A stretch of 64,000 bases of DNA, from positions 10,343,678-10,407,677 of the forward strand of contig NC_092579.1 of assembly GCF_037975245.1 (NCBI RefSeq). The letters run 5' to 3'. Shown here one piece after another: positions 1 through 64,000 of the stretch. The translations under genes and the position numbers were made by a program. This stretch comes from Apostichopus japonicus. Lineage: Eukaryota > Echinodermata > Holothuroidea > Aspidochirotida > Stichopodidae. How positions within the stretch are numbered: position 1 is the stretch's first letter; each line of letters starts with the position of its first letter. The notes below the pieces were generated by a model. That model made no database searches. It was not told where the DNA came from and worked only from the letters and a program-made list of their open reading frames with translations.

Positions 1-737
1 TAACTCCCCAGAACTTGGGCACAAAACACAAGACTTATCTGTTGTGCAACTGTCATATAACATGTATCCCTAAATTCAAGAAAGTAAGTTGGATTGATTT
101 ATTCCAAGTTTATTCTTTTCATAATAAATAATCACAAACTTAACCAACAGCTATAACACTTATCACAATAGATACAAAGCATTGTCAAGCCTAATTGACA
201 TATATGATTTGGGACGAATGTTGTATTGTCAGAGAGAAATTATGCTAATAGCTCATTTTTTGAAAAAAATCAACCCAAAAATATTTCAGAGCATTCCTAT
301 GGAAACTATCATTTATTGACCTTAGTAAAAGAATGAGGGTATTTGTATGGTGAGTAGCAATGCTAGATTTGTTAGTTTTTTAATTAATTAATTAATTTGT
401 TTTATTGCCAATTGTGTACAATGGGCAAGGAAGTCTCCTATAAAGTCTTAAAAAGACTTAACAAGGTAGGAGGTTCCCTGGGAGAAAAGAAAAGAAAAAT
501 GTACAAATATATATAATACAGTATATACATAAGGATTAAATATACAGTAATAATATCCTTATGATGCTGAGATGGATACGTGAAGAAGATTAAATAATAC
601 TAGTACGAGTTAATAAATTCCTTTTTCAAATGTCTGGTGAATGTGGGTTTTGAAGTTATAGACTTGTCTGAGTTGAGTTTGAGTTGTTTATTTGTACCAT
701 GGAAAAGAACAAGTTTGATGACTGTTTAATTACTCAC
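1..737. other. PDXDC1 intron sequence at left edge, nothing recognised
   Basis: AT-rich sequence with a short TTAA-type run near 380-400. The next PDXDC1 exon (the usual RWLGEQL-type continuation) is not visible on the minus strand here. Confidence 0.5.
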
Positions 738-905
738 CCATTTATTAAAGGAATTAAGTAAATCTTTTGGCAGTCTATCAGAGTCCTCCTCTTCACCATC
801 AACCTCTGTATTCCCTTCTGAGTACGCAGCAAACTCCTTCCCAAGACCTTCCCTAGCATCATCAAATTTAAACACTACCACGGGTGACACAGTATCAGTC
901 TGGGC
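738..905 (-). CDS. PDXDC1: PDXDC1 exon 14
   Basis: Acceptor TTCTGCAG and donor AAATGG|GTGAGT; 168 nt, phase 0 on both sides. It encodes AQTDTVSPVVVFKFDDAREG, an acidic run (EVDGEEEDSDRLP), and LLNSFNKW. SPVVVFKF is the family's SPVVVFRF strand. This is the last exon recognised before the left edge. Confidence 0.92.
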
Positions 906-3900
906 CTGCAGAATATCAATGAATACTTGTAACACATTATAAATTAAAATAAAATAAAACTGTTAGCAAACTGCTTATTCACTAGAGAGCCTGTGTAATA
1001 GAATGTGTAAAAGTAAGATGGCCTGACGTTTCGATCCTAGCAGGATCTTCTTCTGAGGCTACAATTTTTTTTTGTTTTTTGGTAGCCTGAAGATCCTGCT
1101 AGGATCGAAATGTCAGGCCAACTTACTTTTACACACATTATAAATTAGTTATCTTAGGAACCTACCAGATATGATGACGTGTAAGATGAGAATTAAGGGG
1201 GGGGGGTGGGGGCATATGCGGGCACAAAGATAGGAGAATCACTGGATCAGAAAATCACCATAAAGGAATTGAAAAGATGTACTAAGGAGTGTTAGATTTG
1301 TAGTGGATATAATGCCTGCTCGAGCTGCACAAGGTGCAGCCCCATCAGGTGGTCTTATTGTGGGCAGAACCGATAAAGTTACAACTGAAAACTGAAAATG
1401 AATAAGGTAGGCATGTGTGATGGGGGTGTATGAGGGGCAGTTCAGTTCATACATACACGCTGAAGATGTTTGAACTCATTTTTATATACTTACAAATACT
1501 TGTATAGCTTGAATAAACATATCTTTCAAAGAGCCCTCCAGTTTGAGTTCCTTCTTCGGTGCTTCTTTCTTGTCAGTCAGATTAATAGCACCCAAAGAAT
1601 TCAATCTCTGAGAGAGATGTTGACTCTGAGGAAATTATCGGATTAACCAAAATAATGTCATTTTATTGTCAAAGTTATCATGGAAAAATGGAAAAAGAAT
1701 CAATCAATTGTTACCTTCTTTCCTTCAAATTTTCATTCTATTCAACTTCAATGAATCATCTTCAAGTACAAAGAGAGTTACAAAAGAGTGAGATTAAGAA
1801 ATAATTTAAAAAAAATTCACATAGAAAAGTAGCGGGGAGACACTGAGATAATCGCCTGTGGAGATTTTTGGGTAAGTCTAAAAATAAAACTGATGGTTTA
1901 TAAGTCCTCCTAGAGAAAGCAGGAAATACAAGGGTAAAAGATGAAGTAAACATAAATATAAAACAGTAACATCAGAGAATACAGACAAGGAACTTCACCG
2001 ATGCAGGGAGGACACAAACCAACTTGGTCATTTCAACATATTTAGTGGTAGTAGCAATCCCACCAAAAACACCATCAGCATATTGAATGGTAGTAGCAAT
2101 CCCACCAAAAACACCATCAGCATATTGAATGGTAGTAGCAATCCCACCAACAACACCATCAGCATATTGAATGGTAGTAGCAATACCACCCAACAACACC
2201 ATCAGTCTACTATTGATGATTCGCATTCAAGGATTTTCTGAGAAAATACCAATGTGAATTAAATTTTTAGGTTTTTAGTTTCCAGCACAGGTCTTAAATA
2301 GTCATACTAAACATTCTGCCCTGTTTTCTGTACCTCTTGGAAAGGGAAAGGGTACAATTGATGTAACAAATAAAAGCAGTCATATTTGAAGCAACTTGTT
2401 TGTTATCATAAATATGTCATTAGAGGCACACCAAAAAAGCTTACAAGAGATGCAGCATGGGTTAACCGGTTGACGATACCGTTGTAGCCCAGACTTTGAA
2501 CTCCTAACCAGATGGGCAATGCACATAACCTTTCCTGAGGTTGTGAGGACATCAGGCCTGCTGCTAAACTCTGTACATGAAAAGAAGTAAATCAAAATTC
2601 CAAAATCAACAGAGAATATTATTTCATATTGGTAAAGGTAAAGCGGTAAAGAGAGGAGCCATAAAATAACCATTGCTATACAATGAGAATTACTTCGAAG
2701 TAGAGTTAAAGTTAACTAGAAGATGTGGAAGAAAATGTGCACTCTTCCGAAATACAAGCAACAAGTTATATGGAGTATATCGGCAGGGCAGATGATGTCT
2801 TACCCCAAAATATCTAAGTAAGTCACAAAATGTTAACTTATGTTTAAATTTTAAAGAAAACATTTTTTCTGTCATATTTAGGACATTTTTCCTCCCTGGG
2901 AAGTTAACAGACTGATTGAGCCATCTCCTCAAGTGTCTGCATTTCAACATAATTTTACATTTAGCTGCTCTGATATAACAACAGACAAGTCACATCTTTA
3001 CTCAGTCTGTTGTTTACGGATGCAAACATTGACGTTCATACCCAAAAAGAACCAAGACCGGTCTGCTTTTGCATATCCAATTCCCTGGAGTCACTTTTTG
3101 ATGTTAACATCTAAAGCTAAAATTGATTTAAATGTAACTGTTTGGGGATTAAAAAGAAGACTCTAAAGAAAACACTGCCCAGGTAACCTGAGTGAATCTG
3201 GTGAGCCCAGTGGAGGATGTTGGAAGGGTAGATAATCATAACGGAGGAAACAAGATCGAATAGTAGAAAAAATACGATGTCCGAAAGTTTCTGATTGAAC
3301 TCACCAGAGCAGGATCGGCTGTCTTGTACAGAGTCTGTTACATTGTTGCCCCAAATTAAGGATCAAATTGAATAAAGCTAGATGTAAAAATTTAAATACT
3401 GCATACGTGGATCCATTTGAGTTGTCGGCCAGCATATAGCTGCACTCCATAGCATGGAGTTGTAGACAGGAAACCACTTACCTGGTATTCTGCAGCAAAC
3501 AGGGCCAAAGAACCAACAACAATCCCAAACAAGCACCTACATACCAAAAATGAAATGTACCCCAATTATCCTTCTGAAGTGTCACACCTACACACACAAG
3601 CAATTACAAGTGCATATACTCCTTCTGTCTTCAGCAAGGGAAAAAAAAAGTCAAAGTTGTTCCACAAGTATAGATTTCTTGCGTAGTACTTTGCTTATGA
3701 TGCAATTTTGCATATAATGCAATCGTGACTCTCCCTCCCTTTGTATATTCAAGAGACAGCTAAAAACATTTCTGTTTAATTCCTAGTTCCTATTTTCCTT
3801 GGTTTCCTTTGTCTCTTTCCTACTTTGTAAAGCGCTTTGAAACACTGTATTGAGCGCTATATAAGTGTAATTTATTATTATTATTATTTATTTTCTCATT

Positions 3901-6900
3901 TTCTCCAAAAAATGGGCCAACTTAAGCTGGCATATTTGACTATTTTAACCATTCAACTGCAGATTAATGGAGGGCGTACATATGGTGGCCTTTTTGGAAA
4001 CATTCAAGTCATAAATTTATTGGGTGACTTATGGAAATAGAACAAAAATGTCATAAAATTTTCCAGATTACTAGAACGAAGGATACAACAGCAGGAGAAC
4101 CAGGAAGTCCGAGCCAAGTCCCTGGATGTAAGGTCATACTGTTCACTCGCTTTGCAGCCTGTTGAGAAGAGAGAGTTCAAAATTAGGATTAGAATAAATT
4201 ACCAAGTTGATGTCATATTCCACTTCTCTTACTCTTTATTAATGAAAATATCATATCATGGAAAGTCATTTAACAAAAAAATTATAATTTTTATTTAACT
4301 CAACACATTCATTCTAAATTTCCCTTTTTTGGTTTGTCTGTCCTGACTATTCATCTAAAACTTGGTACGATAAAATGAACGATGATGAAAAATGGAATAA
4401 ATGGATGCGAGGATGTTTACTTACTAGTACTGAAGAAGGCACCGTGCTAAGTGACAAAGTCGCTAGGTTGTGACTGAAGAGATAGAAAATGGGAATATTA
4501 AACAACAATTCACTGCAGCAAATTTTATATGAGAAAAAAATGATTTGCCTAGCCTTTCATTCAGATTCTTTAACTGACTGTTGGTAGTTGTCCTATAATT
4601 TAGTGCAGCCCTGACAAGCAGGATATTTCTGGTGGTTGAAGATGCCAAACCATGCTGCCAACACCATGCACTAAGTGATACAAAAAAAGTTTGGACTGCC
4701 ATAAAATAAAAACACCATTTCTGATAGTCCCAAGGAAACCCTACCACAATTTTTTGAAATGTTTGACCTTGGTAGACTGTCAGAAATACAAAAAATAAAA
4801 TAAAATAAACTTAGCCAACTGATTACTCACCCATTGACATGAAGCCATAGTTCATTCTCATCACATATTGATCGCAGCCTGCCAAGGTTATCTGTGTGAC
4901 CTGCCATTGGTGTACCTACGTTGGCCACCACCAGGAGGGGAGTTTTACTGGAAGCTATGTCATCTTTTATTAGTCTCTCTAATGAAGCAATGTCCTAATA
5001 TGATGTGGAAGTAAAAAAAATAAAATAAAATATGATTGAAATAAATGTATCAAATTTCCACCAGATTTACATTACAGATGACTATGTATGAGGCAAAAGG
5101 GGTGGACTTGGGCATGAGGGGGACAGGCATATAGGGGTGGGTCGATGTCTGAATGATTCATATGTTTAACAGTAATTTTAACAGTATTCTTGATGAGTAA
5201 ACATTAGGCTACATGGCTGATGATAATTGAGTTGACATTACACAAAGCTCACTAACTGTAGCATTAATCAAAAGATTGGGTGGGACTCTGGGATGTTCCA
5301 GGAAGAGTATGAGGTAGAACTATGGTAACGATGTTTGGGATCAAGAGAACAATCTAGGACAATGTAAGAGAGAGAGAGAGAGATCATTGTGGACTGCTAT
5401 AAAGCCAAAGGACACTATCAACTTGCTTCTCCTACACAAAGCTTACGTGGCAGTATTGAACATATTTACCCCCAATCTATACTGTATATATTGAAATATG
5501 CCTGTATGCTGAAACACCTACGTGTATCTCCAAATCATTCAAGCATAAATATTCTTATCAGCCTGTAAACTGTTCGATGCATACTGTGTCGATGAAGACA
5601 ACTGCACAAGGACTACGATAGAGCTCTTCCATTCATAGAACTGACAAAAGCAAATACCTCAAACAGGATTGCCATCAGAAGCGGTCAATTTAGTTGTTAT
5701 AATTACTTGATTCAAATTGACAATAGCTTCAATTTGTGGAGATTAAATCACATTATTATTTTTCTTCATTCATTTTATTTATTTAAGCAGGACTTAAGAG
5801 TTTTGATGTTTCCCACGGTGATCTGTAGTTTTCCTGCATTATGTCTACGATCTAATCTAACAACCCTCCTTGGCATCTGTTACTTTACTACAGATGTCTG
5901 TTTTTGTATGAAAAATATTATAAAATAAAGCCCTTATCAGGTCCACTTTTTTTGCCAGAACAGATGTTGAGAATCTAGTGGCACTCTGTAATACCAGAAA
6001 TCTCTTCTTGTTTCAATAATTTTGCTTAACTTTCTGAATGCCGAAAATTTTTCTCCAAAAAGTATCACTAAATGTGAGCCTTCAGGCTACTTCAAACCAA
6101 TGATTCCTATTCTAACTTTATTAAAAAATGTTTTATAAATTTGCATTGGATAGGGGAAGAAATAAAGGTCATGTTATAATATTATATATGACTCTTGTAA
6201 TCGTGATCTGTTTTCACTTACCATTGTGTGTTGAGAGCCAAACATTGTATTACACGGTACTGTGCACAGACTAGAAAGAGGAAGTCCAAGCTGAAAATTG
6301 TACAAAATGAAAGTAACATTGACAGTTTCAGGAAACATATATCTCTTCAGATGAGAGGTACATATATATAGAGAGTCTTTGCATGCATAATGAACAGTTC
6401 ATAAGTTGTCATAACCTCTTATGGCATATGATGCAGTGGCGGAGCTAAGGGTTAGGGTCAGGGGGGGCGAGAATGGTCTGTAGGGGCGCTTTCGACACTA
6501 TCTAAGCGGAGCGCCACCACAGGTTGGCGTGGCACGTACAGAAATTTTTTGAGTAAAGATACTCCCAAGATCACCGGAAATGACCCTTTCTGGGCCTTGC
6601 TAATTTGTAGATAATGTGACAAATGTCAATAGGTAAATGAAAGCGCAATAAAAAATTCAATAATCACGAATAAGTAAACAGTAGTAAAAAGCTGAAAAGG
6701 GCACCAGCAGTCCATTTGAGTCCGTCAGGGGGCGCATCTGCCCCCCCCCCCCTGACTGTATGGACGCTCCGCCACTGATATGATGCAATGTTCTACCCAG
6801 AAATCAGTTATGGCAATAAAATTGATGTTGTAATAATTGCATTTAAAAAGATAGACAACACATGGAAAATGCAAATCTTCACATATATATCCCCAAATAT

Positions 6901-9900
6901 AATATATATAGCAAGCTCATGAACACATTAATTACTAAAACAAAGTATAAATGGCTATAAAAAAATTCCATGTTTTGATGGAATCAATAACAAACCCAAC
7001 CCCCCCCCACCCGCAAAAAATTACTAATAAATTTGGTATAGTAGCATTTCTTAAAAAATATGTAAGTTTTGTATTTTCATAGATGTTGTCTTTACCTGTG
7101 CACACACAAATTGCCCCAATCCTGGCCGGGAGGCTGCACTGATGTATAAAATGGGTGGTTTGGCATAAAGTGCGTTGAATCCATCGGAATTAAACTTATC
7201 GTATTTACTGTTAAGAGCAAGTCTACAGACCCTGACCAATCCTTCCCTGTCATCCATGTGGTAGTAGGCTGATGAGTCATCAAACCTGTCAGAGATGTTA
7301 AGATATATATCATGAATATTCAAGATGATAAGTATCATCACATGATCAATTAGTAGGCCGATGAGTCATCAAACCTGTCAGTGGTGTTAAGATATATCAT
7401 GAATATCCAAGATGAAAAGAATCATCACATGATCAATATTGAAATTTATAGAAATAACAAACAATATCTCAGTTAACAATTGTTCATCTGCGAACCAAGG
7501 CTTACAACCTATAATTCCAGTGCATATAGAATGCAGACAGGTACAGTATGCGAGGAGGGAAGTAAATACTGACGTTGCTAGAATCATTAAAATTAATAAT
7601 TGGGTTAACTACTCAAAATTGATCCACAATCAAAATTAATATTGACAGTCATCATCACACAATTTATATTCAAATTAACGGAAAATAATCACAGATAATG
7701 AATATTCATTTCATCAGAAATCATGCCATGATTTTAGCTGATGGCAGACATTGCTTTAACACACAATTTTGGCCAAAGTACATGAGACATCATGAATGAC
7801 TACTAATACATGCAACATTACCTTTTGGTAAAAAAATATCTTTAATTATTCAGGGATTTTCAGGCTAAGATAGAAATGCAGTGAATTTCAAATCTGATAG
7901 CATTATCAAACCTCATGGAAGAAAAATTTAGGCAATGGTTTGAAAAAAAAAAATGTAAAATCAAACATTAAGATACGTCACAACAACTTGCCCAAATCTA
8001 TACTGACTAGAGTTCTTTCTTAGACAAGGTAAATGCTGACTACACTGAAAATAAATAGGCAGCATCTTAATGTGGGACCCAGAAACTTGACTACAATAGA
8101 GGACACCATTTAATTCTTGATTTATATATGACGCCAATCACAGGTGGTTCAGGGCTTGTATGAAGCCCCTGATTTGGGCCCACTAGGGAAGAGTCAGGAG
8201 TAACGTTAAAGACCAGGGTATACATATGTATGTAAGGAAGCCACCATCATTTTTTTACTTTTCTTTTCTCTTACCTAAATAGTCTTGAAAGCCACAGGGT
8301 TGTGTCTGATATTATACGTGTTGTTAGTCTCCGAACGTGATTGGAATCTAAAATTGAAAGATAAGCTATGATGCTCTGTCCAAGCATTGCCAGATGAGCT
8401 GTTCTGTCTAAGTTTTGCATCAATGGAGGTCTGTTGGAAGGAAAATTGCAGAGATAAATGACAATATACAGTAGATTCAGTAGTTTACATCTATGATTAG
8501 GGGATAAATACGAGGGGAACCGGTCTTAAATTTGATTTGAGACTGATGATGACGTCATCGAGGAGGCTGAGCGGACCGAGGCGATAGCCGAGGTCCGCTG
8601 CCCTTCTCGATGACGTCATCAGAGGTCTCAAATCAAATTTAAGACCGAGTACCCTCGTTTTTATCCCCATTCATAAATGACCCTCACAAATGTTAGAAAA
8701 CGGCATTTTTTCGCTAATTTTTCTTGATCTGTATTTAATTCTCCTAATGCCTCCCTTGATCTTTTTCCAGAATGACGTAATAGTAACCTCATTGTAAAAC
8801 AGCATTTTCTTCCAACGAACATTAAGAGTGAAAAAATACGAATGAAGCAGTGTCGTTTGGTCTTAAATTTTTGTAATTTAATCAATTCAAACACTAAAAT
8901 ATGGAGGCAAATGCAAAGTAAATAAGTACAGATGAACAAATTTCTAAAGATAACATTTTACAACGTTTTTTTGACCTACCAGGTCAAATTGCGCAATAAA
9001 CAGATGCTGAGTTGTGTGTGTTCTGGAAAGTCCGTAAACGCTACAACATAGTTAGGACAGCAACGTTGCTTGTTGCTAACATTCTTTTGAGTAGAACTCG
9101 TCTATCCCTGGTCGGTAGATGAACCGTTCAAATAAACGTTTACTGGGCCTGAGAATGAGCAGTTTTTGAAGAGGTTCCGAGCTCCATTGTTCGACAGGTG
9201 TTCTTGTAGTAACCGCAGTGTTATTGCGAGTCTGAAAGATCGCTAGGCCTAGTCCCTGGTCAGTCATGTCGTTACTGCTAGTAGTAGTAGTAGTAGTGCT
9301 AACGTTATTGTTAGGCTTAGCAACAAGGTTTCTACTGTTACTAGTGTCAACATTGGACGCTTTACGCTTCGGTTCTTCGTTGAAGCACCTCGATAAGGGT
9401 GCTATTGACTCTAGCCTAAAATTAAGCTCAAAATTAATCCCTAAGTCATTCATGTTACTCGAAGTATTTCGCTGGATGATTTAAGAAGTACGTACAGTGT
9501 GTATTGAGACTGTGTGTGTGAAAACATATACAGTACTACTGCTGTAACTGATTGAAAGTAGGCTATATATACTGTACAGTGTTCTATGCAATTTGGAAAA
9601 TTTCTCTGCCCATAAACATATTTGCATATACTCATGGCATGTCTTCATTTCTTTTAATTATGACTTCATGATTGCCACGGCAACAAACCAGTGTTTGTCT
9701 AACATTTCGATCCTGAAGCAATTCTCCTCTCTATACACTCGACCAGTCTCGAATCGCATTCGAGACTGGTCCAGTATACAGAAAGTTGGTTTAGGCATTT
9801 ATGAATAAAGGATTAAGTTGGTGGATGAAACAGTGTCATGAATGGCATTGACATTCCATAGCATCTTTTGAATAATGTGATCATGGTAACAACAACATCA

Positions 9901-12900
9901 CTTATCATCTAAGTAATAGCCCTATTGGAAAAACAAAAACAAAATCCTGATAACTAGTACTACCAGGCAGGTTTAATTTTTATTTATTTCACCATATTTC
10001 TTAAACATTTTTACCCTATACTAAACTTAACAGAATTTCAAGCTGTTGTAGGCTAGGTAGATCAAGTGCAAAAGTAGAAGAGAGACAGGTAAGAGTGAAG
10101 TGAAGTAAATCCTTCTGTTTTCATCATGGCAAAGCAGAGCCAAGCATTTTCTAAACCCAGTCTTCCAATTCTTTGTAGTGAATGGTCTCTCCTCAGGGGT
10201 TAGGCGATGGTTAAAACATTATTTTTGAAGTCTATACCATACTGTACATGATTTTTTCCGGCTTCAAACAAGTTCAAAACCTGTAATTTATCAAAGCATC
10301 TACTTTCCAAGATCAAACTTCTGTTAGCGCTCTCCTAATTTTGACTACTTACTTCATGGCAACGTAAACCTTACATTATAGCAACATTACGGCTCATACA
10401 GAAGCATCGCAACAGTAGAGTGAGAGTACTTATGTTGCGAGCAGGTAGGTGAGCAAGGCAGCAAAGTACAGTTAATCTAATGCTAGCATTTAGTTACTCT
10501 TCCAGACAATGCTTCCGTTAGCATGTTAACTTGTACAGTCAGTAGTATATGACAGTATCACACTCCAAACTCAATCAAACTGTTTCTTATGCAGTATGCT
10601 ATAGTATGCTAGCAATATCTGGAATGAAATTTTTGTGTTCATGTTCATAGGGGAAGCAGCTCTTCATGTAAGGTTTGAAACTTAATGCAGATGCCACATG
10701 ATTCTGTGTCAAAGTTTACAGCATTTCTGCGCCAGACGTTACGTTGTAAAGGATGTGTAAAAGTAAGATGTGTAAAAGTAAGATGTGTAAAAGTAAATGG
10801 GCCTGACGTTTTGATCCTAGCAGGATCTTCCTCAGAGGCTTCACAGGCTTCAGATCCTGCTAGGATCGAAACGTCAGGCCCACTTACTTTTACATATTCT
10901 CTTACACAGGCTCTTTAGTGGATAAGCAGTTTGGAAACAGAAGATTAACATGCTGATTACCAGTTTCACTTTTAGTTTCACTGTACTTCACCGTTCTTCT
11001 TCTTCTCACCATCACTTCCACTCGATAGGCAGACTAAGTGGGTACTGACCCAGAAGTGGGTCAATTGAGAAGTAGTGCTACAGCATTACCAATAATTGTG
11101 GGTTACACTGTAGGTACAGTACAGTAGTGAGCACATGTTACAGAATATACAGGTGAGAGAGAAATGAAGTAGATCAAGTTTACCCAACATCTAAGTTTTG
11201 CAGTTGTGTGAAGACAATAACAAATAAATTAAAACAAAACTACTACCCACCTTGGAAACTCCGTTGAGGTTTGTTCATCTCCTTGTACAATAATCTTCTC
11301 CAGCTGCTGGATAATATCTTCCAGTTTTTGACCACTGAAAAGAAAACCAGACAGAAAAATACTGTACAATATATACAAGATCACATTATGACTATCACAC
11401 TTAGGAATGAATCAAGGAAGTAACTATGTATTACTAGACTTTACTGAACAATGATGCCAGCCTAGCAGACACATACACTGTCTGACTGACCACGAAGAAA
11501 ACCAACCAGATGAACAAATAAAACTCAAACTATAACCCACCCTTCCCCACCCCCTTCCCCAGCCCCTTTCCCCACCCCCTTCCCCAGCCCCCTTCCCCAG
11601 CCCCCTTCCCCAGCCCCCTTCCCCAGCCCCCTTCCCCCTTTCAAAAAAACACTGAAAGAAAACCAAGAGTGGGTAGTGATTTACTAAACAATGGGATGCT
11701 TCCATCAGAAAATATATCTTTATCACTCTGTCAATTTTAATGCCAAATATTTTCCCCATTCATCAGTTATGTGCAGAGTTGTTACAAGTCATGTCATTTT
11801 CAAGTTGTGTAATTCTCATGACTCACTGTTTTATCTTGAATACTGTAACATTTATCTCTATCAAGTAATGTCGAAAACCTCCTCTCTGAGTCTCTTTACT
11901 TTGCGGAATGAGCGGGGACTTGATCCATGACTTGTTACACGACTCGATCCATGACTAATTATTATAAGACTTGATTTAAATTTTCTCACACAATATTCTT
12001 TTCTACCAAAATCCCCAAAACTACGTCAATCAGAGTGCATATTCGTAGAGTGGACAGGTAAGGCAGTCTGACTGAAGTACATCAACAAATCTAATCCCAT
12101 CGACTGAATCTGAATCCATTCAACATATCCTGACGAATCCCTTGTTCTCTCACTGCTTCCGCTGCTTTTTAACTTGTGATGGTCGGTTGTTCAGTTCTAT
12201 AGTATTTTATACTTTTACCAGCATCATAGTATAATGTATACATAACAAAATGTCCAAACTTTTGAAATCAGTTTCTTCCAAGTGACACAAGCTTAAACAG
12301 TGAATAATTACCTTTATTTTTGTTTTTAATTAATAGCAAATTTTTGTTGTACTTGCAGCCAAAATTTGCTTCAATTTTATGAATTATAAAGATAAGGAAA
12401 TTCAACTACAAGCGAGTACTGTTATTAACAGAACGATAAAGAAAAGAACAGGCAAAAAACAAAAGGGGAAAAGAAAACTGTAAAAACCAGTGTCCAACAT
12501 TGAGATTTTGTTTGCCCAATATCAAATTCTACTTAATGATTTTGTACTGTACTCTTGAATTTCTGCAAACAACTTTTTTTCTTAGACAACATGAACACCG
12601 CAATAATCAAAGAAATCTGGCAAATTGTCAGCAGTAACAGTATTTAAATAGGGGAGTAGTGAGTACTATTTATATCACAAATTTTTGCCCGAGTTGCAGC
12701 TGAATAAACTATCGAAACTGTCAACAATTTAGTTAAAAGTTTAAATTGTCTGATAAGTTTCAATGAACCAACTATTTGACCAAAATTAAACGTGTCTAAG
12801 GCTGTTGAAATGGTGGATTTGAAAGAAAGAGGGTGACCTAAGACGGGGTCATTGGGGGCGCAGTGCAAGAATGTTACCAGTTAATAGGCTAGGGTACAGT

Positions 12901-15900
12901 AGATTGGTTAAGAGGTACGTAGATTGAGGAGACAGGTAAGAGAGGAGTAATGTAAATCAAAAGTTTGACCAAAATGATACAAACAGTACACAAAGGAAGA
13001 TTTTGTACAGTGTTGTATGTAGTGTAATATGTATATTAACACCAGAAGGACTAAATGCACAATTATGTGATTTGAATATATACAGAATGGATGGAGAGAA
13101 AGCAAAAAAAATAACAAAAACAAAATTAATATGTGGAGAGCATGCCCTGCTCACTGTGAAAACTCAACCAATCGATATGCAATTTCTTTTTATTTAAAAA
13201 AAAAACAACAAAGCAAAATCTATGTTATTTGTTCATAAATGATCTGCTGTACTGTCACTATGCCCCCAACAACATACAGATATATGATGTACTGATATAC
13301 AGTACTGTACATGTTGGGAACATATATAAGCCTGCTATATGTAAATATTTGTCACGCTACAGTACTTTGAGTGTGTGGGGTCCTTTGACAGCATTATGCT
13401 CACTGGCTGGAAAATGGTTAGTTATAAATGGTACAGTATCAAACACCCTTTCAAGGTCAATGTTACAAATTTTCCCCTTAAAATTTTGAGAAATATAAAT
13501 GAACATGACATTCTGATGGTAACTTTTGTGAATACGAAGCTCACGGTAGTGTGTACTGTACCGTATGTGTCAGAGCGCGGCAGTTCATCAGTATTGACAA
13601 AAACGTTTTAAAACATCCTAATAGTTCGAAAGTTGATAAGATGAAGATGAAGATACAGTACGTCTCTACAGGGCTGAAAAAAATAAAACGCTTCACTTAT
13701 TTCTCACTAACTTAGTCTCATCAGCAGTATATTTTTTTTGAAGCTACCCTCAATGAGGAATTAAAAACGGTAGTGAAATACAGCAAGAAAGTAGTCAGAA
13801 AGTAAAATCAGAAGGGATACCGTAACCAGAAGTGGCTCCAATGAAATCATTCCCATTTACCACCAATATTTTCGAAATTTAGTCCTTTAAAAGTTAGTCA
13901 ACTTCAAAGGTAGAAACTAGGGAAGGCAAAGTGCTCAGGGACCCTGTAAACTGTCAGCGCATGATGTACAGTATACTGTACTGTAGGTGTGAATGTAGGT
14001 GGCATGCTTTCTGTGATCATTCTGGTTAAGGAATATGCTTTCCATGTTTCTGTACATAATTTACAGGAATTCCAAGTTTTGACAGGAACAGGAAATATGG
14101 GTTGAACAGAGCAAATTTAGGTATGACCATGGAGGTAAAAACAGACCTCCATGGTATGACGGATACAGAAGAAAATCTTGCAATTTGTCAAAACCACATA
14201 TAACACTGCAGAGGATATGTAATTCAAGCCCCAATCGATGATTACTGTAAATGGAATATAAAGGGTCCTTGTATGAATGATATGAAAAGCTTTTGTAAAG
14301 AGCATGAAAGCTATGCGCCAGCCTTATTAATGAAAAAAGGAGTTGAGCAGTTAATAAAAACGACAAAGTGTTAAAACTGCAAATGTATACGTATAAGACT
14401 AGTGTACAGTACAGTATATATATATATACATACAGTGGTGACTGTGCCATTTGATTACTGTACAGTATGTTGTTTTGATATAAGTCTATATTAATATAAT
14501 TATAATACTAGGAAAATGTACAACCTGGGCTTCAGTAAAAACAATAATTGATATACAATATTATCATAGTCAAGAAGAGCTTTGCAATATTCTGAATACA
14601 GAACAGTATTTACAGTACTAAGAAATTACCTATATTATAGGCACGGTCAATAGGAGTACTAAGGTTGTGGGCCTTGTGGGGAGACAGGTAAGCAAGGAAT
14701 GAAGTAAATGTTACTTATTATCTACTCTTGATTATATGCAGATTCCTCTTTGTTTCTACACAATGGTTTCTTTAAAGGCCTCTCCCCCCCCCCCCCCCCG
14801 GAGCCAGTATGTATAGTACTGTACTTTAGCTACTGTACTTTCTGTAGGAAACAAAGGTAATATTTGGGGAAAGAGCTTTTGAAAACTTTGTGTATTTCCA
14901 TAAACTCTTACGGGTTCCTTTTAAATTGAAAAGCAGGTTTAATATGGGATCTACCTGTCTGCGATGGGGCCCGGGAGATCCCTGGCTGAGACCTTTTTAT
15001 GCCAGGCATTCAAAGCTTCATCTCTCTCACGATCCAACTGCCTGCAACGCAAAAGATTAGTTAGGGAAGTTTGGTAGGATGCTGAGCCAGAAGAGCAGAA
15101 AGCAAGTGAAATACAACACACATGCATACCTGTTACATGTACAATATGAAGACAGAGTGCAATGAAACAGATGTTAGCAAACAACAAAAATTAAGAAACA
15201 CAAAGAAAAACCGTAAATTGATGTGAAATGCAAATTGGCCAGAAAAAGTGGAATGTGTATTGCAGATCTACAGAACTTATTAAGTTATAGCAAATTCGTA
15301 TGAGCGGCATTGAGAGCTGTATGCAGTTGGTCATCTTTGCATCCTAGGATGAATAAATTGGTAGCTTGTTCCTTCATGTCAGAACCGAGATTTAACAAGG
15401 AAGTGGGTCAGATGGAGTGGGGGATGCGATGGGTGCAAGGGCTAAACTGATACCAATTTTGTCAGGTAAGGTAGAAGGAAAATTGCCGGACTTGTGTGAA
15501 GACTGTAGGTTAGAGGAGTGAAGTAAATAATGTATATGACTGTGATTCAATTTAAACAATGCGTTTAGTTTCCAATATTAATTAAAAAAAACAAACACAA
15601 CTATTAGTCCAGGTTGTATTCTTTAACTCCTTTGATATTTGAGAATTGACCCTTTAAACAACTGAAATTCATCAAATAAAAGTAACTGGACTACTGTACA
15701 GTATATAAAATCTAACAAATTAACCAGATATTGTGTGACCAATGCTTTCAGAATTTGACCCGTGCTGACCTCAAATGACCTTTTGACTCATACTAACAAA
15801 AATCCCAAACCACTTCCACCTAAGGGGAACCTACATATCGATATGAAATGTACCCCTGTATCCTTCTGAAGTAAAAGCGTTTACCAGCAAGTGTCACACA

Positions 15901-18900
15901 TTGTACACACACGCCATTACCATCCCATAGATTCCTTCTGCATTTGCAAGGAATCAAAATAAGTCATAGTGTTCAATCAGGACACAAGTTTTACTTTTAA
16001 AAGGGATGCAAACTTTTTTTTTTTTGGGGGGGGGGGACTTGTGTCCCTCGGACGCAAACTAGTAGCATTATTGCATTGGAAGTAATGGAGACAAATGTAC
16101 AGTATAGACTTATAGCCTATGACAAAGCAGCAAGCACTTATACTGTAGCCGGTTTTAATGGAAAGAATGGCCAAATATGGCTATAAATTTATTATATTAG
16201 GGCAATGTAATATTAGGTACAGATTATAGGTTGGCTTCAATGTGGCCAAACTTTCCTGCTGCAATTTTTTTTTCATTTGGTTTTAAAATTTTGTGTTGAT
16301 GTTTAGGATGGGAAAAGGATAGAATGGCAATATACTGTATATTACTACTGGGCATTGCTACCTGTAGTTTGAAATTGGTACAGTCAGTGACTATTAGTCC
16401 ACAGCTACTGTACTTTAACATATGAGTGACGTAAAAGATACTGAAACGACAATATTAAAAGAGCTAATTAAAGAACATATTTTTACAGCTGAATGTCTAG
16501 AAACGTACACCGACTGTAAACATTCATGACTCATTATGGAATACAATATACAGTAAAAACATGCACCTGTCTGTGTGTCTGATAATGTTTGCTGAGAATT
16601 TACATTTTACAAAGTAATCACTCCAATCCCCTTTTTGCAAATAATGGAAAATCATAAATTTACCAAAATATCAATACAAGCACAAAGTCTATTTTTTCTT
16701 GACATTGGTTTTGTTGTCACCACAGGCCTACAGTATATGTATACTGTTTAACATTTAATCTCCAGGCAATTTTGCATACTAAACAGCTTGAGCTGAACAT
16801 GAATGCAGTACTGTAGCTGTACTCATTGCCATCACTGATCTTAATTGAATGTTTTAATACAGTACTTCTCTTTTATGACTGATTATATACCTGATTTGGG
16901 CAGTAGCTGAGTATCCTTGCTTTAATTAATCAAGAGTGCATCAAGAGTAGTTACAGTACATTTGATAACAGCTATTGCACTAATTCAAAACATACAGTAC
17001 AGTGCGGCATCAGCTTTTGGAATTAGGGGTTATATTTTATTCCCATCTGTTTTCCTGCCTCCTTCCCTCACTGCCTCTTCCCCTCCCCATCTACCCATCC
17101 CTTCCTTCCTTCTCCCCTACTGCTCCCTATTCCCTGTTCCCTTCCCCTATCCTCATGATGATTCCTGTGTTCTGGCCAATCTCCATCTCCCACCCCCACC
17201 ACATCTCAACCCCTCCCCACCTAATTTTTTACAACAGTTGGTAGAAACTTGTACAACAGGAATTCACAAAAAGTACTGTACTGTACATTCATGGTACTCA
17301 GAACTTTCAAATTATTACCAGACATTACCTGTACAGAAGGATAGCCTAAAGTTAAAGAATAATACAATAAATTATTAAATTCATGAATCAGAGACGAAAA
17401 TATTCTAAATGCTGCATGTCTGTTGTACTGTACTATAAACTGTTAATGGTTTGACCATCTATGGCAAATTTCTTTTGGTCTCTATCACATAATGATTTCC
17501 ACTTTTAATTATACTGTTAATTAAGTTTAAGTTAATTACATTAACTTAATTAATTAACTCAATTAATTAACTTAATTATACTGTTAATTAAGAAACACTG
17601 TACTGTACAGTAGTCAACACAACAGTGTTTTAGTGAAGACTGTGTTCTGGATGCAATACAAGTTTTAAAAATGAAAGTCCTTTAAGCTATATAAAAAACT
17701 TTGACCATACTCTGAGATGACCAATTCAAATATTAGAGATTCCCTTTAATTACTTCTTCCTGATTATTTTCTGGTAAACCACTCACCTGCAGACATGATA
17801 AACTACAGGCTCTCCATCCACAGATTCACTACTACTGTTTGATTCTTCTGCCGAATCACCAAATATGGACTCTACCTTGTAATGTCCTAGACTAAATCCT
17901 TCCAGATCTGAGATCAGTGAGCTGGAATAGTCCGAGCTGCAGGAGCTCAAACTACCCTGGGAACTGAGATCTTCAGCTTCTGCACCTAAATTGTACAAAT
18001 CCAGCTCCGGCTCCCCGGTCACCAAGCCAAGTAAAGAGAACATTATCGATGTTTGTAGTACTACTGTAAGCGTTCCGTTGATCGTTACATCATGCGCACT
18101 GACTGAATTGTACGAACTGGGTATTATAACAGTTGCTCCTACGTAGACTACTGGAAACGTTCTTTTACCGTTCACAAGCTTGAATATTAATTGGGTGGTA
18201 CTTTACTACTTGATCCAAGTCAACCTATCCTTAACAACTAAACTTCTACGGGTCCAGTTCATCAGCCTAATCATCTATCAGATTTGAATTAAACAGTTAA
18301 ATTACAATATCTATAAAAACCAAAAATCTCTAAGAACTTAAGATGTTTCATTGCAAAAACACCTCATTTTCACAAAAAGACCAGGCTGGATATTATGCTG
18401 TGTTTCCAACTCTCTTAGTCCTCTCATACAAGGTCCTGGCTGCATAAATATATACTGATTATGCGACCACCATGCGGCCATGCGTCTGATCTTTTATTAG
18501 CTGTGTGGCTTCATGATTAGCCCCATTGTTAAACCAGCTCCTTAAGGCTCAGATTCAAAACTTTGAAAACTAAAGACCACTAAAAGTCACTGATTGTAAG
18601 ATGTTGCAAGCAATTCATCCACAATGAGCAGTTACTGTACTACAAACACAAAACAATACTATAAAAGCACAAGACTGCAACATGCATTCATGAGGGTACT
18701 GCTGTCAATTGTCTGCTGTTCCTCTTGAAATTTCCATAAAGTACCAAAAAATTCAAACACAAACATCCTCTTTGCAGCCGTCTATTGCAGTCTATTTATT
18801 TCCAGTCAACCTCTCGTTCCCCTGCGGCTGTTTAACCTTTACGTGCCCTGGATGAAGTTTCCACTACTAACAGCTATGAGCTGTGCATGTCCCAATGGCT

Positions 18901-21900
18901 CCAGTCTGTACTGTATCTAAACCACCAATGACTGAGATTCCAGAACTAACCAATCTAAATCAACTTTATGTTTACTTCCATTAGTTTTAAATGTCTGTAG
19001 ACATTCACACAGAATGCACGCTGATGCATTGTTCCATTTTATAGACTCGAACAAATTTTGTTTAATAAATTCAAACAATCTGTTCAATATGCAGAACAAA
19101 GGAAAACAAATAGTATCCGGCTTATCTACTGTACATGCTGTAAACAACCACAATTCGTACAGCGGCTGGTTGAATTTGATGGTATAAAATACAAAGCAAC
19201 GGAACTGAGTCGCACCTGGTGTGTACGTAACCAATTTGAAATTTAATCAATTCCTTGTGAGTCAATATTCGACTATGAAAATCTAATTTGTCAGTTATTT
19301 AACAGCTTCAACTACTGACAGAAACAGGTTGATTTCACAAAAATTTACAAAGGCTGAAAATTTGGCTGATAGTGTTATGGTACTGACGAGTACTGTAGTT
19401 TGCATTGGCACCACAGTAAGTGAACTGAATTAACAGCACCTCAGCGATGGCAAAATATCTTGAGTTTATAGCAAATACGGAGCTCTACAGTATGTTTCAC
19501 AAAATATGATTTACATTTTGTTGCTGACGAAAACGGGCTCATTACAAATCGTCCCTGGTTTTGCGTACTGACGAATATGCATATTATTTTGTATTCTTTT
19601 TTACGTAGTGACGAATATTTTAGAAAAATCTATATCCCCTTAAAATTGTTCTACATCCTTTAAATTTTGAACGGCAATAAAATTTAATTTGTTGTCTGTA
19701 ACTTAAACCTAGGAGACTGCTTAAAAGATATTATTTGTGATAAAAACACCAGTTGCAAATCAGTAATTTAATGATTTGGACCGTGATATAGTACTTTGTT
19801 GACATTCAACAGTATGCGAAACAGGGTACGAAATGCTCATCGTTATTATTATTGGCTCTGTTTTCACCAAACGAACACACCAGGCTTACACACTGTACAA
19901 TTCCTAGAATCCTAGCCTTCAGAATAGTACAGTAGATATATATACTGTAGTTACAGTATATTCTATGTGTGCATTGGCTCAAAGATGGGTCAGTGGGGGC
20001 GCAGTGCTAGAATGTATATTACATTTTGTAGTCATACCGTAGGTACAGTAGATAGGGGTGCATAAAGTTGTTTGAATGGAAATAGAACAACGTAAAGTAG
20101 ATACACCCGTATGCTGTTCTTGGGACTTTTAAGGGAGACACAAAACAGCCTTCTCTCCATTCCTGACAGAACAGTTTACCTCCTCCTTTCCATGAGAGGT
20201 TTACAAATTCCAATTTACAATACAGGGGGGGGGGGGACCAACTGTATCATCACACATTTACAGAATGCAGTCAAAACTGAACTCAAGGAACAGGTCAGTC
20301 TTATAATTTAACAATGCCGAAAAGGATCTGACGAACTAGTTGGAACAGCTTAGCAACTAGTAGGAAAAAGGCCAATCAATTACCTCCAAAGGTTTTCACA
20401 AATTATTTTGGATCCAAAACAGCTCAGTGAATATATGCAAATAGAGAAAACAGGGCCTTATGGGAGACAGAGGACACAGAGAAATACTCATATCCATATT
20501 GAAGGATACTTATTGGGATTTAAAGACAAAGTGCTTTAAAATATTGAGGATGAAAATTTAAAACTAATTAGAATCTTCCCACTGTACAGTATGTTTAAAG
20601 ACAGTCCCTAGAAACTGGTTTGAAACTCTACTGTCTGGACAGACAATGAAAATCTCACTATGTGCCATTGATTAATGTGCATCTAGTACAGTAGGATAGC
20701 ATTGGATAGGCCCTTGAAGTTCATATATATACCAGATTATTGCAGCACTGCAGAAAGTTCATGGTTTTTCTTCAAAAATCAAAACCTTTCATGTACCACC
20801 TTTAGGTATTGAGCACTGCTGGTCCAGATATTTTTAAGGATAGAACAAAAAAGGAATGTGGAATATATATTGGAAGCTGTTGGTAATCCCAATGGAGAGA
20901 AGCAAAGGGGCAGAGGAGGCCGGGGGGGGGGGGGGTGGCAATGCTTTAAGGATAACTGTCTCATTAAACACAGTAGGTTTGTGAGGAGACCATAGCCATC
21001 TATTTCTGGTGGAGACCGGTAAGATGCTACTGTATGTTAATACTGCATGCAGTAATGTACACTTAGGTACAGCAGATATAGCCATTGTATTCACAAATAA
21101 TTAGCACAGCTTCTAGCATTGACTATCTCTTTCTTGTGGCATCCTAGCGGCAAAAAAGGAAGGTTGAGACTAGGTTCATGACAGCATTCACTGATGTTCT
21201 TTGTGATCTTTTAGATATGAGTGAGGTCACATATCTTAGAAAAAAAACATTACATTTACAAAAAATTTATTCTTACAGTAGGAGAAAATGTACTAGAAAG
21301 AAATTTAAATTTGTCATCACCATTCTGTAGACCTACCAAAATCCAAGTTTCCATATTTTCGACACTAATCACCACATTTAAACTTATTCGAAAGTTCAAT
21401 ACAGAAGGCAATGCACCTGTAGTAGAATACTACACATACAGTAGATACAGTACTAAACATACTTACAGTAGTGCAATTACTGTAGGTGCCTGTGACAGAT
21501 TTTATAATGCTTAAGATAAAGTACTACAGACAGGTTTTCCTCTCAGTGTTTTATGCTAAATCTTATCTAAATCTTGCACATGTATACAGTACGTAGTCAA
21601 CCTGACATGAGTAGTTGTTTTAATATAAAGGGAGTAAACCAGTAAGCCTGGGTGAAATAAATAATTTAATTATGACACTTGAGGGTATACATTTCAGTTG
21701 TTATACCTGTCATGTTACAGCAGGGCTTGCAATATATTCAAAAGGGGTACAGCCAAATGGCTTTCAGTTTTTGTTAATTTTAAAGGGCACCATAGCCATT
21801 TATAAGGGCACCACGGCCAAAACTCAATTGAAAAAGGGCACCAATAGTTATTTATATTTTAAACACTGTGTCACATTAAACACTTGAGTAACTGTCACAA

Positions 21901-24900
21901 AGTCATAGATTTGTGCTCCGAAACTTTTGAAAACAGGAAGCTTCTTTTCATCATTCATTATCTTTATTGATCATTATTTACAAGCGCAAGTACTGTACAA
22001 AGTTTCCGAACATGTCAATGGGATTTTACTGTGTGATTCCCTTCGCACACAGTTAACTCAATGGAGAAGTGTCACTGACTTACTGTGTGAAAGTGAAAAG
22101 ATTGTTGAAGCAACGTTCTTCGAAGAATGATCTCACAAAGTTTTGCCTAACTGGTGCAGTCACGCTATTTCCATGGATAAATTAACAGTGGGATTGAGTT
22201 TGACCTTTTACGGAGTTGGAAATATCAAATCTTTTTGTGTTTGAACATTCTCAAATATTTTATTGTGCATTATTTAGTTTACGCGATAAGGGCACCGAAA
22301 GCTATCCATAAAAGGGCAGTTTTTGCTGTCGCTGAACGTCAATTTTCAAGCCATTGCCAAGGGTACTTCGGTGCAGTGGGTTATTGCGAGCCCTGTTACA
22401 GTCATAGCCTCTGACTGTTTCAAAGTTTAAAGTGTCAGAATAGTTGTACAGTATTTGCACAATGCTGAACAATGTGGAGCTAAAAGTACTACAATATAAG
22501 CAAATCAAACTATGGTCCAACGGTATTTCTGACAGAAATTTGCAGCTAACAAGTTTTTAGTGCAAAGGTAATTAAAGATGCTAACCTAAGGGGTAAACCT
22601 ACAGTTTTAACAGTATATTCCTGATTTGCAGTAAATATTAATATCAATTGCAGAATATGTTTTACCACCCAGTTTCCATAATGCTGCACTAAGTATGTGC
22701 ATGTTTATATGTGGGTGGAAAAATTGTCTGAGTGAGGCTTGTACTGTAATCATTTAAACCAAAGTATATACAGTATGTATGTACAGTATTATCTTTTATG
22801 CACATTATGTACCATACTGTATTGTACTTGAGCCTTTCCTGTTCACAAACAGCACTACTTGGCTACATGCCCTGCAAGAATGCCTTGCTGGCTTAGATAG
22901 GGTGTCTCTAATCATACCAACCTCTGGGAACAGGAAACCATCGAACCTTTCCTTATTCTTAAGGCACCTAAATGTTCAGATAGACATTGTGACACAGAGA
23001 GAACCATTGTCACTGAGTACTGTCAAATGCTTCACATCTGTATACAGTTATGTTGTATTATATTTTCCTTAAAGTTCCTTAGAAACAGCTCATATGAAAG
23101 CTTGCACCTTGAAGCTCTAGTGGTAGCAACTAGTTTTGCATGCCACATACAGTTACACAGTCTCTTTTTGGTGAAATTATTTAGTTTAAAAAACTATTCA
23201 GATAAACCATATTTTAGTGTATATAGTAATGTGACCATTATTACAAATACCCTGTAAATGGTACGTAACCATAGCAACGTTCATAATTCATCCTGAGTTT
23301 AGTGAGGCATTAGGGAATGTTCGGCCTAATAATAGAGCTCTGCAAGTCTGTTCATAATTTGCAGATGAGGTGCTACTGTATATAGCAATTTTCTTACTTT
23401 GAGTATTCATCCATTTGTTTCATGACATCTTCCAATCCTTCTGATAATTGCTTCAAACTTGGTTCAATAAACATCTGGAAAAAAGAAGAAAAAGAAGAAG
23501 TTGTTCAGTAGGAAGAATTGAAATTGTATTTGCAAGTATTAAAAACTAGACAACAACCATCACATAAAGAGTACTGAGAATCACTGCAATTGTTCACTAC
23601 TCAGATTGTTGCACCAGGGTCCTACAGGTATACATGATCGAATGGATTACAGCAAATGATCTAAGACCAATCAAATTCAAGTTTGTAGCCATGTGCCACA
23701 CTACTCTCCTGACCCCAAACTTAAGACAAAATACGGAACAAATACCTTTGTAAAGCATCACCTAACAGTGACAACTCAGCATCCCTGGATGTCATCAATT
23801 TTGTCACGTTCTATTGCCCATTATAAAATTGTTAAAAATACTTCAAGTAGAAAATTGGAAATCATTTATGGAACCAGCAATAGAATATTTCTCAGTCTTG
23901 GATACATTGTTGGTCTATGACTCAATGTTGTGAACTAAGAAACCAAGACTTATGTCTATGACTTATGTCCCACCTTCTGTCTTTTTTGGTGCTTGTATCT
24001 TCTTCTCCTTTTTTATTAAAGGAATTCCAACAGAATAAGTCACTACTACACTATGGTTAACAGGGGGTCACCAAGTACTTACTTTAAATATTTGCAGATC
24101 TAATCTGAATATAAATTTTATTGAGAAATATATCTCTTCTTTTATATGTAAAAAGCAGAAAATGTAAGAAACATCAGCAGGTGAAGATTGTGAGTAAACT
24201 TATGAGAATATATTTCAAATCTTTTATAAATTTTATGTAAATTGCATAGTCAATCATGTAATAATTACAATAAAGAAACTTAACCAATATTGAGAACTGA
24301 ATGTTTATGTTTGAACAATTGATGGACTGAATGCTACTACCTTTTTTTGTTTTGGCTTTGTGTACATGAAGCATAGTTTTCATTAATTTGATTTCATTTA
24401 TTTGTTGTTATCTTCATGATAAAGTAGTACGACATAGTTGTGAAAGGTTAGTGTTCTACGGGAAGGCAGTCTTATTGTTAACAATGTAGAACACTCCCAT
24501 GAAGGAAAGGAAGAAAACAAAGCAATAAAAATTAAAATGACTGGACTGTATAGTAAGCACGGTCTATACTACTGAATATATCTGTGTTGTCACACAGTCC
24601 TAACCATAGGACAAACTCATGATTATATGATTCTGATCACAGGTTTCTGAAATCCAAAGTCTGATAAGAAAACAACAAAAACAGTAATTATCTTAATAAG
24701 TCAGAGTTCAGAGGATGCCAATTGTAGCTTTCACTTTAACTGATCAAGTCCGAAAATTATTATAGGTGCATTCAAGGCATTTCAAGCTAAGAAATTGTCT
24801 CATTGTTATCAAATTGACTTGGAAATATGGAATGCAATCTGATGTAATGAAATCTCTCCCCTCTACTAGTACTATTCTACTCCCCCACCCCACACAAAAA

Positions 24901-25550
24901 GGTAAACAGCCGTCAGTAACTTGTTCGCTAATGATAAGAAACACAGAAACATTTTGAAATGGTATTGAGCTGCTGTAATCTCTTTGATGCTGTTTATTTT
25001 GGTTTAGCATATTTTCTTTATCACTATTGTATGCTAGGCTAGGTGTAAATACGATACATATGGCTTAGCCACAGACAGCCTATACAAAACAAAACTGTGC
25101 AAGGATTGCGAAAGTATGTTCTTTCTCCCCTCTCCTCCCTAGCGGAAAGGGAATATTTGTGATTTAATGTGAACATATCATCAACGCCAATTGTTCTTCC
25201 CTGAGAGGGGAAAACCCGATAATAACCGTTAACCGATGTAATAATAATACTGGATAAACTAATAAAAGCTACTTGAAGATTTTGTATAGCCTAACGTTTA
25301 AGCCAAATCGATTTTCTTGCAGTTTGTGTGTAACTGTAGCTTATACTACAGTGTTAGTTGGTCTATCTGGAACAGTTAATCCATTTTAGAAGTAATCGGA
25401 AACTACATTTTTACATTTCGCGCATACCTTCTGGAAACCATCGTCTGCGCCAGTGGACTTTTTCTTAGGACCGGTAGCCGCCATGATATCTTTTTCTTTG
25501 GAAACCGGTGTCACAGGAAAATTTTCTCCTAGAGTGTGTGTTGTTGCCAT
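738..25550 (-). CDS. PDXDC1: PDXDC1-like gene (pyridoxal-dependent decarboxylase domain protein), spliced, 3' partial
   Basis: This gene was identified by reading splice-consistent exons on the minus strand and recognising the PDXDC1 protein pattern in order: LPGP near the N-terminus, TTRIISDTTLWLSRLFR, REGLVRVCRLALNS, ISAASRPGLGQF, VPCNTMFGSQH, LIKDDIASSKTPLLVVAN, GHTDNLGRLR, NLATLSL, SMTLHPGTWLGLP, LAAGLMSSQPQERL and SPVVVFKF. The family has a fold-type-I PLP decarboxylase domain and its role in vertebrates is poorly defined. The fourteen exons listed separately keep one reading frame across GT-AG introns. At the place where decarboxylases carry the PLP-binding lysine (HKW) this protein reads PGTW. 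The C-terminal exons should lie beyond the left edge, because nothing after the NSFNKW exon was recognised in positions 1-737. Assignment to the family is secure. The exact ends of exons 1, 10, 11 and 13 are not. Confidence 0.92.
968..1140. mobile_element. Hairpin element 'CCTGACGTTTCGATCC', copy 1
   Basis: The inverted arms are GGCCTGACGTTTCGATCC...AGCAGGATCTTC and GAAGATCCTGCTAGGATCG..., joined by a loop with a T-run. Each arm is bordered by TGTAAAAGTAAG or its complement. On the left the element continues into a tail with CAAACTGCTTATTCAC. Copies 2 and 3 are at 10.75 kb and 37.8 kb. It is non-coding and looks like a small non-autonomous repeat inside a PDXDC1 intron. Confidence 0.7.
1494..1607 (-). 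CDS. PDXDC1: PDXDC1 exon 13
   Basis: Acceptor ATCTCTCTCAG and donor GTATTT|GTAAGT; 114 nt, phase 0 on both sides. It encodes RLNSLGAINLTDKKEAPKKE, then LKLEGSLKDMFIQAIQVF. The segment is longer and more lysine-rich than in vertebrates. An alternative acceptor 19 bases upstream is out of phase with exon 12. Confidence 0.75.
2046..2206. repeat. 42-bp tandem repeat, about 3.8 copies
   Basis: The unit begins TGGTAGTAGCAATCCCACCA and ends ATCAGCATATTGAA. It lies inside a PDXDC1 intron. Because 42 is divisible by three, a minus-strand frame stays open through it (GGIATTIQYADGVF repeated), but no splice sites tie it to the gene. Confidence 0.85.
2445..2570 (-). CDS. PDXDC1: PDXDC1 exon 12
   Basis: Acceptor ATGTACAG and donor TCTCTT|GTAAGC; 126 nt if started at 2570. 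It encodes SLAAGLMSSQPQERLCALPI, then WLGVQSLGYNGIVNRLTHAA. This matches the LVAGL...LRALPLWLSLQYLG block of the family. The start could be 2568 if the microexon is used. Confidence 0.9.
3482..3489 (-). CDS. PDXDC1: PDXDC1 exon 11, candidate 8-nt microexon (uncertain)
   Basis: A strong donor, ACCAG|GTAAGT, ends at 3482. Upstream is a pyrimidine-rich tract ending TTTGCTGCAG, giving an 8-nt exon AATACCAG. Joined to exon 10 (phase 0) and to an AG two bases inside exon 12 (start 2568), it reads NTSLAAGL, near the length expected for the family. The alternative is a 55-nt exon (3482-3536). That one needs a phase-2 donor in exon 10, which is not present, and part of it overlaps a dispersed repeat. 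Confidence 0.4.
3500..3660. repeat. Dispersed repeat, copy A
   Basis: The segment with AATCCCAAAC, ACCTACATA, GAAATGTACCCC, ATCCTTCTGAAGT and GTGTCACA recurs at 15.78-15.97 kb in the same order and orientation. It overlaps the long version of PDXDC1 exon 11, which argues against that version. Confidence 0.65.
3728..3895 (+). mobile_element. L2/CR1-type LINE 3' end (severely 5'-truncated)
   Basis: A short frame reads FKRQLKTFLFNS, the usual C-terminus of L2/CR1 reverse-transcriptase proteins. It is followed by a 3' tail with AAAGCGCTTTGAAAC and GAGCGCTATATAAGT and a terminal (TTA)n run at about 3872-3890. A related tail ends the 40.0-40.4 kb copy. Confidence 0.7.
4072..4158 (-). CDS. PDXDC1: PDXDC1 exon 10, containing the active-site-equivalent loop
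   Basis: Acceptor CAACAG, phase 0. It encodes AAKRVNSMTLHPGTWLGLPG and then SPAVV. PGTW (4125-4114) sits where catalytic relatives have the PHKW lysine. Two donors are possible: GTTCTA|GTAATC (end 4072, used here) and GCTGTT|GTATCC (end 4087). Both are phase 0. The choice depends on how exon 11 is built. Confidence 0.8.
4425..4473 (-). CDS. PDXDC1: PDXDC1 exon 9
   Basis: A small 49-nt exon with acceptor CTTCAG and donor GTACTA|GTAAGT, phase 2 in and phase 0 out. It encodes HNLATLSLSTVPSSVL, corresponding to the NLATLALG-type stretch that follows WLHVxG in the family. Confidence 0.87.
4831..4994 (-). CDS. PDXDC1: PDXDC1 exon 8
   Basis: The exon is 164 nt, phase 0 in and phase 2 out, with acceptor ATATTAG and donor AATGG|GTGAGT. 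It encodes IASLERLIKDDIASSKTPLL, VVANVGTPMAGHTDNLGRLR and then LWLHVNG. The aspartate of GHTD and the WLHV strand are typical of fold-type-I decarboxylases. Confidence 0.95.
6222..6290 (-). CDS. PDXDC1: PDXDC1 exon 7
   Basis: The exon is 69 nt, phase 0 on both sides, with acceptor TTTTCAG and donor CAATG|GTAAG. It encodes LGLPLSSLCTVPCNTMFGSQ. The VPCNT-FGS stretch lies in the PLP-domain core of the family. Confidence 0.93.
6434..6777. mobile_element. Non-autonomous hAT-like element with 8-bp TSD
   Basis: The terminal inverted repeats are CAGTGGCGGAGC and GCTCCGCCACTG. The flanks are ATATGATG at 6426-6433 and ATATGATG at 6778-6785, a perfect 8-bp target-site duplication of the hAT type. The 344-bp interior has G and C homopolymers and no ORF. 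It sits in a PDXDC1 intron. Confidence 0.85.
7096..7285 (-). CDS. PDXDC1: PDXDC1 exon 6
   Basis: The exon is 190 nt, entered in phase 2 and left in phase 0, with donor GCACAG|GTAAAG. It encodes FDDSSAYYHMDDREGLVR, GFNALYAKPPILYISAASRP and GLGQFVCAQ. Its first bases and its acceptor are copied in a tandem duplication immediately upstream (7262-7350 and 7351-7437). The copied acceptor at 7373 would lead to a stop a few codons later. Confidence 0.95.
7262..7437. repeat. Tandem duplication (89 + 87 bp) covering the 5' end of PDXDC1 exon 6
   Basis: Two adjacent units both start TAGTAGGC-GATGAGTCATC and end CACATGATCAAT (7262-7350 and 7351-7437), with a few mismatches and one 2-bp length change. 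The duplicated part includes the acceptor CTGACAG and the first codons of exon 6. Confidence 0.88.
8275..8430 (-). CDS. PDXDC1: PDXDC1 exon 5
   Basis: The exon is 156 nt, with acceptor TCCAACAG and donor TTTAG|GTAAG, phase 2 on both sides. It encodes LDRTAHLAMLGQSIIAYLS, then HVRRLTTRIISDTTLWLSRL. This is the start of the decarboxylase-like fold and is strongly family-like. Confidence 0.95.
   Translation of the reverse strand, partial: TSIDAKLRQNSSSGNAWTEHHSLSFNFRFQSRSETNNTYNIRHNPVAFKTI
8500..8668. mobile_element. Near-perfect 169-bp hairpin element with two CRE palindromes
   Basis: Arms of about 75 bp pair almost completely. The left arm starts GGGGATAAATACGAGGG and contains CGGTCTTAAATTTGATTTGA. 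The right arm ends with the complement, CCCTCGTTTTTATCCCC. Each arm carries TGACGTCA (8550-8557 and 8611-8618), the core CREB/ATF site. It has no ORF and no clear target-site duplication. It is probably a MITE-like foldback in a PDXDC1 intron. Confidence 0.8.
9076..9453 (-). CDS. Hypothetical 125-codon intronless ORF nested in a PDXDC1 intron
   Basis: It starts with ATG (MNDLGINFELNFRLES) and ends in a stop after YRPGIDEFYSKEC. A basic, serine/threonine-rich middle (KRKASNVDTSNSRN, then a short T-run from a GTA/CTA repeat) precedes a more protein-like C-terminal half (LQKLLILRPSKRLFERF). No domain is recognised and there is no signal peptide or membrane segment. Coding potential is suggested only by length and by the non-repetitive C-terminal half. 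It might be a small nested gene, an alternative exon or chance. Confidence 0.35.
   Translation of the reverse strand: MNDLGINFELNFRLESIAPLSRCFNEEPKRKASNVDTSNSRNLVAKPNNNVSTTTTTTSSNDMTDQGLGLAIFQTRNNTAVTTRTPVEQWSSEPLQKLLILRPSKRLFERFIYRPGIDEFYSKEC
9742..9770. repeat. Perfect 13-bp inverted repeat with 3-nt loop
   Basis: ACCAGTCTCGAAT, CGC, ATTCGAGACTGGT. Weaker pairing extends outward (CTATACACTC and AGTATACAG), for a total of about 55 bases. Intronic. Confidence 0.9.
10755..10935. mobile_element. Hairpin element 'CCTGACGTTTCGATCC', copy 2, with 15-bp triplet repeat
   Basis: The same inverted core as at 1.0 kb (GGGCCTGACGTTTTGATCC... and ...GGATCGAAACGTCAGGCCC). The left border has three tandem copies of GATGTGTAAAAGTAA. 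The right border continues into a tail ending TAAGCAGTTTG, the complement of the tail at the left of copy 1. Confidence 0.75.
11251..11334 (-). CDS. PDXDC1: PDXDC1 exon 4
   Basis: The exon is 84 nt, with acceptor TTTTCAG and donor CCAAG|GTGGGT, phase 2 on both sides. It encodes GQKLEDIIQQLEKIIVQGDE and then QTSTEFP, which matches the amphipathic pre-domain helix and acidic linker of PDXDC1. Confidence 0.87.
11538..11640. repeat. 13-bp G/C-rich minisatellite (C-rich on +, G4-prone on -)
   Basis: About eight copies of AGCCCCCTTCCCC, slightly degenerate at the left. The minus strand has regularly spaced runs of four to five G (GGGGAAGGGGGCTGGGG), which satisfy a G-quadruplex pattern. Minus is the transcribed-sense strand of PDXDC1, so the G-rich form would be in the pre-mRNA. 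Confidence 0.88.
14955..15041 (-). CDS. PDXDC1: PDXDC1 exon 3
   Basis: The exon is 87 nt between acceptor TTGCAG and donor AGACAG|GTAG, phase 2 on both sides. It encodes QLDRERDEALNAWHKKVSAR followed by DLPGP. The short D-[IL]-PGP motif is a PDXDC1 landmark just upstream of the decarboxylase domain. Confidence 0.87.
15750..15970. repeat. Dispersed repeat, copy B, with TGACCT half-sites
   Basis: It shares an ordered series of blocks with 3.50-3.66 kb (AATCCCAAAC, ACCTACATA, GAAATGTACCCC, ATCCTTCTGAAGT). It is preceded by TGACCTCAAATGACCTTTTG, two AGGTCA-type half-sites in complement. The same theme appears at 55.3-55.5 kb. Confidence 0.65.
17787..18043 (-). CDS. Possible alternative first exon of PDXDC1
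   Basis: An open frame in intron 2 on the gene's strand begins at an ATG at 18043 (MFSLLGLVTGEPELDLYN) and ends at a good donor, TGCAG|GTGAGT. It leaves two bases (AG), the same phase as exon 2, so it joins in frame to exon 3 (AG+G, then QLDRERDEAL). The peptide is about 86 residues, acidic and serine-rich (for example SLSSCSSDYSSSLISDLEGF, then SAEESNSSSESVDGE). It could be an alternative promoter-driven N-terminus, a cassette exon or a chance ORF. The serine codon composition and the phase match favour a real exon. No transcript evidence is available here. Confidence 0.5.
21721..22395. mobile_element. Non-autonomous element with CAGGGCTYGCAATA ends and 6-bp TSD
   Basis: The left end is CAGGGCTTGCAATA and the right end is TATTGCGAGCCCTG. 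Both are flanked by TTACAG (21715-21720 and 22396-22401). The interior repeats the word AGGGCACC four times and has no transposase. The end sequence resembles hAT-type ends, but a 6-bp duplication is not the hAT standard. Confidence 0.7.
23398..23474 (-). CDS. PDXDC1: PDXDC1 exon 2
   Basis: The exon lies between a CCAG acceptor and an AAA|GTAAG donor. It is 77 nt, entered in phase 0 and left with two bases (AA). It encodes FIEPSLKQLSEGLEDVMK, corresponding to the helical N-terminal segment of PDXDC1. Joining to exon 3 gives AA+G, a lysine codon, followed by QLDRERDEAL. Confidence 0.85.
25428..25550 (-). CDS. PDXDC1: PDXDC1 exon 1 (start codon exon)
   Basis: The donor is AAG|GTATGCG (intron begins at 25427) and leaves phase 0. 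Two starts are plausible: the ATG at 25550 (ATGATGGC, A at -3, G at +4) and the ATG at 25484 (ATCATGGCGG, an even better context, giving MAATGPKKKSTG). The open frame extends further upstream to 25631 with a third ATG in a weaker context. The next exon reads MFIEPSLKQLSEGLEDV, which aligns with the usual PDXDC1 N-terminus, so this exon adds only a divergent leader. The start at 25550 was chosen as the first ATG with a good context. Confidence 0.6.
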
Positions 25551-25631
25551 CATCGAGTACGTACACTTATCCACGCTGGCAATATTCACTTGCCTTGAAA
25601 AATCCCTTCTAGCCAAGGAAAAAGGAATCAA

Positions 25632-27475
25632 ATAAGCCTAGAGTTGGTGTAACTAGTTCCACGAAAAAACATGCAGCATAACATATTTGATGATCAAAAA
25701 TCTTTGAACAACCAAACATGAGCTCATTATGAATAAATAGGAATATTTGTTTGAATTTATTGGGTGAGAATTAGCATTTACTGTGGACTTTGTCAAACGG
25801 AGGACGAACTTTGAATAAAATTTTGTATCGTTCCGGTAGCATCATTTAACTTCATAGCTAGAGTGTCAATTTACTGAGCCCCTGAATTGAACTTGTGTGG
25901 CACATATGTCTGAGTACTACCATCACTGCAGTGCCAAGGTGCATTATGCCTAGTGGATAAACGGCGACTATGTTTTGTGAAGTAAGTAAAATTGGGATTA
26001 TGGTTGTCATGTCATTACCCAGTGGAAGGAACAGCGACTGAGTAAGGTTGGCCGCTAAATGATTGCGCCTGTTTCGATATTTTTACCTGGATACATGGAG
26101 GACGAACAAACAACAGAATTATCGTTAGGACCATTAGCAATGCAATATACCTAAAGTTGTTCACGTGTAAGTTACACAATGTCAGCACAATGTTAGCACG
26201 ACTATCGTAAACAGGTGTAAGGCACATGCCCACATTTCTAGTTTACTGGGTGGGCAACCTACTGTGGCTCAAGCTAGGGGTCAAAAGGAAAGTGACTGAA
26301 AGTTAGTGTAAAAACTTGCAGTGATAAATTGGCATTAAATGCCGGTATTTCATACTGGTGTTCATACCAGTATTGGGTAAAGAAGGGCACTGTAGCCTGG
26401 ATTTGAGTAAATAATAGGCAATGCCTATGATTTTGTATACATGTGCATATATTAGAAGTAGAACTCTTTCCAAGAATCTGATCTGCAAGCCTGTATTTAT
26501 CACTGGGAGGGAGTGATATTCTACATGTCTACATGTCGTAGCATCAAGTAACATAGAAGTGAAACTGTTAAGCACAAACTTAAGCCAGTCTACTGTTGGT
26601 TAATTTGTTCAATTTTCAATGATTTCTCACCTGCAGTCTATATACAGAGCTGTGTCTTGAACATCATTTACTCATAAGTGCACCCTCAGTCCTTGTTGGC
26701 TCTTCTCATGTTAGCATTGTTATACATTTTTTTCGATATAATACTGTATATAGGTTGAACAATTTAATGATGCACACTTCACTTCTACAGTAAATAATAT
26801 ATGAAGAAGGAATTGAATGACACATGCTATTTTATGAGCACTTGCAGTATCAGTAATTATGTGTCAACTTACAATCCCATCTCATGTTATCACATTGTGA
26901 CCTTCAGGGACATACAAATGTGTTAAGTTTCATATCAATTGCAAAAGAAACCAAGTGGAATCCTACTATATCTTAGCTAAACTCATGTATCTAACAAAAA
27001 TTTTCAAGCAAACATTCAGCTATGCTGCCTGCTATGAAAGTGCCCCTTACAGATCAGAACACTCTTGAATTCCTGATATATGGGCCACAGGTGGGTTTTC
27101 AGCAGAAAGTTTATACTAGAGTTCGCACCTCCAGCTGTAGAGGTGGATGCTTATCACTAGATCTTGTGTACACAAACAACATGGCCAGGCAAGACCACTG
27201 TTTATTAAGCTTGAATGACTTCAGAGTTGACTTCTTTACAGAGTACTTGTACTGTTCCAAAGAAAGATAATCTTCTTAGACAGATAAGACTTATAGGCAG
27301 GAAATTCTAAGTCACACTGGCTTGTTGACTCATACGATTATCATTAGATGCAAGGCTGCACAATTTTGTGTCAATTTCTGTAAGGGGCATTTCATGGCAT
27401 GTAAAATACTGTTGATGAAAATATTTTGGTGATTTTAAATTTAAAAATTAGACATGTTTGTCTTTGCCTCCACAG
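25632..27475. promoter_or_regulatory. Divergent intergenic region between PDXDC1 and the MFSD6-like gene
   Basis: PDXDC1 starts at about 25.55 kb on the minus strand and the transporter's coding exon starts after an acceptor at 27475 on the plus strand. The 1.8 kb between them must hold the PDXDC1 promoter and probably the 5' exon(s) of the transporter. No TATA box or CpG-dense core could be picked out. Confidence 0.4.
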
Positions 27476-27527
27476 GACCTGCCAACTGAGTCTCTTAGAA
27501 AGTTCTAGATGAAATTTTCTCTTCACC
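27476..27527 (+). other. 5' UTR part of the transporter exon, with splice acceptor
   Basis: GTCTTTGCCTCCACAG directly precedes 27476 and is pyrimidine-rich. No in-frame ATG lies between it and 27528 except the out-of-frame ATG at about 27509. Confidence 0.65.
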
Positions 27528-29096
27528 ATGATGAAAGTGAATCAAGCTGGTTGTTCTTTTCTTACCAAATGGAGTACTGCCTTTATGTCTCTCCATGCTG
27601 CTGCAGAAGGCTGTTTCACCCCTTTCATAGCGATATATTTTCGGCAACTGGGTCTCTCGTCATCAAAAATCGGATTTCTTTTAGGCATACGGATCTTAAC
27701 CAGAACTTTCTTCTGCTTATTTTGGCGCCACTTTGCCAGAAAGTTTAACAAGTTAAAGGTCTTGCTGGTTTGTTCAGTCTTTGCAGCAATTCTATTTCGC
27801 GTCGCACTTTCATTTATACCACCGGTTTCTTCAGAATTTCTCCTCGAGTATTGTGCAGATAGTAACCATTCCTCTTCTCAAGCAAAACAGAACCATTCCA
27901 CAACAAGTTTTGACAACCCACCGATTGCTCGTTCTGGTAGTTTGGATGCTGAGTTCCTAAGCAGGTCGCTCCATCATCCTGAAATGTCAAATGTCAAACT
28001 ACACAGGCAAAGACGAAATGATGACAATATTGACTCCAAAACAAATGATTCTATATCATCATCATCATCAAGCATATTTTTTATAACATTTATTGTGGTT
28101 TTGTTTGGGGAGATGTTTGCTTCCAGTTCAGTCCACGTGGTTAGAGCCTCCCTGTATCACCATCTTGATGACACAGATAACCTCAGCTTTTTCCCAGTGG
28201 CTGTAACCATTTGCTCTCTCAGTTATGGAATCTCAGCGGTTGCAGTCTCAGGTGCCATCGATCAAATTCCTTGCATAATCTTTGAAAATAAAAGTTCCAT
28301 GGTCGTCCAGTTTGCATCCTCAGCATTCTTCCTACTACTTGCTACAGCACTGTCCATATTCTTACCGATTTTTCAGTCGCGGTCTCTCCTGAATTCCGCT
28401 AACCGAGTCGTGCAAGCCGGCCGTTTCTTACTCTCAGATCTTCATCACATCTTTCTGGCGTTGAGCTGTTTCGTCCTCGGTCTATTGCTGTCGTTAGGTA
28501 AAGGTTTCTTATTTTGGCATCTCCAGGATTTAGGGGGTACAGAGTTCTCAATGGGCTTCTATCTTTTCATGGAATCCATTTCACATAGTGTCGTCCGCTT
28601 CAACAGTCACTGGTGCATACCAAAGATTGGTCTATTTGGTTTGTTCGGTATAAGCTTTATATGTCTGTCCTTGACATATCTGTTTCTTGGCATGATATCA
28701 AACTCTTGGATGGCCTTATTGATAACACCCATCGCTGGATTCACCCATACGTTATTCTGGCAAGCAATTTCATCATTTTTAGAGCGAACTGCTCCTCCTG
28801 GTCTATTTCATCCTCTGTTCGTTCATTCTGAATCCTTTTCGGCACTTGGTGCCGTCCTTGGTTACATAACCAGTGGCTTGTTGGGGAGGATCATCCGATT
28901 TAAGATAGTGTTTGTAGTATTTGGTATCTTTGCTGCATCTTGGGGTGCGGTTTCTCTGGTCATGATGCATTATTTTCCAAAGAAGGAAACGATTCAATAT
29001 GCCCAGCTGTTCAGATCTGAAGGGGATTCAGGGGATGATGACTCTACATCAGAAGACTGGTTAGAGAAAGCATTGGATGAGGATGAGGAGTTTTGA
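27528..29096 (+). CDS. MFSD6-like major facilitator transporter, single coding exon
   Basis: The 522-residue product has the N-terminal signature of the MFS_1-like/MFSD6 group: a first helix ending HAAAEGCFTPFIAIYFRQLG, then SSSKIGFLLGIRILTRTFF. About 12 hydrophobic segments are visible (roughly residues 15-37, 47-66, 78-98, 182-205, 220-245, 258-281, 305-330, 338-355, 367-390, 393-415, 433-455 and 458-481). A long hydrophilic loop (about 100-180) has several N-glycosylation sequons (NHS), and the tail is acidic (SGDDDSTSEDWLEKALDEDE). It is expected to be an integral membrane protein; the substrate is unknown for this group. The ATG at 27528 has a CACCATGATG context. A CTCCACAG acceptor at 27471-27475 implies an upstream untranslated exon. 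It could be called MFSD6 or MFSD6L, and the symbol is left open. Confidence 0.88.
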   Translation: MMKVNQAGCSFLTKWSTAFMSLHAAAEGCFTPFIAIYFRQLGLSSSKIGFLLGIRILTRTFFCLFWRHFARKFNKLKVLLVCSVFAAILFRVALSFIPPVSSEFLLEYCADSNHSSSQAKQNHSTTSFDNPPIARSGSLDAEFLSRSLHHPEMSNVKLHRQRRNDDNIDSKTNDSISSSSSSIFFITFIVVLFGEMFASSSVHVVRASLYHHLDDTDNLSFFPVAVTICSLSYGISAVAVSGAIDQIPCIIFENKSSMVVQFASSAFFLLLATALSIFLPIFQSRSLLNSANRVVQAGRFLLSDLHHIFLALSCFVLGLLLSLGKGFLFWHLQDLGGTEFSMGFYLFMESISHSVVRFNSHWCIPKIGLFGLFGISFICLSLTYLFLGMISNSWMALLITPIAGFTHTLFWQAISSFLERTAPPGLFHPLFVHSESFSALGAVLGYITSGLLGRIIRFKIVFVVFGIFAASWGAVSLVMMHYFPKKETIQYAQLFRSEGDSGDDDSTSEDWLEKALDEDEEF

Positions 29097-29147
29097 GAAT
29101 AAGCTGGGTGTGGTTAATCTACCATGGATGTGGACCTCCACAGATGA

Positions 29148-29153
29148 AATAAA
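29148..29153 (+). terminator. Poly(A) signal AATAAA of the transporter gene
   Basis: AATAAA lies 52 bases after the stop codon, the first such hexamer downstream. It is followed by a GT-rich/T-rich region. Confidence 0.6.
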
Positions 29154-32100
29154 GTCACTTGGATGTAGGGGTCTCTTTATTTAACTAAATTTTAAACCTC
29201 TCAGCTTTAGCAGTCAAGGTGTTGTAGCATACACAGTCAATTATTTTGTCTGTAATTTGAAAGTATGTTGTTTGTGAATACAGGGATATTCTTGTGTGTG
29301 CTGAAGTTTATTGTTGAACCGAAATTGCTCAAAATTTTCTGCATGTTTGAGTTTATAAGTAGTATTTTGTATGGTGGAAAAATTCAAAATTTCGAAATTT
29401 GGTGAAATTTTATCAACACATCAGGTGACTGCAGAGACAGTGATGTCATCATGTTCACTCAGCTGAAAAAGTCTGTTTTTTATTTTTTGGGGTCTTTTAA
29501 ATTTTATTATAGTTATTTATACAATGAGGAAATGATATTTTTACAAAGGATATATGCATATTTGATTACTATCTTAACAAAGAGAAATATTAAAAGCTAA
29601 AGCAAAAGTTTCAAATGTGTCGCATTTGAAAGATAAGTCGACATTGTAATAAGAAAGTAAAGCACATAGATGCACATTTGCCAGGCGTCTTTACAAATCA
29701 TCCACGGTACTGATTCAATTTTTGGCAGTAAGGAAATCTTGTTTTGGTAAAAATTGGTTACAATTAAAAAAACACATCTAGTGTTAAGAATAATTTCTTA
29801 AGCTTGGGTCTTTTTCAACCAGCAATGTACTGTATAGAAGATATATCTTTCTCATCCTTCTTAATGTCACATAGTATTGCTGGCAGATTTCTGTTTTAGC
29901 TTTGTTGTCACTGTATGTGCAGGGTGTAAATGGTATTTCTGTAAAGATTATGGTGAACCGTGAAAGTGGATTGTAGTTAACAGGAACTTACATCTTCCAG
30001 TATTCAAGTTATTGAAGAGGAAAAAAGGAAAATAAACATGAAGTTAAAAAATAACTGTGAAGATTGAAAAACATGATAGTTTCCAATTGCTGGTCAACTT
30101 GTATGGTTGATGGTCTCAGGAATCCAAATAGGTGTGTTTTGTATTCAGGCCTGTCGAAAGAAGAGGGGGTTGGATGGGGTGACAGCACCGAGACTGGGGA
30201 TCAATTGGTGGCCAAATAAAAATGGAATCAAGAATAATGTATTCTTATATGTAAATCAATGTTTTTCAAAACATGTTTCAATTTAATAAATGGATTTTGA
30301 ATATGTTTTTAACAGGGTAAAAATTTAAGTTTGCATCGTGGCATACTTTTTGGTGCTTAATCTATTAGTTGTTTTAAATGGTGCTACAGGTAATTGTAAC
30401 TGATATTGCAAACTAATTATACATCATATCACATGTCTAGTTTGATATGAAATTTGTCACTTCCAGTAAATTTATATTTGTATTTAATGAGAGTATAGTT
30501 GCTGTGATGAAAGAAAGTAATGACATATTAAAAAAAATATCACTGTTATGTATACATGCATAATGAATTTTTGTAAGAATTTTTCTCCTTAATGATTAGC
30601 AAAAAAATCTATGCAACATTAACCTTGATATTCATGTTGAAGAGGGTACAAGTGTGTTTCTACAATATCATCACATTCAATTATGTACTAACCAACAGCG
30701 TGGACAGAGAACCCACAGAAGCCCTGTAGCCAGGAGTTCTGGGTTGGAGTTATTGAACACTGACAGTTTAAGGAGAAGCACAGTACTTGTGTCTAGTAAA
30801 TTGTGGAGGTTTCCTTTTGTACACATGGTGGTGGCAAAAGTGAGGGGGAGGTGGTGGCACGGTAGTCAACAGGAGGATGGCAGGGGCAATGTCCTTCCCC
30901 TTTCTCCAGCCTGGAGGGACTGTCTCTATGTGTGACAGGTTATCGTTGACCAGGGTAATATTGTGATGTGCCTTGAGCACCCTTATTAAGTATTTGGTTT
31001 GTCTGTGGAAGATTAATAACTATTATCAGTAAAATCTGTGAAGTACAGTTTTTTAGTATAAATATACAGTGAAGGTCTGATGGGTGCAATTTATCATATT
31101 TAATAGTGAGACAAAAGGGCCACTTAAAGGTGGATTTGTATCTTTGCGGTCAAAATAAAATCAAAACGAAAAGATATTTCAAAAGGTATTGTTGCACTGT
31201 CTTCAATAACAATTTTGCAATGGTCAACTATTGGTTACAAAGTTTGTAAAGGTAATTTTACTTAAAGTTTTATAATACTTTTTCAGGAGTTTCCAACTAA
31301 ATAAAGAATTCTCATATATTGTTACCAGGTAATTTAACAATTTTTAAGGAAATAATAATATGCTCAGAGAATGGCAGTAAATTGAAATTTAATTAATAGT
31401 GACTGGTTTTGTCATTTTCTAGCATAATTGAAGGGGAGGTAACCTATAAAGAGGCGCCATATTCTTCATTTTAAATCCTATTATTTTAACATTAATGAAT
31501 AATTGCAATTAATGACACAGTATGAACAATTTTATTCTTAATCCATTTTATATAAATTTTTGGTCTTTCAATTTATTGTCTTTCCTTCCTGATGTTTTCT
31601 GTTTCGTACGATTTGCGTTATTTACAAATTATGCATGTTTGATAGAAATTTATTGTTTTTTAATATTGTTTGAAATTTGATCATTTATTGATTATTTTGA
31701 TTTAATTATATTGGTAATGTTTCAAAGTTTATAGAGACTACTGTGGTATTTAGCAATATTTAGCCAATGTATGTGGCATTTTTTGTCTTTGAAATGTTCT
31801 TTTACACTGATTTATAATAATTTTCAAATTATGAGTAGTATATGTTTGTATATTTGTAATGTTTCAGTAAAACAAACCATCACTGAAACCAGGTAACAGG
31901 TAAACAAACCATCACTGAAACCGGAGGAAAGCTCAAAGCTTGTGGTATAACTACATAAATTAAAATAGTCAACAATTATTCATGTAATTCTATGCAAATG
32001 AATTATTTCTACTAAAGTTTATAATAAATTTTTCCACAAAAAATGAAACTTTATCGAAAATATATACTTATTCTGTTATCTGGTAAGTTCCTTATATAGG

Positions 32101-32519
32101 TTTAACATTTTCGGACTGGAATATGTGAAAGCATTCACATATAGCATTAAGCTGACTTAATTGGATTGTCCAAAGGAGGAGATCCAGGATTTTATAAAGG
32201 AGGGGACGGGTCTGTGATGTAGTTAAAGTTGACTCTTATAGGTCGAGAATTTGGGAAAGAACTTTTCATAGAGACACATTAAATTTTACGACGTTGAATG
32301 ATGCATTCTAAGACATTTTCAGACACATGATTTCTGTAATTAGGTGTAAAGTTACATAATGTTGTGATTATCAGTACTTGCATTTTTGCTTGAGGTTGAC
32401 TGGGGCATGGGTTACCATACTAGTCAGGTGGCTTAGCAACAAATTTTAGGCTTAACGTTACCGGCTGGACAAAAGTACCAAATTTGGCATGGAGTTTCTT
32501 TTTGACCTATCTATTGATT
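29154..32519. other. Intergenic, no gene recognised
   Basis: AT-rich sequence with only short chance ORFs. A direct repeat, AAACAAACCATCACTGAAACC, occurs at about 31869 and 31903, 34 bases apart. Confidence 0.6.
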
Positions 32520-32539
32520 TTATCCGTGGAACCCACTTG

Positions 32540-32880
32540 ATCGGCTACGATTTTCCAAGATGGCGGGCAAAATCCAAGATGGCCGCTAGAAAAAAGGAAA
32601 TGTCAAATATCTGGCTGTAAAAATCAGAGATGAACATATGAGGTGTTTCCGAGGTCACTGAAACATGATGGTCATGGCATGTTGCTTGAGTAACCCACTA
32701 CCAAAATGGCGGCCAAAATCCAAGATGGCCGCCAGAAAAAAGGAAATGTCATATATCTGGCTGTAAAAATCAGAAATGAACAAATGAGGGGTCAATTCAG
32801 GTGTTTCCGGGGTCACTGAAACAGATGATGGTCATGACACGTTGCTTGGGTCACCTATTACCAAGATAGCGGCCAAAATA
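32540..32880. repeat. CAAGATGGC-type repeat, about 2 tandem units
   Basis: Each unit of about 155 bp contains CAAGATGGCCGC, AAAAAAGGAAATGTCA, ATCTGGCTGTAAAAATCAGA, GTGTTTCCG-GGTCACTGAAAC and GGTCATG-CA-GTTGCTTG. An opposite-orientation copy lies at 35.17-35.37 kb. Confidence 0.85.
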
Positions 32881-33289
32881 ACAGAAAATACACTTGTTGT
32901 CACTGTTTAATGTCAGTGTGAGTGTAGACTTGACTTTGAAGATTCTGATTCCTTCTGATGAGTATTGAAAATCCAACCACCAGACTGACTTTAGTCGATG
33001 CAGTGTGAAAATTAGACAGATTTACTATTACGTAATGTTTTTGTGACGTCAAGGGGGAAGCAAAGGATAATGCAAAATTTACATTTTCAAACTCTGCCAC
33101 TTTAGAATGGCGAATCTGATTTGAATGAAAAGTTACAGAATTTTGGAGAATATATAGATGCAAGTATTCATCGATTTTGAAGAAAAAAATAATTTGAACT
33201 TTTCACCTATGGAGGAACGAAAAATCAGCAATTACTGTGTAAACTCAATAGCGACATTCACCAATCTGAGTATAAAGCCCCGAAGGGCT

Positions 33290-34760
33290 TGTCGCCTTTG
33301 GCCGGTTATTGGAAAAGGATCCGGGCCAGTGGTGGCGAAACGCAACGGAAAAACCTTTCAAAAGGAGAAAGCGCAGTTTAGATGGTAGGTGGACCAAACC
33401 ATGCCCACCGCTCAAGGGGGTCTTTTACAGAACGGTCCTTTTGACAAGGTTTGGTTTGCGCTTTCCCCAAATAAAAAAAAAATGATCCTCTCCAATCGCA
33501 CCAAGACATGATCTCGTGTAGCGATCTCCGTACCAGGATACTAAAGGAGAGGAACAATAAAACGATTAACAACTGTAACCTTCCCAGGGAGGGAGAGCCA
33601 CCTCCGACTGAATGTGTCGAGCCTTGCCTCCACCTGATCAGCCTTCTCGGCCCAAGTGGTGGCCTCCGGGGCACTATAACCTAGCCAGATGCCATTTACC
33701 CTGATCATGACATCTGACCAAGTAGCATCGATTGGGAGGGATTGGCCGCGCCAACCTCCTAAACGCAGCCCTTTGGTCTTGGACTTGTTAAGTCTGGCAC
33801 CAGTAGCCTCTTGGAAGGTGGCCAAAACCTTCGATAAAGGCTTGAAGGAGGCGAGGTCAGACAAAATACAAGTGACGTCATCGGCATATTGCACGCTTGC
33901 AACTCTAGCCCCACCCGGTACGTTGAAGGGTCGTAAACCTAAGCATCTGTCCAGGGAGGTACTAAGCGTTTTGCTGAATAGAAATAAAACAAACGGAGAG
34001 AGGGGACAACCCTGACGGACTCCCCTTCGAACCGGGAAGGGACCAGAAGTTAATCCGTTAACAGTGACCATGCTCGTGACGTCCTTATTTAGTAACGAGA
34101 CCCAACGAATAAACACTAAGTTCAATCCGAAGGATTCTAAGGTTCTGAACAGAAAGTCGTGATCTACCATGTCAAAGGCCTTTTCCTGGTCCAAGGAGAC
34201 CAGTTCACATGGCAAATCACGAACTTTAAGAAACTCGATAAAGTCTCTTATCAACCACAGGTTATGTTGAATACACTTGCCTCCCACAGCACAAGTCCGG
34301 AGAGGACCTACAATATCCGGCATTAACATTCGCTAAGCGATTTCCTAATGCTTTGGCCAGGATTTTGTAGTCCACATTTAACAGCGTTATTGGACGCCTA
34401 TTAGGGTCCAAATGGTCTCCCGACTTTGGGAGGAGAACAATATTTCCAACCCGCTGTGTTTGGCTCATGTAATTCAACTGGAAAGAGGTAGCGAACACGT
34501 CTCTCAAGTCCCCACCTAGAACCTCCCAGAAGGTCCTATAGAACTCAGCAGGGAGGCCATCGGAACCGGGGGACTTTCCCTTCTTCATTGCTGCTACCGC
34601 TGTCCAGAGCTCACCAACGAAGAGATTCGAACCCAAGCTATCGTTTTTACTCTGAGGGGGGGGGGGGGGGGCCTTGTCTATACCAGACAACAAGTCTTAC
34701 TGGAGGTCCTCGCTAACAGCTAGCAGCCCTGGAGTACAAGTGCGAAAAGAACGACCTAAA
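33290..34760 (-). pseudogene. Tx1-like (L1 group) LINE reverse transcriptase, 5'-truncated and frameshifted
   Basis: Read right to left: GKSPGSDGLPAEFYRTFWEV, NIVLLPKSGD, RRPITLLNVDYKILAKALGN (34693-34330), then in another frame SLDQEKAFDMVDHDFLFRTL, VRRGVRQGCPLSPFVLFLF and VQYADDV (34329-33541), then a further frame to about 33378. YADD is the RT catalytic motif and is intact. SLDQEKAFD and the wording around it are typical of the Tx1 clade. Frame breaks occur near 34325 and 33545. The endonuclease half is missing, and a G homopolymer near 34655 precedes the remaining 5' part. This copy is not functional. Confidence 0.85.
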
Positions 34761-35169
34761 TAATTCAGATGACTAGTGACCTGACTTAGCGTGTGTTGTT
34801 AGCAGAATTGACGTTGTGTTTATGAAGGGTGCACAATCGTACACAATCTCCCCATGAGTAGGTATTCACATCTGGTCGGTTTTCTCTCAAGTTACCCTAT
34901 TATATAGTTGACTCAATGTAATCAGTCTTACATGACAATCGTAACTCCCATATAATAACGGGCTTTGCGACAGTGTCTATTCACGGTCGATCACACCTCA
35001 AAGTTCCCCAATAGGTCCTAAGTGGCTTCCTGAGCCAAAGTTACACAATTAGAATACCAGCCATAACATATAGTCAGGGTACTAGCCCTGTTTCATTTAC
35101 ACGTTTGAGGACGGAAGGTTTGATGGTCCCGATCAGTAAAGGGCAAAGGGGGTCTGGGGAATGAATATA
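34761..35169. other. No gene recognised
   Basis: Unique-looking sequence between the Tx1-like LINE and the inverted CAAGATGGC-type repeat. Only short ORFs. Confidence 0.5.
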
Positions 35170-35370
35170 TATGAAATATCCTTTTTCCAGACGGCCATCT
35201 TGGATTCTGGCCGCCATCTTAGAAGTGGGTTACCCAAGCAACATGCCATGGCCATCATCTGTTTCAGTGACCCCGGAAACACCTTTATTGACCCCTCATC
35301 TGTTCATCTCCGATTTTTACAGCCAGATATATGACATTTCCTTTTTTCTGGCGGCCATCTTGGATTTCGA
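35170..35370. repeat. CAAGATGGC-type repeat, inverted copy
   Basis: The complement of the 32.5-32.9 kb units: GGCCATCTTGGATT, CAAGCAACATGCCATGGCC, CATCTGTTTCAGTGACCCCG, TTTTTACAGCCAGATATATG. With the left copy it brackets the Tx1-like LINE as a 2.3-kb-spaced inverted pair. Confidence 0.85.
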
Positions 35371-35437
35371 GTTGGTTAGCATCATGTTTGATCTCTAGAG
35401 TAAGGCAAAATATGTCACCAAAAACAGAACTAGTATG

Positions 35438-35484
<47 letters not shown>

Positions 35485-35508
35485 AAATCAAGAACAGTGA
35501 AAAGCTTC

Positions 35509-35763
35509 CAGCCTCCACCGGGATTCGAGCCCGGGCCTTCCGCTCTGTACGCGGACACCCTAACCACTAGGCTATGGACGTTGATTGTATGTCCAGAGGT
35601 TCGAAACCGGTAAGGAAGGTCGCAATTCCACTGTAGGCGTTTGTCACCTGTATCGAACATACTAGTTCTGTTTTTAGTGACATATTTTGCCTTACTGTAG
35701 AGATCAAACATGATGCTAACCAACTCGAAATCATTTGTGAATCCTAAAGCCGGATCTCGAAAG

Positions 35764-35765
<2 letters not shown>
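35509..35765 (-). repeat. tRNA-like repeat unit, single inverted copy
   Basis: The minus strand carries a tRNA-like segment (35581-35509) with a box A-like stretch (TAGCCTAGTGGTTAGGGTG), an anticodon-arm stem TCCGC/GCGGA and a box B-like GGGCTCGAATCCC. It is preceded by the same 180-bp leader as the 38.8-39.8 kb array (CTAACCAACTCGAAAT in complement). Confidence 0.75.

Positions 35766-35766
<1 letters not shown>

Positions 35767-35836
<70 letters not shown>
35767..35836. repeat. (TA)n microsatellite
   Basis: An uninterrupted TA run of about 70 bp. A shorter run is at 35449-35480. Confidence 0.95.
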
Positions 35837-35839
<3 letters not shown>

Positions 35840-35844
<5 letters not shown>

Positions 35845-37211
35845 AAAATATTAAACTTGTAAATAAGCACTATGTTTGCCTTTCTGTATAATATGTAAAA
35901 AAATATGTAAAGAATACAAACAGGAAAATCTGCTGAAAATATGATATCATATTATAAAGATGAAACTGACAAACATTGCACCAGATCGCATCTAAGGACC
36001 TTCAATTGTTCAAAAATTCCTAAAGGGGAAGGGGGACACCCTTTCACCCCTCCCCATATCAATCGCAGAATGTGCCCCTCCCCAATTGCAAATTCCTGGC
36101 TACGTCGCTGTATGGTTGTGGTAAATTGGTAATAACTAGTACTTTTGCATTTTTGTGTGAGGTTGACTGGGCTATCGGTGACCCTACACACGCCCTTTAT
36201 CCGCGCATGGTTCATGTTATAACACTCTGCGTGCTATACGAAACAACATAAGCCAATGTTCCGCAGAATAGTCTATATCTCTCTGGTTCTCTTGTCTACT
36301 AGGGCAACTCATGTCACCAGATGTCAGAAATTGTCAAATCCATATCAGCAAATGGCAAAACAACAATGTAATGTCATATTGAAGTATGCGGTTCAAGAAA
36401 TCTGTCATGATTTGCTTGTAACCTGAAGGGGGAAAGGGTAATTTCGTTTTTACTGATGTAAACTCACGGTAGCCTATTTAATGAGCAAAGCAGCATAATT
36501 AATCCAAACCAAATTTGCAAAATGAGTAATTTGTTCATGTAATTTCACTGAAAGGATTCATTGAAAGAGCGAAATTGAAAGGTGCATCTTTTGCTGACGC
36601 AATGGAGGAAGTGAAAGGGAAAGGAATTCTTTGTTTTAATACAATCATGTCATATATGGGGTTATCTTTATTGCTAAATCACATAAGAATATGTGTCGAA
36701 AACATGTTTCATTTTCGAACTGTGATTTGGCCAAAAATAAATCCTTGGATAAACAACTGTTAGATGTTATTCCCGGACGACCAAGAGCTTTCACTATCTA
36801 ACGATGGAAGCATATTTGGGAATTATACAGACCCCAGTTGGCTGACATTATGTTTGATATACTTAAAATATATAAATCAAAGTTGGTGCACATAAAGTCT
36901 GTCAGCCGCATTCCTTGTTGTCACATAGAAAAGGTTTTTCCCCTTTCAGCTACGCACATAATGTTTATATGGAAATAACAAACACCCCAATTAGACTAAC
37001 ACCGACACAAGTGAAGACTTCGGAAAGTTGAAAACAACTTTTGATCGAATTTTTTTCAGATGCTTACGAGACTCCGTAGAATATTGAAAGTAGTTTTCAG
37101 CTCACAAAGCAAAGTCTTTAATTAATTGCGCATGCAAGAACCTAAATAAAGAGGGGTGTTAGCACTTACCGTATACAGAAGGCTAAAACAAAACACGTCG
37201 CTAGTGCAACG
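35840..37211. other. Upstream region of the Ig gene, nothing coding recognised
   Basis: Only short ORFs. CTAAATAAAGAGGGG near 37143 might act as a TATA-like element for the gene starting at 37212, but this is weak. Confidence 0.4.
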
Positions 37212-37290
37212 ATGATTTTTGGTACATTTATCATGGCGGGCATATTGTTCTTTATCGGAACACTTGCCTTACAGCCAACAGAGGCATCGG
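37212..37290 (+). CDS. Ig gene exon 1 (signal peptide)
   Basis: The ATG at 37212 is followed by a hydrophobic core and a small-residue cleavage region (TEASG). The donor is GG|GTAAGC. A second in-frame ATG lies at residue 8. Confidence 0.75.
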
Positions 37291-38424
37291 GTAAGCAAAA
37301 ATATTTGTGTTCATAATATCTTTTTGAGTTATGTAATGTATAGTGAGCGTGTTGGAACGAGTCTGTATTATGTCGATGTTAACGAGTTTCTACCGAAATA
37401 ATTTCTCTTCTAGTTTCTTCACATGGACGCATCACCAAAAGGCAGGCAGTGAATACAAGGTTGGCAACAGTTGGCTTCTCCACCAACATTACATGTTCCT
37501 TTAATTCATCTTCCAGTGAGTATGTACTAACTTGGAAGAAAGATGGGAACATAATAAAGTTTTACGATCCACAAGAATCTTTACATGTGTCTGATACCCA
37601 GGGACAACGATTCTACACCATAACACCCCTGAAGCGAACTGCAACGCTGCACATTAAGAATGTTACTTTCAATGATGCTGGTGATTACGTCTGTAAAAAA
37701 ACTCCCAGGGTAGCAGGAAATTCGGAGGTATGCAGTTGGGTAATAATTGTTCAAGGTATGTCGCACTGCTTTCATATTTCTAAACTAAACATTTGTAGTC
37801 TTCAGCCTCTGTAGAAGATCCTGTTAGGATCGAAACGTCAGGCCCTCTTACTTTTACACACTTGTAGTCTTGTCAACACATCGACGTAGCATGTAACCCG
37901 TACCATAAAATAGTTTCTAAAATACTATAAATAAGGCACACTTTATATTCAAACCAACTTGCATGGCTAGCAAAATCTGTTAAGATATTGTTAACATGTT
38001 CTTATCGGTTGGTGAGAAGAAGAACAAATTGTCACAGCATAAATTTAAGTGATGCTGTATGTGAAACAAAAGATATCCATTATATTTCTTATCGTTGTTA
38101 TTGCAGGTACAACTACTGTAATGTGGAAACCTCCAAGCCCGTCAACTACATCAATTATTGTAGAACGTTATACTTGTGTCAACATAACATGTATTTCTGA
38201 AGGATATCCACCTGTTAATGTAACATTACAAAAGTATACTGATAACTCAAACAAGCCATGGATGAACACAGACTTAGTTCCACGAATAAAGCTGGAGGGG
38301 AACCAAACAACATGGTATTTTGTTTATAACTTGACAAGTGCGACATTTGACAGATTAAGATGTTTCGCTGATAACATCTTTACCAAGCACACACAAGACC
38401 AAGGATTTCTTGTGGAAACAGAAA
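37212..38424 (+). CDS. Two-Ig-domain secreted or cell-surface protein, spliced, 3' end unresolved
   Basis: Exon 1 (37212-37290) gives a signal peptide, MIFGTFIMAGILFFIGTLAL, and leaves phase 1 at TCGG|GTAAG. Exon 2 (37414-37755) is one V/I-type Ig domain: cysteine in NITCSF, core tryptophan in LTWKKDG, and DAGDYVC. Exon 3 (38107-38424) is a C2-like Ig domain with NITCISEGYPPVNVTLQK and RLRCFAD. Every intron is phase 1, the rule for shuffled Ig exons. Several NxT/NxS sequons are present. No transmembrane or cytoplasmic exon follows before the repeats. If the last donor (GAAA|GTAAGT) is not used the frame ends at 38432, giving a secreted form. The specific family is not recognised. Confidence 0.8.
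37414..37755 (+). CDS. Ig gene exon 2 (V/I-type Ig domain)
   Basis: Acceptor TTTCTCTTCTAG and donor TCAAG|GTATG; 342 nt, phase 1 on both sides. The domain begins after a basic KRQ stretch. It has the two intradomain cysteines (TCSF and YVCK) plus two extra cysteines near the end. Confidence 0.85.
37806..37862. mobile_element. Hairpin element 'CCTGACGTTTCGATCC', half copy 3
   Basis: GAAGATCCTGTTAGGATCG, AAACGTCAGGCC and CTTACTTTTACACA: only one arm of the element found at 1.0 and 10.8 kb, inside an intron of the Ig gene. Confidence 0.8.
38107..38424 (+). CDS. Ig gene exon 3 (C2-like Ig domain)
   Basis: Acceptor GTTATTGCAG and donor GAAA|GTAAGT; 318 nt, phase 1 on both sides. The paired cysteines are in ITCIS and LRCFA. 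Core tryptophan replacement is likely (VTLQKY). Confidence 0.8.
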
Positions 38425-38605
38425 GTAAGTAATATAAACTAGGAAAACAACTTGGCTTAGGCCTATATGAATCAAGCGGTGTTTCTTATTTACGAACTAG
38501 ACAAAAACTTACATATTAACCTTATTATAAACGCTTCGGCCTACAAAAGGCGAAACCGTTGTACAAAATGTAACAGTGTAGCCAGGCGACAGACAGTGAT
38601 AAGGT

Positions 38606-38608
<3 letters not shown>

Positions 38609-38654
<46 letters not shown>
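38609..38654. repeat. (TA)n microsatellite
   Basis: A TA run directly upstream of a truncated tRNA-like unit (38657-38713). This unit keeps the anticodon arm and box B but has lost box A. Confidence 0.9.
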
Positions 38655-38656
<2 letters not shown>

Positions 38657-38943
38657 TATAGGGTGTCCGCATATAAAGCGGGAGGCCCTGGTTCGAATCC
38701 CGGTGGAGTGTGAAAGTTTTTACACTGTTCTTGATTTACAACTCATTTCTCATTACATCTCTTTCGAGATCCGGCTTTAGGAATCACAATTGATTTTCGA
38801 GTTGGTTAGCATCATGTTTGATCTCTAGAGTAGGGCAAATATGTCACCAAAAACAGAACTAGTATTGTTCGATACAGGTGACTAACGCCTACAGTGGAAT
38901 TACGACCTTCCTAGCCGGTTGCGAACCTCTGGACATACAATCA

Positions 38944-39016
38944 GCGTCCATAGCCTAGTGGTTAGAGTGTCTGCATATACAGCGGGAGGAACGGGTTCGA
39001 ATCCTGGTAGAGGCTG
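38944..39016 (+). ncRNA. tRNA-like sequence, unit 1 (not a functional tRNA gene)
   Basis: An acceptor-like arm GCGTCCA...AGAGGC, box A TAGCCTAGTGGTTAGAGTG, an anticodon arm around loop ATATACA, and box B GGGTTCGAATCC. The internal promoter boxes are intact, so Pol III transcription is conceivable. Confidence 0.5.
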
Positions 39017-39060
39017 GAAGATTTTTCACTGTTCTAGATTTTCTAACTCATTACGTTTTC

Positions 39061-39062
<2 letters not shown>

Positions 39063-39150
<88 letters not shown>
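39063..39150. repeat. (TA)n microsatellite
   Basis: An uninterrupted TA run of nearly 90 bp in the tail of tRNA-like unit 1. Confidence 0.95.
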
Positions 39151-39153
<3 letters not shown>

Positions 39154-39393
39154 CATTTGCCTTCGTCGTTTAACTCCATTTCATTCACATTAAGTCTGTT
39201 CAAAGTATCTCATTCGAGATCCGGCTTTAGGAATCACAAATAATTTCGAGTTAGTTAGCATCATGTTTGATCTCTAGAGTAGGGGCAAATATGTCACCGA
39301 AAACAGAACTAGTATTGTTCGATACAGGTGACTAACGCCTACAGTGGAATTACGACCTTCCTTATCGATTTCGAACCTCTGGACATACAATCA

Positions 39394-39466
39394 GCGTCCA
39401 TAGTCTAGTGGTTAGAGTGTCCGCATATACAGCGGGAGGCACGGGTTTGAACCCTAGTGGAGGCTG
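39394..39466 (+). ncRNA. tRNA-like sequence, unit 2
   Basis: Same structure: stem TCCGC, loop ATATACA, stem GCGGG, acceptor GCGTCCA with TGGAGGC (6 of 7 pairs). Box B has decayed (GGGTTTGAACCCT). Confidence 0.5.
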
Positions 39467-39764
39467 GAAGTTTTTTCACTGTTCTGGAGTTTCTACTCAT
39501 TACGTTTTCAATTATGTATATATTCATTTGCCTTCGTCGTTTAACTCCATTTCATTAACATTAAGTCTGTTCAAAGTATCTCATTTGAGATCCGGCTTTA
39601 GGAATCACAAATAATTTCGAGTTAGTTAGCATCATGTTTGATCTCTAGAGTAGGGCAAATATGTCACAAAAAACAGAACTAGTATTGTTCGACACAGGCG
39701 ACTAACGCCTACAGTGGAATTACGACCGTCTTTACCCGGTTTCGAACCTCTGGACATACAATCA

Positions 39765-39837
39765 GCGTCCAAAGCCTAATGGTTAGAGTGTCTGCATATA
39801 GAGTGGGAGGCACGGGTTCGAGTCCCGGTGGAGGCTG
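39765..39837 (+). ncRNA. tRNA-like sequence, unit 3
   Basis: Box A is altered (AAGCCTAATGGTTAGAGTG). Box B GGGTTCGAGTCCC is intact and the T-arm pairs CGGG with CCCG. Confidence 0.5.
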
Positions 39838-40009
39838 GAAGTTTTTTTTACCGTTAAAAAGATACAAAAAAGAAAAGTTGGAGTGATCGATAACACAAAA
39901 TGAATATAAAACAAATAAAGAAAGCCCCTCATCTATTATTATTTTTACGACGCTCAAGCAACCACAAATGTGAGAGAAGCCGCAAGGGTTTATGGGTTAC
40001 AACTTACAC

Positions 40010-40412
40010 GTCAGGTGGCTTCCAATTCACATTCTTTGCACTGGTTGCCTGTTGAATTCAGAATTAAGTTCACTCTCCTGGTGTATAAGTGCATTCATGG
40101 AATAGCACCGGACGATCTGTCCTTCCAGGTCAATACTCGTTATACCTAGCGTTCTAGCAATACACTCACTCTCACTGTTCCCAGAACTAAACTGAAAACC
40201 TATGGCGACCGTGCCTTTCCATCAGCCGGGCCCAAGCTCTGGAATGGTCTGCCCATATCTGTGCTCTCCATATCTCCCACTCTCAGTCAGTTCAAGTCTT
40301 GCTTGAAGACTCATTTTTTTCAAGTTGGCGTTCTATTAGGGTTGTACAGCGCTATTGAATACTTTGTAGATTTTAGCGCTTTATAAGTTCATTTATTATT
40401 TTTAATATTATT
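40010..40412 (+). pseudogene. L2/CR1-type LINE, C-terminal end of ORF2 plus 3' tail
   Basis: The frame reads SLHWLPVEFRIKFTLLVYKC, IHGIAPDDLSF, one in-frame TAG (at RYT*), then VPRTKLKTYGDRAFPSAGPK, LWNGLPISVLSISP and FKSCLKTHFF. This is the well-known C-terminal block of L2/CR1 reverse transcriptase proteins. The tail carries AGCGCTATTGAATACTTTG and ends in a TTATTATT-type run. It is heavily 5'-truncated. Confidence 0.88.
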
Positions 40413-40504
40413 GTAACTCAAATTTGGAATCTTTTCTATTTAAAACGTCATATTCAGATTGGAAAACCGTCGATTGCTCTTGGATGAAAAACCCACCTTA
40501 CTAT

Positions 40505-40592
40505 GACCCGGCCAGGTCTCGAACCCGGAACCTCCCGAATACTAAGACTCATTGTTTCAAATGCCACCGCCTTTATCCACTCGGCTACAGTA
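40505..40592 (-). repeat. tRNA-Ser-like SINE head
   Basis: The minus strand reads GTAGCCGAGTGGATAAAGGC (D-arm/box A), an anticodon-like loop TTTGAAA (TGA position), a long variable region as in tRNA-Ser/Leu, and box B GGTTCCGGGTTCGAGACC. The anticodon stem is poorly paired, so it is a SINE or pseudo-tRNA rather than a tRNA gene. Confidence 0.65.
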
Positions 40593-40737
40593 CTGGTTCG
40601 AAATCCACAACTTCCCACAGATAAAGAGCATTGCACGCGTGTGTGGGTCTGCGATGATAGGAAGTGCCTGTAGAAGTAGCTCTGACGGTAGACGATGTAG
40701 CTGGCGGTATGATAATATAACCGTCGGTGAGTGTAAG

Positions 40738-41914
40738 CTACGGAGAGTGCTTATTTTCATCCTGATCAGTCCACGCTACTTTATGCCGGTCAAGCGACAC
40801 TGTGTCGTGCTTAGAATTTATGTCGACCACAAAATAGCTGTCTCCTCGGGAGATTACTCGGCACGGACCGCGATATGGCGGTTGAAACGGCCTTTTGACG
40901 GTATCATCGCGGACCCACACATGCGTGCAACGGTTCATATCTGTGTGAAGTTGTGGCTTTCGAACGTGAGCTCTAGTTCCGGTGGGGCTTAGCTGAGACA
41001 TTTGTGTCCGACAGGCGTTCAACATAACGGTAAGGTCGGGGTGCGTTTAGGCTCATATTGACTGACCAAGTCACAATGTAATATCAAGGTTGTACCATAA
41101 ACCAGTCCAGCGGTGCTACAGCCGATGTCTTCTTTGAGCGCCGATCGGATACCAAGTAAGACAAATGGTAATAAGTCACTCCAATGCGTATGGTCATGTT
41201 GCGCTTGATGACAACCTTTAATTGCCGGTGGTAGCGTTCTACTAAACCATTGGATTCCTTATGGTATACCGTGGTACGAATGCGTTTGCTTCCTAACAGC
41301 AGGATAGTTCAAATTCCCCGCCTCTGATCGTAGCTGGTGTGCCAAACGTGATATCCATCGAGAGAGAAAGGCTTTTGCGACAGTTTCGGTGGTGATATTG
41401 GGGATGAAAATGGCTTCAGGTCATCTTGTGAATCGATCTACAATATTCATTAAGTACCCATATCCATTTGATGGTGGCAATGTGTACATGATTATAGCGC
41501 GCACCTGGGCAACCGAAAGTACCAAGTTGTGTAACGGTGTTTCTATGCACTTTTGACCGTTGGCAGTCTAGACAAGATTCAACCCAGTGTCTCACATCTT
41601 TGTTAATATTGGTCCACACAATTCGATCCGTTACTAAGCGTTGAGTCGCGCGTATGCCAAGATACGATCAACCATGTATGGCGCTAAAAACAGTACGCCG
41701 CAAGTTTTCGGAACGTTAGGTCACGGTGGTCCGGTTTATACATCACAGAGTATTGTTCCATCAGATTAAGGTAAAGAAATTTTCTGGAATACGAGTGATG
41801 AAGATTCCAGGAGTGAAGTTCGGGGTCGTCCTTTTGAGCTTGCGCAAATTGCGCGTAGTCCAATGGAGTAGAGATAGGAGCCTTTGTAAAAGAATATATT
41901 TCCACGCGAGACAA
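40738..41914 (-). pseudogene. Gypsy integrase remnant
   Basis: FAQAQKDDPELHSW (41914-41684), then the zinc-finger-like part RHWVESCLDCQRSKVHR (41619-41416), then a C-terminal tail with VRDDTVKRPFQPPYRGPCRV, YFVVDINSKHDTVSLDRHKV (41025-40738). The catalytic core between them is too decayed to trace. Confidence 0.78.
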
Positions 41915-42011
41915 CGCGTCTGCGACAACATGGTTTTTACCACTGACGTGACGTATGTCCGTGGTAAATTGGGACGCAAAATCTAGATGTCTAATTTCTG
42001 GTAAAAATTCA

Positions 42012-43140
42012 TTAAACCGACGTCTTCGCGAAGTTTGCGTTAGGACGTTGGTTGGGGGAAATTATCAATAGCTTTGACCTTCGCCGGTAGTGGGTGGGTT
42101 CCTGTGGAATCAACTGTGTGTCCAAGAAATTCAAGTATAGGAACTCCAAACTGACTTTTACTTGGGTTAATGACAAATCGTAGTCTTGAAGTCGGTTAAA
42201 CAGTTGTCTCAAATGCTCCATATGTTCCCTTTTTGATTTACTAGCAATGAGTATATCATCGATGTTGACACAATTCCAGTCAACGAGTTACCTCATCCCT
42301 GAAGCGCTGGAATGTTTGAGACCAAATGGCATGCGTTTGAATTCGAACAGACCGAAATGTGTTGTTATTGGCGTTTTGCTAATGTCCAACTCCTCAACCG
42401 GGATTTGGTGATATGCGAGCACTAGGTCTATCTTTGAAAAAAAAAACGTTTGCGCCATTAAGTGACGCAGAAAAGTCTTTTAGATGCGGTATGGGAATGG
42501 TCACGTTATTTATTTCACGATAATCCCCATATGGTCTCCTTTCATCGTTATTCTTTCAAATCATGTGAAAGGGAATGCCCATCGGCTATCCGACGGGCGC
42601 ACTATGCCCAGCTGCATCATGTTTTTGAATTCTTGACGCACAGTTTTGAGTTTGCTGCGTGTTTGACAGCAGATTCTTCGAAATTGACACGAAAAAGGCT
42701 GGGGAATTCCGCAAGAAGCGCGCTGTAACCAGAGTCGCTTTGCGTAGTAGCGGAAGTTAGGCAAAGTGTTTTTAGCGGCGCGTTAGTTCCTTTGATGAAC
42801 AGATTTGTGGTTGTGTCAATAAGTTTGTTGTGCTTAACATCTACTTACAAGCCAAAATTGAGCACGATATCACAGCCTAAACTAAACAGTTTTTTAGTTT
42901 GCTATATACCAAAAATCTACGGGAATCGTGTCCTGAGACATTATGTCAAGCGCCAATGAACGTTGGCCAAACGTTGGAATTGTGCTGTTTACAGCTTGAA
43001 GCGTTGGTCCTTTGTCGCAATTTCGAAGATCTGTGCGCGCAGGAGATATAACACTGACTACCGCCCAGTTTCTATGAGAAAACGTGTGTTATTGATTCGA
43101 TCTCGCGCGTAAAACAGGCCACTTGTGACCTGACCAACGT
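42012..43140 (-). pseudogene. Gypsy protease-RT remnant, module 3
   Basis: A protease-region stretch at about 43130-42950 matches that of module 2. RT follows, with the catalytic loop reading VNIDDILIAS at about 42240-42270, where tyrosine of the usual YxDD is replaced by asparagine. The next frame (42221-42012) reads MEHLRQLFNRLQDYDLSLTQ. Many frame breaks. Confidence 0.75.
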
Positions 43141-43283
43141 TTGCCGCCACTATGCGTTAGCCTGAGCGTTTTCCGAATTATTAGACGTGCTAGAAAAATT
43201 GCACAGTGGTCTGGAGATTTTTGCAGCAGTGCAGCACATTTGATGATACCAACACATGCCTGGCGGGCCGTTTATCGCGTTTC

Positions 43284-43796
43284 CTACAGTTTGTTGATTA
43301 GTAGAAGTGTTACGCTATCGACCGCGATTCTAATTTCTTTAGGCGAATACTTATCAGAGTTCGTGCTCAATGTATAAGTAAGGGGTTTGTGGTCTGTGAA
43401 AATCGTGAATTGTCGTCCCTCTAATGTGGAGCGGAAATGTTTAAGCGTTAGATAAATGGCAAGCAGTTCGATTCCAAATGCACCGTATCTAGACTCAGTA
43501 CTACCTAGCTTTTGAGAGAAGAAAGACAACGGTTGCCAAGATCCATCTCGGTAGTGCTGAAGTACGCCTCCGACGGCCAGATCCGAGGCATCCACCATGA
43601 CGGAAAGTGGTAAATTGGGATCTGTATGTGTAAGTAGAGTAGCTTGCGCAGGCGCGGTTTTGCTAGCTGTAACAGCTTCAGAGGCTTCATCTGTCCAAGT
43701 CAAGGGTGCTGCATTTCGGTTGTTACCCGCAATTAAATCCGCGAGATGGCGAAGAAGTTCAGCACATTGCGGTATAAATAGGTGGTAAAAATTCAT
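43284..43796 (-). pseudogene. Gypsy RNase H remnant, module 2
   Basis: The longest RNase H copy: HTDPNLPLSVMVDASDLAVG, GSTESRYGAFGIELLAIYLT, LKHFRSTLEGRQFTIFTDHK, PLTYTL. It is open for about 140 residues before diverging. Confidence 0.88.
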
Positions 43797-44428
43797 TAAA
43801 CGGACGTCTTCGAAAAGTTAGCGTTAGGACGTTGGTTGAGGGAAATTATCAATAGCTTTGACCTTCGCCGGTAGTGGGTGGATTCCTGTGGAGTTTGAAT
43901 TCGAACAGACCGAAATGTGTTGTTATTGGCGTTTTGCTAATGTCCAACTCCTCAACCGGGATTTGGTGATATGCGAGCACTAGGTCTATCTTTGCAAAAA
44001 ACGTTTGCGCCATTAAGTGACACAGAAAAGTCTTTTAGATGCGGTATGGGAATGGTCACGTTATTTAATTCACGATAATCCCCATATGGTCTCCTTCCAT
44101 CGTTTTTCTTTCAAATCATGTGAAAGGGAATGCCCATCGGCTATCCGACGGGCGCACTATGCCCAGCTGCATCATGTTTTTGAATTCTTGACGCACAGTT
44201 TTGAGTTTGCTGCGTGTTTGACAGCAGATTCTTCGAAATTGACACGAAAAAGGCTGGGGAATTCCGCAAGAAGCGCGCTGTAACCAGAGTCGCTTTGCGT
44301 AGTAGCGTAGTAGCGGAAGTTAGGCAAAGTGTTTTTAGCGGCGCGTTAGTTCCTTTGATGAACAGATTTGTGGTTGTGTCAATAAGTTTGTTGTGCTTAA
44401 CATTTACTAACAAGCCAAAATTGAGCAC
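43797..44428 (-). pseudogene. Gypsy RT remnant, module 2
   Basis: A frame-broken RT region whose DNA is almost identical to 42340-42840 (for example GGAATGCCCATCGGCTATCC at both sites). About 220 bp is missing where module 3 has the catalytic loop, at the junction near 43892. Confidence 0.75.
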
Positions 44429-44505
44429 GATATCACAGCCTAAACTAACAGTTTTTTAGTTTGCTATACCAAAGATCTACGGGAATCGTCTCCTGAGACA
44501 TTATG

Positions 44506-44709
44506 TCAAGCGCCAATGAACGTTGGCCAAACGTTGGAATTGTGCTGTTTACAGCTTGAAGCGTTGGTCTTTTGTCGCAATTTTGGAGATCTGTGCGCGC
44601 AGGAGTCATAGCTGACTACCGCCCCAGTGTCTATGAGAAAACGTGTGTTATTGATTTGATCTCCTGCGTAAAACAGGCGACTTGTGTCCTGACCAACGTT
44701 TGCCGCCAC
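44506..44709 (-). pseudogene. Gypsy aspartic protease remnant, module 2
   Basis: RLFYAGDQINNTRFLIDTGA contains the DTGA active-site motif. It is followed by a frame that does not resemble protease. It lies downstream of an RNase H, which is out of normal order and reflects the tandem duplication. Confidence 0.75.
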
Positions 44710-44868
44710 TATGCGTTAGCCTGAGCGTTTTCCGAATTATTAGACGTGCTAGAAAAATTGCACAGTGGTCTGGAGATTTTTGCAGCAGTGCAGCACATTT
44801 GATGATACCGACACATGCCTGGCGGGTCGTTTATCGCGTTTCCTACAGTTTGTTGATTATTAGAAGAG

Positions 44869-45318
44869 TTACGCTATCGACCGCGATTCTAATGTATAAG
44901 TAAGGGGTTTGTGGTCTGTGAAAATCGTGAATTGTCGTCCCTCTAGTGTGTAGCGGAAATTTTTAAGCGTTGGATAAATGGCAAGCAGTTCGATTCCAAA
45001 TGCACCGTATCTAGACTCAGTACTACCTAGCTTTTTAGAGACGAAAGACAACGGTTGCCAAGATCCATCTCGGTAGTGCTGAAGTACGCCTCCGACGGCC
45101 AGATCCGAGGCATCCACCATGACGGAAAGTGGTAAATTGGGATCTGTATGTGTAAGTAGAGTAGCTTGCGCAGGCGCGGTTTTGCTAGCTGTAACAGCTT
45201 CAGAGGCTTCCTCTGTCCAAGTCAAGGGTGCTGCATTTCGGTTGTTACCCGCAATTAAATCCGCGAGATGGCGAAGAAGTTCAGCACATTTCGGTATAAA
45301 TAGTTGGTAAAAAATCAT
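44869..45318 (-). pseudogene. Gypsy RNase H remnant, module 1
   Basis: AELLRHLADLIAGNNRNAAP, LTWTEEASEAV, LSVMVDASDLAVGGVLQHYR, STESRYGAFGIELLAIY and FTIFTDHKPLTYTL. This is the Ty3/Gypsy RT-connection and RNase H pattern. It is nearly identical to the 43284-43796 copy. Confidence 0.88.
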
Positions 45319-45789
45319 TAAACCGACGCCTTCGCGAAGTTTGTGTTAGGTCGTTGGTTGAGGGAAATTATTAATAGCTTTGACCTTCGCCGGTAGTGGG
45401 TGGATTCCTGTGGAATCAACTGTGTGTCGAAGAAATTCAAATTCAATTCAAATTCAACTCGTAGTCTTGAATTCGGTTAAACAGTTGTCTCAAATGATCC
45501 ATATGTTCGCTGTTTGATTGACTAGCAATGAGTATACCATCGATGTTGACATAAAAAATTCCAGTCCAAGAGTTACCTCATCCATGAAGAGCTGGAATGT
45601 TTGCGCCTCATTTTTGAGACCGAATGGCATACGTTTGAATTCGAACAGGCCGAAATGTGTTGTTATTCCCGTTTTGCTAATATCCGACTCCTCAACCGGG
45701 AGTTGGCTAAAATTACGGAAGAATTCACAGCCTAAGATAGCAGTTTTTACGTTTGCTATATAACCCACCGGAATCGTCTCCTGAGACAT
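45318..45789 (-). pseudogene. Gypsy RT remnant, module 1
   Basis: A short protease-side piece (IPVGYIANVKTAILGCEFF) runs straight into RT (ISKTGITTHFGLFEFKRMPF, GLKNEAQTFQLFMDEV). The catalytic box region reads NIDGILIAS, so the second aspartate is lost. The part between protease and RT is deleted. Confidence 0.8.
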
Positions 45790-46392
45790 ATGTCAAGCGC
45801 CAATGAACGCTGACCAAACGTTGGAATTGGATCAGCCCACGTAATTGTTGTATCTCAGTGGTTTCATGTGGCGCTGGTTCGATTGCCGAAATTGGCGATA
45901 AACTCCGGTTGACCTCCAAAATTTTGTCTGCTTTAAACGCCAACTGGTCGATTTCACTTGTTGATGCCAGGATTAATTGTGCGTTAACGTGTAAGCGTTG
46001 TAGAAATAACTGACGTAGGATACTGACCTCCAGAGTCCGATCACCCAGAAGCTGCCGAAATCTTCGAAGCAACTTGGATGGTTTGCGGTCCCCCATTTCC
46101 TCGGCAGTTAAGAGTTGGAGGAATTTCTGCTCCGATTCTGACGTACGTCTGATTAGTTCTCTCTTAATTGTATAGTACGGGTGTGGTTCGGGTCGTTGTA
46201 ATAGAAAGTTACGAACTTCTATTGCTATCTCCGATTGAAGGGACAATATAACGTTAGCATACTTTGTTTGTTGGTTCTTTATCCCACGGGTCGTGAACTG
46301 AGCTTCAACTTATCAATACCAGAGCGCAGTAGCTTCAAACTGACCGACGCTATATGAACTTCAGGTTCTGGCGCTGTGTTACCATTATCCAT
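45725..46392 (-). pseudogene. Gypsy gag remnant
   Basis: It starts at ATG 46392 (MDNGNTAPEPEVHIASVSLK) and breaks at 46279. It resumes at 46246 with EIAIEVRNFLLQRPEPHPYY, ELIRRTSESEQKFLQLLTAE, EMGDRKPSKLLRRFRQLLGD and LRQLFLQRLHVNAQLILAST. This is the capsid-domain pattern of animal Gypsy elements. The segment between the two parts, normally the PPFW.../LWF region, is deleted. Confidence 0.8.
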
Positions 46393-46473
46393 TGTGAATA
46401 AATCAAAAAATAGAACAAGTATAAACCTTAGCGTGTATAAGATAGTTGGACGAAAGTCAATTTTTTTCAACAA

Positions 46474-47092
46474 ACGAAATGCGAAATGAGTTAGCTAATC
46501 GTTGGCGTCATGTGAATTCAAAGAGAGATTTAATACAGGCTCATCACGTCGGGGTCACCAGTTTGGCGATAAAAAAATTAGACCGAAATTATTACTCACC
46601 AGTTCGTCTAGCACAGCAATAATAAACCCAGGCCCGCTGCGTTGGTCCGTTTTGAATGACCTAAATAGAAAATACCGGATCCATCCATATTATTATTACA
46701 AGTATGTTGAGATCTTTCAACAAATACGAAAAGTTTATATAACGAAATAAAGGAATGCGTTTCCAATGAAATAAATCGATAGCTGTCGGATAGGAACGTT
46801 TTCCAACTCAATGAGAATTATCCGATCGAAAATACTAATGTAGGCGATTAACGTAGTTGGTAGCTCGTCGTGTTGAGCGGTCGAAGTGGTGTAATTTCGA
46901 ACTAGCGATACTACAAAGGTAATTGAGGGCGCCATCAATAGACGGAAAAAGTATAGTGGTGTCAAATTACGCCGCTACACTACTACGAACAGAATCTCAA
47001 TGGGCAGTCCACCTTAGCGGTGCTCACACAGGCCAAATGTATCTCTGCTGCTAGTCGTTGATACAAAGTTTCAACTACATACGAGTTGCACT
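46474..47092. other. Probable 5' leader/LTR region of the Gypsy element
   Basis: Minus-strand AACTGGTGACCCCGACGTGA at about 46545-46564 resembles the leader just after a Gypsy primer-binding site. Sequence further right may be the LTR. No second LTR copy was found to confirm this. Confidence 0.4.
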
Positions 47093-47343
47093 AAAGTCCG
47101 GGTCACATCTGCGCGATTCAACACGCGATTCAACTCGCAACTAAAATCACGCGAATCAGAAAAGTTGCTTTTGAGAAGTTGCGCTGATTAGGACATTGCT
47201 CTACTATTGCAAATCAACCCAAATCGACGGCGCAACTTTTATTGCGCAACAAGTCGATACCCGTGTCTAACTACGCGATTCAACCTTCAATTGTATTGCG
47301 AGTTGAATCGCGTGTTGAATCGCGCAGATGTGACCCGGGCTTT
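47093..47343. mobile_element. 251-bp inverted-repeat element with 48-bp TIRs
   Basis: The left end is AAAGTCCGGGTCACATCTGC followed by GCGATTCAACACGCGATTCA. The right end is its complement with one difference (GCCCGGG). The interior has no ORF. No convincing target-site duplication. Confidence 0.85.
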
Positions 47344-47660
47344 GCGTACAGTATTTAGATATACGAAGTTCATCTTCCCCTGTATTTGTGGGCCTACAAT
47401 GTAAGCGCTGCCGATATACGATTTCTTCTCCAAACGAACAGCATTAGCGCGTACACTTATTTCACAGGAAGTGTAAGTCTTTCCCTCGTGTTGGTATATG
47501 TTCAACACACGCGTCATTAGGTATCCCCGAGGCAGGTAGTTACATACAGTCACCTCTCAATACGGATAGCACTAACACGCAATATGAAGGTCCCTCTCCT
47601 TAAAGCTTGTATATGTACACTGTATGCGCCAACGGTATGTAACTGACTGGCCATCGCTAT
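47344..47660. repeat. Degenerate tandem repeat of about 125 bp, continued at 50037-50160
   Basis: Three diverged units share GTCAC-TCT, A-TA-CACTAAC-CG and G-A-GTC-CTCTC. The last unit is split by the LINE insertion at 47675-50022. The unit may be part of an LTR. Confidence 0.5.
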
Positions 47661-47675
47661 ACATAGTCACATCTC

Positions 47676-49171
47676 TTAATCTTCTCCGTAACGTCTGTTA
47701 CATAAGGGCAAGATGCTCTCTTTCCACCCCTGTCGATCTTCTGCAGCTCTTCTCACATCGGACCAGCTTCTCCAGCCATTCTTGTCTCTCTCTTTAGTTG
47801 CTGTCCTTCTCCAAGTCGTCTTGGGTCTGCCAACCTTCCTCATTCCTTCTGGTGCCCATTCCATTGCTACTCTTGCATGATTTCCTGTCTCCTTCTTCAT
47901 AGTATGACCAATCCAGTTCCATCTGCGTCTCCGTATCTCTACACTTATTCTGTTTATGCCTGTTTGCTGCATAATTCTGTCATTGCTAACTAGTTTTGTC
48001 CAAGGTATCTTCAATATTCTTCGTATGCACTTGAACTGAAAAGCATCCAACTTTTGCTCCTCTCTCTTTGTCACTTTCCATGCTTCACTTCCATATAACA
48101 GCACTGATCTTACTAGCGTTTTGAATAGTGTTAGTTTTGTCTTTTGTCTATCGCACCATTTGTCCATATTCTTCTTAGGTTTCTAAATGCACCACGTGCC
48201 TTTCCTAATCTGCTTTTGATGTCTTCTGTACCTCCTCCATCTTTACGGACTTTGGCCCTCAGATATACAAACTCTTCTACATCTTCCATTTCTATGTTGT
48301 TGATTTTCAGTGGCGCATCTACTTTGTTATTCATTCTCATGTGCTTACATTTCTTCACATTCATATTCAAACCGATTCTTCCTACCATCTCTTCTACTTT
48401 CTCTGTCTTATTCTGGATGTGGTCATGCTTTGCCGATAACAAGGCAATATCGTCCGCAAAATCCAGATCCTCCAGCTGCGTGATAAATCTCCATCTGATG
48501 CCTCTTCTTTCTCCTGCAAGTACTGTCTTCATCATCCAATCTATTGCTAACAAAAACAGGAACCCGCTCATGACACATCCTTGTTTCACCCCAGATGTTA
48601 CGTGCAACCACTCAGTTGTTTCACCTTCATCCACAACTGCGCATTCAACGTTGTCATATAAAGCCTTCACAATTCTAATTATCTTGTCTGGTATCTGATA
48701 CTCTTTCAATATATTCCACAAGCTGTTGCGGTGTAGAGAGTCGAAAGCTTTCTCAAAATCAATAAAATGCACATACAGAGGTGAGTTCCATTCATTTGAC
48801 TGCTCCAGGATGTTACGCAGTGTAAATATCTGCTCTGTTGTACTCCTGTTTGGGCGAAAACCAGCTTGTTCTTGCCTCAAAACCTTGTCCACTCCGTCCT
48901 TTAATCTGTTGATGAGCACTCTTCCGAAGATCTTGCTCATAACTGGCAGCAATGTCACGCCTCTCCAGTTGCTGCAATCTGTGAGGTCCCCCTTTTTGGG
49001 GATTTTAACACTTAACCCCTTGTTCCATCTTTTTGGGGTTGACTCCTCTGACCATATTATATTATAGAGGTCTGTTAGTCTTTCCACTGTAGCATTTACA
49101 TCAGCTTTTAACAATTCAGCTGAGAGTCGGAGCATATACTTGTATGATTGTGACCTTCTTGTGTTTACCAT
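47676..49171 (-). pseudogene. Reverse transcriptase and C-terminal domain of the RTE-like LINE
   Basis: KIPKKGDLTDCSNWRGVTLL, LRQEQAGFRPNRSTTEQIFT, FIDFEKAFDSLHRNSLW, SGVKQGCVMSGFLFLLAIDW, EDLDFADDIALLS: RT motifs intact through FADD. After a one-frame break near 48160 the C-terminal part reads LVRSVLLYGSEAWKVTKREE, RRRRWNWIGHTMKKE and GRPKTTWRRT. The first ORF is 49171-48131 and the second 48167-47676. Confidence 0.9.
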
Positions 49172-49523
49172 AAAACCTTGCTGTAATTAGTCTACTACTG
49201 ACTGGTGTCCATTCAATGAGAGTTTTTACAATTCTCTCACTCAACATGATACCAACACCTTGTACATGTGTGTTGTCGTTGCCCACATACAACAGAGTAT
49301 CACCTGAAGCAAGTCTCACTTTCCCTGCACCTGTCCATCTGACCTCACTGAGGCATAGAATGTCAATGCTGTATCTCTCTCTTTCTCTTGCCACAATGGA
49401 TGCAACTCCTGTTGCATACATCGTCCTCACGTTCCATGTGCCTAAGAATAGGCTGTGCTTTGGCGTCACCACAGTTCCTATCGGTCGTTGGGCTTCCCGA
49501 AGGCTTTGGCCCAACGGCGTCAT
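49116..49523 (-). pseudogene. APE-type endonuclease, N-terminal half, of the RTE-like LINE
   Basis: FLGTWNVRTMYATGVASIVA, YSIDILCLSEVRWTGAGKVR, GVGIMLSERIVKTLIEWTPV, SSRLITARF and QVYAPT. The N (TWNVRT) and E (LSEVRW) active-site motifs are visible. The D/H-containing C-terminal half is deleted. Confidence 0.88.
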
Positions 49524-50165
49524 CCTGCGTCCAGTTATAAAACTGTCTGCTACTGCAGTTAATCCAAAAAGGTTTTGTGGTCCTTCATTAGGACCCTGAG
49601 CATCATTGATTTCTGTGATAAATGGTTTTTATCCAGGAGGCGGTTATCAGCCGACTGCCTTACCCCCACTCTGGAGGACCGGGTTTTCTCTTATGGTACC
49701 TTCCCCTAGACAACTGCGTGCCAACGCTAACAAGCTCTGCCTGCCCTGGTTTGGAATCAGAGTTTCCCTCTCCTATGGGGTTTTAAGGCTCCCCAGCCCA
49801 TTCAAGCCAGTCTAGCCTGTGATCCCCTTGAAAAGAGAGACCTAGACTAATCTTGTATAGCGCTGGCTACACGCTCCCACGCCGCTTTAGCTGTGATAAA
49901 AGTACCACCCCCACTCTGCCCCATGTCCTGCTAAAAGCAGCAAGAACACTCACGTTCGTGGCGAGTAGGTGCGACTGCGGAGTTCATCCTCGCCTCTGAG
50001 AGAAAGAAATCTAAAGCAGGGCACATAGTCACATCTACATAGGAATAATACTAACGCGTATCCAAATGCAGTAGGAAGTCTCTCTCGTCCCTTGTGTGTA
50101 TGCAAATAACATAAATAGCTCTTACAATGTAACAGCAGCCGGTAGTTGATTTGCAATAACATTGA

Positions 50166-50686
50166 CGCCCGATAAGATCTCGTTGCCCTTATAGACTCTC
50201 CACAAGCGTAAAAATCGTCGGCAACTTCAGAAGGAGCTGCTTTCTTTCGAACCGACTGGCTGCGACTGACTGGCTTTTTACACCCCGACCCCTGTCATTT
50301 GGTCTCTATTTCTGACTTTGGTAAGGCAAAGCGCTGTTTTACTACAGCAACGGGTGCTAAACTAGAGCGACAAATCCCTTGTATCCCTCCTAAGGCTCGT
50401 TTCAAGCCCAGCTACCGTACTCGTCTTTCACCAGGCCGCCCGCACATGATAGCAGCTGAGTCTTCAGGGAACGTCCTCCGGCACTGCTCCGAAAACTGCA
50501 AATGGTGGCGCTTTTCCAATATAGACGTCATGTACACTCAACGACCCACAGAAAAAGATTTGACAGCGTTACATCACCCCCACCTCAGGTCATGGGTTCC
50601 GCATTACCCGCAAAATAATACGAGACGAAAACACACAACGATAAAATATATTTGAACTCCTGTAGAATACGCTGCAGTTTCCTTTT
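50166..50686. other. No gene recognised
   Basis: Sequence between the LINE/tandem repeat and the second Gypsy-class element. It could include that element's 3' LTR, but no partner copy was found. Confidence 0.4.
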
Positions 50687-51400
50687 TTAGCTAGTCTTTG
50701 TTTTCCTCTCCACTACCTCAAAGACTCTTGCATCCGGACAGTATACTCCTTTCACGGTCTTCTTTATGGAATGTCCAATAGTCTGCTTACATCGTCGTTC
50801 TTCCTTCTCCTGTTTCAGAACTCTTCCCCTTTTCATGCCGCTTTCAGCTTTAGCTACCTGCACATATTCTTCCTTATCACCATCTTCACTAACTCCTTCA
50901 AGAGGCGACTCAATGTCTAGAAGCTCCTGCACGTTCGGTAGCCTCTGCAACTTCGGTGGACTGGGTAATTTCGACGCCTCTCCACTTTCCTGTTTCTTAC
51001 CATTGCTACAGCAACTTCCTTTGCCATCACCACCTTGTAAGTGCGCTCCCTTCTCAACCAGCCGCTTTGCGGGCCTTGGTGCCCCTTTCGTCTACTCCCC
51101 AAGCGTCTCTCGATCAGTTGACATCTTTGGCCTCTCGTCTTTCTCTTTACTTTTCTTCTTATGCACACAACATTGTTCATGCTTCTTCACATCTGTTTGC
51201 TTCTTGCTTCTGTAAGTCTTGGTACATTTGCAAGAGGTGGTACTGAGCAGATTGCGCATCTGCACATGCACCCGCAGTTCTCCCATCGAAGGGCACCCCG
51301 CCTGCACCCTTAGCACGTATCCTCAACAGAGCAGTCCTACATTTCTGTGGGTACAAAAAGAAGTTACGGTGATAAGTTGGTGCTTCGGCCATCTATACCA
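50687..51400 (-). other. Possible accessory region of Gypsy element 2
   Basis: Several short overlapping minus-strand frames are rich in K/R and cysteine (for example LLSTTSCKCTKTYRSKKQTD and CCVHKKKSKEKDERPK). None is clearly a known domain. They may be a frame-broken extra ORF after integrase. Confidence 0.35.
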
Positions 51401-51521
51401 TTAGAGATTTGAAGGAAGCACAAAAAAAAACTCTGGACAACTTTCAGTAGTGTTCCATCATCTGTATTAATTGAGAAGTCAAGAAAACGTCCCCGCTCTA
51501 TCTTTTTGGTGCTGTGCGTGT

Positions 51522-52072
51522 TCAGGTCTGCCTTTCCACTAGTGCGTTGCGTATGTCCCTTCTTTCCACATTCGTGTACACTTCTGCATCCAACCCATTC
51601 CTAGCATCGCCCGCATGTTTAATTCGAAGCGTTTCATAGCCGGGTTCGGCTTCACGTCTTACACGTTGGGAAACCAGAGTTACTGCCAACCTCGGTTCTT
51701 TCACCGAATCCATCGTCATTCTCATCCACTCCGGGGATTTGCCTTCATATCTCTTTAAGCGATAGTTGTAAATTAGTTTCTGCCTTTTCTTAGCAACCAA
51801 GGTAACCCGGAATAGCACGTCGTTGATCTTGTCAACACGACGCTAGGTCCAGAACAAGGTCTGTGTAACTTTTTAGTCGTGCCACTTTTGATTGCTGGGC
51901 AGTAGACAATCACAAAGTCGCCTTTCTTGTACGAACTGATAGAAGCTAACCGATATACCCCTGTTGCCTGTCGATCACTGCTTATTGTTAGATGTTGTCT
52001 TGCCTCTCGGTGGATGCCAACAATCTTCTCCTCCAGGGACTTTAGAAACCAGTGTAGTAATGTTGCCTGCAC
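51522..52072 (-). pseudogene. Gypsy integrase C-terminal remnant (element 2)
   Basis: LEEKIVGIHREARQHLTISS, DRQATGVYRLASISSYKKGD, FVIVYCPAIKSGTTKKLHRP form the post-core linker and SH3-like tail. After a frame break RVTLVAKKRQKLIYNYRLKR YEG follows (51818 onward). Confidence 0.75.
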
Positions 52073-52294
52073 AGGCCTGAATTTGGTTGTAGCATCACAT
52101 TAGTTCCGCTGGAGAAAACTTTGTAGATTAATGAGGTGCCGAGTTATAGGCACTACAAAGGTACAGTAGCCAAGCGTTCCAATTCTTGTGGGTGCCTTTC
52201 ACCTAAGAGAGCATATCCTTCAGAGTGTGGTTGAAGCGCTTCATCATTTCGTCTGATTGAGGGTTCTAGGCTGTTGTCCTCGTTTTGTATATCA

Positions 52295-53032
52295 TTAGTA
52301 GTCCACACATCTCTTTAACCATATCTTATTCAAACTGCCTATCCTGGTCGGAGTGGACCCCATCCGGGATGCCGATAGGGCATATAAACTCCTCCACCAG
52401 AGTTTTGGCAACGCCAACAGCTTCCTGGTTAAGTAGAGGTGATGCTTCCGCCCATAAGTAGTCGCCAAGGATATCCAAAGCAATTCTCTGCAATGGATCT
52501 CCGGAACGGTATTTCTTTATCTTTGCTTCGGTCTTGAGCGACCTTCCTTTTTATTTATGGACACGAGGCATTGCTTACAGAACTTTTCGACGTCACAGCT
52601 CATTCCACTTCAATATGCGCTGTTTTTAATTATCGCAGACGTCTTCTTTGCCATTAAATGTGGGGATTTGCGTGAGCCACTGGCTTCGCATACTTCTTTC
52701 CTCAGGGGTTTAGGTACCAGCAACTGCCAAATCATCCTTTTCCCGTTGGGTGTCTCGAAGCATTCATGGGGAACCCCTTCCTTTCGGGAATAGGCAGTCC
52801 CATTGCGACCAATAAATATGAAGACTTCTGCTTTCTCCAGACACGGCTTCCTAAGGGGGGGGGGGCGGCATTCTTCATTTTCATTGGCCGTGATGAGCAC
52901 GCTCATATCCACCTCTGCACGTTGTAGTTCCTGTAACGCCCATTTCTGGTTCCTGGTTGTTAGCGGTGACATGCCAGCAGTCTGCCACCCAGTTCTGATC
53001 CTGTTCCGCAGAATTAATGTCCCTTCCATCAT
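52295..53032 (-). pseudogene. Gypsy RNase H-integrase junction and core remnant (element 2)
   Basis: WALQELQRAEVDM, then RMIWQLLVPKPLRKEVCEAS (the linker before the zinc finger), then after frame changes an integrase-core-like stretch at 52483-52295. The surviving ALPKLWWRSLY piece reflects a frame-broken NQEAVTVAK-LVEE-type region. Confidence 0.6.
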
Positions 53033-53147
53033 CTCTTCGGAATTGCAATGTTGTCACTCACTGCATGATCTTCGTGAAAGACCGTCTGCATGCCATGGAT
53101 TCTTCCAGGCCGGTGTTCCACTTCAAAGTCATACGTTCTCATGGTCT

Positions 53148-53657
53148 CTAGCCAACGTGCCGAAGACAAAGTGATGAAACTACTTTACACCATGTACAAT
53201 CGAACGTAGTTCCTTTCTGGTGACAAAATACGTCCGCTCGGTTTTGGGCGTCGGGCACTCTACTACTACTCGTATCATTTCCAGGTCGTTCTTCGCTGAC
53301 CACGTGTCCCAAGAAGGCAACCCGACGCCTGAACAAAGTACATTTACATATACAATTACGATAAATTAATCCCGCCTTGGCTAGCCATCCTATTACTTCC
53401 TCAAACCTCTGACCATGTTTTTCGAACGTTTTCCCATGTCTATCTCGGTGGTCCATTTCTATCTGCCAATATCCACCTGATAATTCTAGGGTTGGCAACC
53501 ACAAAGCTCCGTTCAGCCTTTCTAGCGTGGAACTATTCGATGGAGTGCGTACGAGTCTTTCACCGTTACCGCATTCATTTTCCGATAATCCACACAAAAC
53601 CGTAATGTCCCATCTTTCTTCTTCACCAGGACGATGAGAGAAGACCAAGAGCTGCAC
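53148..53657 (-). pseudogene. Gypsy RT remnant (element 2)
   Basis: Recognisable pieces are LNGALWLPTLELSGGYWQIE (the L.TLDL.SGYWQ motif), MDHRDRHGKTF, and CTLFRRRVAFLGHVVSEE (thumb). The YxDD segment between them is deleted. Confidence 0.75.
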
Positions 53658-54180
53658 GAAGGTTCTATCACTCCGTTTGAAAGCATCCCTTTAGTTCCTT
53701 ACTACCCTCTTCTTGTTTGTGGAACGGTTGTCGCCTAACCGCCTACTTGATTGGAGCGTGTGCCCTGGTAGTGATCCTGTGTCTGTTAGCAGTTGTCTTT
53801 CCTAGGTCAGCAGCACTCGTGACGAACCCCTTGCCACTTGCACAGTAATTCCCTAACCACGTATTGTTGGGCACCTTCCAGTCTTGCCATGCACTTTCCG
53901 TAAAACACGTCTAGGTGTTCTGGGATTAGTCCCGATCCGCCGATGGAGTCACCGATGGAATCATCTCACACTGTACCAAGAAATGCCCGTTGTCCCAGTG
54001 AAACCAACAGCGCCACAAGGGGAAAAGTTGTCAACTTTCGGTCCCATCGCACTGCTCACATCGTAGTGGTTCGTCCATTTATGTGGTATATTATTACTAG
54101 CTCTTCAGTACCCGGCACTCTGCCTGTGTTATCTTCGTAACTTCTGAATTTAACAGCCTATCCCACCGCTGATACCAATT

Positions 54181-54684
54181 TGTCTGCGTTATATAACTTT
54201 CAAGAAACGCGGCGAAATCAGAAGTGTCAAAACACGACATGGCGCGAAAATAAGCCGGGAACTGCTGGAAATTGCGTGTTGCAAGCTCTGTGTGCTGCCG
54301 AACACTTTCATGTATCTATTTAGTGTTGCCTGGAACATCTCTCGATGTATATTTGGAAGTTTTTTGCTGAAGTTTGTCTTAGCAGTCGCCTTTGAACAAG
54401 CATTTCTTCGGCGATACTGAAAGCAAGATGATGGTAAACATCAAAACAGTAGGCTATGTATATTCAGAACTGTAAGGTTTCCGTATGAGATCATACTTCA
54501 TCATTTTGATTGTTTTGTTTTCCATCAACTAAGAATAAATTAAAACGTATTTTGTGTAAGTTTTGAAAAAATAACTTGAAACTACTCGTTAAGTTTAATT
54601 TTGACACAAACAGAAACGATTGCTGAAAAGTGGTGGTGGGCATTCAAAACGTACGTATTTTCTGAACTGTAAGGTTACCGTATT
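54181..54684. other. No gene recognised
   Basis: It may contain the 5' LTR of Gypsy element 2 (a TTATATAAC TATA-like word near 54190), unconfirmed. TGAACTGTAAGGTTACCGTATTC near 54662 is partly repeated at about 54462-54486 (CAGAACTGTAAGGTTTCCGTAT). Confidence 0.4.
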
Positions 54685-55044
54685 CAGTGGCGTACTAAAT
54701 GTCGGTCGGGCCGAGAGGGGTGGGGGGGGGGGGGTCGGGGCTGTGGGCGGTCCGCCGCGGGTAGCATTCATAGGGGGTGCCATGCCACAGGCCTTCCCCC
54801 CAAATGTATATTTGGAACAAATATTAGGAAAAAATCATGAAAATTCCTAAAAATATTATCAGTTCACCAGCTCTGCCAAAGCAAAATATTATCAGTTCAC
54901 AGCTCTGCCAAAGCTAAGCCACTTTACCTAAACAAAAAAGTAGTTACCCCCTCCCTTTACCCTCCTCCCCAACGACGGCATCCCCTGCACGGTGTGACAA
55001 AGAAGGATCCGTCCCGGGCGCCAACTATTATAGGTACGCCACTG
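54685..55044. mobile_element. CAGTGGCGTAC-ended non-autonomous element
   Basis: The ends are CAGTGGCGTAC and GTACGCCACTG. Flanks ACCGTATT and TCCGCATT match at 6 of 8 positions, compatible with an old hAT-type duplication. The interior has a G homopolymer (about 54721-54732) and the duplicated words AAATATTATCAGTTCAC and AGCTCTGCCAAAGC. Confidence 0.7.
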
Positions 55045-55179
55045 TCCGCATTAGGCCATTAAAATAGTACATACGGTACCTTCGGAAGTGCAAGATTTCC
55101 GTATTGGGCAATATTTCATAATTTTTGATCCCTTGCCGAACGCAGAAGGCATCGATGCGATGGTAAAGGAATGTGCGTG

Positions 55180-55520
55180 TGTGTGGCGCTTTCTTGTAAA
55201 TACGAGCGTGTGTGAGTGCGTGTGTGACGCTTTCTTGTAAACACGATATCTCAATAATTGAAACTTGGATTAAAGTCATACTTAATATGTGAGTAACCCA
55301 TATTAGGTAGAAGACTCCTATTTTTTTGGGTGGACGTCAAAAGGTCATTTCAGGTCCCTAGACGTCAAATTGTAAACCCTGTTAACTGCTTGTAAACACG
55401 ACATCTCTTCGGAAGGGTAATTTGGAGGGATTTCTTATTGTGTAGAAGATCCCTGTGATATTGGACGCATTTCAAAGGTCATTTGACGTCAGCAGATGTG
55501 AAAGTCTGAAAATCTTGTAA
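55180..55520. repeat. Degenerate tandem repeat with CTTGTAAACACGA and AGGTCATTT words
   Basis: CTTTCTTGTAAATACGA, CTTTCTTGTAAACACGATAT and GCTTGTAAACACGACATCTC recur. The 55250-55380 and 55390-55520 units each contain 'GTAGAAGA-CCT', 'GGACG-CA' and 'AAGGTCATTT'. A related theme is at 15.76 kb. This resembles dispersed repeats I associate with echinoderm genomes, from memory. Confidence 0.55.
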
Positions 55521-56408
55521 AAAAATAACTCGAAAAGTGAACTTTTGTTGATGTACAAACTTATCATGTAGATTGCCCTTGGTGAGAACCAAATCGCTGT
55601 GGAATTTCATACTAGTCAAATTTCCTTGAAGTCAAGAGAGGTAGTTTTCTGAAAACCCATTCTACGGTAACTTACATGGACATATACTGTCATCACATAC
55701 ATGTTTCTACACTACGATCATGATGCACAAATCTATATCATTTCATCTTCCGGAGCATGCATCCGTAAAAAAAAACTGTTGCAACGAAACCGGTGTACGC
55801 GCTGCATCCCACGTTGCTGAGTTCTCTAGCTCTCTCTGACCAGTGTATTTGTAGTAAGCACGAAGGTTTTAGTATGTCCAGTACGTTCCTACGAAAACCC
55901 GCGTGAACACGTTAGCCAGATTTTAGCGTTTCGGGGACGAACATTGATAAATTCATGCAAGCACAGTTGGCAGATCTGTTGAGCTAAGATCAAAGCTTTA
56001 ACAAGCGATACCCAAAGGAACTAATCAAGCAAGCCCAAAAGTACCAGTTTGCTCAGTTCTACTAGATATTGACGGGCGTGGATAATTGTTAACCTAAATA
56101 GTCAGAAATGGCCCCTCCTCCTCCACCCCCCCCCCCCGCTGCAAAACAAATTTATGCTGAGGTGACGGTCGGTGTGTATGTATGGGATTTTGGTTATTAA
56201 AGAATAAATAACATTCAGGGAGCTTGTACTTGGTAGCCTCGATGATCCAATCAATAAAAGAACCCTATTGTTTTTGGTGAAGGTCAAACCTCATTTGGGG
56301 TCAATACAGCCCAAACTGTGAATAACCTTCAAACATATGATACATCCAAAACTCTCAATTTGAAATCAAAGCCCTAACAAAATATCTCCTATGGGCAAGT
56401 AATCACTA
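55521..56408. other. No gene recognised
   Basis: Short ORFs only. A C homopolymer lies near 56126 and a GGTCAAACCTCATTTGGGGTC stretch at 56283 resembles the repeat theme to its left. Confidence 0.5.
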
Positions 56409-56590
56409 CACTCTAAAAACTGAAGTGCTAATTTAGTAGCACCAACACGGTGCTAGTCAACAATTAGCACTTTAAGAGCTAGTATCTAAACCTTCCAAGT
56501 GTTAAATAACTTGCACCATACCAAAGTGCTATCGCCGTAGTTGTGATGCACTGCACTTATTAAGTGCTGAAAGTTTCGTATTAACTTTTG

Positions 56591-56701
56591 ATTGGCTGAA
56601 GGCGTGACGTCAGTAACATGCAACAACGCTATTGGTTGTAACCAAATAGTTGCATATCGCATCGCTAGACGTGACAACTGACGAACGTTTCACCGGCAGA
56701 C
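56591..56701 (+). promoter_or_regulatory. Promoter-like cluster and probable untranslated first exon
   Basis: Two ATTGG boxes (56591-56595 and 56631-56635, CCAAT on the minus strand) flank a full CRE, TGACGTCA (56605-56612). About 65 bases later a perfect donor, CGGCAGAC|GTAAGT, ends a candidate exon at 56701. The arrangement suggests transcription rightward into the gene at 57.8-60.1 kb. Confidence 0.5.
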
Positions 56702-57840
56702 GTAAGTTTCTGAATTGAAATCTGTGAATATTCTCCAGAGTAAGGAATATTTGAAAGCTGATATGGCGACCTTTTATGAAATTTGAGTGATCATTCATGT
56801 TTTCAATAACCTAGCTTCGCTGATGACGTCGGGAATTCCCTTGAAATAATAGCTCTGTCGACGTCTTAGTGATGGTAGCCTACCACTGATTTCATAGGTC
56901 TATTCACGTATGTAGATGCCAAATGCGCTCTGATATAACATTAGGCTATGCCAAGTTTATGATTGGGCGTTTATAAATTATAGGCCTAGCCTACCTCCTT
57001 ATTGTAACATTTATAAGGCCTAACTTTATGGCCGCCAATGGTTATTCGATTGAGGTGTGCTACTGGTACTACCGTCTCCTATGTTTGCACAAGTGGCCAT
57101 CACAGAGTCTTAACGTATAAGAGAGGCAGGCTCAATGCAATAAGTATTGGTATTGGTTTATATGCCAATGCCTAAAGAATACGAGCCGATGGCCGCTAGA
57201 CGTCCACAAGAAAACGTTTTGGAAGGCCTGCCAACCCATATTACGCTTTGAATTTGTGGTAGCCTAGCCTAGGCCTAACAGTATTGTGGTAACAGGCCTA
57301 ACGTTGGTGTTGTTAATGTTACTTTGCAGTGTAAGGTCTGTGTGTGATTGCCGACTACAAAATGAAGTAGCCTACAAAGTACAAGTACAAACCATACTTC
57401 ACAGTCATACATTATTCAGGTTTAAAGAAAAATTAAAGTTAATGTAAACATAAAATAATGATCAGAGTAATCGTATACATCTTATTCTTATTTGACCTTC
57501 ATAGTGTTTCCCTTATTTCGTGCATCGCTTAATTTTGTGTACCCTAATGTTTGCCTTGTTTGCACCTATCAAGGAAGGCCTACTATAAGTATGTTTTTCT
57601 TTTGAAATGATGACTCCCAATGTAAATATGCTTCATTTAAGATGTTCTGTCATAAAAAGTGAAAGACTATAGGTAGGCTAAATTTGCCAATTAATTTGAA
57701 ACAAATTTCGGTGAAAATTTAAACATGCTTTTTTTTGATCGAATCTGTTTATAGACTCAAGCTTTTGCAGAAAAATGAAAGAAACCTGACATGTTTTGGG
57801 ATTCATTGCATGTTTTCTTGTTCTATTCTTGTACTTGTAG

Positions 57841-57989
57841 ATTTTGCAAGACTTTGAGCAGATGTATGGAGATCAGGTCGCCAATAACTTTTTGATGAAA
57901 TGGGGGGAACATTCCCGTTTCCAACAGTAGTACCAACTCAGCTCTGCGGGACCTTCAGTTTGAATTTGAAGAAACAGAAAAGTCTGAGG
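57841..57989 (+). CDS. Transposon cargo gene, exon a
   Basis: Acceptor TTCTTGTACTTGTAG and donor TGAGG|GTATGT. The first part (through MKW) is in one frame. After the six-G run the frame with STNSALRDLQFEFEETEKSE continues and exits in phase 1. Confidence 0.6.
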
Positions 57990-60114
57990 GTATGTTTCAA
58001 AGAAGTGCTAACATTTTGTAGTCATGTGACTCTCATTGTGCAAGTGCAGTCAAGTTTTCTGTAGTGAATATTTGGTATGTTAGCTCTATGAAAGACTGCT
58101 ATAGGTAAAATCATGTACAGAAAAGTGGCAATGCTGTTAACAGTTTGTATATGGTACCCAACTTTCTTTAAATATACATGGAAGATATGAATGAAAGTGA
58201 TTAAACTGAAACTGAATTACATTCCAATCTAGATTTTGAAGAAGACTTAAGTTCTGACACCATCGAAGCTGGTGGGAGCTTATGTCATTGGTGGGCATCT
58301 ACTGTACCTGTCTATCAGTCTAACGATAGTTCATTTAGTGGTATTATCTCCAGCAGTCTTCTTTTGATTTTCAAGTACTGAAGCTAACTTGGCTAAGCAG
58401 ATCCATGGGAGGGGACCCATCACCAATGTATACAAAACTTGATGTCAAAGATCATTTAGGTGTCAATTCAGGCTGCAGCGTGTGAATCTAAAATAGCCAG
58501 ATCATTATCAGATTGCTCGCAAATTGTTGAAATCAGTGGATTTAAACTTGTATCCAGATTTCAAATCAAAGATTATAACTATTGGGGCTAAATTTGTAGC
58601 CAGTTCTTAGGCCCATGCACTAAAATTGACTAAGCTGGCAATCCTGTTCACTATTGCTTTAATTCCAGCTGTGGAGTGAGGGTCAACTGAAGGAAATTTG
58701 TTTCTTGAGCCACGTACTGTTAAAGCGCTGTGGGTGGAGGGGTGTGTTATTATTCTAGAAACATTGTAGAACCAATGTTGTAGGTCTGGTGGTGTAGGGT
58801 TGTAACTGTATAGCCACTTGCTTGGTTCCTTCATTGATACAAGTTACTGTACCACTTGATGCCCTAGTTTCCTCCATCCAAGAGTGTATTCAATAAGCAA
58901 AAGTATTAATTTCCTGGCCAAACCAATTTCAATTATAGAGTAGTGTCCCAGAAATTCTTTCTTGTTTTATTTTGGCATGCAGTGCCTATGTGTAATTTGT
59001 ATATTGCAATTTCTAGAGCAAATAGTAGGAACGAACAATTACTAACTGACACGTCACACTATTTTGTTGACATATGCATCTGTTTTGTTGAGATATGTAA
59101 TCTGTTTTTGTGTTTTTCATTATTAAGAAACTTTTTATTTTCTTCTTTAGAACATGCATCCATGTACAGTCTGTTTGCATTGGTTCACCTATTGCTGTCT
59201 TTCAACACAAGGAAAAGTGGAAAATGCAGTCGAGATGACAATATCCGTTACTTCATCGTCTGGCAACCAGTAAGTTGTTTTGTGTGTTGAGTGGGAAAGA
59301 TCTGCCAAAATTCATACAGAGTGATCAATCTTTAACCATTTGAGCCTAGTGGGATATTGGTGCTGACATACTGTCCTCTAGACCTCAGCCCCCTTGGCTC
59401 AATCTGCTCTGGGCAGTCCAGATAGGTGCCCTTATTAAATGTGTCTTTCCTTCAGGAGATAAGAGTCAACCACATAAAACTATCTGATAAAGATGTGGGT
59501 CAATGTAGACTATTCTGTACCTGAGCCAGATAATCCTTCATTATATATCAAGTTACATCTGCATATCTTTTTAGCTGGTTAGATATTAATATGGATTTTA
59601 TATTTGGTTAAAATATGGCACGAGCCAGGCAGCAGTTCAGGCAAGATAAATAATAGTACGGTTAGTGATGCAAGCAGGATGTGAACTGATTGTCACCTGG
59701 ACTAGTTGAATTTTTCAGAGATTACTAGAGAAATTGGCACTATTTTGGAAATTAATGCATGCTTAATTTATTTTCTTCTTAGATCGGAACAAATGTGGAA
59801 GAATATGCAAAGAAAAGCCAACTCAGCAGAAAACAGCCACACCTCCTGGCCATTGGAAGCAATGTGACTGACTTGCAGCATTTTTTGTAGTTCTGGATGG
59901 AGTTGCCCTACCTGTTTCCAGGCAAGCATGTGGAATTGTAGCAGCTACAGATATTGTAATGAAAGTTCATTATGTTTTTAATGTAGCATATGCAGTGCAG
60001 CTCACAGATTTCTACACCTTTATCCAAACTGTGTTGTATGGCATACCTCCATCAGGTCAAAAGATAAGTAATCGTGTTAAGGAGATAAGGATTGCTTTGC
60101 AAAATGTGGAGTAG
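57841..60114 (+). CDS. Uncharacterised transposon-associated gene, four exons recognised, two frame breaks
   Basis: Exons at 57841-57989, 58233-58271, 59151-59269 and 59783-60114 join in one frame (phases 1, 1, 0). Readable pieces are ILQDFEQMYGDQVANNFLMK, NSALRDLQFEFEETEKSE, DFEEDLSSDTIEA, ASMYSLFALVHLLLSFNTRK, YFIVWQPIGTNVEEY, QPHLLAIGSNVTD, FVVLDGVALPVS, FNVAYAVQLTDFYTFIQTVL and YGIPPSGQKISNRVKEIRIA. This order (FGD-FLxKW, LLLLxHLL, QPxLLAxG, aFyVF-Y...FLQ..vYGI) resembles a large uncharacterised, SAMD3-like family seen in fish and invertebrates. That link is from memory and has no known function. Frame breaks fall in a six-G run (57901-57906) and a six-T run near 59890. N-terminal exons were not found. 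Confidence 0.6.
58233..58271 (+). CDS. Transposon cargo gene, exon b
   Basis: A 39-nt exon with acceptor CCAATCTAG and donor AGCTG|GTGGGA, phase 1 on both sides. It encodes DFEEDLSSDTIEA. The phase fits both neighbours exactly. Confidence 0.5.
59151..59269 (+). CDS. Transposon cargo gene, exon c
   Basis: Acceptor ATTTTCTTCTTTAG and donor CAACCA|GTAAGT; 119 nt, phase 1 in and phase 0 out. It encodes HASMYSLFALVHLLLSFNTR and DDNIRYFIVWQP. Confidence 0.7.
59783..60114 (+). CDS. Transposon cargo gene, exon d (C-terminal)
   Basis: Acceptor TTTATTTTCTTCTTAG. It encodes IGTNVEEYAKKSQLSRKQPH and LLAIGSNVTDLQHF, hits a stop at the T run, and continues in the next frame with VVLDGVALPVSRQACGIVAA to a stop at 60112-60114. 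Confidence 0.68.
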
Positions 60115-61131
60115 TTGCAAGCATGTCTTAAAATGTATTCTTTTTAATTACTACCATTAATCTCTTCAAGATTTCTCTTAACGTTTCTTAAGTTGCAATG
60201 GCCATTTTGAAGTAGAAAAACATGCCGTATGTTTTTACTTTGGGATCAGTGTTTCAATTCTAGTAATCCTTTAGAGCTCAGTATGTACCTATTATCTAAA
60301 GTGTAGTTGGATTTTTGACATGAACAGAATTATAAGGCCTACAAAACAGGGTAAACAAATACAAAACTGACCACTACACAACTCAGACCCACATATATCT
60401 CTAAAATCATCTCCAGATGAACCTGGTTGTGATGGATAAATCAAGTTTTGACCAGTTATTCAGGTTGTACAGTTGATGATTTAAGTTTGGGCTTATAAAC
60501 ATGGGAGGGATACTGCTTGCACCAGATCTCAGCCACTCACACAAATTACTCATTAATAATTAACGACTCACAATTTGTCAAGTACTTGCTCACCCTTTGG
60601 TAGCGTAGGTTTGCCTAACCTAGTCTTGATTGGGTGTTGTCACTGTTACATTTGCCTTTTATCATGTTTTAAAACATTCATTCCGACTGTTAGATGTTAT
60701 TCAGTGTTATGTTTCAGTTTATTTTTGACTTCATGGAAAGAGTGGAGTGAATAGGTTTGAAGATGTTTTCCAAAATAAGGAACCATGGGAACAAAGCCTC
60801 ATTGGGTGGTCAAAACTGTTTTTGTTTTTTTAATTTAATTTTTGTCCAATCTGAGATCCTATCCAGTTGGAATCTGGATTTTACTGGATTTTAGGGGTGC
60901 ATAGTCCCATCTCCTGTCAATATCACTCAGTACTAATACAGTAAATTAATATCATGTTTGAACATTGTAACATCCATGGCTAAATGTAAACATAAAGTTA
61001 GGCTAGAACACTATGCATGGATATACTCTAGCACTTCTGGTCTACAGCCTTAATTTTTTATAGTAACCAAAGGGCTTAGGTGAGATACTTAAGCTAATCT
61101 GTCTACATTATATGGTTATGAGTTTAGATAT
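60115..61131. other. 3' flank of the cargo gene within the element, nothing coding recognised
   Basis: AT-rich sequence with no exon and no clear poly(A) signal close to the stop. Confidence 0.5.
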
Positions 61132-61371
61132 CTTAAAGGTTGTATTGGCCCCAAATATGCTAGATTTTAAAATATGGTCACATTTGGTCAAAATTCTTAA
61201 ACTTTTCTTATTAACACCCTGGAGGAAATTTACCTCTCTGGAACATTTCAGTTATCCTGAGTGCTCATGTAGAATGTCAATTTGGAAAGTAAAGATCTCC
61301 AGGAAAGTAGTTTTTGAAAACTTCTATTAAGTTTAGCATGCAATTTGGGGCCAATACAGACTACCTTTAAG
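61132..61371. mobile_element. 240-bp nested inverted-repeat element
   Basis: The left end is CTTAAAGGTTGTATTGGCCCC. The right end is GGGGCCAATACAGACTACCTTTAAG, which is the complement apart from a 4-base insertion. No transposase. Confidence 0.8.
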
Positions 61372-62484
61372 TGAAAAGTTGGATAAGTGATATATCTTTG
61401 AATCACTGAATTTGCTTCATAATTATGTTACTATTAAGCTGGTGGTTATATCTGAGATCCGCAACAAAATATTAAAGGTTTTACTATAACTTAACTATAA
61501 AACTTGCATCTTTCCTTTTACTCCAAACAAGTGCAGAGTCTAAAAGGGAGGGAGGGGGGGGGGGTGTTCAATTCATTTTCTTATATGATAATTGCAAATG
61601 CAGTACAGGTTCAAGTGCAAGTATTGAAGTAGAGTGAGAATTGACAGCATTATTAATCAGCTGATAGAAAAGTCTTTTTGAATGATTTTACTATTTGATT
61701 GTGATAACATACAGCTATTCATCTTTCTTAAGAACCATGGCAAAAATATTGATATGTTTATGTTGGTTACAAAGACCTAAATATTTCTTTACTGCAAACT
61801 ATCATGGGTCAATGCTTGTTGATGATGCTAACCAGTGTAAATCAACATAAATTATCAGTTTTAATGTTTCCTATCTTTTGAATTTCCTAATTATGCTCTA
61901 GTGTTTGTGTTTTGTAATATAAAAAACAAGAGAATCTGAGAGAAATGTGGCATCATAAAATCACAGCTGAAAAAACAACACATGCAAACATGATATTGCT
62001 TGCTTTGATAGAGATTCATCTATGGGACCCAATTTTTCTGAGCTGTTGTGTGATATCTTACAAACTATTAGGTACATTCATACTTCCTTGTAAATGAATT
62101 AGAAGGCCAAAATGTGATGCAAAATTCATGGTTTACTCATTTTTAATTAAGTCAGTGGTTCAAAACAAATGTTAGGGTAAAAATATATAAGAAAATCAGA
62201 AATTTTTGTTAACGATCTGAAATCTCATCACTTCATTCTCACTTTGTGTTTGATATTTTTCTTTGTTTCATGAAATAAAAAAGTAAATCTTATAAGTTTC
62301 TCTGTTTTCCTTTATTCTTGTTGATTTAGTATGCCCAAAATGTGTCAAAAAAGTGAGGAATGTCTTGAAGAATGGTATCCTCAGCTTCCATCAATTTGTT
62401 GTTTGACATCAAAGAAGACACTTGTTTATGGGGTTGTGGGCTATTTGAAGCAATGGCGAAGATCCTCTGAATATAATAGTTTAA
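61372..62484. other. Interior of the CACTA-like element, nothing firm
   Basis: A candidate exon after GTTGATTTAG at 62330 stays open (MPKMCQKSEECLEEWYPQLP) for about 55 codons. It has no recognised domain and no tested splice partner. A G homopolymer is at about 61552-61563. Confidence 0.35.
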
Positions 62485-62696
62485 GCACTTTAAAGTGTTG
62501 GGTATAGCTCTTAGCGGGTGCAGAAACCAGCACCTTATTGGGTGCAGAAACTAGCACTTTATGAGGTGCTGGGAGAGATAGCACTTTGTCAGTGCTGTGT
62601 TTAGCACTTGGGGTGCTGTCCCTAATAGGGCTCTTACAAAGTGCTATGAAATAGGTCTTTAAGTGCTGAAATCAGCACTTTAGTTTTTAGAGTGTA

Positions 62697-64000
62697 ACTC
62701 TTTGACTTTCTGGTTTCTTATTTGCTCAATACTAGGCTGCTCATGCCCTTATGTAAATGATGTATTCATCCTTTAAGAAAAATACCCCAGCAGCACGGCT
62801 AATAAATCAGCAGTGATGTTAGATGTTTGTATAGCTAACTACCGGACCAAAGTTCAGGAGGCTGTTTCGAAATATAACAATAACAGAGAAAAATCTGCGG
62901 AAGGAGGGAGTGCTCCCGCATCCACTCTCAACCCCAATGAACCAGAAGTGTTGCATTTCTTTACGTGCGATTATGAAGTACTTAATTAACCCGGTTTTGG
63001 GCTTAAAATCAAAATTAATGAAGTTGACAAAACCTAGTCATTGACATTATACCGAATACCAAATTATTCCAATATCACAAAAGCAAACACACAAATTCAG
63101 AAAAGTAAACTTTTTCTGTTACATTTCCTGCATGAATATAAAAATAGGGTTTCTATTACATAACGGCATGAACGGTAGAGTAATATACGCCCCTCCCCCT
63201 TTGTTGGCCTGTGGGGATGACGACGAAGTGTAGATCTACCAGACCAGGTTCACTGTATCCCTTTGTCCTCCTGTATAATCCCCGGAATATGATGCACACT
63301 TTGATCAATGGATCTTATCAGGGTCACCCATATCTCACGCGCACAAAATAATTATATTAATTCTTTCGATTGTGTTGTTGATGCCTACTTGTCACCATTT
63401 CAACTGACCAGTACTGCAGATATGTGCCAGAGTGAGAGAAAAGGAATCCTTTAAACTCAGACTTCTGGAAAAGTTTTGAAAAAAGTGTTAGTAAAAAAAA
63501 GTTAAATGAGACATAATAGTAACTTTTAGGTACATAAAATACAGTAAGGCAATATTGAGACCCTGTGACAAATTAGTGCCATTTCATGACACACGTACTT
63601 TCTATATAAGCCTTCACCTGATCAGCTATGTATACACAATAATGCACATGTTTTGTAGCCTATATAGTCCAATACGCTTAATGTTTTCTCAAAGGTATTC
63701 GGTAAGAGCGGGGGAGGAGGTGGGGGGGGGGGGTGGCAGGCTTTGAAGGGGGAGGGGTTTCCGATCATTTAATTTTATGGCTTAGTGGGTCACTAGTTCC
63801 CAAACATATTCGAGACGGAAGCTCATACAACTTCCGGTTTAGAATTAAAAAAGGGTTTAAGTGCTCAAGTGGCAATGTTTTCAAACTGATCACCCTTCCT
63901 AGAGAGAGTGTCATGTTTATTGTGTTTACAATAAACGTGGAACCTCACACATATCCATTGTACATTGAATATCATGTGATATCCTTACACTTGCAAAGTA
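62697..64000. other. Right-edge sequence, no gene recognised
   Basis: Short ORFs only. It has a purine-rich stretch with a long G run at 63708-63763. CTTCCTAGAGAGAGTG and AATAAACGTGGAAC near the end suggest nothing specific. Confidence 0.5.

What the first reader, a model, noticed from the sequence alone, without database searches (positions are those of the whole stretch)
56409..62694. A 6.3-kb CACTA-like element that carries a spliced, uncharacterised gene instead of a visible transposase
Seen: inverted ends starting CACTCTAAAAAC at 56409 and 62694, TA on both flanks, dense AGTGCT/AGCACT words just inside both ends, and a plus-strand gene with four phase-consistent exons between them. Known: CACT ends with subterminal repeats characterise En/Spm (CACTA) transposons. 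Inferred: the gene is cargo, or it is the mobility protein of an undescribed family whose proteins are widespread in fish and invertebrates as 'uncharacterised' or SAMD3-like. If other members of that protein family also sit inside such ends, the protein may be part of the transposition machinery.
Basis: partly seen in the sequence, partly recalled or inferred. Interest (0 to 1): 0.82.

Follow-up and report, generated by a model that had tools for sequence, protein, structure and literature searches.

The report
Gutted sea-cucumber CACTA-type jumping gene
This is most likely a broken, transposase-less copy of a CACTA-type DNA transposon in a sea-cucumber genome, still holding the tail of a second gene that working copies probably carry next to their transposase, so it is a useful lead but not a new kind of element.

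Summary
The two ends are real and belong together. A 28-nt inverted pair (26 of 28 matching) starts TA-CACTCTAAAAAC at 56407 and 62696. Seventeen GTGCT/AGCAC words crowd the outer 160-211 bp. Between them I found only the C-terminal three exons of one protein family, two of them frame-broken. The first 326-330 residues of that family, and a transposase, were not found here.

Named relatives are all from the sea cucumber Apostichopus japonicus; the rest are unnamed contigs. One unnamed relative matches the element's intron as well as its exon, so another copy of the interior, or a diverged allele, exists. One A. japonicus gene model fuses the same protein behind a piece that looks like the end of a CACTA transposase; its Pfam support is below threshold.

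Best reading: a degenerate internal-deletion derivative of an animal CMC-EnSpm (CACTA) element whose autonomous form probably encodes a transposase plus this second protein. Ends of almost the same sequence, and a two-protein layout, are in print for zebrafish.

The genome-wide search for other end pairs and empty sites did not complete in 22 attempts, so mobility, copy number and the protein's role stay inferred.

The parts
56407..56408 (.). left copy of the presumed 2-bp target-site duplication, TA
56409..56434 (+). left terminal inverted repeat, CACTCTAAAAACTGAAGTGCTAATTT
56423..56570 (.). left subterminal zone: 6 GTGCT words in both orientations, consensus near AAGTGCT(A/G) over all 17
56585..56703 (+). 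promoter-like stretch: the only TGACGTCA of the element at 56605, ATTGG at 56591 and 56631 (ATTGG is common, 15 in the element), a possible first splice donor GTAAGT at 56702
   Evidence: motif positions; the role is inference
57841..57989 (+). exon 1 of the surviving gene piece (matches P0004 327-366 and P0005 331-356); in-frame TAG, frame broken (149 nt)
58937..59150 (+). end of intron 1, matched by unnamed relative P0003 in translation: 3 of the first 12 residues, then 55 of 59
59151..59269 (+). exon 2, open, 39 whole codons; HLLLSF where all six relatives compared have HLLPSF
59783..60114 (+). exon 3 with stop TAG at 60112; one frameshift near a T6 run at 59881
60115..62470 (.). long stretch with no recognised coding part; no Pfam family passed its cut-off in the open stretches scanned
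62482..62680 (.). right subterminal zone: 11 GTGCT words in both orientations
62669..62694 (-). right terminal inverted repeat
62695..62696 (.). right copy of the presumed target-site duplication, TA

Best explanation
A non-autonomous, degenerate internal-deletion copy of an animal CMC-EnSpm (CACTA) cut-and-paste transposon. Shown: one matched pair of ends, TA on both flanks, GTGCT-rich subterminal zones, the broken C-terminal third of one gene, no detected transposase, and another copy (or a diverged allele) of part of the interior. Inferred: the intact element carries, on one strand, a DDE transposase followed by a second gene of about 530 residues. The transposase cuts at the CACT ends and inserts at TA. 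The second protein helps gather the two ends, for instance by binding the GTGCT words, much as TNPA does in maize Spm. In this copy a deletion removed the transposase and the first 326-330 residues of the second protein. What remains decayed, so it could move only if an intact relative supplied the proteins.
For: Ends and subterminal words far above shuffles. Only residues 327-526 of P0004 and 331-537 of P0005 find a match in the element, although P0004 and P0005 are 59% identical over their full length. Frameshifts and a TAG. P0003 matches the translated intron in 55 of 59 residues after a poor first 12 (3 of 12), and exon 2 in 34 of 39. P0006, one A. japonicus gene model, joins 257 N-terminal residues to the same protein (97% identical to P0005 over 382 residues). 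A 98-residue slice of them has DUF4218 (PF13960) as its best Pfam model (E 0.13); I had named that family before the scan (note). In print: zebrafish CMC-EnSpm with TIR CACTCAAAAAAAT and two proteins (PMC11202377, passages); 2-bp direct repeats at 7 of 14 SmTRC1 copies (PMC1636069, passages); CA..TG ends in most cases and 2-5 bp duplications across the CMCT clade (PMC12730594, passages).
Against: No second locus with these ends was seen: the genome search did not complete. The transposase-like piece gets no Pfam hit within the whole of P0006 or as a 261-aa piece. The slice hit lies below its cut-off of 27 bits; an unrelated family (VMAP-M5) scores almost the same (E 0.15); I chose the slice with DUF4218 in mind; and 3 of 10 shuffled or reversed controls hit some other family at E 0.07-0.16. 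P0006 could be a faulty fusion of two neighbours that are not one element: the model P0005, nearly identical over 382 residues, starts with its own first exon and lacks the piece. The DNA around the relatives was not seen.
Confidence: 0.67

Rival explanations
1. A Pack-type non-autonomous CACTA element that captured the 3' part, introns included, of an ordinary host gene. The gene is cargo and has no part in transposition.
For: The remnant starts in mid-gene and keeps its introns. Gene capture by plant CACTA elements is known (recalled). The family's role is untested, and its link to a transposase rests on one gene model.
Against: The family occurs as diverged paralogues in A. japonicus (P0005, P0007, P0002), and one follows a transposase-like piece in a gene model. 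Two-protein CMC-EnSpm elements are in print (PMC11202377).
Confidence: 0.2
2. Two unrelated short CACTA-type MITEs that happen to flank a decayed gene fragment.
For: No second copy with the same interior and both ends has been seen.
Against: The ends face each other, match at 26 of 28 positions, share the same subterminal words and TA flanks, and no further exact CACTCTAAAAAC lies in the 64 kb; a degenerate second end of a MITE could be missed.
Confidence: 0.06
3. An element of another TA-inserting group (for example ESTA, PHISTA or Tc1/mariner-like) with CACT-like ends.
For: TA duplications occur in several groups; ESTA and PHISTA are described as TA inserters (PMC12730594, passages).
Against: CACT ends with dense subterminal words are the CACTA pattern (recalled). 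Animal CACTA elements have 2-bp repeats (PMC1636069), and the zebrafish CMC-EnSpm end is almost the same (PMC11202377).
Confidence: 0.07

Closest known systems
Zebrafish CMC-EnSpm element with TIR CACTCAAAAAAAT (PMC11202377; passages read)
   Same: Almost the same end sequence; large element; two proteins are said to be associated with these elements.
   Different: That element is full with both proteins; in this one no transposase and only the end of a second protein were found. The passages do not say what the second protein is.
SmTRC1 and other animal TRC elements of the CACTA superfamily (PMC1636069; passages read)
   Same: Animal CACTA lineage with 2-bp flanking repeats; SmTRC1 has alternatively spliced products.
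   Different: TIR starts CCC (54 bp in SmTRC1) and a Transposase_21 ORF is present.
Maize En/Spm with TNPA and TNPD, and its dSpm deletion derivatives (two proteins: PMC1636069; 3-bp duplication: PMC4158355; the rest recalled)
   Same: CACT ends, dense short subterminal words in both orientations, two element proteins, internal-deletion derivatives.
   Different: 3-bp duplications in plants; different subterminal motif; no sequence link between TNPA and this protein was tested.

Membership tests
CMC-EnSpm (CACTA) superfamily | Terminal inverted repeats beginning CACT (CA..TG) | tested here: met
CMC-EnSpm (CACTA) superfamily | Dense short subterminal repeats in both orientations at both ends | tested here: met
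CMC-EnSpm (CACTA) superfamily | Target-site duplication of 2-3 bp | tested here: inconclusive
   TA on both flanks; one site only, no empty site seen; 2-bp repeats in animal members per PMC1636069
CMC-EnSpm (CACTA) superfamily | DDE transposase with C(2)C and H(3-4)H motifs in the element or in its autonomous parent | tested here: inconclusive
   None found in this copy (30 of 107 open stretches scanned; tblastn). A relative's gene model has a DUF4218-like piece with H-x3-H and a following E, below threshold and nearly tied with an unrelated family
CMC-EnSpm (CACTA) superfamily | Repeated in the genome, with empty sites | not tested
   The genome search did not complete (22 attempts; first, last). 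Only protein-level evidence of another interior copy or allele
SAMD3-like proteins | SAM domain | tested here: inconclusive
No SAM hit in P0001, P0002, P0004-P0009 or in the window pieces; P0003 not scanned.
PB1-domain proteins | PB1 domain at the N terminus | tested here: inconclusive
   Hits below cut-off in P0005 (27-77, E 0.039, its best row) and P0008 (27-80, E 0.18, third behind FliH and YceD). P0009, with the same domain, gave no PB1 row (its best row is Aa-Ago_N, E 0.006, also below cut-off). In P0004 the PB1 row lies elsewhere. Low-confidence model

The most novel reading that the evidence does not exclude
The protein family of P0004-P0009 is a hitherto unnamed second transposition protein of animal CACTA elements: an animal counterpart of TNPA, perhaps with a PB1-like N-terminal domain that can assemble protein chains, which gathers the two ends by binding their GTGCT arrays. 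Orphan 'uncharacterized' genes of this family in echinoderms, and perhaps fish, would then be transposon genes.
Probability: 0.32. Interest if true: 0.62.

Novelty: new member of a known kind. Interest (0 to 1): 0.42.

Why it matters
If the linkage holds, a set of 'uncharacterized' animal genes can be relabelled as transposon genes. CACTA elements of animals and plants would then share a two-protein plan: a transposase and a separate protein that gathers the ends. The end sequence and the GTGCT word give direct handles for finding intact copies.

Tried and rejected
Rejected: an intact four-exon gene (three exons supported, two of them frame-broken). A DDE domain in this copy: Pfam scans of 30 of 107 open stretches gave no transposase; the other 77, mostly shorter, were not scanned as such. 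[quoted passage not shown]

Paper searches: none for 'CACTA transposon' with SAMD3, EnSpm with sterile alpha motif and transposase, Apostichopus japonicus with CMC-EnSpm, sea cucumber with CMC-EnSpm. One zebrafish transcriptome paper holds 'SAMD3-like' (listing only). Only PMC11202377 holds one of the end sequences searched as text. Searches were listings (15 of 15, 4 of 4, 10 of 161 and 15 of 93 papers shown) used to choose papers. PMC12730594 was read as passages. PMC4298943, PMC2884549 and PMC4158355 were read only as passages, for background.

Full report
OBSERVATION. The 6.3-kb stretch 56409-62694 is bounded by one inverted pair. With the flanking TA the arms are 28 nt and 93% complementary, 26 of 28 positions. 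The best such pair in 30 dinucleotide shuffles of the window reached 23 (12-base exact seed, 1-15 kb apart). The window also has an unrelated perfect 28-mer pair at 35582 and 39737, in repeats that carry tRNA-like matches. The core word CACTCTAAAAAC is found exactly twice in 64 kb, at these ends; with up to 2 mismatches it is no commoner than chance (8 against 9.3 expected). Just inside the ends, GTGCT or AGCAC occurs 6 times on the left and 11 times on the right. GTGC/GCAC density is 52 and 58 per kb there, against 3.4 per kb in the interior. The most crowded 225 bp holds 11 words, against 4 in the window without 56001-63000 and at most 5 in 100 shuffles. The aligned words give a consensus near AAGTGCT(A/G), in both orientations. 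The flanks show TA on both sides; a 3-bp duplication does not fit.

THE GENE. In the window pieces no Pfam family passed its cut-off. Protein searches gave nine relatives: three, one and six, of which one was already known. The four named ones (P0002, P0005, P0006, P0007) are from the sea cucumber Apostichopus japonicus; the other five are from unnamed 'lgn' contigs. That the window itself comes from a sea cucumber is inferred from this. Full-length members are P0004 (526 aa) and P0005 (541 aa), 59% identical over their whole length. Against the element, only P0004 327-526 and P0005 331-537 match, in pieces that fall into three exons. These have splice signals: exon 57841-57989 (acceptor TAG, donor GTATGT), exon 59151-59269 (acceptor TTAG, donor GTAAGT), exon 59783-60114 (acceptor TTAG, stop TAG). 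The A. japonicus model P0002 runs through both joints.

THE GENE IS BROKEN. Exon 1 is 149 nt where the joint needs 3n+1, and its starting frame meets a TAG. Exon 3 is 332 nt where 3n is needed; the frame changes near a T6 run at 59881. P0001, another copy or allele, is open across that place, so an assembly error in a homopolymer cannot be excluded there. In exon 2 this copy has HLLLSF where all six relatives compared have HLLPSF.

OTHER COPIES. P0003, from an unnamed 1,872-base contig, matches not only exon 2 (34 of 39 residues) but also the translated intron before it: 55 of 59 residues after the first 12, of which only 3 match. An intron is not expected to be conserved between unrelated genes, so this is another copy of the interior or a diverged allele. 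The exon is no better conserved than the intron, as expected of a copy without protein constraint; the numbers are small.

LINK TO A TRANSPOSASE. P0006 (A. japonicus hypothetical protein BSL78_23814, 669 aa) carries 257 N-terminal residues that P0005 lacks; after them it is 97% identical to P0005 over 382 residues. From memory I recognised the 257 residues as the end of an animal EnSpm transposase, and noted the likeness to DUF4218 before testing. The whole protein and a 261-residue piece gave no Pfam hit. A 98-residue slice gave DUF4218, the domain recalled to follow Transposase_21 in plant CACTA transposases, as its best model: E 0.13, 12.6 bits, cut-off 27, residues 8-74 against model 2-68. 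An unrelated family, VMAP-M5, came second at E 0.15. Three of ten shuffled or reversed controls hit some family at E 0.07-0.16, none of them DUF4218. The score alone therefore proves nothing; the weight lies in the predicted family coming first. The slice also shows H-x3-H followed by an E in WCMRFEAKH, compatible with the C(2)C, H(3-4)H, E pattern described for the group (PMC12730594, passages). The order transposase, then P0005-type gene, on one strand is inferred from this single gene model. P0005, nearly identical over the shared part, begins with its own first exon and lacks the piece, so P0006 may be a fusion of two neighbouring genes: expected if both lie in one element, but no proof of it.

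LITERATURE. Animal CACTA (TRC) elements have 2-bp direct repeats (7 of 14 SmTRC1 copies; PMC1636069, passages). [quoted passage not shown] That makes the present ends an ordinary member of a known kind. What the second protein of animal CMC-EnSpm elements is was not stated in the passages I read. Searches listed under Tried and rejected found no paper that ties this protein family to CACTA elements; that covers only the open-access library searched.

MECHANISM. Shown: matched ends, subterminal words, TA flanks, a C-terminal gene remnant with broken frames, no detected transposase, another interior copy or allele. Inferred: cut-and-paste movement by a transposase supplied elsewhere; the second protein gathers the ends; an internal deletion removed the transposase and the N-terminal exons while keeping a promoter-like 5' region. 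Not known: copy number, empty sites, activity. The genome search that would settle these was unanswered 22 times (first, last).

PROTEIN ARCHITECTURE. P0005 and P0008 have weak PB1 rows near residues 27-80; in P0008 two other families score better, and P0009, with the same domain, has no PB1 row (for P0009 Aa-Ago_N leads, E 0.006, below cut-off). The poor model shows strand-strand-helix-strand-strand-helix there, the order expected of PB1 (recalled). Everything else about the fold is unresolved.

VERDICT. A degenerate animal CACTA element is the best account (0.67), gene capture the main rival (0.20). On rechecking I lowered the first from 0.70, raised the second from 0.17 and lowered the novel case from 0.35 to 0.32, because the near-tied second family and the better-scoring rivals of PB1 had been left out.

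Noticed in passing
window 35434-35764 and 38757-39847: Repeated units, 79-93% identical and in both orientations, with two tRNA-family matches (35510-35581 minus, 39765-39836 plus); possibly a tRNA-derived SINE array..
   Followed up: no
window 42335-45414: A 1.5-kb tandem duplication, 94% identical; a chance tblastn row inside it (FTDHKPLTYTL) looks like the RNase H end of a retrotransposon (recalled motif)..
   Followed up: no
window 61132-61162 and 61334-61371: An imperfect inverted pair inside the element, with a perfect 16-bp core at 61141-61156 and 61343-61358..
   Followed up: no
window 62325-62507: A 60-codon open stretch ending inside the right subterminal zone, preceded by an AG; only a Pfam row below cut-off.
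   Followed up: partly
P0008 and P0009 (unnamed contigs): Short proteins holding only the N-terminal domain and then diverging, as if transcripts ran into the next intron or the domain is also made alone..
   Followed up: no
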